DNA from: Rhodoferax sp.
GTDB taxonomy: Bacteria; Pseudomonadota; Gammaproteobacteria; Burkholderiales; Burkholderiaceae_C
Length of the DNA stretch: 55,027 nucleotides
Assembly: GCF_018063565.1 (NCBI RefSeq)
Contig: NZ_JAGPBB010000014.1
Location: forward strand, 1-55,027
Reading direction: 5' to 3'
In this document: positions 1 through 55,027 of the stretch, piece after piece
Numbering within the stretch: position 1 is the first letter of the stretch
Layout: each line of letters opens with the position of its first letter
The notes under the pieces: generated by a model
What the model saw: only the letters and a program-made list of their open reading frames with translations
Told to the model about the DNA's origin: nothing
Databases searched by the model: none
Program-made: the position numbers and the translations under genes

Positions 1-1079
1 ATGCGCGGTGCGCTTTTGGTCCAGGAACCCGGCGGCAACAGGGCCGGTACCGTGCCGACCGAGGTGTCCACCGAAGTCCAGCGCTTGCGCGCCTGCAGTT
101 GCGGGTGTGCCCAGACCTCGGCCATGGAGTTGACCTGGGCGTTGGCAATCTGCGCCGCCTCCAGGCGTTGCACCACCTGGGCTGCCGTGATTGTGGAAAA
201 CCCCTGCACGATCAGTGCATACAACGCGGTACGCTGCGCCACCCGTTTGGGGTTGCTGGCAAAACGCTCATCCGTGACCAATTCCGGCTGCTGCAACACC
301 TGCTCACAAAAGGCTTTCCACTCGCGTTCGTTTTGCAGACCCAGCATCACCGTTTTGCCGTCACCGGCGGGAAACGGGCCATAGGGGTAAATGGTGGCGT
401 GGCTGGCGCCGGTGCGCTGCGGCGGTGCGGCACCGTCCAGGCTGTAATACAGGGGGTAACCCATCCACTCGCTAAGGGCTTCGAGCATCGAGATATCGAT
501 GTGCTGACCCTCGCCGGTTTGCTGGCGATGCATCAGCGCAGCCAGGATATTGGTGTAGGCGTACATGCCCGCTGCGATGTCGGCAATCGACGGCCCGGCC
601 TTGGACGGTGTGTCTTCGGTGCCGGTCACCGACACAAAACCGGCCTCGCTCTGGATCAGCAGGTCGTAGGCTTTTTTATCGCGGTAAGGGCCGTTGTCGC
701 CATAACCCGAAATGTCACAAACGATGATGCCGGGCATGGCGGCGCTCAATGCCGCATACGAGAGCCCTAAGCGGGCGGCGGCACCGGGCGCCAGGTTTTG
801 CACCACCACGTCGGCGTCTTCCTCGATCAGACGTTTAAGGATTTTTTGCGCCTCAGGGTGTTTCACATCGAGTGTCAGGCTTTCCTTGCTGCGGTTGGTC
901 CAGACAAAGTGCGAGGCCAGGCCACGCACGCGCTTGTCGTAACCCCGGGCAAAGTCGCCCACGCCTGGGCGCTCGATCTTGATGACGCGCGCGCCCAGGT
1001 CAGCCAGCTGGCGGGTGGCAAACGGCGCGGCAATGGCGTGTTCCAGCGTGACGACGGTGATGCCTTTGAGGGGTTGCAT
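1..1079 (-). CDS. CaiB/BaiF family (class III) CoA-transferase, partial
   Basis: Class III CoA-transferases move CoA from an acyl-CoA donor to a carboxylic acid in the cytoplasm. The frame begins at ATG 1079 (MQPLKGITVVTLEHAIAAP) and is still open at base 1, so about 359 residues are visible and the C-terminus is missing. The N-terminal segment TRQLADLGARVIKIERP is the usual family opening. Asp167 in SIADIAAGMYAY sits where the family carries its catalytic aspartate. The gene starts 9 bp after the stop of the hydratase gene and is clearly in one unit with it and the TRAP transporter. An itaconate or mesaconate CoA-transferase is my inference from that context; the sequence alone shows only the family. 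Confidence 0.9.
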   Translation of the reverse strand, partial: MQPLKGITVVTLEHAIAAPFATRQLADLGARVIKIERPGVGDFARGYDKRVRGLASHFVWTNRSKESLTLDVKHPEAQKILKRLIEEDADVVVQNLAPGAAARLGLSYAALSAAMPGIIVCDISGYGDNGPYRDKKAYDLLIQSEAGFVSVTGTEDTPSKAGPSIADIAAGMYAYTNILAALMHRQQTGEGQHIDISMLEALSEWMGYPLYYSLDGAAPPQRTGASHATIYPYGPFPAGDGKTVMLGLQNEREWKAFCEQVLQQPELVTDERFASNPKRVAQRTALYALIVQGFSTITAAQVVQRLEAAQIANAQVNSMAEVWAHPQLQARKRWTSVDTSVGTVPALLPPGSWTKSAPR

Positions 1080-1088
1080 GGTGAGTCC

Positions 1089-1934
1089 TCAGGCGATGAC
1101 CGCGGTGGCATCCATCGTTAGCCAACCTTCATGGTCTTTGGCCCACAGATGGATGGTCTTGCCGTCAGCGCATGGCTCGCCACAGACAAAGAACGGGTGG
1201 ATGTCAAATACCGGGCGCACGGCACGGAATTCATAACGCAGCACCTGGGCCTCGGGCATCTGGTGGCGCAGCAGGTCGAGCAGCAGCGTGGCCACCATCG
1301 GACCGTGCACGATCAGACCGGGGTAGCCCTCGACCTCGGTGACGTATTTCCGGTCGTAGTGGATGCGGTGGCCGTTAAAGGTCAGTGCCGAATAACGAAA
1401 CAGCAGCACGTCATCGGGCACCCATTTCTTTTCCCAGGTTGACGCTGCTGGCGCCGCCTTGGGTGCGGGTGCCACGTCGTCAGATCGGGCAGCCTCGCGG
1501 TAAACGATGTCGTGGAACTCGGTCAGCGCAGTCTCGGCCTCGCCTTCGCGGCGAATCTCGTGGCGCACCTTGACAAACACCAGTTTGCCGGTGCGACCCG
1601 ACTTCTCCGTCACATCCGCGATGATCGAGGTGCGCTCCAGCACGTCGCCAATGCGCACGGGTTGGTGAAAAGTGAACTGACTGCCGGCCCACATGCGCCG
1701 CGGCAGCGGCACCGGCGGCAGAAAACCACCACGTTTGGCATGACCATCGGCGCCGATCTCCGATTGACGGTAGAGCGGCAAGAAGTACAGCCAGTGCCAC
1801 AGCGGTGGCAGCGGCGTGCCGGGCACCGGGCGATCGGCCTCGCGGTCAAAGGTGGCAGATAACGCAGCGTAGGGCGTGGGGGTGGCCGTATCGCACACCC
1901 GCTCGCTGCGACCAATCCAGTCAGTCAGGTTCAT
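1089..1934 (-). CDS. MaoC/FAS1-like dehydratase, possible itaconyl- or mesaconyl-CoA hydratase
   Basis: A 281-residue double hot-dog hydratase. The N-terminal half carries PLPPLWHWLYFLPLYRQSE and a PLPRRMWAGSQFTFHQP stretch typical of the HTD2/mesaconyl-C4-CoA hydratase group. The C-terminal half has RYSALTFNGHRIHYDRKYV, where the Asp/His pair expected in the hot-dog active site is visible, followed by GYPGLIVHGPMVATLLLDLL. Such enzymes add water to enoyl-CoA thioesters. It lies directly before the CoA-transferase and after dctM (67 bp gap), as expected if a dicarboxylate is imported, activated to a CoA ester and hydrated. The exact substrate cannot be read from the sequence. The start is ATG 1934. 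Confidence 0.85.
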   Translation of the reverse strand: MNLTDWIGRSERVCDTATPTPYAALSATFDREADRPVPGTPLPPLWHWLYFLPLYRQSEIGADGHAKRGGFLPPVPLPRRMWAGSQFTFHQPVRIGDVLERTSIIADVTEKSGRTGKLVFVKVRHEIRREGEAETALTEFHDIVYREAARSDDVAPAPKAAPAASTWEKKWVPDDVLLFRYSALTFNGHRIHYDRKYVTEVEGYPGLIVHGPMVATLLLDLLRHQMPEAQVLRYEFRAVRPVFDIHPFFVCGEPCADGKTIHLWAKDHEGWLTMDATAVIA

Positions 1935-2001
1935 GTTTCTGTTTCCAATATAAGCAGAGAAGCCATCAGCACTTGTTCCATAAGGGCTGGAGCACGATTT
2001 T

Positions 2002-3285
2002 TTACATCATTCCCAGCGTTTTTGGCAGCCACAGGGTTAGTGGCGACCAGTAGGTGACCAGTACCAGAAAAGCCAGCATGGTCAGCAGCCAGGGCCAGAC
2101 GGCCACGGTGAGTTCGGTAATCCCCATTTTGGTAATGCCCGAAGCCACATACAAGTTCAGCCCCACCGGCGGGTGGCACATGCCAATTTCCATGTTCACT
2201 GTCATGATGATGCCGAAGTGGATCGGGTCGATGCCCAGCTTGATGGCAATCGGGAACAAAATAGGTGCCAGGATCAGGATGATGGATGAGGGCTCCATGA
2301 AGTTGCCGGCGGCCAGCAGCAGGATGTTGGCGATCAGCAGGAATCCAAGTGGCCCGAGTCCTTGTGACAGCATCCAGCCGGCCATTTCTTCAGGCACATG
2401 CTGGTATGACATCAAGAACGAGAACAACGCTGCATTGGTGATGATGTAGAGCAACATCGCACTCATGTTGGCTGACGATACCAAAACCTTGGTTACGTCC
2501 TTGAGCTGCATGTCTTTGTACACATAGATAGCCACGACGAAGGAGTAGACCGCCGCCACGGCAGCGGCTTCGGTGGGCGTGAAGACCCCGGAGTAAATGC
2601 CGCCCATCACAATGAACACCAGCAGCACGCCCCAGAATGCCTCGCGCAATGCTTTCCAACGCTCGGCCCAGCTGGCCTTGCGCTGGCGCGGGTAATTATT
2701 CTTGCGCGCGATATACCAGGTGGTGACGCCGAGCAAAAAAGCCAGCACCAGACCCGGAATGACACCGGCCATGAACAGCGCACCAATGGATGAGTTGGTG
2801 GCCACGGCGTAAATGATCATGGCAATCGATGGCGGAATCAAAATGCCCAGTCCCCCAGCAGTTGTCACCACGCCAGCGCCAAATTTCATCGGATAACCGG
2901 CCTTGACCATGGCGGGCAGCAGAATCGAGCCGATCGCAACCACAGTGGCCGGTGACGAGCCTGAAATGGCGGCAAACAGAGCGCAGGCCACCACGCCCGA
3001 CAGGCCCAGTCCACCATAAAAGTGGCCCACCATGGAGGTGGCAAAGTGAATCATGCGCCGGGCCACGCCACCGTGGGTCAGAAAATTGCCCGCCAGGATA
3101 AAGAACGGAATCGCCATGATCTCGAACTTCTCGATCCCGGTAAACAGCTTGAGCGCGACCGATTCAATGGGTACCTGCGTGAACAAGTAAAGGAATGAAA
3201 GAACGGTGAGGCCGAGAGAAATCGAGATCGGCATGCCTGTCAGCATGAGCGCGATCAACAGAAACAGGATGACGGCGGTGCTCAT
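2002..3285 (-). CDS. dctM: TRAP transporter large permease (DctM family)
   Basis: A 427-residue, highly hydrophobic protein of the DctM type, with roughly a dozen membrane segments spread over its full length. Family landmarks include IPFFILAGNFLTHGGVARRM near residue 57, SGSSPATVVAIGSILLPAM, GGLGILIPPSIAMIIYAVAT and CHPPVGLNLYVASGI near the C-terminus. It forms the channel for Na+-coupled import of organic acids together with DctQ and the binding protein DctP. Its ATG overlaps the dctQ stop codon (ATGA at 3282-3285), so the two permease genes are translationally coupled. Confidence 0.96.
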   Translation of the reverse strand: MSTAVILFLLIALMLTGMPISISLGLTVLSFLYLFTQVPIESVALKLFTGIEKFEIMAIPFFILAGNFLTHGGVARRMIHFATSMVGHFYGGLGLSGVVACALFAAISGSSPATVVAIGSILLPAMVKAGYPMKFGAGVVTTAGGLGILIPPSIAMIIYAVATNSSIGALFMAGVIPGLVLAFLLGVTTWYIARKNNYPRQRKASWAERWKALREAFWGVLLVFIVMGGIYSGVFTPTEAAAVAAVYSFVVAIYVYKDMQLKDVTKVLVSSANMSAMLLYIITNAALFSFLMSYQHVPEEMAGWMLSQGLGPLGFLLIANILLLAAGNFMEPSSIILILAPILFPIAIKLGIDPIHFGIIMTVNMEIGMCHPPVGLNLYVASGITKMGITELTVAVWPWLLTMLAFLVLVTYWSPLTLWLPKTLGMM

Positions 3286-3947
3286 GGCTTTTTGCTCCCT
3301 TTCGAGTGACCAGGATGCACTGCGTGCAATTCGTGCGGGTGAAATTCGTCGGTGACGTCCGCTTCATCGAGCCCATCGACATGGCTGTGGTCATGGTGCG
3401 GCAACTCACCAGTACGAGTAAAGGTGTACGCCACCTGCAAAAACCGGAAACACATCAGGGCCGTACCCAGTGGAATGGCTGAATAAACAATCCAGGTTTG
3501 CCACTCCAGATCAGGTGTGGTTGGGCCAGGGAACATGCTCTCAGAGGCTTGACCCAATACGTGCATGAAAGCATAGTGGGCGCCGTTTTCCCAGACAAAA
3601 CGCACCCCGAGCACCGCGACGATAAAAGTAAATAGCGCACCCGAAAGCAGACCAAACAGCACAAACCAGCGTCGCTTTTGTTCACTCAGTCGGTTGATCA
3701 GCACATCCACTCCGACGTGAATGCCGGTACGCACACCGTAGGCCGCGCCAAACTTGGCCATCCAGACAAACATGATGATGCAAAGCTCTTGCGCCCAGGA
3801 CATGTTGATGGCAATGGCCAAGTCCTGAATCACCGGGATTTGCCAGGATGCGAGAAAACGGTGCACCACGGCCGTGAAGATCACCAGCGTTGCGCCAGCG
3901 ATGAGGAACGCAATCAGCAGTTCTTCGAGTCGGTCAAGAATTTTCAT
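3282..3947 (-). CDS. dctQ: TRAP transporter small permease (DctQ family)
   Basis: A 221-residue inner-membrane protein with four predicted membrane segments, beginning MKILDRLEELLIAFLIAG. The WAQELCIIMFVWMAKFGAAY stretch is characteristic of DctQ. I chose ATG 3947 because a GGAG motif sits 7 bases upstream; the frame runs open a further 14 codons but without a ribosome site. The C-terminal tail is rich in His, Asp and Glu (HHDHSHVDGLDEADVTDEF), which is unusual for the family and presumably cytoplasmic. It lies between dctP and dctM and overlaps dctM by four bases. Confidence 0.93.
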   Translation of the reverse strand: MKILDRLEELLIAFLIAGATLVIFTAVVHRFLASWQIPVIQDLAIAINMSWAQELCIIMFVWMAKFGAAYGVRTGIHVGVDVLINRLSEQKRRWFVLFGLLSGALFTFIVAVLGVRFVWENGAHYAFMHVLGQASESMFPGPTTPDLEWQTWIVYSAIPLGTALMCFRFLQVAYTFTRTGELPHHDHSHVDGLDEADVTDEFHPHELHAVHPGHSKGSKKP

Positions 3948-4034
3948 GGGGGCTCCAGACGGTTGGCGCGCACGAAGCATCGTGGGCATGCCGAATTCGG
4001 CGTGCCCAAAGCTGCGTCAGAACGCGAGAGCTGC

Positions 4035-5081
4035 TTACTTGGCCGATGTGGCCCGGACCGAGTCGATGAAGGCTTTGCCGCCGACCCGGTCGGCCATCTC
4101 GTCATGCACCGGCATCATGGTCTTGGCCCACAATTCCATCTCCGCCGGTGTGGGGGCATAAACGGTTGATTTGCCGGATGCCTTGATGGCGGCCAGTGAT
4201 GCAGCCTCGTCTTTTTCAGCCACGCTGTCGTTGAATTCAGTTGCGTCCTTGATGGCCCCTTCAAGCGTGGTGCGGATACTGGCCGGCAAGCCGTCCCAGA
4301 ACTTCTTGTTGGCCACCACCACGTAGTTGCTGATGGTGTGGTAGCTCAGGGTCACGTGTTTTTGCACCTCGTATTGCTTTTGCGTGTACAAATTGGACAA
4401 GGGGCCCTCGGTCCCGTCAACCACGCCGGTTTGCAGTGCTTGATAGACCTCGGAGAACGCCAGGCTTTGCGGCTGTGCGCCAGCCGACTTCATGATGGCG
4501 GCGTTGACCTTGCTGGAGTTGATGCGCATCTTCAGGCCCTTCATGTCAGCGGGCGTGCGGATCGGCTTGTTGGCACTCATCACGCGAAAGCCGTTGTCCC
4601 AATACGCCAAACCAGTGACACCACGGGTTTCGAGCTTTTTGAGCAGCCCAGCACCACCCGAGCCGCGGGCAAAGCGGTGCACCGCGTCAATGTCCTTGAA
4701 GATGTAAGGCAGATCAAACACCTCAAATTCCTTGACCCCTAGGGGGCCGAACTTGCCAGGCACCGGGGCCAGCATCTGTACCGTACCCATTTGCAGGGCC
4801 TCCAGTTCCTCCTTGTCCTTGAACAGAGAACTGTTGGCAAACACCTCAACCTTGACCTGTCCTTTGGTCCGTTCTTCAACGATCTTTTTGAAGTATTCAG
4901 CCGCCTGTCCCTTGGGCGTGTCAACGGCAGCGACATGCGAAAACTTGATGATGATCGGCGATTGAGCTTGCGCTAGCGCTGTGACTGGCAGCAGCAAACT
5001 TGCGGATGCGGTCAATGCGACCAGGGTGCTGAGCGCAGGGAGCAGAGTTGCGGTAAAGCGTCGGCGGGTCTGGATGTACAT
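4035..5081 (-). CDS. dctP: TRAP transporter periplasmic solute-binding protein (DctP family)
   Basis: A 348-residue exported protein with a signal peptide ending around residue 40 (VTALAQA before QSPIIIKFSH). The mature part has the DctP pattern: a GTVQMLAPVPGKFGPLG stretch, then LKMRINSSKVNAAIMKSAGA with the arginine that normally clamps the substrate carboxylate, then FSEVYQALQTGVVDGTEGPL. It captures an organic acid in the periplasm and hands it to DctQM. It is first in the unit, with an AGGAG ribosome site 8 bases before ATG 5081, and is divergent from a LysR gene that probably controls it. Ligand is unknown; a C4 or C5 dicarboxylate fits the neighbouring enzymes. Confidence 0.95.
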   Translation of the reverse strand: MYIQTRRRFTATLLPALSTLVALTASASLLLPVTALAQAQSPIIIKFSHVAAVDTPKGQAAEYFKKIVEERTKGQVKVEVFANSSLFKDKEELEALQMGTVQMLAPVPGKFGPLGVKEFEVFDLPYIFKDIDAVHRFARGSGGAGLLKKLETRGVTGLAYWDNGFRVMSANKPIRTPADMKGLKMRINSSKVNAAIMKSAGAQPQSLAFSEVYQALQTGVVDGTEGPLSNLYTQKQYEVQKHVTLSYHTISNYVVVANKKFWDGLPASIRTTLEGAIKDATEFNDSVAEKDEAASLAAIKASGKSTVYAPTPAEMELWAKTMMPVHDEMADRVGGKAFIDSVRATSAK

Positions 5082-5255
5082 GTCTTGTCTCCTGATGTTG
5101 TCAAAAATGGGTGTTCTGGGTGAGCTGCCGTTTGTTCGTTATGGAAAGAACTGCATGGCACGGGGTCGGATAATTACGCAATCCTGGATGTCTGTGAATT
5201 GCATAGTTCTGATCGATTGATCCACAATAAGCATCAATAGAACGAGGAAGACACG
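5082..5255. promoter_or_regulatory. Divergent control region between dctP and the LysR gene
   Basis: This 174-bp gap must hold both divergent promoters and the LysR binding sites. Two dyads are visible: AGAACTGCAT at 5147-5156 with its approximate inverse TTGCATAGTTCT at 5199-5210, and GATC-GATT-GATC at 5211-5222. Either could be part of the recognition and activation sites usual for LysR regulators. Which one is bound is inference. Confidence 0.4.
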
Positions 5256-6182
5256 ATGGCCATGAACTTTGACTTGAACGATTTGCTGGCTTTTCGGGCG
5301 GTGGCCGAACTCGGCAATTTCCGCAAGGCGGCCGAGTCGGTGCACATCTCACAACCAGCTTTCAGCCGACGCATTGACAAGCTGGAAGAGGCGCTGGGCG
5401 CGCGCTTGCTGGAGCGCACCACACGCCGAGTCAACCTGACCACGGTGGGGCGCGACTTTGATCGCCAGCTGCGTCAGATTCTGGACGCACTCGACACCAC
5501 CCTGCTGGGCATTCGCGGTGTGGCCGCCACCCGCATGGGCGAGGTCACCGTGGCCTGTGTGCCTTCAGCGGTGAACTACTTCTTGTCGGGGGTGATTGCG
5601 GCCTACCACCAGCGCTATCCCAAGATTCGCGTCAGGATCATGGATGACAGCGCCAACGAGGTGTTGACGGCGGTCGCGCGCGGAGAGGCTGATTTTGGGC
5701 TGAACTTTGTTGGTTCACAGGAGAGCGATGTCGAGTTTGAACCGCTGCTGGAGGAGCACTTTGTCGCGGCCTGCCGGCGTGATCATCCCCTGGCGGGCAA
5801 GCCGCAGGTGAGCTGGCTTGAATTGGCGCAGTACGACTACATTTCGGCCGGCAAGACCTCGGGTAACCGCCTGTTGCTGGACCAGGCACTGGCAGGTGCA
5901 GTTGGTAAACCGCACAGCATGTACGAAACCCAGCATGGCACCACCATGATTGGTCTGGTTGAAGCCGGACTCGGTGTGGCCGTGGTGCCGTCCATGGCGA
6001 TGCCGGCCGCTGACCACCCGCTGCTGGTCAGCGTGCCGCTGGTGGATCCGGTGGTCAAACGCAAGATGGGTCTGATCAAACGGCGCTCGTCGGTGCTGAC
6101 ACCGGCAGCGCAACAGCTCTATGACTTGTGCGCCGAAATGCAGGTCAAGTCCAGGCAAACAACGGCCCTCGAGACACCTTGA
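5256..6182 (+). CDS. LysR-family transcriptional regulator of the TRAP/CoA-transferase locus
   Basis: A 308-residue LysR-type regulator. The N-terminal winged helix-turn-helix spans about residues 5-65 (LLAFRAVAELGNFRKAAESV, then SQPAFSRRIDKLEEALGARL). The rest is a periplasmic-binding-protein-like effector domain of normal length. A GAGGAAG ribosome site precedes ATG 5256; a second ATG two codons on is possible. It is transcribed away from dctP, the standard arrangement for a LysR activator that responds to the transported or metabolised acid. In P. aeruginosa a LysR gene (ripR) flanks a comparable itaconate locus, which supports but does not prove that role. Confidence 0.94.
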   Translation: MAMNFDLNDLLAFRAVAELGNFRKAAESVHISQPAFSRRIDKLEEALGARLLERTTRRVNLTTVGRDFDRQLRQILDALDTTLLGIRGVAATRMGEVTVACVPSAVNYFLSGVIAAYHQRYPKIRVRIMDDSANEVLTAVARGEADFGLNFVGSQESDVEFEPLLEEHFVAACRRDHPLAGKPQVSWLELAQYDYISAGKTSGNRLLLDQALAGAVGKPHSMYETQHGTTMIGLVEAGLGVAVVPSMAMPAADHPLLVSVPLVDPVVKRKMGLIKRRSSVLTPAAQQLYDLCAEMQVKSRQTTALETP

Positions 6183-6213
6183 TCTGCATCCAGCCGCGTG
6201 TCACGCCATTGAG

Positions 6214-7119
6214 TCAGAACAACAGTTCACGCTGACTCTCAAAATGCCGGGCCAGACCACTCACCGGATCCACAAATTTCAGGGATTTGGCCAGCAGCTG
6301 TAACGGGCGGGCATGGTCGAGTTGCCCCTGCGGCGTTAGCACCGGGTACAGCCCGTCGTTCAGAATGGGCAAGCCTAGCGCCAGCATGTGCACCCGCAGC
6401 TGATGGCGCTGGCCGGTCACGGGTCGGAGCCGGTAGCGTGCCAGCTCACCCCGTACTTCCAGCACCTCGATATGCGTGGTGGCGTTGGGAGTGCCCTCGA
6501 CCTCGCGCTGCAACATGAATTGCCCGGCCTCCTGGATACGGCTCTGGCGCTTTTGCGGCATGGGCACATCGGCACGCCAGGGCGCGATGGCCTCGTAGCA
6601 CTTGCTGACCTGATGCTGGCGAAACAGGGCGCTATAGGCTGCGCGGCTGGCCCGTTGCTTTGAAAACAGCACCAACCCGGCGGTGTCGCGGTCGATCCGG
6701 TGGATCGGCACCAGATCATCGAGCCCGAGCTTGCGTTTCAAGCGCACCAGCACGGTCTGGTTCAGATAGCCGCCGCTGGGCACCACCGGCAAGAAATGCG
6801 GTTTGTCGACCACGAGCAGATGCGCGTCTTCAAACAGCAGCACCTCGTCAAACGGAATCACTGGCTCGTCGGGTACCTCGCGGTAATAGAACAGGCGCGT
6901 ATGGGCCGGGTAGGGCGGCTGGCTGGCCTCCATCGGCGTCACAGGTTTGCCGTCCTCGCCCAGCACCTCACCGCGCGCCAGACGGTCGAGCCAGGTTGGG
7001 CGCGCCACGTTGGGAAAGCGCTCGCTCAAAAAGTCCAGCAGCGTCGGCCAGGGCCCGGCGGGCAGGCCGACGCAACTCGGTCCCACACCGTTGCGGGTGG
7101 GCGGCTTAAATCCGCTCAA
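6214..7119 (-). CDS. RluA-family pseudouridine synthase
   Basis: Isomerises uridine to pseudouridine in tRNA or rRNA. The signature [16 protein letters not shown] carries the catalytic aspartate, and [20 protein letters not shown] is the second conserved block; [20 protein letters not shown] precedes them. The start is uncertain. ATG 7167 would overlap trmB by about 60 bases, TTG 7119 by 14 bases, and GTG 7086 not at all. I chose TTG 7119 because the segment [19 protein letters not shown] looks like the usual N-terminus of this subgroup. It follows trmB in the same direction. Target site (rRNA or tRNA) is not decided by the sequence. Confidence 0.88.
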
Positions 7120-7918
7120 ACACCAGGTCCCAGACGCCGTGACCGAGCTTGAGACCCCGGTTTTCAAACTTGGTGAGCGGGCGGTAATGTGGCCTGGGGG
7201 CGTAGCCGTGCAGTTCCGGGTGTGCCGCGGTCGCGGTGTTTTTCAACTGTGGCTCGGCCCCCAGCACGTCGAGCATCTGCTCGGCATAGGGCTGCCAGTC
7301 GGTGGCGCAATGGATGTAGCCGCCCGGCTTGAGGCGTGCGGCCAGCTTGGCCACCAGCGGTGCCTGGATCAGGCGGCGCTTGTTGTGCCGCGCCTTGTGC
7401 CACGGATCAGGGAAAAAAATGTGTACGCCGTCCAGGCATTGCGCCGGCAGCATGTGGTCAATGACTTCGACCGCGTCGTGGGCGCAGATGCGGATGTTGT
7501 GCAAGCCTTGCTCGCCCATGCGTTTGAGCAGTGCGCCCACACCGGGTTGATGCACTTCGCAGCATAAAAAATGGGTCTGCGGCAATGCGGCTGCAATGTG
7601 TGCAGTGGCCTCACCCATGCCAAAGCCGATCTCCAGGACAATGGGCCGATTTTCAGGGTCATTTTGCCCTTTAGCGCTTTCTGAATCTGCATAAGCAGCT
7701 ACAAAATCAATAGCTTTTGGCTGATACGGCAGCAAGAACCTGGCCCCCAGCTCTGCCAAGGCCTTGGTCTGCCCACTGGTGATGCGCCCGGCGCGTCGCA
7801 CAAAACTCTTGATGTCCTTGGGGTGGGCTACGTCTTGTGGGGCGGATTTGCGCAGCCGTGGCTGGCGCGGCGCATCGGGCAATGCAGCTTGCGGGCGGGT
7901 TGGGGTGGTATCGTTCAC
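7106..7918 (-). CDS. trmB: tRNA (guanine-N7-)-methyltransferase
   Basis: Methylates N7 of G46 in tRNA with S-adenosylmethionine. The SAM-binding motif is [20 protein letters not shown], and [20 protein letters not shown] is the TrmB signature. Length is 270 residues against about 240 for the E. coli protein. The N-terminus is long and basic, and an extra segment, [18 protein letters not shown], sits just before the SAM motif. That segment is encoded by a copy of the dispersed repeat (7666-7718) and looks like an in-frame insertion. Translation appears to start at GTG 7918. The gene is divergent from the TfoX-domain gene. Confidence 0.95.
7666..7718. repeat. Dispersed 48-nt repeat, copy inside trmB
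   Basis: On the plus strand this copy reads GCCCTTTAGCGCTTT, about 15 variable bases, then AGCTACAAAATCAATAGC. The two ends match the intergenic copy at 22102-22150 at similar spacing. Inside trmB it encodes an A/S-rich, low-conservation peptide without disturbing the frame. Confidence 0.7.
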
Positions 7919-7968
7919 GGGGCGCGATTGTAGATTTGCCAGACCGCGGCACTTGACAGGAGCATTTC

Positions 7969-8319
7969 ATGGCCTCAGACCAGCGATTTATGGACTATGT
8001 GATCGACCAGATCGGTGCGGCTGGCCCGGTGTCGTGTCGCAAGATGTTTGGTGAATACGCGGTGTATTGCGACGGCAAAGTGGTGGCGCTGGTGTGTGAC
8101 AACCAGTTTTTTCTTAAAGCCACCGCCGCCGGTCGCGCGCTGCTCGAGGTGGTGCACGAAGCAGCACCCTACCCGGGTGCCAAAGCCTGTCTGCGGCTGG
8201 ATGACCAGTTGGACGATCAGGCGTTGATGGCCCGGCTGGTGCGCGCCACGGCAGATGCATTGCCGGCCGCCAAACCTGCCAAGCCGCGTACGCCAGGCCG
8301 AAAAGGCGGCAGCTCTTAA
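7969..8319 (+). CDS. TfoX N-terminal domain protein
   Basis: A 116-residue protein consisting essentially of one TfoX N-terminal domain: [19 protein letters not shown] and [20 protein letters not shown] are the family blocks. It ends in a basic, Pro/Lys-rich tail. The C-terminal domain of the competence regulator TfoX/Sxy is absent, so a role in competence cannot be assumed; stand-alone proteins of this kind are common and uncharacterised. A TTGACAGGAGC stretch just upstream supplies an AGGAG ribosome site for ATG 7969. Its stop overlaps the convergent gluQ stop by four bases. Confidence 0.88.
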
Positions 8320-9287
8320 GCGAACTTTTGGCGCCATTGCGCCACCCAATGCTGTAGCAAGTCTGGTGTGCTGCCGCTGGGCCGGCTGAGGTCCAGCGCG
8401 GCGGCGGCATCGTGCAGCGCCTGTTGAACGTCCCGGTCGCTGCATGTCCGGACCGCCTGGGCACCGTTCTGTTTGCTCAGTTTTTCGCCATTGACACCCA
8501 GTACCAGCGGCGTGTGCAGGTAACTTGGGGTGGCCAGGCGCAGGGCGTGCTGCAGCAGGATCTGGCGCGCCGTGTTGTCCGCCAGGTCTTCACCTCGCAC
8601 GACATGGGTCACGCCCTGCGCAGCGTCGTCCAGTACCACCGCCAGCTGATAGGCAAAACAGCCGTCGGCACGCTTGAGTACGAAGTCGCCCACCTCGGTG
8701 CTGACGTTTTGTTGCTGTTGCCCAAGCCGACGGTCGTTCCAGTTGACAGTGGGGTCAGGCACCCACCGGTGCGACACTTCTGTGACTAAATTAGTAGCTT
8801 GAAACCGTTGTGAGGTATGCGCTTGAGGCCAAATATTGTCCAGACTATTGGTCCTGAACCGCCAGGCGCGCGGCGCCTTGCCTTGCAAGCCGGGGCGGCA
8901 CGTGCCGGGGTAGATCAGCTCGGCATGACGGGATTTGACGGTTTCGCCAGCGGGCTGTGCGGCAGCGATGTCCTTGCGGCTGCAGCCACAGGGATAGGCC
9001 CAGCCGCGTTGCGCCAGGTCGTCCAGAGCGCCCTGGTAAACGCTGTCACGCCCGGACTGGTAAAGCAGTGGGCGGTCGCTGTGCAGACCACACTGGGCCA
9101 GCTGTTGCAGGATAGTGGCATCCAGCCCCGGCTGGCAGCGCGTGCGGTCGACGTCTTCCATGCGCACCAGCCATTGCCCGTCGTGCGCCCGGGCGTCGAG
9201 CCAACTGGCCAGCGCCGCCACCAATGAGCCGGCGTGCAGCGGCCCGGTGGGCGAGGGCGCAAAGCGACCGACGTAGCCGCTGCTCAC
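8316..9287 (-). CDS. gluQ: Glutamyl-Q tRNA(Asp) synthetase
   Basis: A truncated GluRS-like enzyme that attaches glutamate to the queuosine base of tRNA(Asp) without an anticodon-binding domain. [20 protein letters not shown] contains the HIGH-like ATP site, [12 protein letters not shown] the KMSKS-like loop, and [10 protein letters not shown] the zinc-binding cysteines. Length is 323 residues, somewhat above the usual ~300. The excess lies between [12 protein letters not shown] and [11 protein letters not shown] and is encoded by a repeat copy at 8784-8830. Translation seems to begin at GTG 9287 with no strong ribosome site. Confidence 0.95.
8784..8830. repeat. Dispersed 48-nt repeat, copy inside gluQ
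   Basis: Read on the minus strand: GGCCTCAAGCGCAT, then a variable middle, then AAGCTACTAATTTAG. These correspond to the GCCTCTAGCGCTT and AGCTACAAAA ends of the intergenic copy at 22102-22150. It encodes the extra peptide [15 protein letters not shown] in GluQ, a position where other GluQ proteins I know have no such segment. Confidence 0.6.
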
Positions 9288-9307
9288 CGTCGTACTGTGT
9301 TGCTAGT

Positions 9308-10363
9308 TCAAAGGGCGGCCAGAGCCAGTTCCAGTCCCGACACAAAAGCATCCTCGACCCGATGCCCAAGGCACCAGTCACCGCACACGCCAAGGCCTTT
9401 CCTGGCGTCCCACAAATGGCTTTGGCCCAGGGGCTTGAGGGTCTTGGCGTACAACCAGCGCTGGCTATCGACATGGGCAGGCTCGGCCCGGATACCGGTG
9501 ATTTCGGTGAATGCCTTGAGCAGCTTGGCCTCGGCCCGCGCCGGGTCGTCGTGCAGATGTTCCTGTGACCAGGCGGGGCTGGCTTGCACCGTCCAGCGCT
9601 CGATCGGGCTGCGTGCAGGTTTGCTCGACTCGCGCGACGCCCAGGCAATGCGGTGGTGGCTGCTGCGTGCAGCATTCCATTGCGGGCCGAGTGTGGTCAG
9701 CCCTGGCTGCATCGCCTGTGGAAAAGCCAGCATCAGCGTCCAGCAGGGTGCCACCTGCACCCCGGCCATTTGTTTGACCCAGGCTGGGGCCTGTTTGGAT
9801 GTCTGTAGCAGACTTTCCGCCTGGGCTGCAGGAATGGCCAGCATCACGGCATCAAAACCGGGGAACACGTGCACGGCACCGTCAAGTGCCTCGGTGCGCA
9901 GCTGCCAGTGGCGCGGGTTCATGGCGTCGCGTTCAATCTGCGTCACGCGGGTTTGCAGCACGATCTGTCCCGCCGCCTTGAGCGGCTCGGACCAGCCCGC
10001 CACCAGCGATTTCATGCCTGGCACGGCGACCCAATGGGCGTCCGGGTCGGGTTTGGCCGGGCCGCTGGCGCGACCCAGCTCGTCGAGCACTTGCACACTG
10101 TTGGCGCTCCAGCGTTTGCACAGTTCGGGGGTGGTCTGCAAGGCCAGCAAAAATCGCGGATCGCGGGCCGTGAAGTACTGCGCGCCATGATCAAACGAGC
10201 CAAAGGCGCTGTCGCGTGTGGCCATGCGACCGGCAACGCCACGGCTTTTCTCGAAGACGGTGACCCGGTGCCCGGCCTGCACCAACGTGCGCGCACAGGT
10301 GATGGCGGCCATGCCTGCGCCCACAATGGCGAAGTGTCGGGTTGCGCGGGGGGCTGTGCTCAT
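9308..10363 (-). CDS. FAD-dependent amine oxidoreductase, renalase-like
   Basis: A 351-residue flavoprotein. The N-terminal dinucleotide-binding motif is HFAIVGAGMAAITCARTL followed by VTVFEKSRGVAGRMATR, the typical opening of the renalase/amine-oxidase group. The C-terminal block CGDWCLGHRVEDAFVSGLEL closes the FAD site. Substrate is unknown. ATG 10363 was chosen because a GGAG motif lies about 8 bases upstream; the frame is open further but only with a GTG. It sits between the LysR gene and gluQ, all on the minus strand, with 34 bp to the LysR stop. Confidence 0.88.
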   Translation of the reverse strand: MSTAPRATRHFAIVGAGMAAITCARTLVQAGHRVTVFEKSRGVAGRMATRDSAFGSFDHGAQYFTARDPRFLLALQTTPELCKRWSANSVQVLDELGRASGPAKPDPDAHWVAVPGMKSLVAGWSEPLKAAGQIVLQTRVTQIERDAMNPRHWQLRTEALDGAVHVFPGFDAVMLAIPAAQAESLLQTSKQAPAWVKQMAGVQVAPCWTLMLAFPQAMQPGLTTLGPQWNAARSSHHRIAWASRESSKPARSPIERWTVQASPAWSQEHLHDDPARAEAKLLKAFTEITGIRAEPAHVDSQRWLYAKTLKPLGQSHLWDARKGLGVCGDWCLGHRVEDAFVSGLELALAAL

Positions 10364-10397
10364 GTTGTTTGACTCCGTGGTTGGTATGGCACCGACT

Positions 10398-11336
10398 TTA
10401 ACCGCCCCGGTGACGCTCCAGCAAAGCGGCGCGGGTGGTGGCGTTGTCCAGCGCGTCCAGCCACCATTGCATGGCGCGGCCGCGACTGGCCTTGGCACTG
10501 TGGCGCCAGGCGTAATTGACTTTCACCAGCCGTGGCGCGTGGACGGTGGTTTTGACCACCAGCAGGCCGGCGTCGATCAGTTCACGTGCCATGCATTGCG
10601 GCACCGAACCGCAGCCCAGTCCGCGCACCTGCGCGTCGAGCTTGGCCTGCATGGTGGCCACGGTCAGCACGTCCTGTCCGCCCAGCAGACCCATGGTGAC
10701 GCCGCGCCCGCGGCTGACGGTGTCGGCCACCGCCACCGCCCGGTGTGCTCGCAGGACCTCGTCTGACAAAGGCTCCGGTACTTTGGCCAAGGGATGGTGG
10801 GGTGCCACAGCGTAGACAAAGCGCACTTCGCCCAAGGGCTTGGCGGTGATGCCCGTGTTGTGCATCATGTCGGCTACGCCCAGTGCCAGATCCGCCTGAC
10901 CGCTGGTCAGCGCTTCGAGAGTGCCAGACAGGGTTTCGTCACGCAAGCGGATGTGGGTGGGCGGGTTCTGCGCCAGAAAATGCTCACACAACTCCATCAC
11001 CGTGGCTTTGGCAATGATGCTGTCCACTGCAATGGTGAACTGGGGTTCCCAGCCGGTGGCGACACGTTTGACCCGGTTCGCCACTGCATCGATGTCCTCC
11101 AGCAGGCGCACACCCTCCAGCAGCAGTTCCTGCCCGGCGACCGTCAGTTTGGCCTGGCGGGCGCTGCGGTCAAACAACAGCACATCGAGCGCGTCCTCAA
11201 TCTGGCGAACGCGGTAGGTCAGGGCACTCGGCACCATACCGGCGGCCCGTGCGGCAGCCGCGAAACTGCCGGTCTGGGCGATGGTTTGCAACATGGACAA
11301 GGCATCCGGTGTCAGTACATTGCGTGCGGTTTGCAT
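10398..11336 (-). CDS. LysR-family regulator, YhaJ-like, divergent from pirin
   Basis: A 312-residue LysR regulator. The helix-turn-helix lies at about residues 10-65 (LSMLQTIAQTGSFAAAARAA, then SALTYRVRQIEDALDVLLFD). The SALTYRV recognition helix is typical of the subgroup that includes E. coli YhaJ, whose gene also neighbours a pirin (yhaK). I chose ATG 11336; a TTG seven codons upstream is in frame but less likely. A perfect dyad (11352-11368) lies in the divergent promoter 16 bases before its start, which suggests autoregulation together with control of the pirin unit. Assignment to quinone or electrophile stress is inference from the E. coli parallel. Confidence 0.92.
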   Translation of the reverse strand: MQTARNVLTPDALSMLQTIAQTGSFAAAARAAGMVPSALTYRVRQIEDALDVLLFDRSARQAKLTVAGQELLLEGVRLLEDIDAVANRVKRVATGWEPQFTIAVDSIIAKATVMELCEHFLAQNPPTHIRLRDETLSGTLEALTSGQADLALGVADMMHNTGITAKPLGEVRFVYAVAPHHPLAKVPEPLSDEVLRAHRAVAVADTVSRGRGVTMGLLGGQDVLTVATMQAKLDAQVRGLGCGSVPQCMARELIDAGLLVVKTTVHAPRLVKVNYAWRHSAKASRGRAMQWWLDALDNATTRAALLERHRGG

Positions 11337-11351
11337 GGTTCGGCCTTTTGT

Positions 11352-11368
11352 ATTCAAGCGTTTTGAAT
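11352..11368. promoter_or_regulatory. Probable LysR operator, ATTCAA-N5-TTGAAT
   Basis: A perfect 6-bp inverted repeat (ATTCAA at 11352-11357, TTGAAT at 11363-11368) with a 5-base spacer. It contains the T-N11-A core expected of LysR sites. It lies in the 120-bp gap between the LysR gene and the pirin gene, close to the LysR start. Confidence 0.6.
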
Positions 11369-11456
11369 GATGCCATCAAATCCGGTGTACTGCAGCACGG
11401 GCCGGTCGCGTTACAGTTCATCGGTCCGCCCCTCATTCACCCAATGGAGAACTGCC

Positions 11457-12158
11457 ATGATCACGCTGAGACCGTCCCAAGCCCGTGGGTATGCCGACCA
11501 TGGCTGGCTCAAGTCGTTTCATAGTTTTTCGTTTGCCGATTATTTCGATCCGCAACACATGGGCTGGGGCAATCTGCGCGTCATCAACGAGGACTGGATC
11601 GAGGCCGGCAAGGGCTTTGGCACCCATGGCCATCGCGACATGGAAATCATCACCTATGTTCTGTCAGGCGCGCTGGCGCACCAGGACAGCATGGGTAACA
11701 TCGAATCGATCCAGCCGGGTGAAGTGCAGCGCATGAGTGCAGGAACCGGTGTGCGCCACAGCGAGTTCAACCATGCGAAGGCGCAGACCACCCATTTGCT
11801 GCAGATCTGGATTCAGCCCAGTGTCCAGGCCGTGACCCCCAGTTACCAACAGAAGTCGTTTGCCGTTGCGGACAAGCAGGGCCGTCTGTGCCAGATTGCC
11901 TCAGCGGATGGTGCACAGGGGTCGCTGTCGATGAACGCTGATGCGCGCCTGTACGCCGGACTGTTCGACGAAGGGCAAAGCGCCACGCTGGCACTGCAAC
12001 CGGGGCGTAGGGCCTACGTTTTTCTGGTGCGAGGCCAGCTCGCCGTCAACAGCCTTGCGCTGGGCCAGGGTGACGCTGCTCTGCTGGCCGACGAGGCGGC
12101 GGTGTTGCTGACGAATGCCGTCAGTGCCGAAGTTCTGGTGTTCGATCTGAGCGCCTGA
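11457..12158 (+). CDS. Pirin family protein (YhaK type)
   Basis: A 233-residue bicupin of the pirin family. The first cupin has the metal ligands in GTHGHRDMEIITYVLSGALA followed by GTGVRHSEFNHAKAQ. The beginning RGYADHGWLKSFHSFSFADY is diagnostic. The second cupin half lacks the ligands, as is normal. Pirins are iron proteins; some degrade quercetin and others act as redox sensors, and this sequence does not decide between these. ATG 11457 has a GGAG ribosome site 9 bases upstream. It is followed 39 bp later by the flavodoxin gene, and both are likely controlled by the divergent LysR. Confidence 0.94.
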   Translation: MITLRPSQARGYADHGWLKSFHSFSFADYFDPQHMGWGNLRVINEDWIEAGKGFGTHGHRDMEIITYVLSGALAHQDSMGNIESIQPGEVQRMSAGTGVRHSEFNHAKAQTTHLLQIWIQPSVQAVTPSYQQKSFAVADKQGRLCQIASADGAQGSLSMNADARLYAGLFDEGQSATLALQPGRRAYVFLVRGQLAVNSLALGQGDAALLADEAAVLLTNAVSAEVLVFDLSA

Positions 12159-12197
12159 TTCGTTTGTTTCTTTTTTTCAAACCAAGGAGTTTTCATC

Positions 12198-12752
12198 ATG
12201 GCAAATGTTGTCGTTGTTTTTCATTCCGGCTATGGCCATACCCTGCGCATGGCGCAGTCCGTGGCTGAAGGTGCGGGTGCTGAGCTGGTCGCCATCGACG
12301 CCGACGGCCATGTGTCTGACGTCGGCTGGGCCACACTGAATGAGGCCGATGCCATCGTGATGGGCAGTCCGACCTACATGGGCAGTGTGAGCTGGCAGTT
12401 CAAAAAGTTTGCCGATGCCTCCAGCAAGCCCTGGTTCAGCCAAGCCTGGAAAGACAAGCTGTTTGCCGGGTTTACCAACAGCGCCACCATGAACGGCGAC
12501 AAGCTGTCGACCCTGCACTACCTGTTTACCCTGGCCATGCAGCACGGTGGCATCTGGGTTGGCACCGGCCTGATGCCAAGCAACGCCAAGGCCGCCCAGC
12601 GCGACGATGTGAATTTTGTGGGGTCTTTCAGTGGGGCCATGGCGCAGTCACCGTCGGACGCCTCTCCGGCTGAGATGTCCAGCGGCGACCTGGAGACGGC
12701 GCGCCTGTTTGGCCAGCGGGTGGCAGCACTGGCTGGACGTTTCAAGGCCTGA
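12198..12752 (+). CDS. WrbA-like flavodoxin family protein / NAD(P)H:quinone reductase
   Basis: A 184-residue flavodoxin-fold protein. The FMN phosphate loop is visible as FHSGYGHTLRMAQSVAEGA, and the second site as GSPTYMGSVSWQFKKFAD. The C-terminal half resembles WrbA (KLSTLHYLFTLAMQHGGIWV). WrbA enzymes reduce quinones by two electrons and so prevent semiquinone cycling. AAGGAG lies just upstream of ATG 12198. Placement behind pirin and a YhaJ-like regulator fits a small quinone-response unit. Confidence 0.9.
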   Translation: MANVVVVFHSGYGHTLRMAQSVAEGAGAELVAIDADGHVSDVGWATLNEADAIVMGSPTYMGSVSWQFKKFADASSKPWFSQAWKDKLFAGFTNSATMNGDKLSTLHYLFTLAMQHGGIWVGTGLMPSNAKAAQRDDVNFVGSFSGAMAQSPSDASPAEMSSGDLETARLFGQRVAALAGRFKA

Positions 12753-12948
12753 GCAGCGTGACGGGTCGGGCCAAGGGCGGCCCGGTGCTTTGCTGCGTCT
12801 TCCCGCTGCCGGTATTGCACGGCAAGAGTCCGATGTGGTGAAGCTGGCCAGTGCCGGGCGGGAAGTCACAGTTTTTTGCGCGGTAGCGAGGGCAAGGTGG
12901 CTGCCTGGTAGCAAAATCCGGTCTGTTCCAACTCTTGCTTCGACTGCC
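12753..12948. other. Intergenic stretch before the TonB receptor gene
   Basis: This 196-bp gap shows no convincing gene. A GC hairpin (CGGGCC at 12767-12772, GGCCCG at 12779-12784) follows the flavodoxin stop. It lacks a T-run, so it is at best a weak terminator. The segment GCCAGTGCCGGGCGGGAAG near 12846 recalls part of a cobalamin riboswitch, but the rest of that motif is missing. The receptor promoter must lie here. Confidence 0.4.
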
Positions 12949-14940
12949 ATGTTTTGCGCCATTAAACCCCCTGCACGTTTCGTTACTGTTGCCGTTTCGG
13001 CGCTGACTCTGGCCGGTGCGTGGTTGCTGACCGCTGCGGCGCAGGCGCAGGAACTCGCTTTGCTGTCCGAGAAAGACTTTCTGGCGGATATGCCGGTGGT
13101 GCTGTCGGTGTCGCGCTTGCCCCAGCGTCTCGATGAAACGCCGGGTACGGTGACCGTACTCGACCGCGAGATGATTCGCCAGAGTGGCGCGCGCGACATC
13201 GCTGACCTGCTGCGCCTGGTACCCGGGTTTCAGGTCAGCACGGCGTTTGAAAGTGGCGCGCCGGTCACCACTTACCACGGTGCCTACAACATTTTTGCCG
13301 GACGCATTGAGCTGTTGATTGACGGGCGCTCCGCCTACACCCCCTATTTTGTCGGCAATATCGCGCCCGGACTGATGGGCATCGCCCCTGCCGAGGTCGA
13401 GCGCATCGAGGTGCTGCGTGGCTCCAATTCAGCGGCTTACGGTGCCCGGGCCATTTTGGGTGTGATCAATATCGTCACCCGTCACAGCGCTGACACCCTG
13501 GGTGCCTCAGCGAATGTCAAAGCGGGCCAGAATGGCATCAGGGATGTCGGTGCCGGGTTGGGCTGGGGCGGCGATGCGGCCACTTACCGTTTGAGTGCCG
13601 ACCGGCGCAGCGACGACGGGTTGCACGGCGCCTACAACCAGAATGCCGTGACGCGGCTGAATTTCCGGTCAGACATCAACCTGTCCGGGCAAGACACCTT
13701 GCAGCTTCACATGGGCGCTTATGTGATTGATGCGGGCAAGGGCAATCCGGGCGACAAGAATGATCCGGGAGGCGACGTCGACGATCCGCCGCGCGATGGT
13801 CTGTTTCGCTCCGAGTTCGCCCAAATCGACTGGCGACGTAACCTCGGTCCCGACCAGGACCTGTTGGTGCGCTTGTCGCACACCCAGGAACGCTACAGCG
13901 ATGATTTCTCCTACTCGCTGCTCCCGCTCGGCATCAAGGACTCGATCAATATCGGGACTGGCGGCCGCAGTCGCAGTGACAGCCTGACCGTGCAGCACAG
14001 TGTGCGCCAGAGCGATGACCTGCGCTGGGTCTGGGGCACTGAGTTTCGAACTGAAAGGCTTGTTTCCCGGGCGTTGTTCAACCGCGACGATGCGCTGTTG
14101 ACCAGGTTTAACCGGCTGTTTGGCAACGTGGAGTGGCGCTTCACGCCGGCCGTGCTGCTCAACGCCGGAGCCATGTATGAGCACAACAGCATTGCGGGCG
14201 ATACCGTGGCACCCCGGTTGATGGTCAATTGGTTGGTGGCACCAGGCCATACCTTGCGTGCCGGGGCCTCGCGCGCCTACCGACCGCCCAGCAGTTTCGA
14301 GCAGTTCGGCAACGTGCGCTACAGCTGGAACGGGCATTTGCTCAGTATCAATACGCTATCGAGCGGACGGGTCAATGAGGAGCGGGTGACCACCCGCGAA
14401 GTCAGCTACCTTGGCGAGTTTCCAAAGTGGGCGTTGTCGCTGGACGTGCGTGCCTTCAAAGAACGGATGGAAGACTTCATCATCCCGGTGGCAGGCTCGC
14501 GCCCGAGGTCTTATGCCAATGACGCGGGTTTTGATATTCAGGGTGTGGAATACCAGCTCAAGTGGCAGGCCTGGCAGGGGGCTCAACTGCTGCTCAATCA
14601 GACCTATACCAAGATCGGACCCGCCCCGGAGTATTCAACAGCCGACCTGGCGGCACCGCGACTGGCCACCACACTGGCGCTGTTTCAAAAGTTGCCCGGC
14701 GACATCGAGCTGAGCCTGATGCATTACCACACCGGGATCACCCGTTTGATCGGTTCTGGATGGGACCGCCAGCCGGTGGTCAACCGCACCGATCTGCGAC
14801 TGGCCAAGCGCATGCGCTGGGGTGCGCACCGGGGTGAACTGGCGTTGGTGGTGCAGAACCTCGGGCCGGACTATCGCGACTACGATCCTGCATTTTTGTT
14901 CAAGCGTCAAGCTTGGCTGGGTTTGACGCTCGAGCGCTGA
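12949..14940 (+). CDS. TonB-dependent outer-membrane receptor
   Basis: A 663-residue receptor with a signal peptide (cleavage probable after AAQAQ near residue 31), a putative TonB box DMPVVLSVSRL, a plug domain (IADLLRLVPGFQVSTAFESG to VERIEVLRGSNSAAYGARAI) and a 22-strand-type barrel. It takes up an unknown ligand with energy from TonB-ExbB-ExbD. The barrel ends in LGLTLER rather than in the aromatic residue usual for outer-membrane proteins. ATG 12949 was chosen because it begins a good signal peptide. Only 8 bp separate its stop from the binding-protein gene, so it is co-transcribed with that gene and the sensor kinase. No siderophore, haem or cobalamin genes are near. Confidence 0.93.
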   Translation: MFCAIKPPARFVTVAVSALTLAGAWLLTAAAQAQELALLSEKDFLADMPVVLSVSRLPQRLDETPGTVTVLDREMIRQSGARDIADLLRLVPGFQVSTAFESGAPVTTYHGAYNIFAGRIELLIDGRSAYTPYFVGNIAPGLMGIAPAEVERIEVLRGSNSAAYGARAILGVINIVTRHSADTLGASANVKAGQNGIRDVGAGLGWGGDAATYRLSADRRSDDGLHGAYNQNAVTRLNFRSDINLSGQDTLQLHMGAYVIDAGKGNPGDKNDPGGDVDDPPRDGLFRSEFAQIDWRRNLGPDQDLLVRLSHTQERYSDDFSYSLLPLGIKDSINIGTGGRSRSDSLTVQHSVRQSDDLRWVWGTEFRTERLVSRALFNRDDALLTRFNRLFGNVEWRFTPAVLLNAGAMYEHNSIAGDTVAPRLMVNWLVAPGHTLRAGASRAYRPPSSFEQFGNVRYSWNGHLLSINTLSSGRVNEERVTTREVSYLGEFPKWALSLDVRAFKERMEDFIIPVAGSRPRSYANDAGFDIQGVEYQLKWQAWQGAQLLLNQTYTKIGPAPEYSTADLAAPRLATTLALFQKLPGDIELSLMHYHTGITRLIGSGWDRQPVVNRTDLRLAKRMRWGAHRGELALVVQNLGPDYRDYDPAFLFKRQAWLGLTLER

Positions 14941-14948
14941 GCGCATCG

Positions 14949-15920
14949 ATGCAGCGCCGACTGTGCCTCAAGGCCGGTGCCCAGATTCTCTGGGTGCCCG
15001 GGTTTGATGCCTTGGCGCAATCGCGGTCCGAGCAGACGGGTGAAGTCGCTGTCTTGCTGGTCAGCAGCGACACCTCGTCGGCCTACGTTGAGGCTGCGAC
15101 GTCGTTGATCCTGTCTCTGGCGCAGTCCGGCGTACCGACGTCGCGTATCCGGCAATTGCAGGCGGCCGAGTTCAAGGCCATTTCGGCGTTGCCGGGTGGC
15201 CCTCCCATCGGGCAGGTGGCGGTGGCGCTTGGGGTTGAGGCAGCCGAACTGCTGGCGACCCACAACGGCCCGGCACCCGTGATTTGTGCGCTGATTCCGC
15301 GCGGCAGTTTCCAGCGGGTGCTGCGTGTCAGTGGCCGGCGCACTTCGAGTAGATTTTCTGCCCTGTATCTGGATCAGCCGCTGGAGAGGCAGTTGGAGCT
15401 GGTGCATCTGGCTCTGCCAAAAGTGCAGCGGCTGGGCGTGCTGCTGGGTCCGGAGTCGGTCAGTAGACTGCCCGCACTGAAGGTGTTGGTGGGCGAGCAT
15501 GGTTTCAGGCTTGCCAGCGCGCAGGTAGACCCGGCCAACGGGGTGTTTTCCGCGCTGGCGCAAGTGCTGGCGGACAGCGATGTTTTGCTGGCACTGGCTG
15601 ACCCGGCGGTTTTCAACAACAACAGTATCCAGAACATTCTGCTGGCGGCGTTTCGGGCGCGGGTGCCGCTGGTGGGTTTCTCCCCGGCTTACACGCGCGC
15701 TGGTGCCTTGTTGTCCCTGCACACGACGCCGGTGCAGGTGGGTATACAGACGGCTGGATTGGTCCGCGATGTGCTCGCCGGTAACCCGCTGCCCACCAGT
15801 GCGCTGGAACCTGACGATTTTGAAGTCATCGTCAACCCGCATGTGGCCCGTGTGCTCGGCTTCGATCTGCAATCACAGGACCTGCGGCAGGTTCTCAAAT
15901 TGGGACGGCATCGGCCATGA
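14949..15920 (+). CDS. Orphan periplasmic binding protein (ABC_sub_bind-like)
   Basis: A 323-residue protein of the two-lobed substrate-binding fold related to the TrpX/ABC_sub_bind family (VAVLLVSSDTSSAYVEAATS, LELVHLALPKVQRLGVLLGP, LLAAFRARVPLVGFSPAYTR). The N-terminus reads MQRRLCLKAGAQILW and is a weak signal peptide ending near ALAQ. No permease or ATPase gene accompanies it. Instead it lies between a TonB receptor and a sensor kinase, and its stop overlaps the kinase start (ATGA at 15917-15920). I infer a role in presenting a ligand to the kinase rather than in transport. Confidence 0.85.
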   Translation: MQRRLCLKAGAQILWVPGFDALAQSRSEQTGEVAVLLVSSDTSSAYVEAATSLILSLAQSGVPTSRIRQLQAAEFKAISALPGGPPIGQVAVALGVEAAELLATHNGPAPVICALIPRGSFQRVLRVSGRRTSSRFSALYLDQPLERQLELVHLALPKVQRLGVLLGPESVSRLPALKVLVGEHGFRLASAQVDPANGVFSALAQVLADSDVLLALADPAVFNNNSIQNILLAAFRARVPLVGFSPAYTRAGALLSLHTTPVQVGIQTAGLVRDVLAGNPLPTSALEPDDFEVIVNPHVARVLGFDLQSQDLRQVLKLGRHRP

Positions 15921-17863
15921 GGGTACTTGACATCCGGTCCCGCATGTTGCTGGTGGCCCTGTTGCCGGTGGCACTGGTCAGTACGGTGCTGGCACTGGTG
16001 TTCATGATGGCGCGGTTTGATGATTTGCAGGAGTCTTATGCATTGCGCACACGCGCGCTGGCACGGCAAGTGGCACTGGCCAGTGAATATGGCCTTTTTT
16101 CTGCCAACACGCAGCAGTTGCAGGTTCTGTTGACCGGGGTGATGCAAGAACCAGACGTGCGTTGGGTCGCGGTCTATGACCGGCAGGGGGTCAAACTGGT
16201 CAGCGCCGGTGAGGACCATGGTCACAATACCCTGGTGTTTGGTGCCACGGAGACCTTGGCGTTTGACGCGGTTAACCGCCTTGACTGGCTCGCCCAACCC
16301 ATCTGGAGTGGCGGTGTGCAACTCGACGACCTTTACGAGAGTCGATCCCATTATTTTTCTCAGATGTCGGCGCAACTGGGCCAGGTGCAACTGGCGTTTT
16401 CACGCCACGCCCTGGATCGGAAAATCCGGAACATGTGGCTCCTTGGTGCCTTGATCGGCGCCCTTGGTCTGGTTTTTGGGCTGTTGCTGGCCTTGCTGCT
16501 CAGCCGTGGTGTGATTCGGCCCATTCAACGCGTGTCACATCTCATCGGACAAATCGGCAGCGGTAATTTCAGGGAGGCACAGGCCGTGCTGACCGCGCTG
16601 CCCGCTAACGACCCATTGCAAGGGCTTCAGCAGCAGTTGCGGCAGATGGCCGGCCAGCTGGCGCTGGCCCGTGAAGACCTGCAGCAGCAGGTGCAGGTTG
16701 CAACCCAGGCGTTGCGTGAGAAAAAAGACGAGGCCGAGCATGCCAATCTGGCCAAGTCGCGGTTTCTCGCCGCGGCCAGTCATGACCTGCGGCAACCCGT
16801 CCATGCACTGGGCCTGTTTGTCACCCGTCTGGCGCAGTTGCAACACGACACGGCGGGGGTTCAACTGGTTGGTCAGTTGGAGGCCTCGGTGCTGGCGATG
16901 CAAAACCTGCTGGACGGCCTGCTGGATATGTCGCGCCTTGAGGCGGGTGCCGTACCGGTGAACATGCAGCCTTTTGCGCTGACTCCCTTGCTGTCGCAAC
17001 TGGCGCACGATCTGGGCGGACAGGCGGCAGAAAAAGGCTTGCGTCTTCGCATCCGTCCAACGCCTCTTTGGGTGCGCAGCGACCCCACACTGGTCTACCG
17101 GATGCTGCTGAACCTGACCGCCAACGCGGTGCGCTACACCTCACACGGCGGTGTGCTGATTTCGGCAAGGCCCTGTGACACCGGGAAGACGGTGCTTTTG
17201 CAGGTCTGGGACACCGGCATTGGCATTGCCCCTGAGCACCAGGCTCAGGTGTTTGCCGAGTTTTACCAGGTGGGCAATGCGGCGCGTGACCGCACCAAGG
17301 GTTTGGGCTTGGGCTTGAACATCGTGCGACGCACGGCAGAGCTGCTCGGTCTTGCGGCCGTGCAACTGCACTCGGTGCCGGGACGCGGCAGCCGTTTTGG
17401 TCTGTCATTGCCAAGGATTGATGCACCGGCGCGGGCGACGACCCCGATTTTGCCTGGTTTACCTGCGACTGACGGGTTGGTCGGCGCCTGCATTCTGGTG
17501 ATCGAAGATGACGCCATGGTGCGCGCCGCATTGACCGCACTACTGGACGGCTGGCAGGTGACGGTGCTGGCAGCCCGCGATGAGTACCAGGCGATACAAC
17601 TGCTGTCAAGCGGGCCACAACCCGGGGTCATCATCAGTGACTATCGGCTTGAAGGCGGGCAAAATGGTATTGCCGTTGTGCGAGCTTTGCGCGTGCACCT
17701 GGGTCGGTCGATTCCGGCTTGCCTGGTGAGTGGCGATACCAGCCTCGATTTGATCCAGGCGGCGCAACAGGCCGGCATGACCTTGCTGCACAAACCGGTG
17801 CGACCAGCCAAACTTCGTACGCTGCTGCGCCGACTGCTGACGCTACCCGATGTCCATCAATGA
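15917..17863 (+). CDS. Hybrid sensor histidine kinase with C-terminal receiver
   Basis: A 648-residue membrane kinase. Membrane segments lie at about residues 10-32 and 173-196 and enclose a ~140-residue periplasmic sensor region of no family I recognise. A HAMP domain (about 197-250) and a coiled coil follow. The HisKA site is FLAAASHDLRQPVHALGL with His289. The ATPase domain shows N403 in NLTANAVRYT, DTGIGIAPEHQ and GLGLGLNIVRRTA. The receiver (about 500-640) has acidic residues in VIEDDAMVR, Asp575 in IISDYRLEGGQNG and Lys in LLHKPVRPAKL. No histidine-phosphotransfer domain is present. It is translationally coupled to the binding protein and convergent with the NarL-type regulator. Confidence 0.94.
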   Translation: MRVLDIRSRMLLVALLPVALVSTVLALVFMMARFDDLQESYALRTRALARQVALASEYGLFSANTQQLQVLLTGVMQEPDVRWVAVYDRQGVKLVSAGEDHGHNTLVFGATETLAFDAVNRLDWLAQPIWSGGVQLDDLYESRSHYFSQMSAQLGQVQLAFSRHALDRKIRNMWLLGALIGALGLVFGLLLALLLSRGVIRPIQRVSHLIGQIGSGNFREAQAVLTALPANDPLQGLQQQLRQMAGQLALAREDLQQQVQVATQALREKKDEAEHANLAKSRFLAAASHDLRQPVHALGLFVTRLAQLQHDTAGVQLVGQLEASVLAMQNLLDGLLDMSRLEAGAVPVNMQPFALTPLLSQLAHDLGGQAAEKGLRLRIRPTPLWVRSDPTLVYRMLLNLTANAVRYTSHGGVLISARPCDTGKTVLLQVWDTGIGIAPEHQAQVFAEFYQVGNAARDRTKGLGLGLNIVRRTAELLGLAAVQLHSVPGRGSRFGLSLPRIDAPARATTPILPGLPATDGLVGACILVIEDDAMVRAALTALLDGWQVTVLAARDEYQAIQLLSSGPQPGVIISDYRLEGGQNGIAVVRALRVHLGRSIPACLVSGDTSLDLIQAAQQAGMTLLHKPVRPAKLRTLLRRLLTLPDVHQ

Positions 17864-18507
17864 ACGCCGCCCGGCACTTTGACATAGCCCCAGCGCGCGG
17901 CCTCGAGTGCAGCCTGCATCCGGGTCTTGACACCGAATCCGCGCAGGATACTTGAGACGTGATTTTTCACTGTTTCATCGGACAGGCTCAGTTGTTCGCT
18001 GATTTCCCGGTTGCTGTATCCGGCGAGTAGCAGCGCCAAGACCTCTTCCTGTCGGGGCGTAAAAACAGGAGGCAGGCTGATCGGCTGAACCTCACGGGCC
18101 GGCACCGTGCCGCCAAACTCCTGAGACTCATAAATGCCACCCGCAAGGACATGGTGCAGGGCACCCAATAGTTCGTCGCTCCGACCAGACTTGGTGATAA
18201 AGCCGGCAGCGCCATTGGCCATGACCCGACGCGCAATGCTGGGATTGGCCGAACCTGACAGGATCACCACCGGCAGTTCAGGGTGTTTCTTGCCAAACAC
18301 TGCCAAAGCAGCCAGACCGTCCATGTCGGGCAGATGGTAGTCCAACAGCACCAGATCGATGTCAGGATGTTGGGATGCAAGCGCAAAGGCCTCGGTGCAG
18401 TGGGATGCCTGCAACACAAGTGTCGGGTCGTCCGGGTCAAGTCCCTGTAATACCTGACACAGGCCTTCGCGAACCAGGGCGTGATCGTCAACGACCAGAA
18501 TCTTCAA
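17857..18507 (-). CDS. NarL/LuxR-family response regulator
   Basis: A 216-residue two-domain regulator. The receiver has the acidic pocket in ILVVDDHALVREGL, phospho-acceptor Asp56 in DLVLLDYHLPDMDG and the conserved Lys in AAGFITKSGRSDE. The LuxR-type helix-turn-helix is FTPRQEEVLALLLAGYSNRE to TVKNHVSSILRGF. The start is a TTG: TTG 18507 has GGAG 8 bases upstream, while TTG 18519 has none. Its 3' end overlaps the end of the hybrid kinase by 7 bases on the opposite strand. It is the natural DNA-binding output for that kinase, although the pairing is inferred from position. Confidence 0.93.
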   Translation of the reverse strand: MKILVVDDHALVREGLCQVLQGLDPDDPTLVLQASHCTEAFALASQHPDIDLVLLDYHLPDMDGLAALAVFGKKHPELPVVILSGSANPSIARRVMANGAAGFITKSGRSDELLGALHHVLAGGIYESQEFGGTVPAREVQPISLPPVFTPRQEEVLALLLAGYSNREISEQLSLSDETVKNHVSSILRGFGVKTRMQAALEAARWGYVKVPGGVH

Positions 18508-18541
18508 GATGCGCTCCAACTGCTTTTCTACAATGCAGGTT

Positions 18542-21500
18542 ATGTTTGTTCACTTGCGCCTACACACCGAATTTTCTGTCATTGATGGAACCACACGCAT
18601 CGATGACAGCGTCAGGCTGGCTGCCGGCGATCAGCAACCCGCGTTGGCCATCACGGATTTGGGCAATCTGTTTGGTGCTATCAAGTTTTACAAAGAAGGG
18701 CGCAAGCGTGGCGTCAAGCCGATTATCGGCGCTGAAGTGTGGTTTGAAGGGTCCGTCCAGGACAGTGCACCACTTTCGCGCCTGGTGCTGTTGGTGCAAA
18801 ACCACGCCGGCTACCTCAATTTGTCGGAACTATTGGCACGTGCCTGGACCCGCAGCGCCAGCAAGACGCAGGCAGTGGTCAGTCTGGCCTGGCTGCAGGA
18901 GCTCAGTGACGGGCTGATCTGCCTGTCAGGGGCACAGGCCGGCCCGGTGGGACAGGCACTGCTGCAAGGCGATGAAGAACGGGCGCTACAGACGGCCATG
19001 CAGCTCGCAGGTGTGTTTGTGCACCGCTTTTACCTTGAACTGCAACGTGCCGGGCGAGCTGACGATGACGCCTTGGTGACCCAGACGGTGCAATTGGCGC
19101 AGCGACTGGGTTTGCCGGCCGTGGCCACGCACCCGATACAGTTTGCCGCCGCCGAGGATTTTGAAGCTCATGAAGCCCGAGTCTGTATTGCCGAAGGTGA
19201 AATACTGGCCAATCCGCGGCGGGTGCGCCGTTTCACCCGCGAGCAATACTTCAAGACCACGGCCCAGATGTGCGAGTTGTTCGCCGACCTGCCCAGCGCC
19301 ATCAGCAACACGATGGAGATTGCCAGACGTTGCAACCTGAGTCTGGTTCTGGGAAAACCGCAGTTGCCGGAGTTTCCGATACCCGCCGTCAATGGTGTGG
19401 TGATGGCACCCGACGCGTACTTCCGATACGCCTCGCATGAAGGCCTGAAAGAGCGCATGGCACACCTTTACCCGGATGCGGCACGACGCGCAGCCGAGAT
19501 GCCACGTTATGTGGAGCGACTGGAGTTCGAGCTGGGTACCATCCTGAAAATGGGGTTTCCGGGCTACTTTCTGATAGTGGGCGACTTCATCAACTGGGCC
19601 AAAAACAACGGCTGCCCGGTCGGTCCGGGGCGCGGTTCGGGGGCGGGCAGTCTGGTCGCCTATGCGCTCAAAATCACCGACCTTGACCCGCTGCAGTACA
19701 AGCTGCTGTTTGAGCGTTTCTTGAACCCTGAGCGGGTGTCGATGCCCGACTTTGACATCGACTTCTGCCAGAGCAATCGCGACCGTGTGATTGACTATGT
19801 GAAAGACAAATACGGCAAGAATGCGGTGAGCCAGATCGCCACTTTTGGCACCATGGCGGCTCGCGCCGCCATCCGCGACGTGGGCCGGGTGCTGGACATG
19901 AGTTACACCTTTTGCGACGGCATCAGCAAGCTCATCCCCAACAAGCCGGGCGTGGCCGTGACCCTGCAACTGCCGCCGCCGGGCCACAAAAAGGATGACA
20001 AACTGGTTTATGCCAGCGAGGCCGAGCCGATTCTGGCCGAGCGTGAGGCCAAAGAAGAAGACGTGCGCACCTTGCTGGAGCTGGCACGCAAGCTCGAGGG
20101 CATGACGCGCAACATCGGCATGCACGCCGGCGGCGTGCTGATCGCGCCGGGCAAGCTCACCGACTTTTGTCCGCTCTACCAGCAGCCCGGCAGCGATTCG
20201 GCGGTGAGCCAGTACGACAAAAACGACGTGGAGGCGGTGGGCCTGGTCAAGTTTGACTTCTTGGGGCTGGCTACCCTCACGATTCTGGAGATTGCGCGCG
20301 AGTTCATTGTCAAACGCCACCCGGGACAAGAGAAATTTGCCTTTGAGAACCTGCCTCTGGACGACAAGGCCACCTACAAGTTGTTTCAGGAGGGCAAGAC
20401 CGAGGCGGTGTTCCAGTTCGAATCCCGTGGCATGCAGGGCATGTTGCGTGACGCCAAACCGACACGCCTGGAAGACCTGATCGCCCTGAACGCGTTGTAC
20501 CGGCCGGGTCCGATGGACCTGATCCCGAGTTTTGTGGCTCGCAAGCATGGGCGTGAGGAGGTGATTTACCCGCACCCGCTGGTCGCGGAGATGCTCTCCG
20601 AGACCTACGGCATCATGGTCTACCAGGAGCAGGTGATGCAGACTGCCCAGATTCTGGGTGGCTACAGCCTGGGTGGTGCCGACATGCTGCGCCGTGCCAT
20701 GGGTAAGAAAGACGCTGACGAAATGGCGCGACATCGCCAGATATTTCGTGACGGTGCAGCCAAGAACGCCATCGATCAGGCCAAGGCTGACGAAATCTTT
20801 GATTTGATGGAGAAGTTTGCCGGTTATGGTTTCAACAAGAGCCACGCCGCCGCCTATTCTTTGCTGGCCTACCACACGGCCTGGCTCAAGGTGCACTACA
20901 CCGCTGAGTTCTTCTGCGCCAATATGACGGTGGAAATGGATGACACCGACAAACTCAAGGTTTTGCTGGAAGACGCCATCAGGATGGGCATCCGCTTTGA
21001 GCCGCCTGACGTCAATCGTGGCGTGAGCCGTTTTGAGCCGGTGTCAGACCAGGTGATCCGTTATGGACTGAGCGCTGTCAAGGGCAGTGGCGAGCAGGCG
21101 ATCGAGGCCATTGTGGCTGCGCGCGATGGCAAGGGCGTTGGCCCGTTGGGTGACATGAAAGGGCCATTCAAGAGTGTGTTTGATTTTTGTGCCCGGGTGG
21201 ATCGCAGTCGTATCAACAAACGCACGGTTGAAGCCCTGATCAAGGCTGGCGCGTTTGACTGCCTGAGCCGCCATCGCGCCAGTATGTTGGCCAGTGTGGA
21301 TCTGGCGTTTGACTTTGGTGCAGCCGCTTTGGCCAATGCCAACCAGTGCAGTCTGTTCGATTTGGGCGATGACAGTCACGGCTCAAGTACCCGTGAGCCC
21401 GATCTGGTGTCCGCCACCCCCTGGGGTGTGAAAGAGACGCTGACCTACGAAAAGACAGCGCTGGGTTTTTACCTGTCGGGCCATCTGTTTGATGAGGTGG

Positions 21501-22096
21501 CACCCGAAGTGCGCCGCTTTGCCAAGCGCGAAATCGGCGATCTGCTCGACACCCGCGAGCCGCAACTGCTGGCGGGGATCGTGACGGACTTTCGGGTGAT
21601 CAATGGCCAGCGTGGCAAGCTTGCCCTGTTCAAACTGGACGACAAGTCCGGGCTGATCGATGCCCGCGCCGAAGAGTCGCTGATTAACGCCCACAAGGGT
21701 TTGTTCAAAGACGATGAACTGATCATCGTGATGGGCAAGGTGCAACCCGACCGGTTCTCGGGCGGTCTGCAATTGACGGTGCAGCAGGTGTGGAGCCTGG
21801 AGGCGGCCCGCTGCCGCTTTGGCAAACATTTGCAGGTGCGTCTGGCGCCATCGCAGCGCTTGCCGGATGTGGCGCGCTTGCTCAAGGACTTTCCGGCACA
21901 GCGCGAGACCACCGAGCAAGGTGAACTATGGCATGGTCTGGGCGTGCGACTGAAGTTGCACTGTGTGGGTGTGGATGGTGCCGCCAGTGCCGAGATGCAA
22001 CTCGATGAACGCGCCCGCTTTTACCCCAGCGATGCAGCGCTCGCCAGCTGGTGGGCTCAGGCGGCACCTGGCTCCACCGAAATCATTTATGAATGA
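18542..22096 (+). CDS. dnaE: DNA polymerase III alpha subunit
   Basis: The replicative polymerase, 1184 residues, full length for the proteobacterial DnaE1 type. The N-terminal PHP domain opens with VHLRLHTEFSVIDGTTR. Catalytic aspartates are D403 and D405 in MPDFDIDFCQSNR and D572 in VKFDFLGL. GYGFNKSHAAAYSLLAYHTA and the C-terminal OB fold (GIVTDFRVINGQRGKLALFK) follow. I chose ATG 18542; ATG 18509 and ATG 18533 are in frame. Only 34 bases separate it from the divergent response-regulator start, so its promoter probably overlaps that gene. It converges on tolA. Confidence 0.98.
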   Translation: MFVHLRLHTEFSVIDGTTRIDDSVRLAAGDQQPALAITDLGNLFGAIKFYKEGRKRGVKPIIGAEVWFEGSVQDSAPLSRLVLLVQNHAGYLNLSELLARAWTRSASKTQAVVSLAWLQELSDGLICLSGAQAGPVGQALLQGDEERALQTAMQLAGVFVHRFYLELQRAGRADDDALVTQTVQLAQRLGLPAVATHPIQFAAAEDFEAHEARVCIAEGEILANPRRVRRFTREQYFKTTAQMCELFADLPSAISNTMEIARRCNLSLVLGKPQLPEFPIPAVNGVVMAPDAYFRYASHEGLKERMAHLYPDAARRAAEMPRYVERLEFELGTILKMGFPGYFLIVGDFINWAKNNGCPVGPGRGSGAGSLVAYALKITDLDPLQYKLLFERFLNPERVSMPDFDIDFCQSNRDRVIDYVKDKYGKNAVSQIATFGTMAARAAIRDVGRVLDMSYTFCDGISKLIPNKPGVAVTLQLPPPGHKKDDKLVYASEAEPILAEREAKEEDVRTLLELARKLEGMTRNIGMHAGGVLIAPGKLTDFCPLYQQPGSDSAVSQYDKNDVEAVGLVKFDFLGLATLTILEIAREFIVKRHPGQEKFAFENLPLDDKATYKLFQEGKTEAVFQFESRGMQGMLRDAKPTRLEDLIALNALYRPGPMDLIPSFVARKHGREEVIYPHPLVAEMLSETYGIMVYQEQVMQTAQILGGYSLGGADMLRRAMGKKDADEMARHRQIFRDGAAKNAIDQAKADEIFDLMEKFAGYGFNKSHAAAYSLLAYHTAWLKVHYTAEFFCANMTVEMDDTDKLKVLLEDAIRMGIRFEPPDVNRGVSRFEPVSDQVIRYGLSAVKGSGEQAIEAIVAARDGKGVGPLGDMKGPFKSVFDFCARVDRSRINKRTVEALIKAGAFDCLSRHRASMLASVDLAFDFGAAALANANQCSLFDLGDDSHGSSTREPDLVSATPWGVKETLTYEKTALGFYLSGHLFDEVAPEVRRFAKREIGDLLDTREPQLLAGIVTDFRVINGQRGKLALFKLDDKSGLIDARAEESLINAHKGLFKDDELIIVMGKVQPDRFSGGLQLTVQQVWSLEAARCRFGKHLQVRLAPSQRLPDVARLLKDFPAQRETTEQGELWHGLGVRLKLHCVGVDGAASAEMQLDERARFYPSDAALASWWAQAAPGSTEIIYE

Positions 22097-22101
22097 AATT
22101 T

Positions 22102-22150
22102 GCCTCTAGCGCTTATGCAGTATGCTTTTCTAGCTACAAAAAATAGCTAG
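22102..22150. repeat. Dispersed 48-nt repeat, intergenic copy between dnaE and tolA
   Basis: This is the clearest copy: GCCTCTAGCGCTT at the left and AGCTACAAAAAATAGCT at the right. The right half forms a hairpin, CTAGCTA (22130-22136) and TAGCTAG (22144-22150), with a loop of CAAAAAA. It lies between the convergent stops, and the tolA stop codon (22147-22149) is inside the hairpin. It may serve as a bidirectional terminator, though no T-run follows. Confidence 0.75.
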
Positions 22151-22992
22151 TCTTTGGGTCTGAAACTGATTTCCAGCAGTGGCGGCACGCGGCCATCGAT
22201 GTCGCGCGGCAATACTTCGGTTTTGTCGATGGCTTGCAGAACGGCCTCGTCCCAGGCGGCAACCCCGCTGGATTGAAGCAGCTTGCGCCCCACGATGGTG
22301 CCGTCGGGCGAGGTGCGCACTTCCACTTCGGCAGTCGGATTGCCAGCAATGTCTCGGGTAAACACGATGTTGGGTTTGATGCGGGCACGGATCCGGCCCG
22401 CGTAACTGGCCGACGGACCCGAGGACCGTTGTGCCGTGCCGTTGGCCTCGGCAGCACCCGTGGCACCGGCCATGCCGGCCATGCGCGCCAGATTCCTGCT
22501 GCGTTGTTCCTCCAGCTGTCTGGCTGCCTTGTCGGCTTCCTTTTTGTCCTGGGCTTCCTTGAGTTTCAGCTGCGCCTGACGGCGCTTGGTCTCCTGTAGT
22601 TTCTCTTCCCGCTGCTGCTCCAGCCGCTGCTTTTCGAGCTGGGCTTGCTCCAGTTTTTTCTGCCGTTCTTTCTCGCGCGCCAGGGCAATGTCGACCTTGG
22701 CGGAGGGGGGCAGTGGCTCCGGTTCGACGTCAGGAGGTGCCGGTTTGGGTACGATGGGCTCGGGTTCGACTGGCTGTAATGTTTCGATCGGTGGTGGGGG
22801 CGCAGCCTCAATGGGCAGAGACGACCACAACTCGGCTTCAAAACTGGCCACTTGCGCCTGGTGTTTCCATTGAACCCCCCACGTCAGGGCGGCCAGCAAA
22901 AAGGCATGCGCCAGCACCGCCAGTGCCAGAGCGCGCAACAGCCCCGGGGTGGCCGGAGGCGCAAATTCGTGGCGGTGGGCGACTGCTTGCAT
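22147..22992 (-). CDS. tolA: Cell-envelope integrity protein TolA / TonB C-terminal family
   Basis: A 281-residue inner-membrane protein that links TolQ-TolR to the outer membrane during division. It has one N-terminal membrane segment (LALAVLAHAFLLAALTWGV), a Pro-rich stretch, a long charged helix of Lys/Glu/Gln repeats (about residues 95-170) and a C-terminal TonB/TolA domain (GNPTAEVEVRTSPDGTIVGR, WDEAVLQAIDKTEVLPRD). It follows tolR by 9 bp. No tolB or pal follows; the next gene is convergent dnaE. Its stop codon is part of a repeat hairpin. Confidence 0.95.
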   Translation of the reverse strand: MQAVAHRHEFAPPATPGLLRALALAVLAHAFLLAALTWGVQWKHQAQVASFEAELWSSLPIEAAPPPPIETLQPVEPEPIVPKPAPPDVEPEPLPPSAKVDIALAREKERQKKLEQAQLEKQRLEQQREEKLQETKRRQAQLKLKEAQDKKEADKAARQLEEQRSRNLARMAGMAGATGAAEANGTAQRSSGPSASYAGRIRARIKPNIVFTRDIAGNPTAEVEVRTSPDGTIVGRKLLQSSGVAAWDEAVLQAIDKTEVLPRDIDGRVPPLLEISFRPKD

Positions 22993-23001
22993 GACGGGCC
23001 G

Positions 23002-23421
23002 TCAAGGTGCCAGCTGAACCGACAAACCCACCCGATGGATGCCGCCACGTTGCAGTGTGTCCATCACCCGCACCACCGCCTCGTACTTGACAGTCTTGTC
23101 AGCACTGATCACCACGGCCGTGTTGGGGACAGCCGACTGCTCGCGCCGGATCGCCGCTGCCAGTTGCTTCAGGGTGGCCGGGCTTGTGCTGTCTTTGAGC
23201 TTGATCTGCAATATCTCGTCCTTGCCGATGATGATTTGCACCACCTGGTCAGGCTGCTTGGCCGCTTTGCCAACACTGGGCAGATCGATCACACTGGGCG
23301 CTATCAGCGGGGCGGTCACCATGAAAATGATGAGTAACACCAACATGACATCAATGAATGGCACCATGTTGATCTCGTTGATGGTGCGGCGACCCCGTCC
23401 ACGGTGAGCGACTGATGGCAT
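23002..23421 (-). CDS. tolR: Tol-Pal system protein TolR
   Basis: A 139-residue protein of the ExbD/TolR family. A single membrane segment (INMVPFIDVMLVLLIIFMV) contains the conserved Asp that takes part in proton-driven movement. The periplasmic domain ends with VMDTLQRGGIHRVGLSVQL, the usual TolR C-terminus. I chose ATG 23421; the frame is open much further but that part overlaps tolQ in another frame. It lies 28 bp after tolQ. Confidence 0.96.
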   Translation of the reverse strand: MPSVAHRGRGRRTINEINMVPFIDVMLVLLIIFMVTAPLIAPSVIDLPSVGKAAKQPDQVVQIIIGKDEILQIKLKDSTSPATLKQLAAAIRREQSAVPNTAVVISADKTVKYEAVVRVMDTLQRGGIHRVGLSVQLAP

Positions 23422-23449
23422 GCTGGTGTGTCCGTTAAGCGAAGGGGTA

Positions 23450-24166
23450 TTAACGCGTAGTCGCTGCAGCGGCAGGTGCGGCCGCAACCTGTTGAGCACC
23501 CACATTGCGCTGCAGGATGTTGGAGAACTCCTCCATAAAAGTCTCCAGCCGGATGGCAATGCGGTCGATATCGCGCGCGAAGCGGTTATAGGCCACCACG
23601 GCAGGAATGGCGGCAAACAGGCCGATGGCCGTCGCCACCAGGGCCTCGGCAATACCGGGTGCCACGGTGGCCAGAGTGACCTGTGTCAGCGCGGCCAGCC
23701 CGGTGAAGGCGTGCATGATGCCCCAGACGGTACCAAACAGGCCCACATAGGGGGAGACCGAACCCACCGACGCGAGGAAGCTGAGGTGGGTCTCCACCAC
23801 GTCCATCTCGCGCTGAAAACTGGCGCGCATGGCGCGGCGTGCACCGTCCATCAGGGTGCCGGGATCGGCGATGCGGCGTTCACGCAGTTTCTGGAATTCG
23901 CGCATACCGCTGGCAAAAATGCGCTCCATGGGTCCGGCTGCGCGGGCGTTTTTGGTGGCGGCCAGGAACAGGTCGTTCAGGCTGGCACCCGACCAGAACT
24001 CGCGCTCAAAGGCATCGTTGAGTGACTTCACTTTGCCCAGCGAGAACAGTTTGCGGAAAATGGCAGCCCAACTGGCGATCGAGATACTGATCAGCAACAG
24101 CATCACCAGTTGCACCACAATGCTGGCGTTGAGCACCAAGTGCAGGATGGAGAGTTCTTGATTCAT
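23450..24166 (-). CDS. tolQ: Tol-Pal system protein TolQ
   Basis: A 238-residue inner-membrane protein of the ExbB/TolQ/MotA family with three membrane segments (near residues 10-35, 130-155 and 170-195). The block YVGLFGTVWGIMHAFTGL is the family signature, and ALVATAIGLFAAIPAVVAYN is the third segment. Its ATG overlaps the ybgC stop (ATGA at 24163-24166), so the two are translationally coupled. Confidence 0.97.
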   Translation of the reverse strand: MNQELSILHLVLNASIVVQLVMLLLISISIASWAAIFRKLFSLGKVKSLNDAFEREFWSGASLNDLFLAATKNARAAGPMERIFASGMREFQKLRERRIADPGTLMDGARRAMRASFQREMDVVETHLSFLASVGSVSPYVGLFGTVWGIMHAFTGLAALTQVTLATVAPGIAEALVATAIGLFAAIPAVVAYNRFARDIDRIAIRLETFMEEFSNILQRNVGAQQVAAAPAAAATTR

Positions 24167-24576
24167 GACAGGGTTTGGAGGATTTCTGGGGGGATTCTGG
24201 CAGGTTTGCCATCGGCGTTGACCCAACCGGCGCGAATGCTGGCTTCGCACAGGAGGACAAGGGCATCACCCTGCTTGCGCAACGCCTGTTGCCGGATTGT
24301 CATTGACGCACGCCCGGCTTCGAGCAGCGAAGTTGTAACCAATAGTTCATCGTCGAGATGCGCACTTTTCAGGTATTTGACCGCCGCCTGGCTGACGACA
24401 AACATCCCACCGGTTTTTTCACGCAGGCTTTGTTGCGCAATACCCAGGGCGCGCAGCCATTCGGTACGGGAGCGCTCGAAAAACTTCAGATAGTTGGCGT
24501 AATAGACGATGCCACCGGCATCGGTATCTTCCCAGTACACCCGCACCGGCCAATTGAACGTGCCGCCAAGCATCAT
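24163..24576 (-). CDS. ybgC: Tol-Pal-associated acyl-CoA thioesterase YbgC
   Basis: A 137-residue hot-dog thioesterase. RVYWEDTDAGGIVYYANYLK contains the catalytic Asp of the 4-hydroxybenzoyl-CoA thioesterase family, and FFERSRTEWLRALG follows as usual. YbgC proteins act on acyl-CoA or acyl-ACP at the inner membrane, and the gene regularly begins tol operons. It overlaps tolQ downstream and the aminotransferase stop upstream, each by four bases (ATGA). Confidence 0.96.
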   Translation of the reverse strand: MMLGGTFNWPVRVYWEDTDAGGIVYYANYLKFFERSRTEWLRALGIAQQSLREKTGGMFVVSQAAVKYLKSAHLDDELLVTTSLLEAGRASMTIRQQALRKQGDALVLLCEASIRAGWVNADGKPARIPPEILQTLS

Positions 24577-25757
24577 GCCAGCAGGTGGCGCAGACGACGG
24601 ACGGCTTCCACCAGCTGCGGCATCGCGCTGGCGGTGGAAAAGCGGATGAACCGGCCGCTGTCGGCCTGACCAAAATCTCGCCCGGGCGTTACCGCGACAT
24701 GGGCGCGTTGCATGATTTCGAAAGCCAGTTCCCAGCTGCCCTGAACGCCCAGCCTGTCACAGGCAGCGCTGCAATCGGCCCAGGCGTAGAAAGCGCCATC
24801 CGGCATCATTGGTACGTTCAGGCCCAGACTGTTGAGGGCTGGCACAAAGTAATCACGACGCGCTTTGAACTCAGCGCGTCGACGTTCGTACTCGGTCAGG
24901 CTGGCACTCTCAAAACAGGCCAGTGCCGCGTACTGGGCGATGGTGCTCGGGCAAATGAACAGATTCTGTGCCAGGCGCTCAACCACCGGCACCAGTGCTT
25001 CGGGCAGCACCAGCCAGCCCAGGCGCCAACCGGTCATGTTGAAGTACTTGCTGAAGCTGTTGATGCTAATGATTTGCGGGTCCAGTGACAAGGCGCTGTG
25101 TTCGTACGCCGCGTCATGGCTAAGACCCAGATAAATCTCGTCGATCAGCGTGATGCCGCCGCGTTGACTCACCACGGCATGGATGTCGCGCAGCTCCGCG
25201 GGGGCAATCGACGTCCCGGTCGGATTGGACGGCGAGGCCAGCAACACCCCGCGGGTCTGCGCTGACCAGTGCTGCCGGACTTTATCGGCACTGAGCTGAA
25301 ACCGCTCGGCAGGCGTGGTGGGAATGAGCACCGCCGTGGCATCGGCTGCCGACACAAAATGCCGGTTGCAGGGGTAGCTGGGGTCGGGCATCAGCACCTC
25401 ATCTCCCACCTCCAGCAAGGCCAGACAGGCCAATTGCAACGCGGCCGACGCACCTGCGGTCACCACAATACGCCCAGGTGCAACATCAAGTCCAAAGCGC
25501 GATTGGTACCAGTGGCTGATGCGCTCGCGCAGTTCGGGCAGGCCGGTCGCCGCTGTGTACTGGGTGCGACCATCCCGGATGGCGCGCTCGGCGGCCTCCC
25601 GTACCAGCGGCGGCGCGGTGAAATCGGGTTCTCCGATATTGAGCAGGATCATCGGTGCGTCGGTATCCGCCAGTTGGCCTGACAGGGCATGGGCAGCCTT
25701 GGCGATTTCCATCACATAAAACGGCTCGATGCGCTGCGCGCGCTGCGAAACTCTCAT
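24573..25757 (-). CDS. PLP-dependent aminotransferase, class I/II
   Basis: A 394-residue fold-type I aminotransferase. The PLP lysine is in SFSKYFNMTGWRLGW, and LIDEIYLGLSHD and ASPSNPTGTSIAP are the other cofactor-site blocks; RFIRFSTA near the end carries the carboxylate-binding arginine. The beginning RIEPFYVMEIAKAAHAL is shared by an AspC-like branch found next to ybgC-tol in beta-proteobacteria. Substrate is unknown. ATG 25757 was chosen over an upstream TTG. It overlaps ybgC by four bases and follows nusB by 18 bp. Confidence 0.93.
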   Translation of the reverse strand: MRVSQRAQRIEPFYVMEIAKAAHALSGQLADTDAPMILLNIGEPDFTAPPLVREAAERAIRDGRTQYTAATGLPELRERISHWYQSRFGLDVAPGRIVVTAGASAALQLACLALLEVGDEVLMPDPSYPCNRHFVSAADATAVLIPTTPAERFQLSADKVRQHWSAQTRGVLLASPSNPTGTSIAPAELRDIHAVVSQRGGITLIDEIYLGLSHDAAYEHSALSLDPQIISINSFSKYFNMTGWRLGWLVLPEALVPVVERLAQNLFICPSTIAQYAALACFESASLTEYERRRAEFKARRDYFVPALNSLGLNVPMMPDGAFYAWADCSAACDRLGVQGSWELAFEIMQRAHVAVTPGRDFGQADSGRFIRFSTASAMPQLVEAVRRLRHLLA

Positions 25758-25775
25758 GACCGGTGTGACCAAGGG

Positions 25776-26321
25776 TCAGTTGCGGGTGCCGGGGGGGCGG
25801 TCGGCATTGACTTCTGCCGGGCGCAACTGTAGTGCCAACGCGTTGAGCACGGCATTCACGTACTTGTGCCCGTCGGTGCCGCCAAATTCTTTGGCAAGTT
25901 CAATGCATTCATTGAGTACAACGCGCCAGGGCACATCCAGGCAATGTTGCAGCTCATATACACCGATCCACATGACGGCATGTTCAACCGGCGAAATTTC
26001 TGTCAGCGGGCGGTCGAGCACAGGCGTGATGCTGGCGTCCAGGGCGCTGGCTTGAGCCGCACAACCATGCAACAAGGCATCGAAGTGAATCGTATCTGCC
26101 TTGGCAAAGCCGGCGAGATCACGCGTGAAAAGATCCACCTCAGTGGCCGGATTCTTGCCAACCATCAGTTGGTAGAGTGCCTGCAAAGCAAATTCGCGGC
26201 TGCGCGAACGCGGTGACTTGCTGGCCGCCTTGCGTGCGCCGGTGCTGGTCAGGCCTTTGCGCGACTGGCGGGGTGGCCGTTTGGTGGCGCTCGGGGAGGC
26301 CGGGTGGCTGGGCTCGTTCAT
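25776..26321 (-). CDS. nusB: Transcription antitermination factor NusB
   Basis: An all-helical protein that binds BoxA RNA together with S10 (NusE) to promote rRNA antitermination. The conserved core is [17 protein letters not shown], then [19 protein letters not shown] and [20 protein letters not shown] to [10 protein letters not shown]. Length is 181 residues; the extra ~40 at the N-terminus are basic and Ser/Pro-rich and probably disordered. Its ATG overlaps the ribH stop (ATGA). Confidence 0.97.
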
Positions 26322-26794
26322 GCAAGGTCTTTCAGCAAATTGGCCATTTCGACCGCCACACGTGCCGCGTCGCGACCTTTGTCGGTCTGTCTGGCAAGGG
26401 CCTGTTCCAGATTTTCAGTGGTCAGAATGGCATTGGCAACCGGTATCTGATAGTCCAGCGCCACGCGACTGACACCCGCACCTGATTCGTTGGCCACCAA
26501 CTCAAAGTGGTAGGTTTCGCCACGGATGATGCAGCCCAAAGCGATTAGGGCGTCAAACTCCAGCTTCTCGGCCAACGCCATCAGGGCCACCGGGACCTCG
26601 AGTGCGCCGGGCACCTGCACCAGCCGGATCTGTTTGGCGGGCACGCCCAGTGCCAGCAGCTCATCCTGGCAAGCCTGTGCCAGCGTATTGGTAATGTCCG
26701 CATTGAAGCGGGCCTGCACAATGCCGATGGAGAGTTTCTTGCCATTCAGGCGGGGGTCGGTGGCATCGGGGGTGCCTTGGTCTGCGATCAGCAT
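26318..26794 (-). CDS. ribH: 6,7-dimethyl-8-ribityllumazine synthase
   Basis: Condenses the pyrimidine made by RibD with the four-carbon unit made by RibB to give lumazine. The 158-residue protein shows [34 protein letters not shown] and [20 protein letters not shown] with the active-site His, then [19 protein letters not shown]. It lies in the riboflavin gene run, 54 bp after ribB and coupled to nusB. Confidence 0.97.
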
Positions 26795-26848
26795 GGCGAT
26801 GGGTAGTGGGTTAAAGACAGGTTGTAGGGCAGCTTGACAAACAGGCGT

Positions 26849-27964
26849 TCAGGGCGCGAGATAACCGACGATCTCCAGGCCGTAACCGGTCATGCTGGGC
26901 ATGCGTCGTGGTGTGCCCAGCAACAACATTTTGTGCACGCCGACACTGCGAAGGATTTGTGCGCCGATGCCATAGTTGCGCAGGTCGAGTCGCTCGCGCT
27001 GGGGGCCGTGGCTGGCCATGGCGGTCCCGCCAAACTGCGCCAACAGTTGTGCACCGGTTTCGCCACAATTGAGGAACACGACCACACCTTTGCCTTCAGC
27101 CGCCACCCGCGCCAGACTGGCGTCCAGACTCCACGAGTGCATGGTGCGGCCCACTTCGAGGGCATCCAACACCGACAAGGGCTCATGCACCCGCGCCAGA
27201 ACGGCTTCATCCTCACCCCAACTGCCTTTGACCAGTGCCAGATGGACACCTTGTGCGGTTTTGTCCTTGAATGCATGGGCGGTGAATTCGCCGGCTGCTG
27301 TGCGCAGGGGGCGGCTGCCCACGTGTTCCACCAGCGACTCAACCCGGCTACGGTGATGGATCAGATCTGCAATGGTGCCGATTTTGAGACCATGCTCGCC
27401 AGCAAAAACCTGCAAGTCGGGCAGCCGCGCCATGGTGCCGTCGTCTTTCATGATCTCGCAAATCATGGCGGCTGGCAGACAGCCGGCCATCGCCGCCAGG
27501 TCACAGCCCGCCTCGGTGTGTCCGGCGCGCATCAGAACGCCGCCTTCGACTGCCTGTAACGGGAACACATGGCCGGGCTGAACCAGGTCCTCGGCTCTGG
27601 CATTCTTGGCGACGGCAGCCTGAATGGTACGAGCCCGATCCGCAGCCGAAATACCGGTGGTGACCCCTTCGGCTGCCTCAATCGAGACCGTGAATGCGGT
27701 GCCTTTCTTGTCGCCATTACGCGCCGTCATGGGGGGCAATTGCAAACGTTCACAACGCTCTTGCGTCAGTGTCAGGCAAATCAGTCCACGGCCAAATCTG
27801 GCCATGAAGTTGACCGCCTCGGCGCTGACGTGTTCGGCGGCCATGACCAGGTCACCTTCGTTTTCACGGTCCTCTTCGTCGACCAGAATCACCATGCGCC
27901 CGGCGCGCATGTCAGCCACAATGTCTTCAACAGGTGAAATCGCCACGGGATGGAAGTTTGTCAT
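26849..27964 (-). CDS. ribB: 3,4-dihydroxy-2-butanone-4-phosphate synthase with degenerate RibA-like domain
   Basis: A 371-residue two-domain protein of RibBA layout. The N-terminal RibB domain (about residues 1-205) is intact: [19 protein letters not shown] holds the acidic metal site, and [16 protein letters not shown] its other half. It converts ribulose 5-phosphate to the riboflavin precursor. The C-terminal GTP cyclohydrolase II-like domain is damaged: where active enzymes have the zinc-binding cysteines after RVHSEC, this protein has [20 protein letters not shown] with no cysteine. GTP cyclohydrolase activity is therefore unlikely, and a separate RibA must exist elsewhere. ATG 27964 begins a normal RibB N-terminus. 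Confidence 0.94.
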
Positions 27965-27998
27965 ACGGATCGGAAATGAAAAGGGAGTGAAATGTGAT

Positions 27999-28637
27999 TC
28001 AGAACTGGCGGGACTGGGGGCCAAGGGTGCCGAGCATCCGTTCGACATAACGCGCGATCAGGTCAATCTCAAGGTTGACACGACGGCCGACCTGCAGTTG
28101 ACCCAAAGCGGTGTTTTGCACGGTGTGGGGAATCAGGTTGATGCAGACCAAACACCCGTCGGTCTCATCCGTAACCTGGTTGACCGTCAAACTGACACCG
28201 TTGATGGTGATCGACCCTTTGTAGGCCAGGTACTTGCCCAGCATCGCGGGCGTGCGTACGGCGAGCGTCCAGCTCTCGCCAGACTGCTCAAATCGTCTGA
28301 CCTCGCCGATGCCGTCCACGTGACCTGAAACCAGGTGGCCACCAAGCCGGTCGTGGGCACGCAGCGCTTTTTCCAGGTTGACGGTGCCAGGCGTATCGAG
28401 CCCGGTGGTTTTGTCGAGCGATTCGGCCGATATGTCAACGGTGAACGACGCTTGTTGCGGGTCCAGGGTGGTGGCGGTCATGCAGGCGCCATTGAGGGCA
28501 ATGCTGTCGCCCGGGGCCACGTCATCCAGATAGTTCGGTGGGCAGGCAATGGTCAGGCGCTTGCCGTGAGTGGCGCTGTCGCCCAGCGACTGGACGCTTG
28601 TGATCTGGCCAAGGCCAGTGATGATTCCTGTAAACAT
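27999..28637 (-). CDS. ribE: Riboflavin synthase, alpha chain
   Basis: Dismutates two lumazines to riboflavin. The 212-residue protein starts [16 protein letters not shown] and shows the two internal lumazine-binding repeats: [18 protein letters not shown] and [17 protein letters not shown], with [15 protein letters not shown] between them. The gene is called ribC in some nomenclatures. It sits between ribD (46 bp) and ribB (34 bp). No FMN riboswitch was found in front of any rib gene here. Confidence 0.97.
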
Positions 28638-28683
28638 CCGGCTATTTTCGCAGGGAAACTGCTGCCAGGACGCGAAGGCGCAG

Positions 28684-29799
28684 TCAGGTCGTCAAAAAGC
28701 GGTCTCGCCCTGTCACCCGCGCCACCACGCGCAGGTCCGGCCCGACCCGTTCAGCGGACAAGAAGTCAAGGTTCAAGGCCTGGGAGAGTTGGGTCAGCGG
28801 ACCCAAGCTGGCCATGTCCGCCCCCTGACCGATCAGTTTGGGCGCCAGGTAAAGCAGAAGCTCATCGACCAGTCCAGCCTGGATCAGGGCACCATTCAGG
28901 GTCTGGCCGGCCTCGACGTGTAACTCATTGATCTCGTGCCGGCCCAAGTCCACCAGCAAGGCGGCCAGGTCCACCCGGCCTTCACCGTTGGGCCAGTGCA
29001 GCAAACTGGCCCCATGCGCCCCAAGTGGCTGTGACTTTTGATCATTGATGCCGGATGCGCATATCCATAAAGGTCTTTTAGCTATAAAACATTTAGCATT
29101 GACCGGCGTTCTCAGATCACTGTCGACAATGACCAGACCAGGCTGGCGCTGCGTGGGAACCAGTCGGACGTCCAGCAGGGGGTCGTCCGCTAGTAACGTG
29201 CCGATGCCGGTGAGCAGCGCGCAGGCACGGGCACGCCAGGCATGCCCGTCGGCACGCGCTTCGGCGGAAGTGATCCATTGGCTGAGGCCATTGGGCAGGG
29301 CGGTTTTACCGTCCAGAGAGGCCGCGACCTTCATGCGGACCCAGGGGGTCTTGCGGATCATGCGACTGAAGAAACCAATGTTGAGCTCGCGTGTCTGCAC
29401 CGCCAGCGGGTCGTCGGGCTCCAGCACCTGGACATCGATGCCAGCGGCGCGCAGCCGAGCAAAGCCCTGACCCGCGACCTGAGGATTGGGGTCGGCATGG
29501 GTTGCCACCACACGGGCAATGCCGGCCTGAACCAGCGCATCACAGCAGGGACCGGTTCGTCCGTGGTGGCAACAGGGCTCCAGCGTCACGTAGGCGGTGG
29601 CATCGGTGACCGACCGGCCCTGTGATTGCGCGTCGCGCAATGCCATGATTTCGGCATGGGGGCCACCCGCGCGCTGCGTGTGACCCTGGCCCAAGCGATG
29701 ACCCTGCGCGTCGGTGATCACGCAACCCACGCGCGGGTTTGGGGAAGTGAGGTTGAGACTTTGCTGCGCCAGGCGCAAGGCTTGTGACAGTGGGCTCAT
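28684..29799 (-). CDS. ribD: Bifunctional riboflavin deaminase/reductase
   Basis: A 371-residue enzyme for the second and third steps of riboflavin synthesis. The N-terminal deaminase has zinc ligands in GGPHAEIMAL and VTLEPCCHHGRTGPCCDALV; the C-terminal reductase begins near residue 150 (RPWVRMKVAASLDGKTALP-like segment KTPWVRMKVAASLDGKTAL). A low-GC stretch in the reductase domain (FIAKRPLWICASGINDQKSQ) is encoded by what seems to be a repeat copy at 29061-29098. ATG 29799 was chosen as the first methionine of a normal RibD N-terminus. It heads the ten-gene minus-strand run that ends with tolA. Confidence 0.96.
   Translation of the reverse strand: MSPLSQALRLAQQSLNLTSPNPRVGCVITDAQGHRLGQGHTQRAGGPHAEIMALRDAQSQGRSVTDATAYVTLEPCCHHGRTGPCCDALVQAGIARVVATHADPNPQVAGQGFARLRAAGIDVQVLEPDDPLAVQTRELNIGFFSRMIRKTPWVRMKVAASLDGKTALPNGLSQWITSAEARADGHAWRARACALLTGIGTLLADDPLLDVRLVPTQRQPGLVIVDSDLRTPVNAKCFIAKRPLWICASGINDQKSQPLGAHGASLLHWPNGEGRVDLAALLVDLGRHEINELHVEAGQTLNGALIQAGLVDELLLYLAPKLIGQGADMASLGPLTQLSQALNLDFLSAERVGPDLRVVARVTGRDRFLTT
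29061..29098. repeat. Probable dispersed repeat copy inside ribD
   Basis: On the minus strand the segment reads GCTAAATGTTTTATAGCTAA and corresponds to the right end of the repeat (GCTATTTTTTGTAGCTA in the copy at 22102-22150). The other end is poorly conserved. It is an AT-rich island in GC-rich coding sequence. This copy is weaker than those in trmB and gluQ. Confidence 0.45.
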
Positions 29800-29875
29800 G
29801 CTGACGGCTGGTACACGACAAATGGTTGACTTGGCATGACGAATGGTAGCCACAAATCGACCCGGTTATGCTGAA

Positions 29876-30514
29876 ATGAGCGCACTCCCAATCCGATTTC
29901 CCATGTACCCTGCTGATCGTCCCTCTCGCTTTGCCGCTCGCCGACGCGCACGGGGCGCCGGATTTACCCTGATCGAACTGATGGTGACGGTTGCGGTCCT
30001 GGGTGTTCTGCTGTCGGTAGCGGTGCCGTCCTTCATGGACTTTATGGCGTCGAGCCGGGGTGCATCCATCAGTTCGGCCTTCGTGGTGGACATGACCCGA
30101 GCCCGCTCGGAAGCGATCAGTGCCAACACCTGCGTCAAGATCTGCCAAAGCGACAATGCCGCGAGCGGCATGACGGCCACCTGCGCCGGCAGTGGCGACG
30201 ACTGGCAACGCGGCTGGATCGTGTTCCGCGTGCCCAACTGCAACACCGCCATCACCGATCCGGTGGACACCGATGTGGTGTCTGCCCATCTCGGGGATTA
30301 CGCCGATTTCGAGTTTCTCACCCCCTCAGGTACGGTGCGGCGGTTTTTTGTCTTTGATCCGCGCGGCGTGCTGATCGCCAATGGCAACGCTAACCTCACT
30401 TTGAGCCATCTGCCCGATGGCATCAGCAGTAAACATACCCGCACCATTTGTGTCAGTTTTGCCGGGCGGGTGACTGTGCGCGAATACGGAGGGAGCACCG
30501 GATGTACCAGCTAA
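29876..30514 (+). CDS. fimT: Type IV minor pilin, GspH/FimT family
   Basis: A minor pilin or pseudopilin with the prepilin signature GAG-FTLIELMVTVAVLGVLL; cleavage by PilD is expected after Gly29, leaving Phe1 and the conserved Glu5. The C-terminal part is a GspH-like domain (VVDMTRARSEAISANTCVK). Start choice is open: ATG 29876 gives a 29-residue leader and ATG 29903 a more usual 20-residue leader, and neither has a clear ribosome site; ATG 29843 is also in frame. It is first in the pilin operon and divergent from ribD. The next gene begins within its last codons. Confidence 0.9.
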   Translation: MSALPIRFPMYPADRPSRFAARRRARGAGFTLIELMVTVAVLGVLLSVAVPSFMDFMASSRGASISSAFVVDMTRARSEAISANTCVKICQSDNAASGMTATCAGSGDDWQRGWIVFRVPNCNTAITDPVDTDVVSAHLGDYADFEFLTPSGTVRRFFVFDPRGVLIANGNANLTLSHLPDGISSKHTRTICVSFAGRVTVREYGGSTGCTS

Positions 30515-31152
30515 GTGCCAGTTCGCGAATCAGGGGCAGCGTGATCCGCAGCGGTGTGCCGCCGCGGCGGATGGATCAACGTGGCGTCACGCTGATCGAG
30601 GTCCTGGTGTCCATTCTGGTGCTGTCGGTTGGATTGCTGGGCATGATGGGCCTGCAGGCTGCCGCACTGCGATACGAACAGGGCGCTTGGGCAAGGACGG
30701 CGGTTTCTTCATCGGTCGCAGATTTTTCTGACGGCATCCGGATGTTGCCAACGGTGACACCTGCGACGATCGAGTCCGTTCGCACCTATAGCGCTGAACT
30801 GGCGGCGACCGAGGACGCCTCTTATTTTGTACCCGATGTGGACTGTGATTTGCAGGTGTGTACAGCCGACCAGCTGGCCGCCTTTGCCCGGACGTTCTGG
30901 CGGCGCAACATCCACAACAGTTTTCCGGCAGGGGTTGGCTTTGTTCAGCAGACAGGTGTGCCAGGGCGCAGCTTGGCGTACGCGCTGACGGTCGCCTGGG
31001 CCGACAAGTCGCTGGTGGATACAGCCGGCGCGCCGACCACCGCACCCGTATGTGCCGGCAATGAACAGCTTGCGGCCGCCAGAAATTGCTGTCCAGCAGA
31101 GATTGAGGCGCCCGCCGGGGTGCGTTGTACCCGTGTGGTGGTGCTGCCATGA
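30502..31152 (+). CDS. pilV: Type IV pilus minor pilin PilV
   Basis: A 216-residue minor pilin. RG-VTLIEVLVSILVLSVGLLG is the prepilin cleavage region, with the SVGLLGMMGLQAAALR continuation that typifies PilV. GGAGG lies 8 bases before ATG 30502 and overlaps the end of fimT. The mature part has three cysteine-containing stretches near the C-terminus (CAGNEQLAAARNCCPAE). With PilW, PilX and PilY1 it forms the priming complex at the pilus tip. Confidence 0.95.
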   Translation: MYQLSASSRIRGSVIRSGVPPRRMDQRGVTLIEVLVSILVLSVGLLGMMGLQAAALRYEQGAWARTAVSSSVADFSDGIRMLPTVTPATIESVRTYSAELAATEDASYFVPDVDCDLQVCTADQLAAFARTFWRRNIHNSFPAGVGFVQQTGVPGRSLAYALTVAWADKSLVDTAGAPTTAPVCAGNEQLAAARNCCPAEIEAPAGVRCTRVVVLP

Positions 31153-32138
31153 AGTTGCGTCGCCAATTCGGTGTGACCTTGGTCGAGTTGCTGGTGTCGA
31201 TGGCAATCGGCCTGGTGATTGCATTGGCGTCCACCATGGCGTACCTTGCAGTACGAAGTACCGCCAATGCGACCGACGCCATGTCCCGCATGAACGAAGA
31301 TGGCAAGCTGGCGCTGGACATGTTGTCGCGCGAAATCCAGATGGCGGGTTTCTATCCGGCGGCTATCACCAGCGCCGTGACGCCGAATTTGCGCGGTGTT
31401 TATACCAACATCAAGAACGCTGCGGCTCCGGCCTACAACCAGGGTATTTTTGGTTGCAGCGGTGGCAAGTTTCTGCCCGCCACGGCGGTGTGCGAGGCCA
31501 CGGTGCCCGATGCACCCGACAGCATTGTGCTGAATTACTTTTCCGCGTCGGCGGTGACGGATCTCGGCACCGGCAACATCTCAGTCAGTCGCGACTGCAT
31601 CAACGGCAACCTCAACCAGGACCCGGTCAATGCAGGTTTGCCGGCGGGCCAGCCGATGTTCGTTTCGAGCCGTTTTGCCATCAACAGCACCAGTTACTCC
31701 CAGGCCAGCGCAGGTGGCGGGGGGAATGCAGCGTCCAAAACCATTACCACCGGCAGTCTTTCCTGCAACGGCAATGGCATCAATCCGGATGGCAATACCT
31801 ACCAGCCGATCTTTGAGGGTGTATCGCAAATGCTCATTCGTTATGCCGTTCACGATGGTGTTCTGGGTGAAACGCCACGCCGTTTTTACACCGCCACCGA
31901 GGTGAATGCGCTGCCGGTCGTCAACGACCTCAACCCGTGGCAACGGGTGTCGGCAGTGCGCGTATGTTTGTTGATGGAGTCTTTGACCGGTGGTCGCAAC
32001 GACTCGGCAGCCGGAGTCAGCAAGACCTATGTGGACTGTGAGGGTGATTTGATCACCCAGCCGGCGTCAGACCGCAGACTGCTCAAGGCCTTGACCCGTG
32101 TCGTGGCAGTGCGCAACCAGCTGACCGGAGTGCAATGA
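31149..32138 (+). CDS. pilW: Type IV pilus minor pilin PilW
   Basis: A 329-residue minor pilin with the short leader MKLRRQFG and cleavage before VTLVELLVSMAIGLVIALAS. The segment MNEDGKLALDMLSREIQMAG is characteristic of PilW. Its ATG overlaps the pilV stop and its stop overlaps the pilX start (both ATGA), so these genes are translationally coupled. Confidence 0.96.
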   Translation: MKLRRQFGVTLVELLVSMAIGLVIALASTMAYLAVRSTANATDAMSRMNEDGKLALDMLSREIQMAGFYPAAITSAVTPNLRGVYTNIKNAAAPAYNQGIFGCSGGKFLPATAVCEATVPDAPDSIVLNYFSASAVTDLGTGNISVSRDCINGNLNQDPVNAGLPAGQPMFVSSRFAINSTSYSQASAGGGGNAASKTITTGSLSCNGNGINPDGNTYQPIFEGVSQMLIRYAVHDGVLGETPRRFYTATEVNALPVVNDLNPWQRVSAVRVCLLMESLTGGRNDSAAGVSKTYVDCEGDLITQPASDRRLLKALTRVVAVRNQLTGVQ

Positions 32139-32818
32139 TGGGCAAGTGTCTACGGCAGATGAAAACGTCTCACGAGGGTATTTCACTACCGATCGTGTTG
32201 ATCTTTCTGGCGGTCATTTCTCTGCTGGCCACGGTGGGCATTCGTCGCGCCACGATCAGTGAGTCACTGAGCCGCAACCAGATGGATTCGCAGGTTGCCC
32301 GGCAGGCCGCAGAAGCGGCATTGCGTGACGGTGAGCGCGATTTGTTCATTGCCAACGGCGCGGCGCAACCGGGTGCCTTGTGCGCGCGGGGTGAAGACCG
32401 TGAGGGGGGCTTGCTTTTGGCACCGCCGTACTTTGATGCCACCTGCCCCCGTGGCCAATGCTATTTCACCAAAGCCTACTACGACGCCAGCAACTTTGAC
32501 ACCACCACGGCAGCCACACCGGTCAACCCCCAGCCCTGGTGGCCCAACGGCGAGAAGGGCGGCCTCTGGAACAACCTGATTGCCAACAAGCCCAGCGACA
32601 CCGCCGGTGTCGGCGTGAATTGCAACTTCACCGGGGCTGTTCCCTTGGGAACGTTCACGGGTACGGCACGTTTGGTGGGGGTGGTGCGACAACCCGAGTA
32701 CCTGATCGAGTTCATCAACTTGAGCCCGGATGCGAGGTTGTTTCGCGTGACCGCCCGAGGTTTTGGCGCCACGGCACAGGCAGAAATTGCGCTGCAAAGT
32801 TATGTTTCGTTTGATTAA
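32135..32818 (+). CDS. pilX: Type IV pilus assembly protein PilX
   Basis: A 227-residue pilin-like protein. The leader ends in HEG before ISLPIVLIFLAVISLLATVG, and position 5 of the mature protein lacks the glutamate of major pilins, as PilX proteins usually do. RQAAEAALRDGERDLF is the PilX_N hallmark. It overlaps pilW by four bases and ends 17 bp before pilY1. Confidence 0.94.
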   Translation: MMGKCLRQMKTSHEGISLPIVLIFLAVISLLATVGIRRATISESLSRNQMDSQVARQAAEAALRDGERDLFIANGAAQPGALCARGEDREGGLLLAPPYFDATCPRGQCYFTKAYYDASNFDTTTAATPVNPQPWWPNGEKGGLWNNLIANKPSDTAGVGVNCNFTGAVPLGTFTGTARLVGVVRQPEYLIEFINLSPDARLFRVTARGFGATAQAEIALQSYVSFD

Positions 32819-32835
32819 GGACAAGGAGATTTGCC

Positions 32836-35800
32836 ATGTCGATGATGAATTCGAAATATCTGAGGGGGATGGCGGCGGCAGCCTCAGTGTTGGCCTATCT
32901 TTATTCCAGCATTCTGGTGGCCCACGCCGCCGCGCCGCAGGCGATACCGCCCAATATTGTCACGGTGGCAGCCAAGCCGATGATTGTGCTGAACCTGTCG
33001 CGGGACCAGGAGATCTTCACCCGGGCCTACAACGAGTATTCGGACATTGACTCCGATGGCGTGCCGGACATCACCTACAAACATTCGTTTGATTATTACG
33101 GCTATTTTGATAGCTACAAGTGTTACACCTATGGCAGCGGTGTCTTTTCACCGGCCAGCAGCAGCGCTGACAAATATTGTTCAGGCCAGTGGAGTGGCAA
33201 TTTCCTCAACTGGGCCACCATGACCAAGGTGGATGTCCTGCGCAAAATCCTATACGGGGGTCACCGCAGTACCGACACAGCCGGCTCGACCGTGCTGGAA
33301 CGTGCCAATCTGCCGACCGATACCCACGCCTTCGCCAAATATTACGTCGGGGCGGACCTGACCCAGCTGGCACCATTTTCGGCCGACCAGATCGCGCCCT
33401 CTCGGCTGTGGTCGAACACCGATGTGCAGCGCCGCATCAAGTACGAGGAAAGCTACAACAAACAGTGGTTTTACCCATCCACGGTGCCTGCCAACGCGCC
33501 TGCCAACGGAGCGAGTTGTGCTTCATTGGTGGATGCGGTGTATGGCGGCAGTTCTCCGCCAGAAAATTACAACTGTGTTTGGTTCAACACCGGGGCGGCG
33601 TTCAGTTCGGGTGTGTTTTCTGGCACCTGGTTTCAGGCCGACGTTGGCGACCAGATGATTGTTGAGTTTCAGGACGACCCGACCAAGGAGTTGCGAGGCA
33701 CCGTGATCACCTTGGGTGATCAGACCCTCAATCCTGGCCGTTTCGGCATGGTGGTCACGCCTGACGGCTTTTCCAGCCCGGAAGATACCGTGTCATACAG
33801 AAGCAAATGGCGCTTTCGCAATGTGTCCAAACAGTCGGTCACCATGTGTAACGCCACCGTCGGCGACAGCACCGCCTGGTCTTACAACAACACCAAGCCA
33901 CCCTTGATGCGGGTGGCGCGTGGCAATTACCAGTTGTGGAACGCCAATGAACGCTGGCAGTGTTACTGGAGCGAAGAGCAGTCGGCCAGCAATGCCAACA
34001 ATATTGCCAAAACCGGCTTGGGTGCCGCAAGTGGCAACCCGAGCAAAGCCACCTTTGGGGTTGTGATCGGTTCTGATGGCCCGGACTTCAATGTGCGGGT
34101 CAGCAGTTGTGTGACGGGCAAAGTCGGCAAGGAACGCTGCAAGCTGTATCCCAGCGGCAATCTCAAGCCGATCGGACTTCTGCATGAGTACGGCGAGTCT
34201 GAGCAGGCCGAGTTTGCCTTGTTTACCGGATCATGGGCCAAGAATGTGTCAGGTGGCGTGTTGCGCAGCAACATGAAAAGTTTCAAGGATGAGGTTAACC
34301 ACGAAACCAACGGTAGCTTCACTACCACCGCCGATATTGTCACGACACTGAACAAACTGCGCATTTATGGCTATCGCTACTCAGACGGTACTTATATTGG
34401 CGACGGAAATTGCACCTTCCAGCTGACCACTGACGTGACCAACAACATGTGTACCGACTGGGGCAACCCGCTGGGCGAAATATTTACCGAGTCGCTACGC
34501 TACCTGGCCGGCAAGACGCCAACCAGTGATTTCTCCTTCACTTTGTCTGGTTCCAAGGACGAAAGTTTGGGCTTGCCCAAACCGGCCTGGGTGGACCCGT
34601 TTCTGCGCAGCAGCGCGGCAGAAAAACTTGCGGTCGAGGCCAAGTTCGGCCCGGGTCAGTGCCGACGCATCAGCGCGATCAACTTCAACTCCAGCAATCT
34701 CTCCTTCGACGAAGACATGCAGGCGCCGTTTTCTACCCTGAGTGGTGGCACCACCGTGGTGAATCTGGTTAACTTAATTGGTGCAGGTGAAGGTGTGCAT
34801 GGGCACGATTGGTTTGTCGGTAGCAACGGTGTTAGCGACAACCGCATCTGTGACGCCAAGACCATCACCGCGCTCGGTTCGGTGCGTGGCCTGTGCCCGG
34901 ATGCCCCTGCCTACAAGGGCACCTTCGGTATTGCGGGCGTGGCCCATTGGGCGTGGCTCAACCCGATCCGCTCTGACATCAGCAGCAGTGCGCCTGATGC
35001 GTTTCGCGTCAAAACCTATAGTGTTGCCCTGAGCACCAGCAAGCCTCGCATGACCATCAAACATCCGACCAGCGGCAAGGTGATCGAGCTGCAACCCTCG
35101 TTCCTGAACTATAAGTCGGTTACAGCACCGGGTGCGGGGACGTTGATCGACTTCAAGGTGGTGGAGCAAACCGCCACGTCGGGCCGCTATCTGGTGGTGT
35201 GGGAGGACTCACAGCAAGGCGGGGACCGTGACCAGGACCATGCCGGCATCTTGCGTTGGCAAATTGTGGGCGATGAACTGCATGTGTTCACGTCCAATTA
35301 TGTGGAGTCCACCACCACACCGCAGGGTTTCGGCTACACGATTTCGGGTTCTGATAAAGATGGTCCCCATTTTCATACGGGCATTGAGGGTTTCTCGTAT
35401 ACCGACCCGAGGTTTGTGAATGTCATCCGTACCACTGGTACCAGCAATTACCGGCTGAACGCTTCGGGTGGCTGTGAGGGCTGCCAGGTCAATGATCCAG
35501 AAAGCCGGGCCATTTACCGCTTTGCTGGTGTCGCTGCGGGTGTGCTGCAGGACCCGTTGTGGTATGCCGCCAAGTGGGGTGGGTTTGCCAAGGAAGGTAC
35601 CACCACACCCAGTACGGTCAGTTCCTGGGACAGCAAGAAGGCCGACGGATCGGCCGGTGCTGACGGCATACCGGACAACTACTTTCTGGCCATTCGGCCG
35701 GACGAACTGGAGCGTTCGCTGCGCACGGTGTTCCAGGACATCGTTGCCTCCTCCAACACCGCCCCAGCAGTGGCATCGGCGCAGTTAACCGAAGGTAGCC

Positions 35801-37827
35801 TGAAGTACGTCGTGCGTTTTGACGGCAACGACGGTCACGGCGAGATATCAGCTTACAAAATTCAGCCGGACGGCAGTTTCTCGGCCAGTCCTGAGTGGAA
35901 AGCCCATGAAAAAATGGTATCCACACCGCCGAGCAGTCGCCAGATCATCACCAACGAGGGGCCGACGGGTGTCAAGCTGAGCTGGGGCAGTCTGGCACCG
36001 GCAACCCAAAGCGCTGCTTTTGGGACCGACGTGTTGGCGCAGGCGCGGCTGGATTGGTATCGGGGTGATCGTAGCAACGAGGCACCGGCCGGTGCCGGAT
36101 TTCGGCCAAGAAACAGTTTGTCGGTGATGGGGTCCGTGATCAACTCGAATCCGCATGTGCAGCGCAAACCTGGTGCTCCCCTGTTTGCTAGCGCTTTCCC
36201 AGGGTATGGTGCCTTTGTAACGGCCAAGAAGAATCGGCGTCCGGTGATCTGGGCGGGTTCCAACGACGGCATGTTGCATGGATTTGACGCCAGCGGTACG
36301 GCCACCGGCGGCAGCCCAATCCTGTCTTATCTGCCGCAACCTTTGCACAGCCGTATCACCCATTGGATCAATCCCGGTGAAATCAAGGCCTTGGCCGATG
36401 GAACCCCTTTCACTGCTGACGTGATGCACACGGTCAGCGGCACGACCCAGGCATGGGCCACTTATCTGTTCTCCAGCCTCGGCCGTGGTGGCAAAGGGAT
36501 TTTTGCGCTCGATGTGACCGATTCGGGCACCTTGTCCAGCAGTTTGCCCAGTGCCACTTTGACCAGCGCCGGAACCCTGAACGAAAGCAACGCGTCCAAT
36601 GTGTTCCGCTGGCAGTTCACGGAAAGTGACGACAGTTCAGGCGACCTGGGTTACATCGTTGAACCTGGCAATACTCCCAGCCGATTCACCGGACAGGCGG
36701 CATCGGTAGCCAAAATGAACAACAACAAATTTGCCGTGATCTATGGCAACGGGGCCAACAGCAACAACGGTTCGGCAGCACTCTACATTCTGTTTGTCGA
36801 CGGCCCGTCAGCCGGGACGTGGACGGCCGGTGGTGCGAGTCCGAGCTATGTCAAGATAGTTGCCGATACCGGTCCGGGCAACGGCTTGTCGCAGCCAACG
36901 TGGGTTGACACCAATGCCGATGGTCTGGCTGATGCCATCTACGCCGGTGACCTGAAAGGCAATGTTTGGAAATTTGATGTTTCCGCGGCAACAACCGCCA
37001 GTTGGGGCGTGGCCTATCACGGAAGGCCGCTGTTCAAAGCCAGAGCCGTTGACGGCAGCGCCAGCAGTTATCAACCCATCAGTGCCGCACCGGAATTCAG
37101 TTTTCATCCCAAGGGTGGCGTTCTGGTCAGCTTTGCCACTGGCAAGGCCCTGTCGTCCAGTGACTTTCCGGACACGACGGGTCGTCCGCACAGCATTTAT
37201 GGAGTTTGGGATAAGACCGTATTTGCCACGATGGATGTCACGGCACTGGACGATGCCACCACAGGTCTGCCCAGGCTGCGGACCCAGTTGGTGGGGCGCA
37301 GTTTGACTCGCCAAAGCAGTGGTGACGGTTTCGTGGAAGGTACCGCCATCAACTGGGCCAGCAAGATGGGCTGGTATGTCAACTTGCCCGCGACATCTGA
37401 GATGGTGGTCAGCAATCTGCAAGTGACCAGCCTCAAGCTGTTGTCGGTGGTGTCCATCGCGCCGCCCTCGGGTGCGACCAGTTGCAGCAGTGCACCGGAC
37501 GCCTACATCACGTTTGTTGATCCAATCACGGGTTTGCTGAACCAGAACTTGATGGGCGAGCTCGATGTGGTGGTCGATGGTGCCAGTGTCAAAAAGCGTG
37601 TTGCCTCGAAAAAGCTGGCCTCTGGTGACCAGATGGTAACGCTTGCCAAAGACCGGACGCCCAAGGGTACAACCGGTACCGGTACCGGCACCGGTACCGG
37701 TGGTGGCGGTGGTTTCGACTGTATTCGTGTGGTGGGGGACAAAACCGACCTGAAACTGTGCAGCATGGGACAAAACAGGCGTGTACAGTGGCGTGAACTT
37801 TTCAACTTCAAAACGGGGATCAATTGA
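32836..37827 (+). CDS. pilY1: Type IV pilus tip adhesin/assembly factor PilY1
   Basis: A 1663-residue exported protein with a signal peptide ending near residue 32 (ILVAHAAA). The N-terminal ~1000 residues are the variable adhesin part. I could find no DxSxS-type metal site, so the von Willebrand A domain of P. aeruginosa PilY1 seems absent. The C-terminal beta-propeller starts near residue 1095 (AGSNDGMLHGFD). It carries a calcium-loop motif DTNADGLAD at 1358-1366, like the one that controls pilus retraction in PilY1. A second loop of that type, DIDSDGVPD, is at 70-78. A Gly-Thr repeat near residue 1612 is encoded by a GGTACC-type hexanucleotide repeat. An AAGGAG site precedes ATG 32836. Confidence 0.96.
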   Translation: MSMMNSKYLRGMAAAASVLAYLYSSILVAHAAAPQAIPPNIVTVAAKPMIVLNLSRDQEIFTRAYNEYSDIDSDGVPDITYKHSFDYYGYFDSYKCYTYGSGVFSPASSSADKYCSGQWSGNFLNWATMTKVDVLRKILYGGHRSTDTAGSTVLERANLPTDTHAFAKYYVGADLTQLAPFSADQIAPSRLWSNTDVQRRIKYEESYNKQWFYPSTVPANAPANGASCASLVDAVYGGSSPPENYNCVWFNTGAAFSSGVFSGTWFQADVGDQMIVEFQDDPTKELRGTVITLGDQTLNPGRFGMVVTPDGFSSPEDTVSYRSKWRFRNVSKQSVTMCNATVGDSTAWSYNNTKPPLMRVARGNYQLWNANERWQCYWSEEQSASNANNIAKTGLGAASGNPSKATFGVVIGSDGPDFNVRVSSCVTGKVGKERCKLYPSGNLKPIGLLHEYGESEQAEFALFTGSWAKNVSGGVLRSNMKSFKDEVNHETNGSFTTTADIVTTLNKLRIYGYRYSDGTYIGDGNCTFQLTTDVTNNMCTDWGNPLGEIFTESLRYLAGKTPTSDFSFTLSGSKDESLGLPKPAWVDPFLRSSAAEKLAVEAKFGPGQCRRISAINFNSSNLSFDEDMQAPFSTLSGGTTVVNLVNLIGAGEGVHGHDWFVGSNGVSDNRICDAKTITALGSVRGLCPDAPAYKGTFGIAGVAHWAWLNPIRSDISSSAPDAFRVKTYSVALSTSKPRMTIKHPTSGKVIELQPSFLNYKSVTAPGAGTLIDFKVVEQTATSGRYLVVWEDSQQGGDRDQDHAGILRWQIVGDELHVFTSNYVESTTTPQGFGYTISGSDKDGPHFHTGIEGFSYTDPRFVNVIRTTGTSNYRLNASGGCEGCQVNDPESRAIYRFAGVAAGVLQDPLWYAAKWGGFAKEGTTTPSTVSSWDSKKADGSAGADGIPDNYFLAIRPDELERSLRTVFQDIVASSNTAPAVASAQLTEGSLKYVVRFDGNDGHGEISAYKIQPDGSFSASPEWKAHEKMVSTPPSSRQIITNEGPTGVKLSWGSLAPATQSAAFGTDVLAQARLDWYRGDRSNEAPAGAGFRPRNSLSVMGSVINSNPHVQRKPGAPLFASAFPGYGAFVTAKKNRRPVIWAGSNDGMLHGFDASGTATGGSPILSYLPQPLHSRITHWINPGEIKALADGTPFTADVMHTVSGTTQAWATYLFSSLGRGGKGIFALDVTDSGTLSSSLPSATLTSAGTLNESNASNVFRWQFTESDDSSGDLGYIVEPGNTPSRFTGQAASVAKMNNNKFAVIYGNGANSNNGSAALYILFVDGPSAGTWTAGGASPSYVKIVADTGPGNGLSQPTWVDTNADGLADAIYAGDLKGNVWKFDVSAATTASWGVAYHGRPLFKARAVDGSASSYQPISAAPEFSFHPKGGVLVSFATGKALSSSDFPDTTGRPHSIYGVWDKTVFATMDVTALDDATTGLPRLRTQLVGRSLTRQSSGDGFVEGTAINWASKMGWYVNLPATSEMVVSNLQVTSLKLLSVVSIAPPSGATSCSSAPDAYITFVDPITGLLNQNLMGELDVVVDGASVKKRVASKKLASGDQMVTLAKDRTPKGTTGTGTGTGTGGGGGFDCIRVVGDKTDLKLCSMGQNRRVQWRELFNFKTGIN
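37666..37705. repeat. Hexanucleotide repeat inside pilY1
   Basis: Near-perfect tandem copies of ACCGGT/GGTACC encode an alternating Gly-Thr run that passes into Gly-Gly. The unit is six bases, so copy-number change would keep the frame and alter only the linker length near the PilY1 C-terminus. Confidence 0.75.
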
Positions 37828-38384
37828 TGACCAAATTGCACCATGGCCCGGAGGATTTTTCAGAGGGGCGCTCGCTCCGTTGGGTGGGATGGTCGCGCGC
37901 AGTGTTTGGTTGCGCCAATCAAAAGGTGCTCCGAAAGCGTCGGTCTGGCGGCTTCACGCTGATTGAGTTGATGATTGTGGTGGTGGTGGTGGCTATTCTG
38001 GCGTCCATTGCGCTGCCGTCCTACCAGGAGAGTGTGGCCCGAGGGGCCAGGGCGGAGGCGCGTACCGTGTTATCGGAAGGGGCGCAATGGATGGAGCGTC
38101 ATCTGTCTGAAAACAATCGTTACGATCAATTTGTTGGTGGTACTGCGGTGAGCACGGCCAGCATGCCGCCCGCTTTGATTCAATCACCTGCCGATGGCGT
38201 GGCACGCTACAACCTGAATGTCACCGTGGCCGCGCAGAGCTTTACCTTGAAGATGGTCCGAGCTGGTGCTCAGGCCAATGACCGCTGTGGCGATTTCACA
38301 CTCAACCACTTGGGAGTTCGCGCGGTTGAAAACTACACAGGATTCGCCAGCGCCACGGCCGCCCGCCAAGAGTGCTGGCGTTAA
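37827..38384 (+). CDS. pilE: Type IV pilin, PilE-like
   Basis: A 185-residue pilin with cleavage site RRSGG before FTLIELMIVVVVVAILASI. The mature part has ALPSYQESVARGARAEARTV and a C-terminal cysteine pair (DRCGDF and RQECWR) that would close the usual disulfide loop. The leader from ATG 37827 is about 42 residues, roughly twice the normal length. The ATG shares one base with the pilY1 stop (TGATG), so coupling is likely; a later non-ATG start would give a shorter leader. Placement after pilY1 is standard in beta-proteobacterial minor-pilin operons, so it may be a minor pilin rather than the main subunit. Confidence 0.92.
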   Translation: MTKLHHGPEDFSEGRSLRWVGWSRAVFGCANQKVLRKRRSGGFTLIELMIVVVVVAILASIALPSYQESVARGARAEARTVLSEGAQWMERHLSENNRYDQFVGGTAVSTASMPPALIQSPADGVARYNLNVTVAAQSFTLKMVRAGAQANDRCGDFTLNHLGVRAVENYTGFASATAARQECWR

Positions 38385-38396
38385 ATACCCAGGGGA

Positions 38397-38846
38397 CTAG
38401 CGCCGCACTTCATCCACCAGGGTTTTGAACTCGTCAATGTCTTCAAAATTGCGATAGACGCTGGCAAACCGCACGTAAGCGACCTTGTCGAGTTTTCGCA
38501 GTTCGCTCATGACCAGTTCGCCAATACGCGTCGAGAGCACCTCGCGCAAACCCAGGTTCAACAGCTTTTCTTCCATGCGCTCAACGGCTGCGTCCACCAA
38601 CTCGGTGCTGACCGAGCGTTTGCGCAGAGCCAGTCGCATGGAGCCCAGCAGCTTGCTGCGTTCGTACTCGATGCGGCGACCGTCTTTCTTGACAATGGTC
38701 GGAAAGGTGACTTCAGGCCGTTCATAGGTGGTGAATCGCTTGTCACACAACCCACAGCGCCGCCTGCGCCGAATGAACCCCCCGTCTTCAGACACCCGGG
38801 TCTCCACCACCTGGGTTTCAGGGTGACTGCAAAAGGGGCATTTCAC
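38397..38846 (-). CDS. nrdR: Transcriptional repressor NrdR
   Basis: A 149-residue repressor of ribonucleotide reductase genes that senses ATP/dATP. The zinc ribbon is [17 protein letters not shown] with its second pair in [18 protein letters not shown], and the ATP-cone follows ([20 protein letters not shown]). The start is GTG 38846, immediately before the zinc ribbon. It lies 6 bp after glyA in the same direction and is presumably read from the glyA promoter, so the ZTP riboswitch may also act on it. Confidence 0.97.
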
Positions 38847-38852
38847 GCAGCA

Positions 38853-40097
38853 TTACCCATACACTGGAAAACGTGCGGTCAGGGCATTCACTTTGGCCCG
38901 CACGGCTTCAATATTGGCCGGATCGCGCGGATTGTCCAGCACGTCAGCGATCAGATGGGCGGTCAGCCGCGCTTCTTCTTCCTTGAAGCCGCGGGTGGTC
39001 ATGGCGGGTGTACCGATACGCACACCGCTGGTGATCATGGGTTTTTCCGGGTCATTGGGAATGGCGTTTTTGTTGATCGTCATATGGGCTGCCCCCAACA
39101 CGGCCTCAGCTTCCTTACCGGTGATGCCTTTGGCGCGCAAATCAACCAGCATCACATGGGACTCGGTTCGCCCGCTGACAATGCGAAGACCGCGCGCCGT
39201 CAACGTTTCGGCAAGCGTACGAGCGTTGGCGATCACCTGTTGCTGGTAGGCTTTGAAGGACGGATCAAGTGCTTCTTTGAAGGCCACCGCCTTGGCGGCA
39301 ATCACATGCATCAGCGGGCCACCTTGCAGGCCGGGGAAAATGGCACTGTTGATGGCTTTTTCGTGTTGTGCCTTCATCAGGATAATGCCGCCACGGGGTC
39401 CCCGCAGGCTCTTGTGCGTAGTGCTGGTCACCACATCCGCATGTGGCACCGGGTTGGGATAGACCCCGGCTGCAATCAGCCCGGCGTAATGGGCCATGTC
39501 GACCATAAAAATGGCCCCCACGTCCTTGGCTACTTTGGCAAAACGCTCAAAATCGATGGCCAGGGAATAAGCACTGGCACCCGCGATGATCAATTTGGGC
39601 TGGGTTTCGTGCGCTTTGCGCTCCATCGCATCGTAATCAATGGCTTCATTGGCATCCAGGCCATAACTCACCACATTGAACCACTTGCCGCTCATGTTGA
39701 GGGCCATGCCGTGGGTCAGGTGGCCACCCTCAGCCAGGCTCATGCCCATGATAGTGTCGCCAGGTTTCAAAAAAGCCAGAAAAACTGCCTCATTGGCGGA
39801 TGCACCGCAGTGTGGCTGCACATTGGCCGCCTCGGCGCCAAAAATCTGCTTCACCCGGTCGATTGCCAGTTGCTCAGCCACATCCACAAACTCGCAACCA
39901 CCGTAATAACGCTTACCGGGGTAACCTTCGGCATATTTGTTGGTGAGTTGCGTTCCCTGGGCCGCCATGACCGCTGGAGACGCATAGTTTTCGCTGGCGA
40001 TCAGTTCAATGTGGTCTTGCTGGCGCTGGTTTTCCGCCAGGATGATGGCATATAGCTCGGGGTCGGTTTGTTCAATCAATATGTTGCGGTCAAACAT
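38853..40097 (-). CDS. glyA: Serine hydroxymethyltransferase
   Basis: Interconverts serine and glycine and loads one-carbon units on tetrahydrofolate. The 414-residue protein has the PLP lysine in [19 protein letters not shown] and the family blocks [20 protein letters not shown] and [18 protein letters not shown] 40097 begins [19 protein letters not shown], a normal GlyA start. The 5' leader carries a ZTP riboswitch (40150-40279), which ties expression to 10-formyl-tetrahydrofolate shortage. Confidence 0.98.
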
Positions 40098-40149
40098 GGC
40101 AGTCCTTGAAGACGATGAGCCTGTGATTCACTGTTGGCATGAGATAACA

Positions 40150-40279
40150 GGGCTGCCCAGGCGAAAGGCTAAACGCATGGCCCAAAACAGGCGCTGCGGC
40201 ACACTCCCTTGTGGTGGGTCCACATCAGCCCGTTGATTCGACGCAGAATCAGCAGCCTATCGCCAGTTGCGTGCACCCG
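40150..40279 (-). promoter_or_regulatory. ZTP (pfl) riboswitch in the glyA leader
   Basis: On the minus strand the leader shows, in order, GGTGCACGCAACTGGCGA, then GTGGACCCACCACAAGGGAG, then TGTGCC, then CGCCTGGGCA (40163-40154). These are the invariant blocks of the pfl/ZTP riboswitch. GGTGCAC (40277-40271) can pair over seven positions with GTGTGCC to form helix P1, and a GATTC/GAATC hairpin fills the variable arm. The last block ends 56 bases before the glyA ATG. The class binds ZMP/ZTP and switches on folate-dependent one-carbon genes such as glyA and purH. The expression platform between 40098 and 40150 has no T-run, so translational control is more likely than termination. Confidence 0.9.
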
Positions 40280-40296
40280 GGATTTTAGCTGAGTGG

Positions 40297-41127
40297 TTAT
40301 TTCAGAGCCACCGTGGCGGCTCGGGCGGGTTCTGATCCAGCATCAGGTACCGGGTCGGCATCATTGGCGTTTGGCGCCGTCGCGGGCGTTGCAGGACTGT
40401 TGAAAGGGACCTGGCGTCCCGCTGCCACCAATTGCAACTTGGCGTACTCGGCCATGACCTTTCCCGCATACCCCCCCTCGGTGTCAGAAGACGAAGCGCC
40501 CACGTAATAACGCAGTCCGCCTTCCAAAGAGCCAGTGATGGCGATGCAGTCCTTAAGCACTTTGACTCCCACACGCAGATTTGCCAGCGGGTCAAAGGCG
40601 GCAAAGGTGCCGCCAAAACTCTCGTACTTGGCACTGTGAATTTTGGTCATGACCTGCATCAGGCCCTGCGCGCCTACCGGACTTTGCGCAAATGGGTTGA
40701 AACGCGACTCAATGGCCATCACCGCAAGAATCAGTGTGGGGTCGAGTTTGGACATTTCGCCGACTTCGTACGCCTCGGAAACCAGCGCACTAAGCGGCTC
40801 CGGCGCGACCCTGTATTTCTTGCTCAGCCACAACGCTACTGCCGCCTGTGGTTTGGGCAACTCATTGGGGTTGGCCGCGGTGGCACGTTCACTGGCAATC
40901 AGGTCGGTAACCAGACCGGTCTCAGCAAACTGGCGCTCGTGGAGCCAGTTATACAGCTTGGCTTCGCCCATCTGACGCAACTCAGGCTGGGCCACCAGGG
41001 TCATGGCGGCGAACAAAACAAGCAGCCCGATCAGGGCAAAGCTGTTGTGGGTGACTTCAAAAAAGCCTTTGGTGACAGCCGCAGTCACGCGGCGCAGGCT
41101 CGATATCAAGGTATAAGTGGCTGACAT
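40297..41127 (-). CDS. Membrane-anchored lytic transglycosylase (SLT domain)
   Basis: A 276-residue murein-cleaving enzyme. An N-terminal anchor (FALIGLLVLFAAMTLVAQ, about residues 29-47) places the rest in the periplasm. The SLT domain has the catalytic Glu in ILAVMAIESRFNPFAQSPVG, then AQGLMQVMTKIH and the end block GLRYYVGASSSDTEGGYAGK. The tail is Ala/Pro-rich. ATG 41127 has a GGAG site at 7 bases. A long hairpin (41147-41191) lies in the leader just before that ribosome site. It is downstream in orientation of nothing else and seems to be a separate unit from glyA. Confidence 0.92.
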   Translation of the reverse strand: MSATYTLISSLRRVTAAVTKGFFEVTHNSFALIGLLVLFAAMTLVAQPELRQMGEAKLYNWLHERQFAETGLVTDLIASERATAANPNELPKPQAAVALWLSKKYRVAPEPLSALVSEAYEVGEMSKLDPTLILAVMAIESRFNPFAQSPVGAQGLMQVMTKIHSAKYESFGGTFAAFDPLANLRVGVKVLKDCIAITGSLEGGLRYYVGASSSDTEGGYAGKVMAEYAKLQLVAAGRQVPFNSPATPATAPNANDADPVPDAGSEPARAATVALK

Positions 41128-41146
41128 AGCTTCTCCTTCTTGCGCG

Positions 41147-41191
41147 AGAACTTTGGCGGCGGCGCACTTGTGCGCGGTACTTCAAAGTTCT
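41147..41191 (-). promoter_or_regulatory. Long hairpin in the lytic transglycosylase leader
   Basis: Outer arms AGAACTTTG (41147-41155) and CAAAGTTCT (41183-41191) are perfect inverses. Within them GCGCAC (41162-41167) and GTGCGC (41170-41175) form an inner perfect dyad. The structure ends about 10 bases before the ribosome site of the gene, so it could control translation or be a protein-binding site. Confidence 0.6.
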
Positions 41192-41650
41192 TGCTTGGGT
41201 TGTTACGCTATCAATATCCTGCGATTTCCTTTCAATGGTGGTGCAGAGATTTGATGTTGCCGACAATCGGCAGCGGGTTCGGGTTTTCCCTGATATTACT
41301 CAGGAATGGGCGGATTCTAGGTGCACATGGAATACCCAGTCAACCCGTGGCGGCTTTGGCATTCTGCTGAAAAACCAAATCAAATCGCGCACTTGCATGA
41401 TTTTCCCAACAACTTCTCTATGGTCAGGTGTGTCCGGCGGCGGCTGTTGCGAGCCTCTCATGTCCCTTTAGGTTCGCGCAAAACGTCGTGTGCGCGCCAC
41501 GCTGAGTGCTGGCAGGGTGGCACTCACGGAAAGACAACGCCACCTCAAACTTGGCGTGCGTGGCCTGCAGGCTGGGTTCAACACGCTGAACGCGTTGGCA
41601 AATGTTTTTTTGAAAGCACACTGAAAACACGGCGAAAATACGCGTTTGTT

Positions 41651-41676
41651 CCCGCTGCCTTCTGGCGGGTGTTTTT
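41651..41676 (+). terminator. Terminator-like hairpin before the DUF349 gene
   Basis: CCCGC (41651-41655) pairs with GCGGG (41665-41669), with the loop TGCCTTCTG, followed by TGTTTTTG. It resembles an intrinsic terminator read on the plus strand, yet the ATG of the next gene is only 16 bases on. It could end a small upstream RNA or act as an attenuator. Confidence 0.45.
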
Positions 41677-41691
41677 GATTGAGTTAGTGCG

Positions 41692-44439
41692 ATGTCGATT
41701 TTTTCCCTATCCAACAGTTCCAAAGCCGCCTCAACCCCGGAAGCACCTGCCGTGCCCGCCAAAGTCCAGGAGGTACATCCGCTGGATGCCCTGACCCACG
41801 GTGCCTTTTCAGCGCAGACCTCGGGTGAGCGCATGGCGTGCATTCGGGACTGGCTGCAAAGCAACCCAAGTGCCGAACAGATGCAGCAGGTGTTCAAGGA
41901 ACTCAGTGGCAAGGACAAAGGCGCGGCCAAACTGCTGCGCGAAAAGCTTGACGACATCAAGCGCAGCAAGGTTCAGGCCGGTATCGCCCAGGAGTGGGCC
42001 GACAAGGCGCAGGCGCTGCTGGCCTGTCCCAAGCTCAATCTGGCAGATGCGTTGGCCTGGCAGCGTGACGCCGCCAAGGCGGGTGCCCCGCTGAGCAAGG
42101 AACCTTTGAGTGTGCTCAAAGCTCAGTTGGTCGAGCGGGTCCGGGCCATCGAGGACTTGCAGCACCGGGTGCAGGTGCAGCGTGAGGCGGCGGTGCTGGT
42201 GGCGCAGCGCATTGAAGTGTTGTCCACGAAACCCTGGCGCGACGCACAGGCCGTTCAGGAAGCGCTGAGCCAGGATGTGGCCAGCTGGCAAACCGAAGCC
42301 GCTGCGCTCATGGGGGACGCCAATTGGCCCAGCGTGGACAACAAGTTTCCACCGCAGTTGCAGGCCTCGCAGGCGCAACTCGGACTGGTGTGGGACGCGT
42401 TTCAGGACGCGCTGACACTGGCCATGCTGGCGGCCGAAGACACCAGCGCCGCTTTGCCGAACGTGCCGGTCTGGGCGGATGAGTTGCGTGCCGGGCGCGG
42501 CCTGCCCCCGGAAAGCGTGGCGAAGGTGGCCAAACCAAAGATTGACCCGGAGATCAAGGCCAAGGCGACCTTGATGGTGCGCGAGGTGCTGAGCAAACTG
42601 GAGCAGGAAGTGGCCCTGGGCCATGGCAAGGCGAGTGCCGGTGCAGCCAACGCGCTGCGCAATGCGCTCAAGGAGTTTGGCCGCCTGATCGATGACAAGC
42701 TCGAAAGTCAGGCCAACAGCGCACTGGCGGCTGCAGGCGAACTTGAAGGTTGGCAACGCTGGCGGGCCGATCAGTTGCGTGACGAATTGGTCACCAAAGC
42801 CGAGGCGCTGCTCAAACGGCCTGACGGACAGGCCATCGGTGGACGCAAGATGCAGGAAACCCTGCGTGCCCTGCGCGAGCAATGGAAACTCACCGATCAG
42901 GGTGGTGTGCCCAACCATGCTCTATGGAAGCGCTTTGACGATGCCTGCAACGAGGCACACAAAGTGGTGGAAAGCTGGCTTGAGAAACTGAAGGCGGAAA
43001 CGGCTGAACACCGGGCCCAGCGATTGGCTCTGATCGATGAGGTGAAGGTCTGGGCCGCGGACAATCGAACCGCGCTGGACGACGACTGGAAAGGCTTCAA
43101 CCGTTTGTTGCACCAGTTTGGCGATCGCTGGCGCGAATCCGGTCATGTGGGGGAAAAGCTTTACGCCGAGTTGCAGCCACTCTGGAAGGCCGCGATCGAC
43201 GAGGCTGCCGCGCCGCTGGAAGCGTTGCAGAAGCACAGTCTGTCGCTGCGCCACGCCATGATCGAAGAAGCCAGACTGCTCGGGGCCGAGCCGATGCTGC
43301 GTATTGATGCCGTCAAGTCCTTGCAGCAGCGCTGGCAGGCCGAGGCGCACCGGGTGCCGATTGATCGTCGACAAGAGCAAAAACTCTGGGATACTTTTCG
43401 CAAACCGATCGACGACGCATTCAACCGCAAGACACTGGAACGTGAAAAGGCCCAGAGTGCGTTGAGCGAACGTGACCGGGTGGTGCTCGATGCGTCCAAA
43501 GCGCTGCAGGTGGCCAATGCCTCGGGTGATGCGCAGGTTATTCGGGCAGCGATGGCCGCGCTGGATGCTGCGCTGCATGGCCAGGCGCAAGCCCAGGCAG
43601 CAGTTGTGGCTGCCGAAAAACTGGAGGCAAATCAGGCTTTAGCGCAAGACCAGAAAGGATTGAGTGCTCCTGATCCTGAATCAACGACAACGTTGGCAGA
43701 TGATCTGGCTGCGACGGATCAGTTGGTTGAGGAACCTGCCAAGGCTGTTCCACCGCGCAAACCGGTGGTTGCCATGCGCGGTGATGATCGGCCCGGGATG
43801 CGGCAACAGGAGGCACCACTTGCCACGCGCCCAGGGAAGATGGGTGACCGCAAGGACGCAGCGCGCGCTGCTGGTCGCGACCACACGGGCCGCGACGGTG
43901 CAGCCCGTGCGGGTGGTTTTGCGGACGAGCGAGCCGGTCGTCGTGATGGCCGGGCGCCGATGGTTGATCGCCATGAGGCCCCGCGTCTGGGTGACGCCGC
44001 GTTTCGGGCGCAACGGGACGCGCTCGAACAGGCTCAACTGGCTTTGCGCAAGCTGTCTGCCCAGGCGCATGGCGAAGCCCTGACACATTTGTTGCAGGCG
44101 TGGGAAGCGCGTGATGCCAGTCAGTTGCCAAGCGTGCAAGACCTGGCCAACCGGGTCACCCCGGCGATTCGCAGTGCCTGGGCCAAAGCATTGGCGGCTG
44201 AGGCAGGTGCGGCCGCCAGTACCGCATTGTTGCGATTGGAAATGGCCGCTGAGGTGCCCACCCCGGCTGAATACTTGAGTGAGCGGCGTTTGTTGCAACT
44301 GCAATTGCTGACGCGACGCCACGACCCTGCACCGACGCAGACCTGGGGACAGGATGCCGCCACGGTGCTTGCCAGTGGTTTTGATGCAGGCCAGTCACGC
44401 CGCCTGCAAAACGTCCTGAAGGTGTTGTTAAGACCCTGA
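41692..44439 (+). CDS. Large DUF349-repeat protein
   Basis: A 915-residue, mostly helical cytoplasmic protein. Repeated segments of the DUF349 type are visible from about residue 330 to 620, recognised by W-x(3)-F patterns: REQWKLTDQGGVPNHALWKR, then WKGFNRLLHQFGDRWRESG, then LQQRWQAEAHRVPIDRRQEQ with KLWDTFRKPIDDAFNRK. Residues 645-790 are Ala-, Gln- and Arg-rich and probably disordered. Function of the family is unknown to me. Start MSIFSLSNSSKAAS at ATG 41692 has a poor ribosome site. The 3' end overlaps the convergent lpxH by 12 bases. Confidence 0.85.
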   Translation: MSIFSLSNSSKAASTPEAPAVPAKVQEVHPLDALTHGAFSAQTSGERMACIRDWLQSNPSAEQMQQVFKELSGKDKGAAKLLREKLDDIKRSKVQAGIAQEWADKAQALLACPKLNLADALAWQRDAAKAGAPLSKEPLSVLKAQLVERVRAIEDLQHRVQVQREAAVLVAQRIEVLSTKPWRDAQAVQEALSQDVASWQTEAAALMGDANWPSVDNKFPPQLQASQAQLGLVWDAFQDALTLAMLAAEDTSAALPNVPVWADELRAGRGLPPESVAKVAKPKIDPEIKAKATLMVREVLSKLEQEVALGHGKASAGAANALRNALKEFGRLIDDKLESQANSALAAAGELEGWQRWRADQLRDELVTKAEALLKRPDGQAIGGRKMQETLRALREQWKLTDQGGVPNHALWKRFDDACNEAHKVVESWLEKLKAETAEHRAQRLALIDEVKVWAADNRTALDDDWKGFNRLLHQFGDRWRESGHVGEKLYAELQPLWKAAIDEAAAPLEALQKHSLSLRHAMIEEARLLGAEPMLRIDAVKSLQQRWQAEAHRVPIDRRQEQKLWDTFRKPIDDAFNRKTLEREKAQSALSERDRVVLDASKALQVANASGDAQVIRAAMAALDAALHGQAQAQAAVVAAEKLEANQALAQDQKGLSAPDPESTTTLADDLAATDQLVEEPAKAVPPRKPVVAMRGDDRPGMRQQEAPLATRPGKMGDRKDAARAAGRDHTGRDGAARAGGFADERAGRRDGRAPMVDRHEAPRLGDAAFRAQRDALEQAQLALRKLSAQAHGEALTHLLQAWEARDASQLPSVQDLANRVTPAIRSAWAKALAAEAGAAASTALLRLEMAAEVPTPAEYLSERRLLQLQLLTRRHDPAPTQTWGQDAATVLASGFDAGQSRRLQNVLKVLLRP

Positions 44440-45261
44440 CAGATGCACGCGTTTGGGGGCCGTGCCAATGCTTAGGCGAAGAACCTGAAGGCGCGGCGGG
44501 GTGGCGCGGGCGTCCCAGTCGCTGAGAACCAGTCGTTGCAGGGGGGCGCCACTGTGGGGGCGCAGCAGTTCCTGGCCTGGCTGGTGGGTATGGCCATGAA
44601 TCAGGGTGCTGGCCCCACTGGCATCAAGCCAGGCGCAGGCGGCCGCTATGTCAATGTCGACCAGCGGTGCAGCACCGGCCTTGATGGCTTCGCTTTGTTG
44701 TCGTAAACCACGGGCGATTTCCCTGCGCTGCGCCAGAGGGCGTGACAAAAAATCATCTTGCCAGGCGCGAGAACGCACCCGTCTACGAAATTGCTGGTAG
44801 GCCGTATCGGCCAGACACAGGGTGTCACCGTGGGTCAGCAGCCAGGTCTTGTCATCAAATCGCAGTGTGCTTGGATCGAGCAGCAAGGTGGCGCCGGCGG
44901 CACGTGCAAAGGCATCGCCTAGCAGAAAATCACGGTTGCCATGCATGAAAAACAGGCTCAACCGCTTCGCCGCGTTGCTCATGACTTGCTGGCATTGCCA
45001 CTCGAAGCCAGGCGATCCGTTCAAAGCTTCGTCGAGCCCATCATCCCCCACCCAGACCTCAAACAAATCGCCCAAAATGAACACGGCGTCGGCCTGAGTA
45101 CTTTCCATGTAGCCCTTCCAGGCCGCGAATGTGGCTGGCTCCGCAGCCTGCAGGTGCAGGTCCGAGATCAGGTCCACCACACGCCAGCGTGCTGGCGCGG
45201 TGAGATTGGGCCACAGCCCCGGCAGGCCGCTCGCGTTGTCGTGTGGCTCGGTTTCGCGCAC
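44428..45261 (-). CDS. lpxH: UDP-2,3-diacylglucosamine diphosphatase
   Basis: Releases UMP from UDP-diacylglucosamine to give lipid X in lipid A synthesis; a peripheral inner-membrane metallophosphoesterase. The two-metal site is spread over VDLISDLHL, FILGDLFEVWVGDD, FMHGNRDFLLGD, LLTHGDTLCLAD and TLIHGHTHQP. Length is 277 residues including an N-terminal extension of about 25 if translation starts at GTG 45261; a shorter product is possible. It ends the ldt-ppiA-ppiB-lpxH unit, 14 bp after ppiB. Confidence 0.95.
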   Translation of the reverse strand: MRETEPHDNASGLPGLWPNLTAPARWRVVDLISDLHLQAAEPATFAAWKGYMESTQADAVFILGDLFEVWVGDDGLDEALNGSPGFEWQCQQVMSNAAKRLSLFFMHGNRDFLLGDAFARAAGATLLLDPSTLRFDDKTWLLTHGDTLCLADTAYQQFRRRVRSRAWQDDFLSRPLAQRREIARGLRQQSEAIKAGAAPLVDIDIAAACAWLDASGASTLIHGHTHQPGQELLRPHSGAPLQRLVLSDWDARATPPRLQVLRLSIGTAPKRVHLSGS

Positions 45262-45275
45262 GGCCGGGTTGTGGC

Positions 45276-45782
45276 TTACAAGGCGACCGCTTTGTCGATG
45301 ACCACGTCTTCCAGTGGCACGTCATCGTGGTAGCCTTTGCGTCCGGTCTTCACCTGTTTGATCTTGTCGACCACATCGGTGCCCGACACCACTTTGCCAA
45401 ACACCGCATAGCCCCAGCTTTGTTGGCTGGGTGCGGTGTGGTTCAGGAAACCGTTGTCTGCCACGTTGATGAAAAACTGGGCGGTCGCAGAGTGCGGGTC
45501 ACCGGTGCGTGCCATCGCAACCGTGTACATCTGATTCTTCAGGCCATTGTTGGCCTCATTGTTGATGGGGGAGTCACCGCGCTTTTCTTTCATGCCGGGC
45601 TCCATGCCACCCCCTTGCACCATAAAGCCTGGAATGACCCGGTGAAAGATGGTGTTGTTGTAATGCCCTTTGGCGACATAGCTCAGGAAGTTGGCCACCG
45701 TGGCGGGGGCTTTGTCCTGATCGAGTTCCAGGGTGATGACGCCATAACTGGCGATGTGTAGTTCGACTTGTGGGTTGCTCAT
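45276..45782 (-). CDS. ppiB: Cytoplasmic peptidyl-prolyl cis-trans isomerase, cyclophilin type
   Basis: A 168-residue cyclophilin without signal peptide. The active site is visible as [19 protein letters not shown] with the catalytic Arg, then [17 protein letters not shown] and [19 protein letters not shown]. It catalyses proline isomerisation during folding. It lies 3 bp after the exported paralogue ppiA; the pair looks like an old duplication. Confidence 0.96.
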
Positions 45783-45785
45783 GAT

Positions 45786-46472
45786 TTATTTCACCAGGGT
45801 TGCAGAGTTGATAAGAATTTGTGATTTTGGAACATCGGTTGGGAATGGGCCACCTGCTCCGGTGGCAGTGGACTTGATTTTTTCCACCACATCCATCCCC
45901 GATACCACCTTGCCAAAAACCGTGTAGCCAAAAAGCTGGCTGGCACCCAGAAGATTGGCGCGTGGTGTGTTTTCATAGACTTTGCCCTGGTATTCGAAGC
46001 GGGGTACCGGATCGCCGGGTGGAATCTCGACAGGGTCCAGAAATGCATTGTCCTTGACGTTGATGAAAAACTGTGCGGTCGCCGACTGGGGGTCGCTGGT
46101 TCGCGCCATCGCCAGCGTGCCCACCACATTGCGTGGACCACCTTTGGCCAGTGCTTCCCGCCCTTCATGCTGGACCGGTGCGCGAGTTGGTTTTTGTGCG
46201 AATTTGCTGTCAAAACCACCGCCTTGCACCATGAAGTTGGCGATCACGCGGTGAAAAATAGTGCCGTCGTAATGTTTGTCTTTGACATATTGCAGAAAGT
46301 TCTCCACCGTTTTGGGTGCTTTGTCGGGGTAAACCTCCACCACAAAATCTCCCGCCGTGGTGGCAAATCGGACTTGCGGTGCCACTTCGGCCAAGGCCGG
46401 AAATGCTGCAACATAAATAGCAGAAGATACAATGGCGGTTTGCGCAAAACTGATAAATTGCTTAAAAATCAT
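45786..46472 (-). CDS. ppiA: Periplasmic peptidyl-prolyl cis-trans isomerase, cyclophilin type
   Basis: A 228-residue cyclophilin with an N-terminal signal peptide (SSAIYVAAFPALAEVA, cleavage near residue 28). The core shows TIFHRVIANFMVQGGGFDS and [19 protein letters not shown], with a longer loop than PpiB around PPGDPVPRFEYQGKVYENT. An AAGGAG site precedes ATG 46472, and the start overlaps the stop of the L,D-transpeptidase gene (ATGA). It acts on periplasmic and outer-membrane proteins. Confidence 0.95.
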   Translation of the reverse strand: MIFKQFISFAQTAIVSSAIYVAAFPALAEVAPQVRFATTAGDFVVEVYPDKAPKTVENFLQYVKDKHYDGTIFHRVIANFMVQGGGFDSKFAQKPTRAPVQHEGREALAKGGPRNVVGTLAMARTSDPQSATAQFFINVKDNAFLDPVEIPPGDPVPRFEYQGKVYENTPRANLLGASQLFGYTVFGKVVSGMDVVEKIKSTATGAGGPFPTDVPKSQILINSATLVK

Positions 46473-47746
46473 CCGTTAACTCCTTCGTAAAATATTTTCC
46501 ATTCGCCCCCTTGGCGCACCCAGTATTGGCGTCTGGTGACACCGGTTCGCTCGCCGGCGGCCACCTCACCAAAGCTGACCACCATGGTTTCATCGGTGTC
46601 CACCCAGTGCAACAGGCTCAAGTCCTTGATCTCTGGCATCCGCCCACGTTTGGACGGCATTTCGCGTTCCAGCCGCAACAGCCAGTCTGATAGCGGTTTG
46701 CCATTTTGGCTGAAATCGGCCGTATAAAAGGCCGCCAGCGCACCGGTATCGCCGGAAACCTTGGCAGAAACCCAGCGCGCCAACAAGGCCTCGAACTGCA
46801 GTGCCAGGATGCGGGTACTTTGTTGCGGGATCCATTTCAGCTGCCGTGCAATCACCACCGGCGTGCTGCGAATTTCCACTGTGTTCAGAATGCGCTCCAG
46901 ATCCGGATTGGCCAACACGATACAACCGTCACTGTCCTGCGGCGGGCGTGAAAACTGGCCGGGCGGCGTACCATGGAGCCAGATTCCACTGCCGGTTTTT
47001 CCGCGTTTGATATCCAGCACATTGGGATAATTGATGGGGAGTGCACCAATGCCATAGAAATCTTTCAGGGTTCTCTTGTCGAGCTGACTGGTGATGAAGT
47101 ACACCCCGAGCGGGGTGCGCAGATCCCCTTCGGCTTCCTTTTCAATGCCCAGCTTGCCCACCGAAATGTAGTAGTCCGCCAGCAGTTTGGGTCCGTCAGG
47201 CAGATTCTGGAACAGGTAAAGCCTGGAGCGCGAAGCGTCAACGACGATGGCGTGCTTGTTCAGCGGCGAGAGTTTGAGCAGTTCTGCTGGCAGTGCATTG
47301 GCAGGTGGGCGCTCGCGCAGCGCCCTGAGTCGCATCTGGGACTCCAATCGCAGGCCGTTGAGTGCTGGCGTCGCCTTTCTTAAGTCGGCGGCAGGCACAT
47401 TGCCAAACTGCTGGATGGCCTGGGTCCGCGCGGTCAACAAGTCGCCGTACACCAGTTGCGCCAGTGCGAAGTCGGGGAAATCCCGGACCAGTTCTCCGGC
47501 CAAATTCAGGGCTTCACGGGTTTCGGATTGACCAATCAGGCGATAAATCTCGATCAGCCGCATTTCGGCGACCCCGTCCCGCAGCACTGGCGCAGGCAGC
47601 TTGGCCGGACTTGGTGAAGCAGCGTGTCGCGGATGGGGTGCCTTGGGTTTGGGCACCGGCTTCTTTCGCTCGGATGCGCCAAAGCCCTGGCTGCCCATCA
47701 GGACGAGACACAGACCCAAAAGCACGGCGCGTATCCAGACAACCAT
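46469..47746 (-). CDS. L,D-transpeptidase (YkuD domain) with NTF2-like C-terminus
   Basis: A 425-residue exported protein. A signal peptide or anchor (WIRAVLLGLCLVLMGSQGFG) leads into a Pro/Lys-rich linker, then the YkuD domain at about residues 175-310: HAIVVDASRSRLYLFQNLPD, and the active site from IWLHGTPPGQF to SDGCIVLANPD with His and Cys. The last ~110 residues form an NTF2-like domain (YWVRQGGEWKIFYEGVNG). YkuD enzymes form 3-3 cross-links in peptidoglycan or attach lipoproteins. ATG 47746 was chosen because it starts the signal peptide; the frame is open to a TTG at 47806. Confidence 0.92.
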   Translation of the reverse strand: MVVWIRAVLLGLCLVLMGSQGFGASERKKPVPKPKAPHPRHAASPSPAKLPAPVLRDGVAEMRLIEIYRLIGQSETREALNLAGELVRDFPDFALAQLVYGDLLTARTQAIQQFGNVPAADLRKATPALNGLRLESQMRLRALRERPPANALPAELLKLSPLNKHAIVVDASRSRLYLFQNLPDGPKLLADYYISVGKLGIEKEAEGDLRTPLGVYFITSQLDKRTLKDFYGIGALPINYPNVLDIKRGKTGSGIWLHGTPPGQFSRPPQDSDGCIVLANPDLERILNTVEIRSTPVVIARQLKWIPQQSTRILALQFEALLARWVSAKVSGDTGALAAFYTADFSQNGKPLSDWLLRLEREMPSKRGRMPEIKDLSLLHWVDTDETMVVSFGEVAAGERTGVTRRQYWVRQGGEWKIFYEGVNG

Positions 47747-47767
47747 CTCAGGTACAGCTCTGTCAAA

Positions 47768-47794
47768 CAAAAAAATTGGCGGCCGCAGCCGCCA
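47768..47794 (-). terminator. Intrinsic terminator after the TPR/NTF2 gene
   Basis: On the minus strand, a 7-bp perfect stem TGGCGGC/GCCGCCA with a 4-base loop is followed by AATTTTTTTG. It lies 22 bases after the stop of the TPR gene and directly upstream of the transpeptidase start, separating the two same-strand genes into different transcripts. Confidence 0.88.
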
Positions 47795-47816
47795 CGAACA
47801 GGTCAATCACCAGCGT

Positions 47817-48917
47817 TCAGTTACCAGAAACCTCTTTGGTGATGAGCCAGCGCCCGCCGGTGTGCTGCAACTCCAGGGTTTTACGGCTGGTTACATTGAG
47901 CGCGTCTGCTTTGTAGGCTTGGCGGAACTTGGCGACGGCCTTGTCGCCCTCAACGGAGACATCCATATCACTGAGCGCCACGCTGATACTGGACTTGCCA
48001 ACAATCCGTGCGGTGCGGTCTTTGGTCCAACTGCTGTGGGACTGACCCGCCGGAGCAAACTGCGGGCTGTAGGCGGCCAGATAGGCCTGCATATTCTTGT
48101 CTGACCAGGCTTGCGCCCAGGCCTGCACAGCAGCCTCAGCGCTCGCCGTGGCGGCAGCATCCGTGGCTGGGCGTGCTTCGACTTTGGCGGGTGCCGGTGT
48201 TGGTGCCGGTGTGACGACCGGTGCAGGCACCGGTGCCGCTGCCACCGCGACTGGTTTGGCTGGTTCTGGCACTACGGTGACGGGTTTGCTGACGGGTTGG
48301 GCCGCCGCGGCGACCACCGGTTTTGCCACAGCTTGTGCAGACGCTGCCGCTGCCGCTGCGATCGACGCGGGTGAGGCGGGCGTTGTACCTGGCAAATTGG
48401 GTTTGAAAATCTCGCGGATCAAAGCCAGTTTGGGGGGCACCGCCGGGTTGCTGCCGTCCAGTTGCAAGGCCTTGTTGTAGGCCTGACTGGCCAGCCGGGA
48501 ATAGACATCACCGATATTCTCATGGGCTGTGGCGTAGCTGGGATTGGTGCGGATGGCCATCTCAAGGGCGACCCGCGCCTTGTCATACTGGCCTTGACCG
48601 GCGTAAAGCACCGCCAGATTGTTGTACGGCTCGGGCAGTTCCGGATAATCTTCGGTGAGCTTGGTGAAGGTGGCGATGGCCTCCGCCTGTTTGCCCAGCG
48701 TGCGCTGAATGACACCCTTCAGGAAGCGCATTTGTGCATCCTGGGGTTTAGCCGCCAGAAAGCGGTCTGCCATCGCCAACGCATCGTTGGGCTTGTTGAG
48801 ACGCAGCAATTGGGTCACGTCCGCATACTCGTCGGCATGGCCGGGTAAAGCCGAACAAGCCAGAACCAGGGCCAGCGCACGAAGGGCGGAAGGTAGGGCA
48901 GAGCGGATAGGCTTCAT
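47817..48917 (-). CDS. Exported TPR protein with NTF2-like (Cds6-type) C-terminal domain
   Basis: A 366-residue protein: signal peptide ([15 protein letters not shown], to about residue 28), three TPR-like helical repeats at about 35-150 ([60 protein letters not shown]), an Ala/Pro/Val-rich linker at 180-255, then an NTF2-like domain ([20 protein letters not shown] to [13 protein letters not shown]). The C-terminal fold resembles that at the end of the adjacent L,D-transpeptidase. I infer a cell-wall role in partnership with it; biochemical function is unknown. It is divergent from cysS. Confidence 0.85.
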
Positions 48918-49063
48918 GGGCAGATGTCAAGGTGAGGGGTGTCAAACGATGCTGCAACCTTGGGTTACAGGGCTTTATACTGCCTTTCATTGTAGCCGAG
49001 GGTGCTGCTTTTTCAGGCGCAGCCTCCCATTGTTGGTTTCACCACGATTCACCTTTCTTATCC

Positions 49064-50458
49064 ATGAGTTTGCGCATCTTCAACACGCTCTCCCGTGAGC
49101 TGGAGCCTTTTTCGCCCATCGAACCTGGCCATGTGCGCATGTATGTGTGCGGCATGACCATTTATGACCTGTGCCATATTGGTCATGCCCGCATGATGAT
49201 GGCGTTTGACGTGGTGCAGCGTTGGCTCAAATGCAGTGGCTACCAGGTGTCTTACGTGCGCAACATCACCGACATTGACGACAAGATCATCAAGCGTGCC
49301 GTGGAGCGCGGCATCAGTATCCGCGCGCTGACCGACGAGATGATCGGCGCCATGCACGCCGATATCGCCGAACTCGGCATCGAGTCGCCCACGCTCGAGC
49401 CACGTGCCACCGACTATGTGCCGCAGATGCTCAGCCTGATCAAGCGACTGGAAGCCAAAGGACTGGCCTATCAGGCTGCGAGTGGTGATGTCAACTATGC
49501 CGTGCGCAAGTTTGCTGGTTATGGCAAGTTGTCAGGCAAGTCGCTCGACGAATTGCGCGCGGGTGAACGGGTGGCGGTGCAGGACGGCAAGGACGACCCA
49601 CTGGACTTCGTGTTGTGGAAAGCGGCCAAGGAGAGTGAGCCAGACGACGCCAAGTGGGACGGCAACGCCCAAGGCTATGGCTATGGCAGGGGTCGACCGG
49701 GCTGGCATATTGAGTGCTCCGCCATGAGTTGTGCCACCCTGGGCGAGACCTTTGACATTCACGGGGGCGGTGCTGACCTGCAGTTTCCACACCATGAAAA
49801 CGAAATTGCCCAAAGTGAAGGTGCCAACGACAAACCGCTGGCGAAGTTCTGGATGCACAACGGTTTTGTGCGGGTGGACAACGAGAAAATGTCCAAAAGT
49901 CTGGGCAACTTCTTCACCATCCGCGAGGTACTGGCCAAATACGACGCCGAGACGGTGCGATTTTTCCTGGTCCGCACCCATTACCGTACCGCGCTGAATT
50001 ACAGCGACGTTCATCTGGATGACGCGCGCACGGCCCTGAAACGACTCTACACGGCGCTTGACCTGGCGGGTCCGGTAGCGGTGTCGGCGATTGACTGGCA
50101 AGAGCCCTTTGCCGCACGGTTCCAGGCCGCCATGAACGAGGACTTTGGCACGCCGGAGGCCATGGCGGTGCTGTTTGACCTAGCCTCGGAGGTCAACCGC
50201 TCGCGTTCACCCGCGCTGGCGCGGTTGCTCAAGGCGCTCGGTGGCTGTCTCGGACTGTTGCAGGCGGACCCCAAGGCGTTTTTGCAAGCCGGTGCCGGGT
50301 TGGACGAGACCGCGATTGCGCTGCGCATCGGCGAGCGTGCTGCGGCCAAGGCGGCCCGGAATTTTGCCGAGGCGGACCGTATTCGCCAGGAGCTGTTGGC
50401 GCAAGGTATTGTTCTCAAGGACGCGGCCAGTGGCACCACCTGGCAGGTGATCAAGTGA
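49064..50458 (+). CDS. cysS: Cysteinyl-tRNA synthetase
   Basis: Charges tRNA(Cys) with cysteine. The 464-residue class I synthetase has the HIGH site in [17 protein letters not shown], zinc-binding cysteines in YVCGMTIYD and [23 protein letters not shown], and the KMSKS loop in [19 protein letters not shown] 49064 begins [18 protein letters not shown] as in other members. The 146-bp gap to the divergent TPR gene holds both promoters. A repeat copy lies just after the stop. Confidence 0.98.
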
Positions 50459-50477
50459 TATCTTGGGCATGATCTAA

Positions 50478-50511
50478 GCCTCTAGCGCTTTTCTGATCAA
50501 TGATGAGTGCT
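50478..50511. repeat. Partial dispersed repeat copy between cysS and the glycosylase gene
   Basis: GCCTCTAGCGCTTTTCTG matches the left end of the copy at 22102-22150 exactly over the first 13 bases. The right end is degraded. The copy runs into the possible start codons of the next gene and may supply them. Confidence 0.65.
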
Positions 50512-51147
50512 ATGGAAAATGTGGTTTGTGAGCTGCCGCCGTACTGGCAGGACGCTTGTCGTCACCTGGCCAAAAAAGACCGGGTCATGAAGCGCCTGAT
50601 TCCGCAGTTTGGCAAAGCCTGCCTGCAAAGCCGGGGCGATCCGTTTGCCACCCTGGCACGCAGTGTGGTGGGGCAGCAAATCTCGGTCAAGGCCGCACAA
50701 ACCGTGTGGGACCGCTTTGCCAAGCTGCCCGAGCAGATGACGCCGCAACAGGTGCTGCGTCTGAAAATTGACGATATGCGAGCCGCCGGATTGAGCTCCC
50801 GCAAGGTGGAATACATGGTTGACCTGGCGCTGCATTTTGACCAGGGTGCGCTGCACGTGAGCGACTGGGCCAGCATGGACGACGAAGCGATCATCACTGA
50901 ACTGGTGGCGATACGTGGCATTGGTCGCTGGACCGCCGAGATGTTTCTGATCTTTCACCTGATGCGCCCGGATGTGTTGCCACTGGACGATGTGGGCCTG
51001 ATCAACGGCATCAGCCGGTGTTATTTTTCGGGCGACACGGTCAGCCGCAGCGATGCGCGCGAGGTGGCGCTGGCCTGGGCCCCGTACCGCACGGTGGCAA
51101 CTTGGTATATTTGGCGCTCTTTGGATCCGGTGCCGGTTTCTTACTGA
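50503..51147 (+). CDS. DNA-3-methyladenine glycosylase II (AlkA/HhH-GPD family)
   Basis: Excises alkylated purines from DNA. The 214-residue protein shows SVVGQQISVKAAQTVWDRF, the helix-hairpin-helix IRGIGRWTAEMFLIFHLMRP, and the catalytic aspartate in VLPLDDVGLINGISR. It is the short form without the N-terminal AlkA domain. In-frame ATGs at 50500, 50503 and 50512 make the exact start uncertain, and none has a clear ribosome site. It lies 34 bp before accA. Confidence 0.93.
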   Translation: MSAMENVVCELPPYWQDACRHLAKKDRVMKRLIPQFGKACLQSRGDPFATLARSVVGQQISVKAAQTVWDRFAKLPEQMTPQQVLRLKIDDMRAAGLSSRKVEYMVDLALHFDQGALHVSDWASMDDEAIITELVAIRGIGRWTAEMFLIFHLMRPDVLPLDDVGLINGISRCYFSGDTVSRSDAREVALAWAPYRTVATWYIWRSLDPVPVSY

Positions 51148-51181
51148 CATCACCGTGACCGCCTGAAGCAGGAGAAATTCG

Positions 51182-52156
51182 TTGGCTAAAAAGACTTTCC
51201 TCGATTTCGAGACCCCGATTGCCGAACTGGAAAACAAGATTGAAGAGCTGCGCTATGTGCAGACGGAATCGGCCGTTGACATCTCCGCTGAGATCAATCA
51301 GCTGGCCAAGAAGAGCCAGCAACTCACCAAAGACATTTACAGCGACCTCACGCCTTGGCAGATTACCAAGATTGCCCGCCATGCCGAGCGCCCGTACACA
51401 CTTGACTATGTGTCAGAGATATTCACCCATTTTGTCGAGTTGCACGGCGACCGGCATTTTGCGGACGACCTGAGCATCATCGGTGGTTTGGCGCGTTTCA
51501 ACGGGACACCGTGCATGCTGATCGGCCAGCAGAAAGGGCGCGACACCAAGGAGCGTGGCCTGCGCAATTTCGGGATGAGCAAGCCCGAAGGTTACCGCAA
51601 GGCGCTGCGGCTGATGAAGACTGCCGAGAAATTCAAGCTGCCCGTGTTCACCTTTGTCGACACGCCGGGCGCCTACCCTGGCATTGACGCCGAGGAGCGA
51701 GGACAGAGCGAGGCCATTGGACGCAACATCTTCGAAATGGCGCAGTTGGAGGTGCCCATCGTCACCACCATCATCGGAGAGGGGGGATCCGGTGGCGCAC
51801 TGGCCATTTCGGTGGGTGATCAGGTGTTGATGTTGCAATACTCGATCTATTCGGTGATCAGCCCTGAAGGCTGTGCTTCCATCCTCTGGAAAACCTCGGA
51901 CAAGGCGCAGGAAGCAGCCGATGCGCTGGGCATTACGGCGCACCGCCTGAAGGCGCTCGGTGTGGTCGACAAGATCGTCAACGAGCCGGTGGGCGGCGCG
52001 CACCGCGACCCCAAGCAGATGGCTGCTTTCCTCAAGCGGGCGCTGACGGATGCGTTCCGTCAGGTCAGTGATCTGCGGGTGCCAGAGCTGCTGGCGCGGC
52101 GTTATGAGCGGTTGCAAAGTTACGGTCGCTTTAACGACACCAAGCCCGGCAAATAG
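51182..52156 (+). CDS. accA: Acetyl-CoA carboxylase carboxyltransferase subunit alpha
   Basis: The alpha subunit of the carboxyltransferase that makes malonyl-CoA with AccD. The 324-residue protein starts [20 protein letters not shown] and has the crotonase-fold blocks [20 protein letters not shown] and [19 protein letters not shown]. The start is a TTG (51182) with AGGAG 7 bases upstream, which makes this non-ATG start convincing. Length is normal. Confidence 0.97.
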
Positions 52157-52198
52157 ATCCGCCCGGCGATTGGCGCATACCCTGGTTCAGGTGCGGGC

Positions 52199-53176
52199 GT
52201 GACGCTTTCGGTGCCGCAGGCCATGGCTGCCTTCAGCCCACAGCTGCCATTGGCGGTCGGGTACAGTGGGGGCGCTGATTCAACGGCTTTGTTGCTGGCC
52301 TGTGCGCAAAAATGGCCGGGGCAGATCATCGCCTTGCATGTGCACCACGGGCTCCAGTTGGCGGCGGACGACTTTGCTGACCATTGTCAGAGCGTTTGTG
52401 CAGCGCTTGGCATCCCCATGCGGCTGCACAGAGTCAACGCCAAACACCGACGGGGCGAGAGCCCCGAAGACGCTGCCCGGCGCGCGAGATATCAAGGTTT
52501 TTATGCTCTAGTGCAGGCTGGTCAAGACGAGCAAGCTATACACTCAATAGCGATTGCACAACACGCCGACGACCAGATCGAGACCATGTTGCTGGCGCTG
52601 AGCCGCGGTGCCGGTTTGCCCGGCCTGAGTGCCATGCCGCAACACTGGATTCGGGACGGTCTGAACTACCACCGGCCAATGCTCCAGGTCAGTGGTGCGG
52701 CGCTGCGGCACTGGCTGGCTGAGCAAGGTGTGGGTTTTGTGGAAGATCCCAGCAACTGCGATGAGCGTTACACCCGCAACCGCATCCGGGCGCAACTGAT
52801 GCCGGCCTTGCAACAATGTTTTGGCCACTTTCGTGACACCTTTGCCCGCTCGGCTCACCATATTGCCCAGGCCCAGGCGCTGTTGTACGAGGTGGCACAG
52901 CAGGACCTGCTGCAGGTCGGCACACCGCCCAAAATCAGAAAGCTGCAGATTCTGAGCGCACCTCGTCTGGCCAATGTCCTGCGCCATTGGTTAAAAATGC
53001 AGCATCAGGTGGCACCCAGTGCGGCGCAGCTGGAGGCGCTGATGCAGCAGATTCGTGCCTGTACCACCCGTGGGCATCAGCTGAACCTGAAGGTGGGCAA
53101 CGGTTTCTGTGCCAGACATGGCGACGAGGTGCATTGGTACAATCCCGCAGTTTTAACGCCTAGCCAATCACCATAA
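52199..53176 (+). CDS. tilS: tRNA(Ile)-lysidine synthetase, short form
   Basis: Converts C34 of the AUA-reading tRNA(Ile) to lysidine. The PP-loop is LAVGYSGGADSTALLLACA; AQHADDQIETMLLALSRGAG and VEDPSNCDERYTRNRIR are the other conserved blocks. At 325 residues it lacks the C-terminal domains of the 430-residue E. coli enzyme and resembles minimal TilS proteins. The segment YALVQAGQDEQAIHSIA is encoded by a repeat-like stretch (52505-52551). The likely start is GTG 52199. Its stop shares a base with the lysC ATG (TAATG). Confidence 0.94.
   Translation: MTLSVPQAMAAFSPQLPLAVGYSGGADSTALLLACAQKWPGQIIALHVHHGLQLAADDFADHCQSVCAALGIPMRLHRVNAKHRRGESPEDAARRARYQGFYALVQAGQDEQAIHSIAIAQHADDQIETMLLALSRGAGLPGLSAMPQHWIRDGLNYHRPMLQVSGAALRHWLAEQGVGFVEDPSNCDERYTRNRIRAQLMPALQQCFGHFRDTFARSAHHIAQAQALLYEVAQQDLLQVGTPPKIRKLQILSAPRLANVLRHWLKMQHQVAPSAAQLEALMQQIRACTTRGHQLNLKVGNGFCARHGDEVHWYNPAVLTPSQSP
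52505..52551. repeat. Degenerate dispersed repeat copy inside tilS
   Basis: The stretch begins GCTCTAGTGCAGG and ends AGCTATACACTCAATAGC. The ends match GCCTCTAGCGC and AGCTACAAAATCAATAGC of the other copies at the same overall length of 47 bases. It encodes a low-conservation peptide between two conserved TilS blocks. Confidence 0.55.
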
Positions 53177-54444
53177 TGTCTTTGATTGTTCATAAATACG
53201 GCGGCACCTCGATGGGCTCTACCGAGCGCATCAGCAATGTCGCCAAACGGGTCGCCAAATGGGCGCGCGCCGGCCACCAGATGGTGGTGGTGCCCAGTGC
53301 CATGAGTGGCGAAACCAACCGTTTGCTGGCGCTGGCCAAAGAGCTGGCACCGGCCAACCTGACTGAAGCCTATTTCCGTGAGCTTGACATGCTGGCCGCC
53401 ACTGGCGAGCAGGCATCCAGCGCCTTGCTGGCCATTGCATTGCAGGCGCAGGGTCTTGAGTCTGTCAGCTATGCCGGCTGGCAAGTGCCCATTCGCACCA
53501 ACAGTGCTTACACCAAAGCGCGTATCGAGTCGATTGATGACGCGCGTGTGCGGGCCGATCTGGACGCCGGGCGTGTGGTGATCGTGACCGGCTTCCAGGG
53601 CCTGGACGAGCAGGGCAACATCACCACCCTGGGTCGTGGCGGCTCAGACACATCCGCTGTAGCCGTTGCCGCTGCCATGAAGGCAGACGAATGCCTGATT
53701 TACACCGATGTGGATGGTGTCTACACCACCGACCCGCGTGTCGTACCCGAGGCGCGCCGTCTTCACACAGTGAGTTTTGAAGAAATGCTCGAGATGGCCT
53801 CCATGGGCTCCAAGGTGCTGCAGATTCGCTCGGTGGAATTTGCCGGCAAGTACAAGGTCAAGCTGCGCGTCCTGTCGAGCTTTACCCCGTGGGACATCGA
53901 CATTGTTGAAGAAGCCAAATCCGGCACGCTGATTACTTTTGAGGAAGACGAGAACATGGAACAGGCGATTGTTTCTGGCATTGCATTCACCCGTGACGAG
54001 ACCAAAATCGCCGTGCTGGGTGTGCCCGACAAACCCGGTATTGCCTACCAGATTCTGGGCGCGGTGGCGGATGCCAATATTGAAGTCGACGTGATCATCC
54101 AGAACATCAGCAAGGACGGCAAGACCGACTTCAGCTTCACGGTCAACCACAGCGACTACGCCAAAACCATGGACCTGCTCAAGACCGTGGTGGTACCCAA
54201 ACTGGGGGCGCAAGAGGTGGTCGGTGATACCCGGATCTGCAAGGTATCCATCGTCGGCATCGGTATGCGCAGTCACGTGGGCGTGGCGGCGACCATGTTC
54301 CGGGTACTGAGCGAAGAGGGCATCAACATCCAGATGATCTCCACCAGCGAGATCAAAACCTCGGTGGTGATTGACGAGAAATACATGGAGCTTGCCGTGC
54401 GTGCGTTGCACCGCGCGTTTGGCCTGGATCAGCCTGCGGGATAA
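53176..54444 (+). CDS. lysC: Aspartate kinase
   Basis: First step of the lysine, threonine and methionine pathways. The 422-residue protein has the kinase start VHKYGGTSMGSTERISNVA, LGRGGSDTSAVAVAAAMKAD and IYTDVDGVYTTDPRVVPEA, then two ACT regulatory domains (VLGVPDKPGIAYQILGAVAD and GIGMRSHVGVAATMFRVLSE). This is the LysC alpha type, inhibited by lysine and/or threonine in related bacteria. A methionine at MEQAIVSGIAFTRDE (near residue 261) could start an ACT-only beta subunit, as in Bacillus and Corynebacterium; no ribosome site decides this. It is coupled to tilS by TAATG. Confidence 0.97.
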   Translation: MSLIVHKYGGTSMGSTERISNVAKRVAKWARAGHQMVVVPSAMSGETNRLLALAKELAPANLTEAYFRELDMLAATGEQASSALLAIALQAQGLESVSYAGWQVPIRTNSAYTKARIESIDDARVRADLDAGRVVIVTGFQGLDEQGNITTLGRGGSDTSAVAVAAAMKADECLIYTDVDGVYTTDPRVVPEARRLHTVSFEEMLEMASMGSKVLQIRSVEFAGKYKVKLRVLSSFTPWDIDIVEEAKSGTLITFEEDENMEQAIVSGIAFTRDETKIAVLGVPDKPGIAYQILGAVADANIEVDVIIQNISKDGKTDFSFTVNHSDYAKTMDLLKTVVVPKLGAQEVVGDTRICKVSIVGIGMRSHVGVAATMFRVLSEEGINIQMISTSEIKTSVVIDEKYMELAVRALHRAFGLDQPAG

Positions 54445-54487
54445 GAAAAGCACCAAAGTCGTGACATAATCGCGGCTCTGATTTTCA

Positions 54488-54580
54488 GGAAACGTGACCG
54501 AGTGGCCGAAGGTGCTCCCCTGCTAAGGGAGTATGGGGTGTAGAGCCTCATCGAGGGTTCGAATCCCTCCGTTTCCGCCA
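54488..54580 (+). tRNA. tRNA-Ser (anticodon GCT)
   Basis: A 93-base class II tRNA with the acceptor stem GGAAACG (54488-54494) pairing with CGTTTCC (54570-54576), discriminator G and encoded CCA. The anticodon stem is CTCCC/GGGAG around loop CTGCTAA with anticodon GCT at 54522-54524, so it reads AGC and AGU. The long variable arm is typical of serine tRNA, and GGTTCGAATC forms the T loop. A possible -10 box CATAAT lies at 54465-54470. Confidence 0.98.
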
Positions 54581-54589
54581 AACCTAAAA

Positions 54590-54626
54590 AACCCTTGCAA
54601 AACAACAACTTGCAAGGGTTTTTTTT
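54590..54626 (+). terminator. Intrinsic terminator of tRNA-Ser
   Basis: An 11-bp perfect stem AACCCTTGCAA (54590-54600) and TTGCAAGGGTT (54610-54620) with a 9-base loop is followed by at least six further T. It starts 10 bases after the tRNA CCA end. Flanking A and T runs could make it work in both directions. Confidence 0.93.
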
Positions 54627-55027
54627 CGACCATTCCAAGTTGAGGTTAAGATTTTAGGACATCAAAGCACCCAAAAACATCGTCCAAATGTCCCCTAGTG
54701 TCCCCGTTTTGTCCCCGAACTGTCCCCGTTTTGTCCCCGTGCTTGCCTTTTCAGTGTCCCCGTTTTGTCCCCGTTTGTAAGTTTTGCCAGAAATGCAGGT
54801 TTTTTGACGATTGGTTGGAAATTTAGGGCGATGCCTCCAGCCCGCGCTCTATTCGTTGAACCAAGCCAATCCTGCAGAACGCCCGTATTGTCTCGTCCCG
54901 TTCGGGTAACGATCGCTATCGCAACATCCGAAGTCCGGGTTCAACTCATTGGGGATGTCGTTCGACAACCCCAGCCGTAAGGCTAGCCCCTGGACGACGC
55001 TCAAACGGACTGTCAAAACAAAGTCGC
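54627..55027. other. Gene-poor region after tRNA-Ser, probable edge of an integrative element
   Basis: No convincing gene lies in these 401 bases. A 71-codon frame at 54765-54980 has no ribosome site and no recognisable motif. The first third is lower in GC than the rest of the window and holds the TGTCCCC array (54689-54772). The remainder up to the window edge shows nothing I can name. The position next to a tRNA gene suggests foreign DNA inserted at the tRNA 3' end. Confidence 0.5.
54689..54772. repeat. Seven phased TGTCCCC motifs (candidate integrase arm sites)
   Basis: TGTCCCC starts at 54689, 54699, 54710, 54721, 54732, 54755 and 54766. Spacings are 10, 11, 11, 11, 23 and 11 bases, so all copies lie on about the same face of the helix. 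Most copies are followed by CGTTT or CGAAC. Such an array beside a tRNA is what I would expect of arm-type binding sites for a tyrosine integrase. Confidence 0.65.

Follow-up and report, generated by a model that had tools for sequence, protein, structure and literature searches.

Gene content and architecture of the locus

The window, that is, the whole stretch of 55,027 nucleotides from Rhodoferax sp. that was analyzed, contains a cassette of four tightly packed genes. It starts on the forward strand with a TonB-dependent outer-membrane receptor (TBDR) of 663 aa (12949..14940), assigned by the Pfam domains Plug and TonB_dep_Rec_b-barrel and by its open reading frame and start. After a gap of 8 bp (14941..14948), the receptor gene is followed on the same strand by the gene of an orphan class-I substrate-binding protein (SBP) of the PF04392 family, with an ATG start (14949..15920; Pfam and predicted fold). 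The stop of the SBP gene and the start of the next gene overlap in an ATGA (15917..15920, forward strand), and this third gene (15917..17863, forward strand) encodes a membrane hybrid histidine kinase with sCache_4, HisKA, HATPase_c and receiver domains according to Pfam. The 3′ end of the kinase gene shares 7 bp with a convergent gene on the reverse strand (17857..18507), which codes for a NarL/LuxR-type response regulator (Pfam Response_reg and GerE) read from a TTG start, with an alternative in-frame TTG at 18519. Genes and junctions are thus those that the first-pass annotation had described. Because the cassette is flanked by genes for a flavodoxin-fold protein and dnaE (Pfam), neither a permease nor an ATPase adjoins it, which bears out the earlier remark that the binding protein comes without such genes beside it.

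The SBP scores 65.3 bits against PF04392 (ABC_sub_bind; cut-off 25.9), and its N-terminus is short and by eye Tat-like, a putative signal. The best fold matches of its AlphaFold model (pLDDT 95.5, residues 33-323) were CD0873, 3LKV and TrpX 3LFT, which we read as fold likeness only. With these TrpX-type transport proteins the SBP has the Pfam family and the overall fold in common, but it differs from them in having no TrpX-type permease as a neighbor and in the replacement of the signature motifs of transport-type PF04392 proteins (25-row alignment A1); on the NCBIfam TrpX model, it reaches 43.4 bits against a cut-off of 390. Since these motifs differ, carrying over a ligand from the PDB relatives, among whose ligands are Trp and presumably also Phe and Tyr, was rejected. 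Apart from the SBP, the window genome has a single PF04392 protein, which adjoins signaling genes and has no TrpX-type permease in the stretch examined. The nearest named relatives of the SBP are Rhodoferax, Curvibacter, Hylemonella and Polaromonas records, in a comparison from which records of the genome itself were possibly excluded.

The periplasmic part of the kinase, initially described as an unknown domain of ~140 residues, turned out to belong to a recognized family: residues 32-160 match sCache_4 (PF09984; 37.9 bits, cut-off 22.1), with the domain placed at 16010..16408 on the forward strand and supported by its predicted fold. The phospho-acceptor His, ATP-site and receiver-Asp motifs were located in the kinase sequence, and Pfam reported neither an Hpt nor a HAMP domain in it. 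In PMC4822843, sCache_4, then named DUF2222, is described as the sensory module of BarA/GacS-type kinases. The window kinase shares sCache_4, HisKA, HATPase and receiver with the BarA/GacS/LetS kinases; it differs from BarA/GacS in that it has no Hpt, stays far below the cut-off of the NCBIfam BarA model (189.6 bits, cut-off 890), has an SBP neighbor, and has relatives that put sCache_4 on GGDEF and GGDEF-EAL proteins. The nearest models to its C-terminal half and to the NarL regulator are those of the NahK/ErcS kinases (NF041832; 328.9 bits, cut-off 400) and of the ErdR regulator (110.6 bits, cut-off 390), both matched below cut-off.

Recurrence of the receptor, binding protein and sensor

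A search for the SBP in 299 family genomes was two-peaked, one peak comprising 29 non-self loci (E<=2e-26) and the other 93 weaker matches (E>=5.7e-14); the second fragment of a broken SBP gene in one genome (G014) lies between the peaks, at 2.5e-22. The orthologous loci comprise a family set (all 29 non-self orthologues at E<=2e-26 and the window), an order set (58 of 79 non-self matches at E<=8e-44) and a class set (40 loci out of 80 listed non-self matches, 39 of them at E<=2e-42 and G719 at 4e-32). As controls served 31 of the 93 weaker family matches, mostly better-scoring ones and including the second PF04392 protein of the window genome, while two weaker matches obtained along with the order set (L152 and L153) were excluded. 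A named set of 80 loci, kept out of 167 found, was picked for similarity to the window clade and overlaps the family set; being chosen by similarity, it was kept out of the pooled counts.

An effector, i.e., the membrane signaling protein, was called where our own sCache HMM scored >40 bits and the match started between 300 nt before and 700 nt after the SBP stop, a TBDR where a same-strand HMM match ended at most 900 nt upstream, and a permease where an HMM match of >60 bits lay at any place within the fetched sequence (up to ~6.5 kb on each side, less at contig ends). As the family and order loci also supplied the sequences for these HMMs, their use on those two sets is circular in part; the scans with Pfam are independent of them. 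The Pfam scan of effectors covered 78 proteins of the family and order sets, leaving aside L039, L045, L049, L050, L052, L054, L057 and L061, whose effector frame was missed by the ORF picker; the class set, the named set, L152 and L153 lay outside it.

A membrane signaling protein is encoded directly 3′ of the SBP gene in 123 of the 128 orthologous loci of the family, order and class samples, window included, and at 95 of these 123 junctions the two genes overlap by exactly 4 nt. The effector is absent from four loci (L150, L252, L253 and L255, with one lying upstream in L252) and cut by the contig end in one more. A TBDR lies within 900 nt upstream of the SBP in 99 of the 128 loci and is not just upstream in the other 29. 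In the family set, the TBDR is upstream in 30/30 loci and the effector present in 29/30, the 30th being the one cut by the contig end, with the 4-nt overlap in 28/29. The order set (58 loci) has 57 effectors, 37 adjacent TBDRs and the overlap in 45/57, the class set (40 loci) 37 effectors, 32 TBDRs and the overlap in 22/37. Effector and receptor are both complete in the named set (80/80 each), where the overlap is found in 79/80. The suggested co-occurrence of binding protein and kinase is more than chance in a wider sense: a signaling protein follows almost throughout, a kinase being one type out of three.

Of 150 family genomes, 15 have a Pfam match to PF09984, with 15 matches in total, and 13 of these matches lie directly 3′ of an SBP orthologue. 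The 14th, in G007, is below the PF09984 cut-off and has a divergent PF04392 protein upstream (28.2 bits, cut-off 25.9), and for the 15th, in G096, no PF04392-type neighbor was found. Two of the 15 genomes in this sample that carry the SBP (G057 and G106) gave no PF09984 match, yet their effector was detected by our own HMM. No natural fusion of SBP and effector occurs among the loci scanned. Stop-to-stop frames that hold both TBDR and SBP were seen in L050 and L219. Besides, further conserved cassette genes in addition to the regulator were considered and dropped, the larger neighbor clusters (dnaQ, rnhA, gloB and a methyltransferase, named by eye) looking like chromosomal bystanders.

In the fetched stretches, our HMM found a TrpX-type permease near the SBP at none of the 128 orthologous loci (0/128), while such a permease is present at 17 of the 31 more distant control paralogues. 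Whether homologues of the SBP usually adjoin permease genes was the point on which the initial proposal could have failed; close homologues do not, and more distant ones often do. Weak matches to ABC ATPases (25-30% identity), several kb off, occur in 8 of the 58 order loci and in one class locus (L241), for which reason our claim is limited to the absence of a TrpX-type permease, and transporters of other kinds may be present near the orthologous loci. Judged by identical criteria, the controls have a signaling protein directly downstream in 10 of 31 cases, with the 4-nt overlap in 9 of the 10, and a receptor upstream in four. Other branches of PF04392 thus also include signaling types, and signaling neighbors are not unique to the SBP orthologues.

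Exchange of the output and distribution of the regulator

The 123 effectors divide into 63 hybrid kinases, 29 GGDEF proteins and 31 GGDEF-EAL proteins. Among the 78 scanned with Pfam, sCache_4 was found in 74, HAMP in 72, GGDEF in 50, HATPase_c in 28, EAL, HisKA and receiver in 27 each, and Hpt in 3; the signature GG[DE][DE]F is present in 50 of the 78, the same number as GGDEF domains. Two of the 128 loci had short SBP matches and were dropped, which left 126 for a quick tree of the SBP; 122 of them have an effector of known type. This tree requires a minimum of 16 switches between output types, compared with 44-56 when the labels are shuffled, and the sCache tree a minimum of 13, compared with 44-58; tree error could raise the observed counts. 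This pattern points to an input module that is inherited in clades while the output has been exchanged repeatedly.

The convergent NarL regulator accompanies 11 of 13 kinase loci in the family set and 61 of 76 in the named set, and it holds this position at only 1 of 17 kinase loci in the order set and 0 of 33 in the class set; a related regulator is encoded upstream, in the same orientation, at 2/17 and 5/33 of these, respectively. The convergent regulator is thus largely confined to the window's own clade. What recurs of the four-gene neighborhood postulated at the outset is the trio of receptor, SBP and signaling protein, with the receptor adjacent in most of the loci and the regulator mostly a clade-specific addition.

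Co-occurrence of the receptor with the binding protein and sensor

A search with the receptor profile A5 across 150 family genomes, presumably a subset of the above 299, gave 15 genomes at >=622 bits and a next best score of 306. These are the same 15 genomes that carry an SBP orthologue (15/15 versus 0/135; Fisher p 6e-21). With 6 of its 21 rows taken from the family set, the profile makes this search partly circular, and the key to its reading is the score gap from 622 to 306 bits. Beyond the family, 20 chosen genomes were searched, 12 of which have the cassette without an adjacent TBDR. In the order set, 15 loci from 14 genomes lacked a TBDR in the fetched sequence, and the 12 are from among these 14 (G402 and G557 lay outside the search). 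A close TBDR (best scores 579-772 bits) is present in 11 of the 12, as a separate gene in 9 and solely beside a second cassette in G577 and G368, and the twelfth (G506) gave no close TBDR at E<=1e-60. As for the remaining 8, the receptor is present in the 5 genomes with a complete cassette and was found in none of the 3 without an SBP orthologue (G284, G003 and G020).

On the SBP tree, receptor adjacency has to switch at least 16 times, compared with 22-29 times after shuffling of the labels, which suggests that the receptor is lost or gained fairly freely. Displaced receptor genes mostly adjoin housekeeping-like genes (named by eye), and their surroundings were therefore dropped as a clue to the ligand. 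A riboswitch near the receptor was sought as another such clue, and none was found at Rfam thresholds near the cassette in the window or in 10 related loci. The related loci did give Rfam matches of other kinds: L131 has rRNA and tRNAs, and L104 has a SAH riboswitch (11580-11657) at a distance of ~3 kb from its cassette.

A proposed sensory route from the outer membrane to the output

What was observed is which genes make up the cassette, how they are coupled, that no TrpX-type permease lies nearby and that outputs are exchanged. Based on these observations we propose, with a probability of about 0.68, that the cassette is a dedicated sensor and not an uptake system, in which the receptor would bring the ligand and the SBP would carry it to sCache_4. 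A scarce ligand would cross the outer membrane through the TonB receptor and be captured in the periplasm by the orphan class-I SBP, whose fold is predicted and whose binding activity is putative. The very strong gene coupling suggests that the SBP, either loaded or empty, docks on the sCache_4 domain of the product of the overlapping gene. The signal could then reach the fused output, for which the domains are present and the effect is predicted: in the window, the HisKA-HATPase-receiver kinase together with the NarL regulator, and in relatives probably a diguanylate cyclase or a GGDEF-EAL protein. The flow of ligand, the docking of SBP on sCache and the direction of regulation are the predicted parts of this scheme. 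The relay put forward in the first-pass annotation, from receptor through binding protein and kinase to regulator, survives the permease test and has to be recast with sCache_4 as the sensor domain, the kinase as one of three outputs and the NarL regulator as a mostly clade-specific part.

Tree distances provide an additional line of evidence. Across 94 loci and with no species-tree control, the correlation of distances is 0.77 for SBP and sCache, and 0.67 after removing the TBDR; under the same terms, it is 0.52 for SBP and TBDR, and 0.00 after removing sCache, and 0.68 and 0.50 for sCache and TBDR. Uncontrolled for the species tree as they are, these correlations fit the predicted contact between SBP and sCache. 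According to PMC11113362, the genes of 10 of 11 characterized SBP-kinase pairs are adjacent or very close; the same paper reports that the Pseudomonas aeruginosa kinases AgtS and AruS are not bound by the three SBPs encoded beside them, of which two are orphans.

The model of contact has to be weighed against direct sensing, as sCache_4 domains may bind small ligands themselves. The kinase would then sense a small ligand on its own and share an operon with a receptor and an SBP for the same nutrient, with no contact between SBP and sensor. Cache domains usually bind their ligands directly, and sCache_4 exists without a known SBP neighbor, as in the family genome G096 and in BarA/GacS, whose gene neighborhood we take to include no known SBP; in addition, neighboring SBP and kinase genes are sometimes unlinked in function (PMC11113362). 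An uptake operon should however have an inner-membrane transporter, which is at odds with the missing TrpX-type permease at all 128 loci, and the SBP stays with the sCache protein even when the output is GGDEF or GGDEF-EAL or when the TBDR lies elsewhere, so we consider direct sensing unlikely. Still less probable is that the SBP is a normal transport protein whose ABC permease and ATPase have their genes at another place in the genome. Distant PF04392 members do often lie in TrpXYZ-like operons, as in the 17 of 31 controls, but the low TrpX score and the replaced transport motifs of the SBP (alignment A1) argue against such a role, as does the sole other PF04392 protein of the window genome with its signaling neighbors and no TrpX-type permease in its stretch.

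For the receptor, another explanation is that it has no functional tie to the pair of SBP and sensor and is merely a gene whose expression the sensor controls. We regard this as improbable, though worth keeping in mind, given that the SBP-TBDR correlation vanishes once sCache is removed, that no TBDR lies just upstream at 29 loci and that displaced copies mostly stand next to housekeeping-like genes. Against it stand the complete co-occurrence within the family sample and, outside it, the 11 of 12 genomes that hold a close TBDR, in two of them solely inside a second cassette. A chance neighborhood in one genome has next to no probability and is refuted by recurrence across the sampled family, order and class, with the signaling protein directly after the SBP at 123 of 128 loci.

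A broader reading, to which we give even odds, joins these elements: the TonB receptor would import its ligand solely to load a dedicated PF04392 SBP that gates sCache_4, and this input would have been re-wired repeatedly between phosphorelay and c-di-GMP outputs. Held with the same balance of confidence and doubt is its further part, that the cassette is widespread in the class of the window (Gammaproteobacteria in the GTDB sense, by the named relatives) and apparently undescribed. By extension, binding proteins might likewise bring the signals that sCache_4 domains of the BarA/GacS type respond to. In the open-access literature, taken by titles and the starts of abstracts and with most subscription papers outside this scope, we recognized no description of the cassette.

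TonB-dependent import is usually seen as feeding; in this cassette its end point seems to be a sensor, and no dedicated transporter of the inner membrane was found beside it. If true, the proposed route would add a different SBP family, as far as the papers show, to the limited set of characterized SBP-receptor pairs and would tie SBP-receptor signaling to outer-membrane import. It would also offer a lead on sCache_4 as the sensor domain of the global regulators BarA and GacS. The same sensor on kinase, cyclase and GGDEF-EAL outputs would also provide natural sets with which SBP signaling through Cache domains can be tested directly.

Relation to known systems

In FecA-type TonB signaling receptors, a TonB receptor is tied to a signaling output, as in the window cassette. 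The window receptor differs in that Pfam found no STN signaling domain on it at E<=0.001 (Plug and barrel only), and the link would run through a periplasmic binding protein. There is also no ECF sigma/anti-sigma pair among the immediate neighbors, i.e., the flavodoxin-fold protein and dnaE.

NspS of Vibrio cholerae is a polyamine-binding protein of another family than PF04392, and to our knowledge no TonB receptor belongs to the NspS-MbaA system. According to PMC8079147, the SBP gene nspS lies immediately upstream of the gene of the membrane GGDEF-EAL protein MbaA, as in relatives of the window cassette, and the periplasmic domain of MbaA interacts with NspS, which makes this pair the closest c-di-GMP case. 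SBPs are established as signaling partners of kinases, chemoreceptors and c-di-GMP enzymes (PMC9602780 and PMC11113362).

For kinases, the pairs LuxP-LuxQ (Vibrio), TorT-TorS and XylFII-LytS have a class-I periplasmic SBP encoded beside a membrane kinase, as found here, and LuxQ resembles the window kinase in its Cache/PAS-like periplasmic domain and hybrid architecture. The window cassette differs from these pairs in the SBP family (PF04392), the single sCache_4, the TonB receptor in the operon and the outputs exchanged with GGDEF and GGDEF-EAL. Overall, the best reading by analogy is that the cassette would work like LuxP-LuxQ or NspS-MbaA, with another SBP family and an attached receptor. 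TorT is not among the fold matches listed, which excludes nothing; LuxP, LuxQ and XylFII-LytS are among the fold-search matches, and the locus shows two features of SBP-activated receptor pairs, a conserved adjacency of the SBP and receptor genes and an extracytoplasmic Cache/PAS-like domain.

Binding proteins and signalling genes beyond the cassette

Besides the binding protein of the window, its source genome encodes one further PF04392 protein, and signalling genes adjoin this protein too, as they do the window binding protein. The genes concerned (contig C19, L063:6480-10750) lie on the same strand in the order GGDEF gene, Cache-like HAMP-SpoIIE phosphatase gene and, in last place, the PF04392 protein gene, with 12 bp separating the latter two; we take this set to be SiaA/SiaD-like. 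No TrpX-type permease was found near the PF04392 protein within the L063 stretch.

The gene arrangement at L285 (genome G007), where a divergent sCache protein is preceded by a weak PF04392 protein and followed by receptor-like genes, suggests that the cassette family extends beyond the orthologues counted here. A distant parallel of the cassette was observed at L064, L090, L093 and L153 (the last left out of the counts), consisting of a TonB receptor, a binding protein (without Pfam match in L064) and a NarX-like HAMP-HisKA_3 kinase, whose domains have a Pfam basis in L064 alone among these four loci, with a NarL-type regulator close by. In a third arrangement (L066, L068, L072, L075, L076 and L080; Pfam basis for L068 alone), two hybrid kinase genes flank a PF04392-like protein, accompanied in several of these loci by additional exported-looking proteins.

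Local features of individual loci

A dnaQ-like gene, named by eye, lies just upstream of the cassettes lacking an adjacent receptor in L098, L099, L100, L102, L111, L122, L125 and L140. In the related genome G014, the binding-protein reading frame is split into two pieces (L045:3647-4584), which were kept separate in the analysis and may reflect either a sequencing error or decay. Elsewhere in the window, a ZMP/ZTP riboswitch match (40148-40280, minus strand) scores barely above threshold (39.5 versus 39 bits) and precedes a gene for serine hydroxymethyltransferase (38853-40097, minus strand) by approximately 50 bp.
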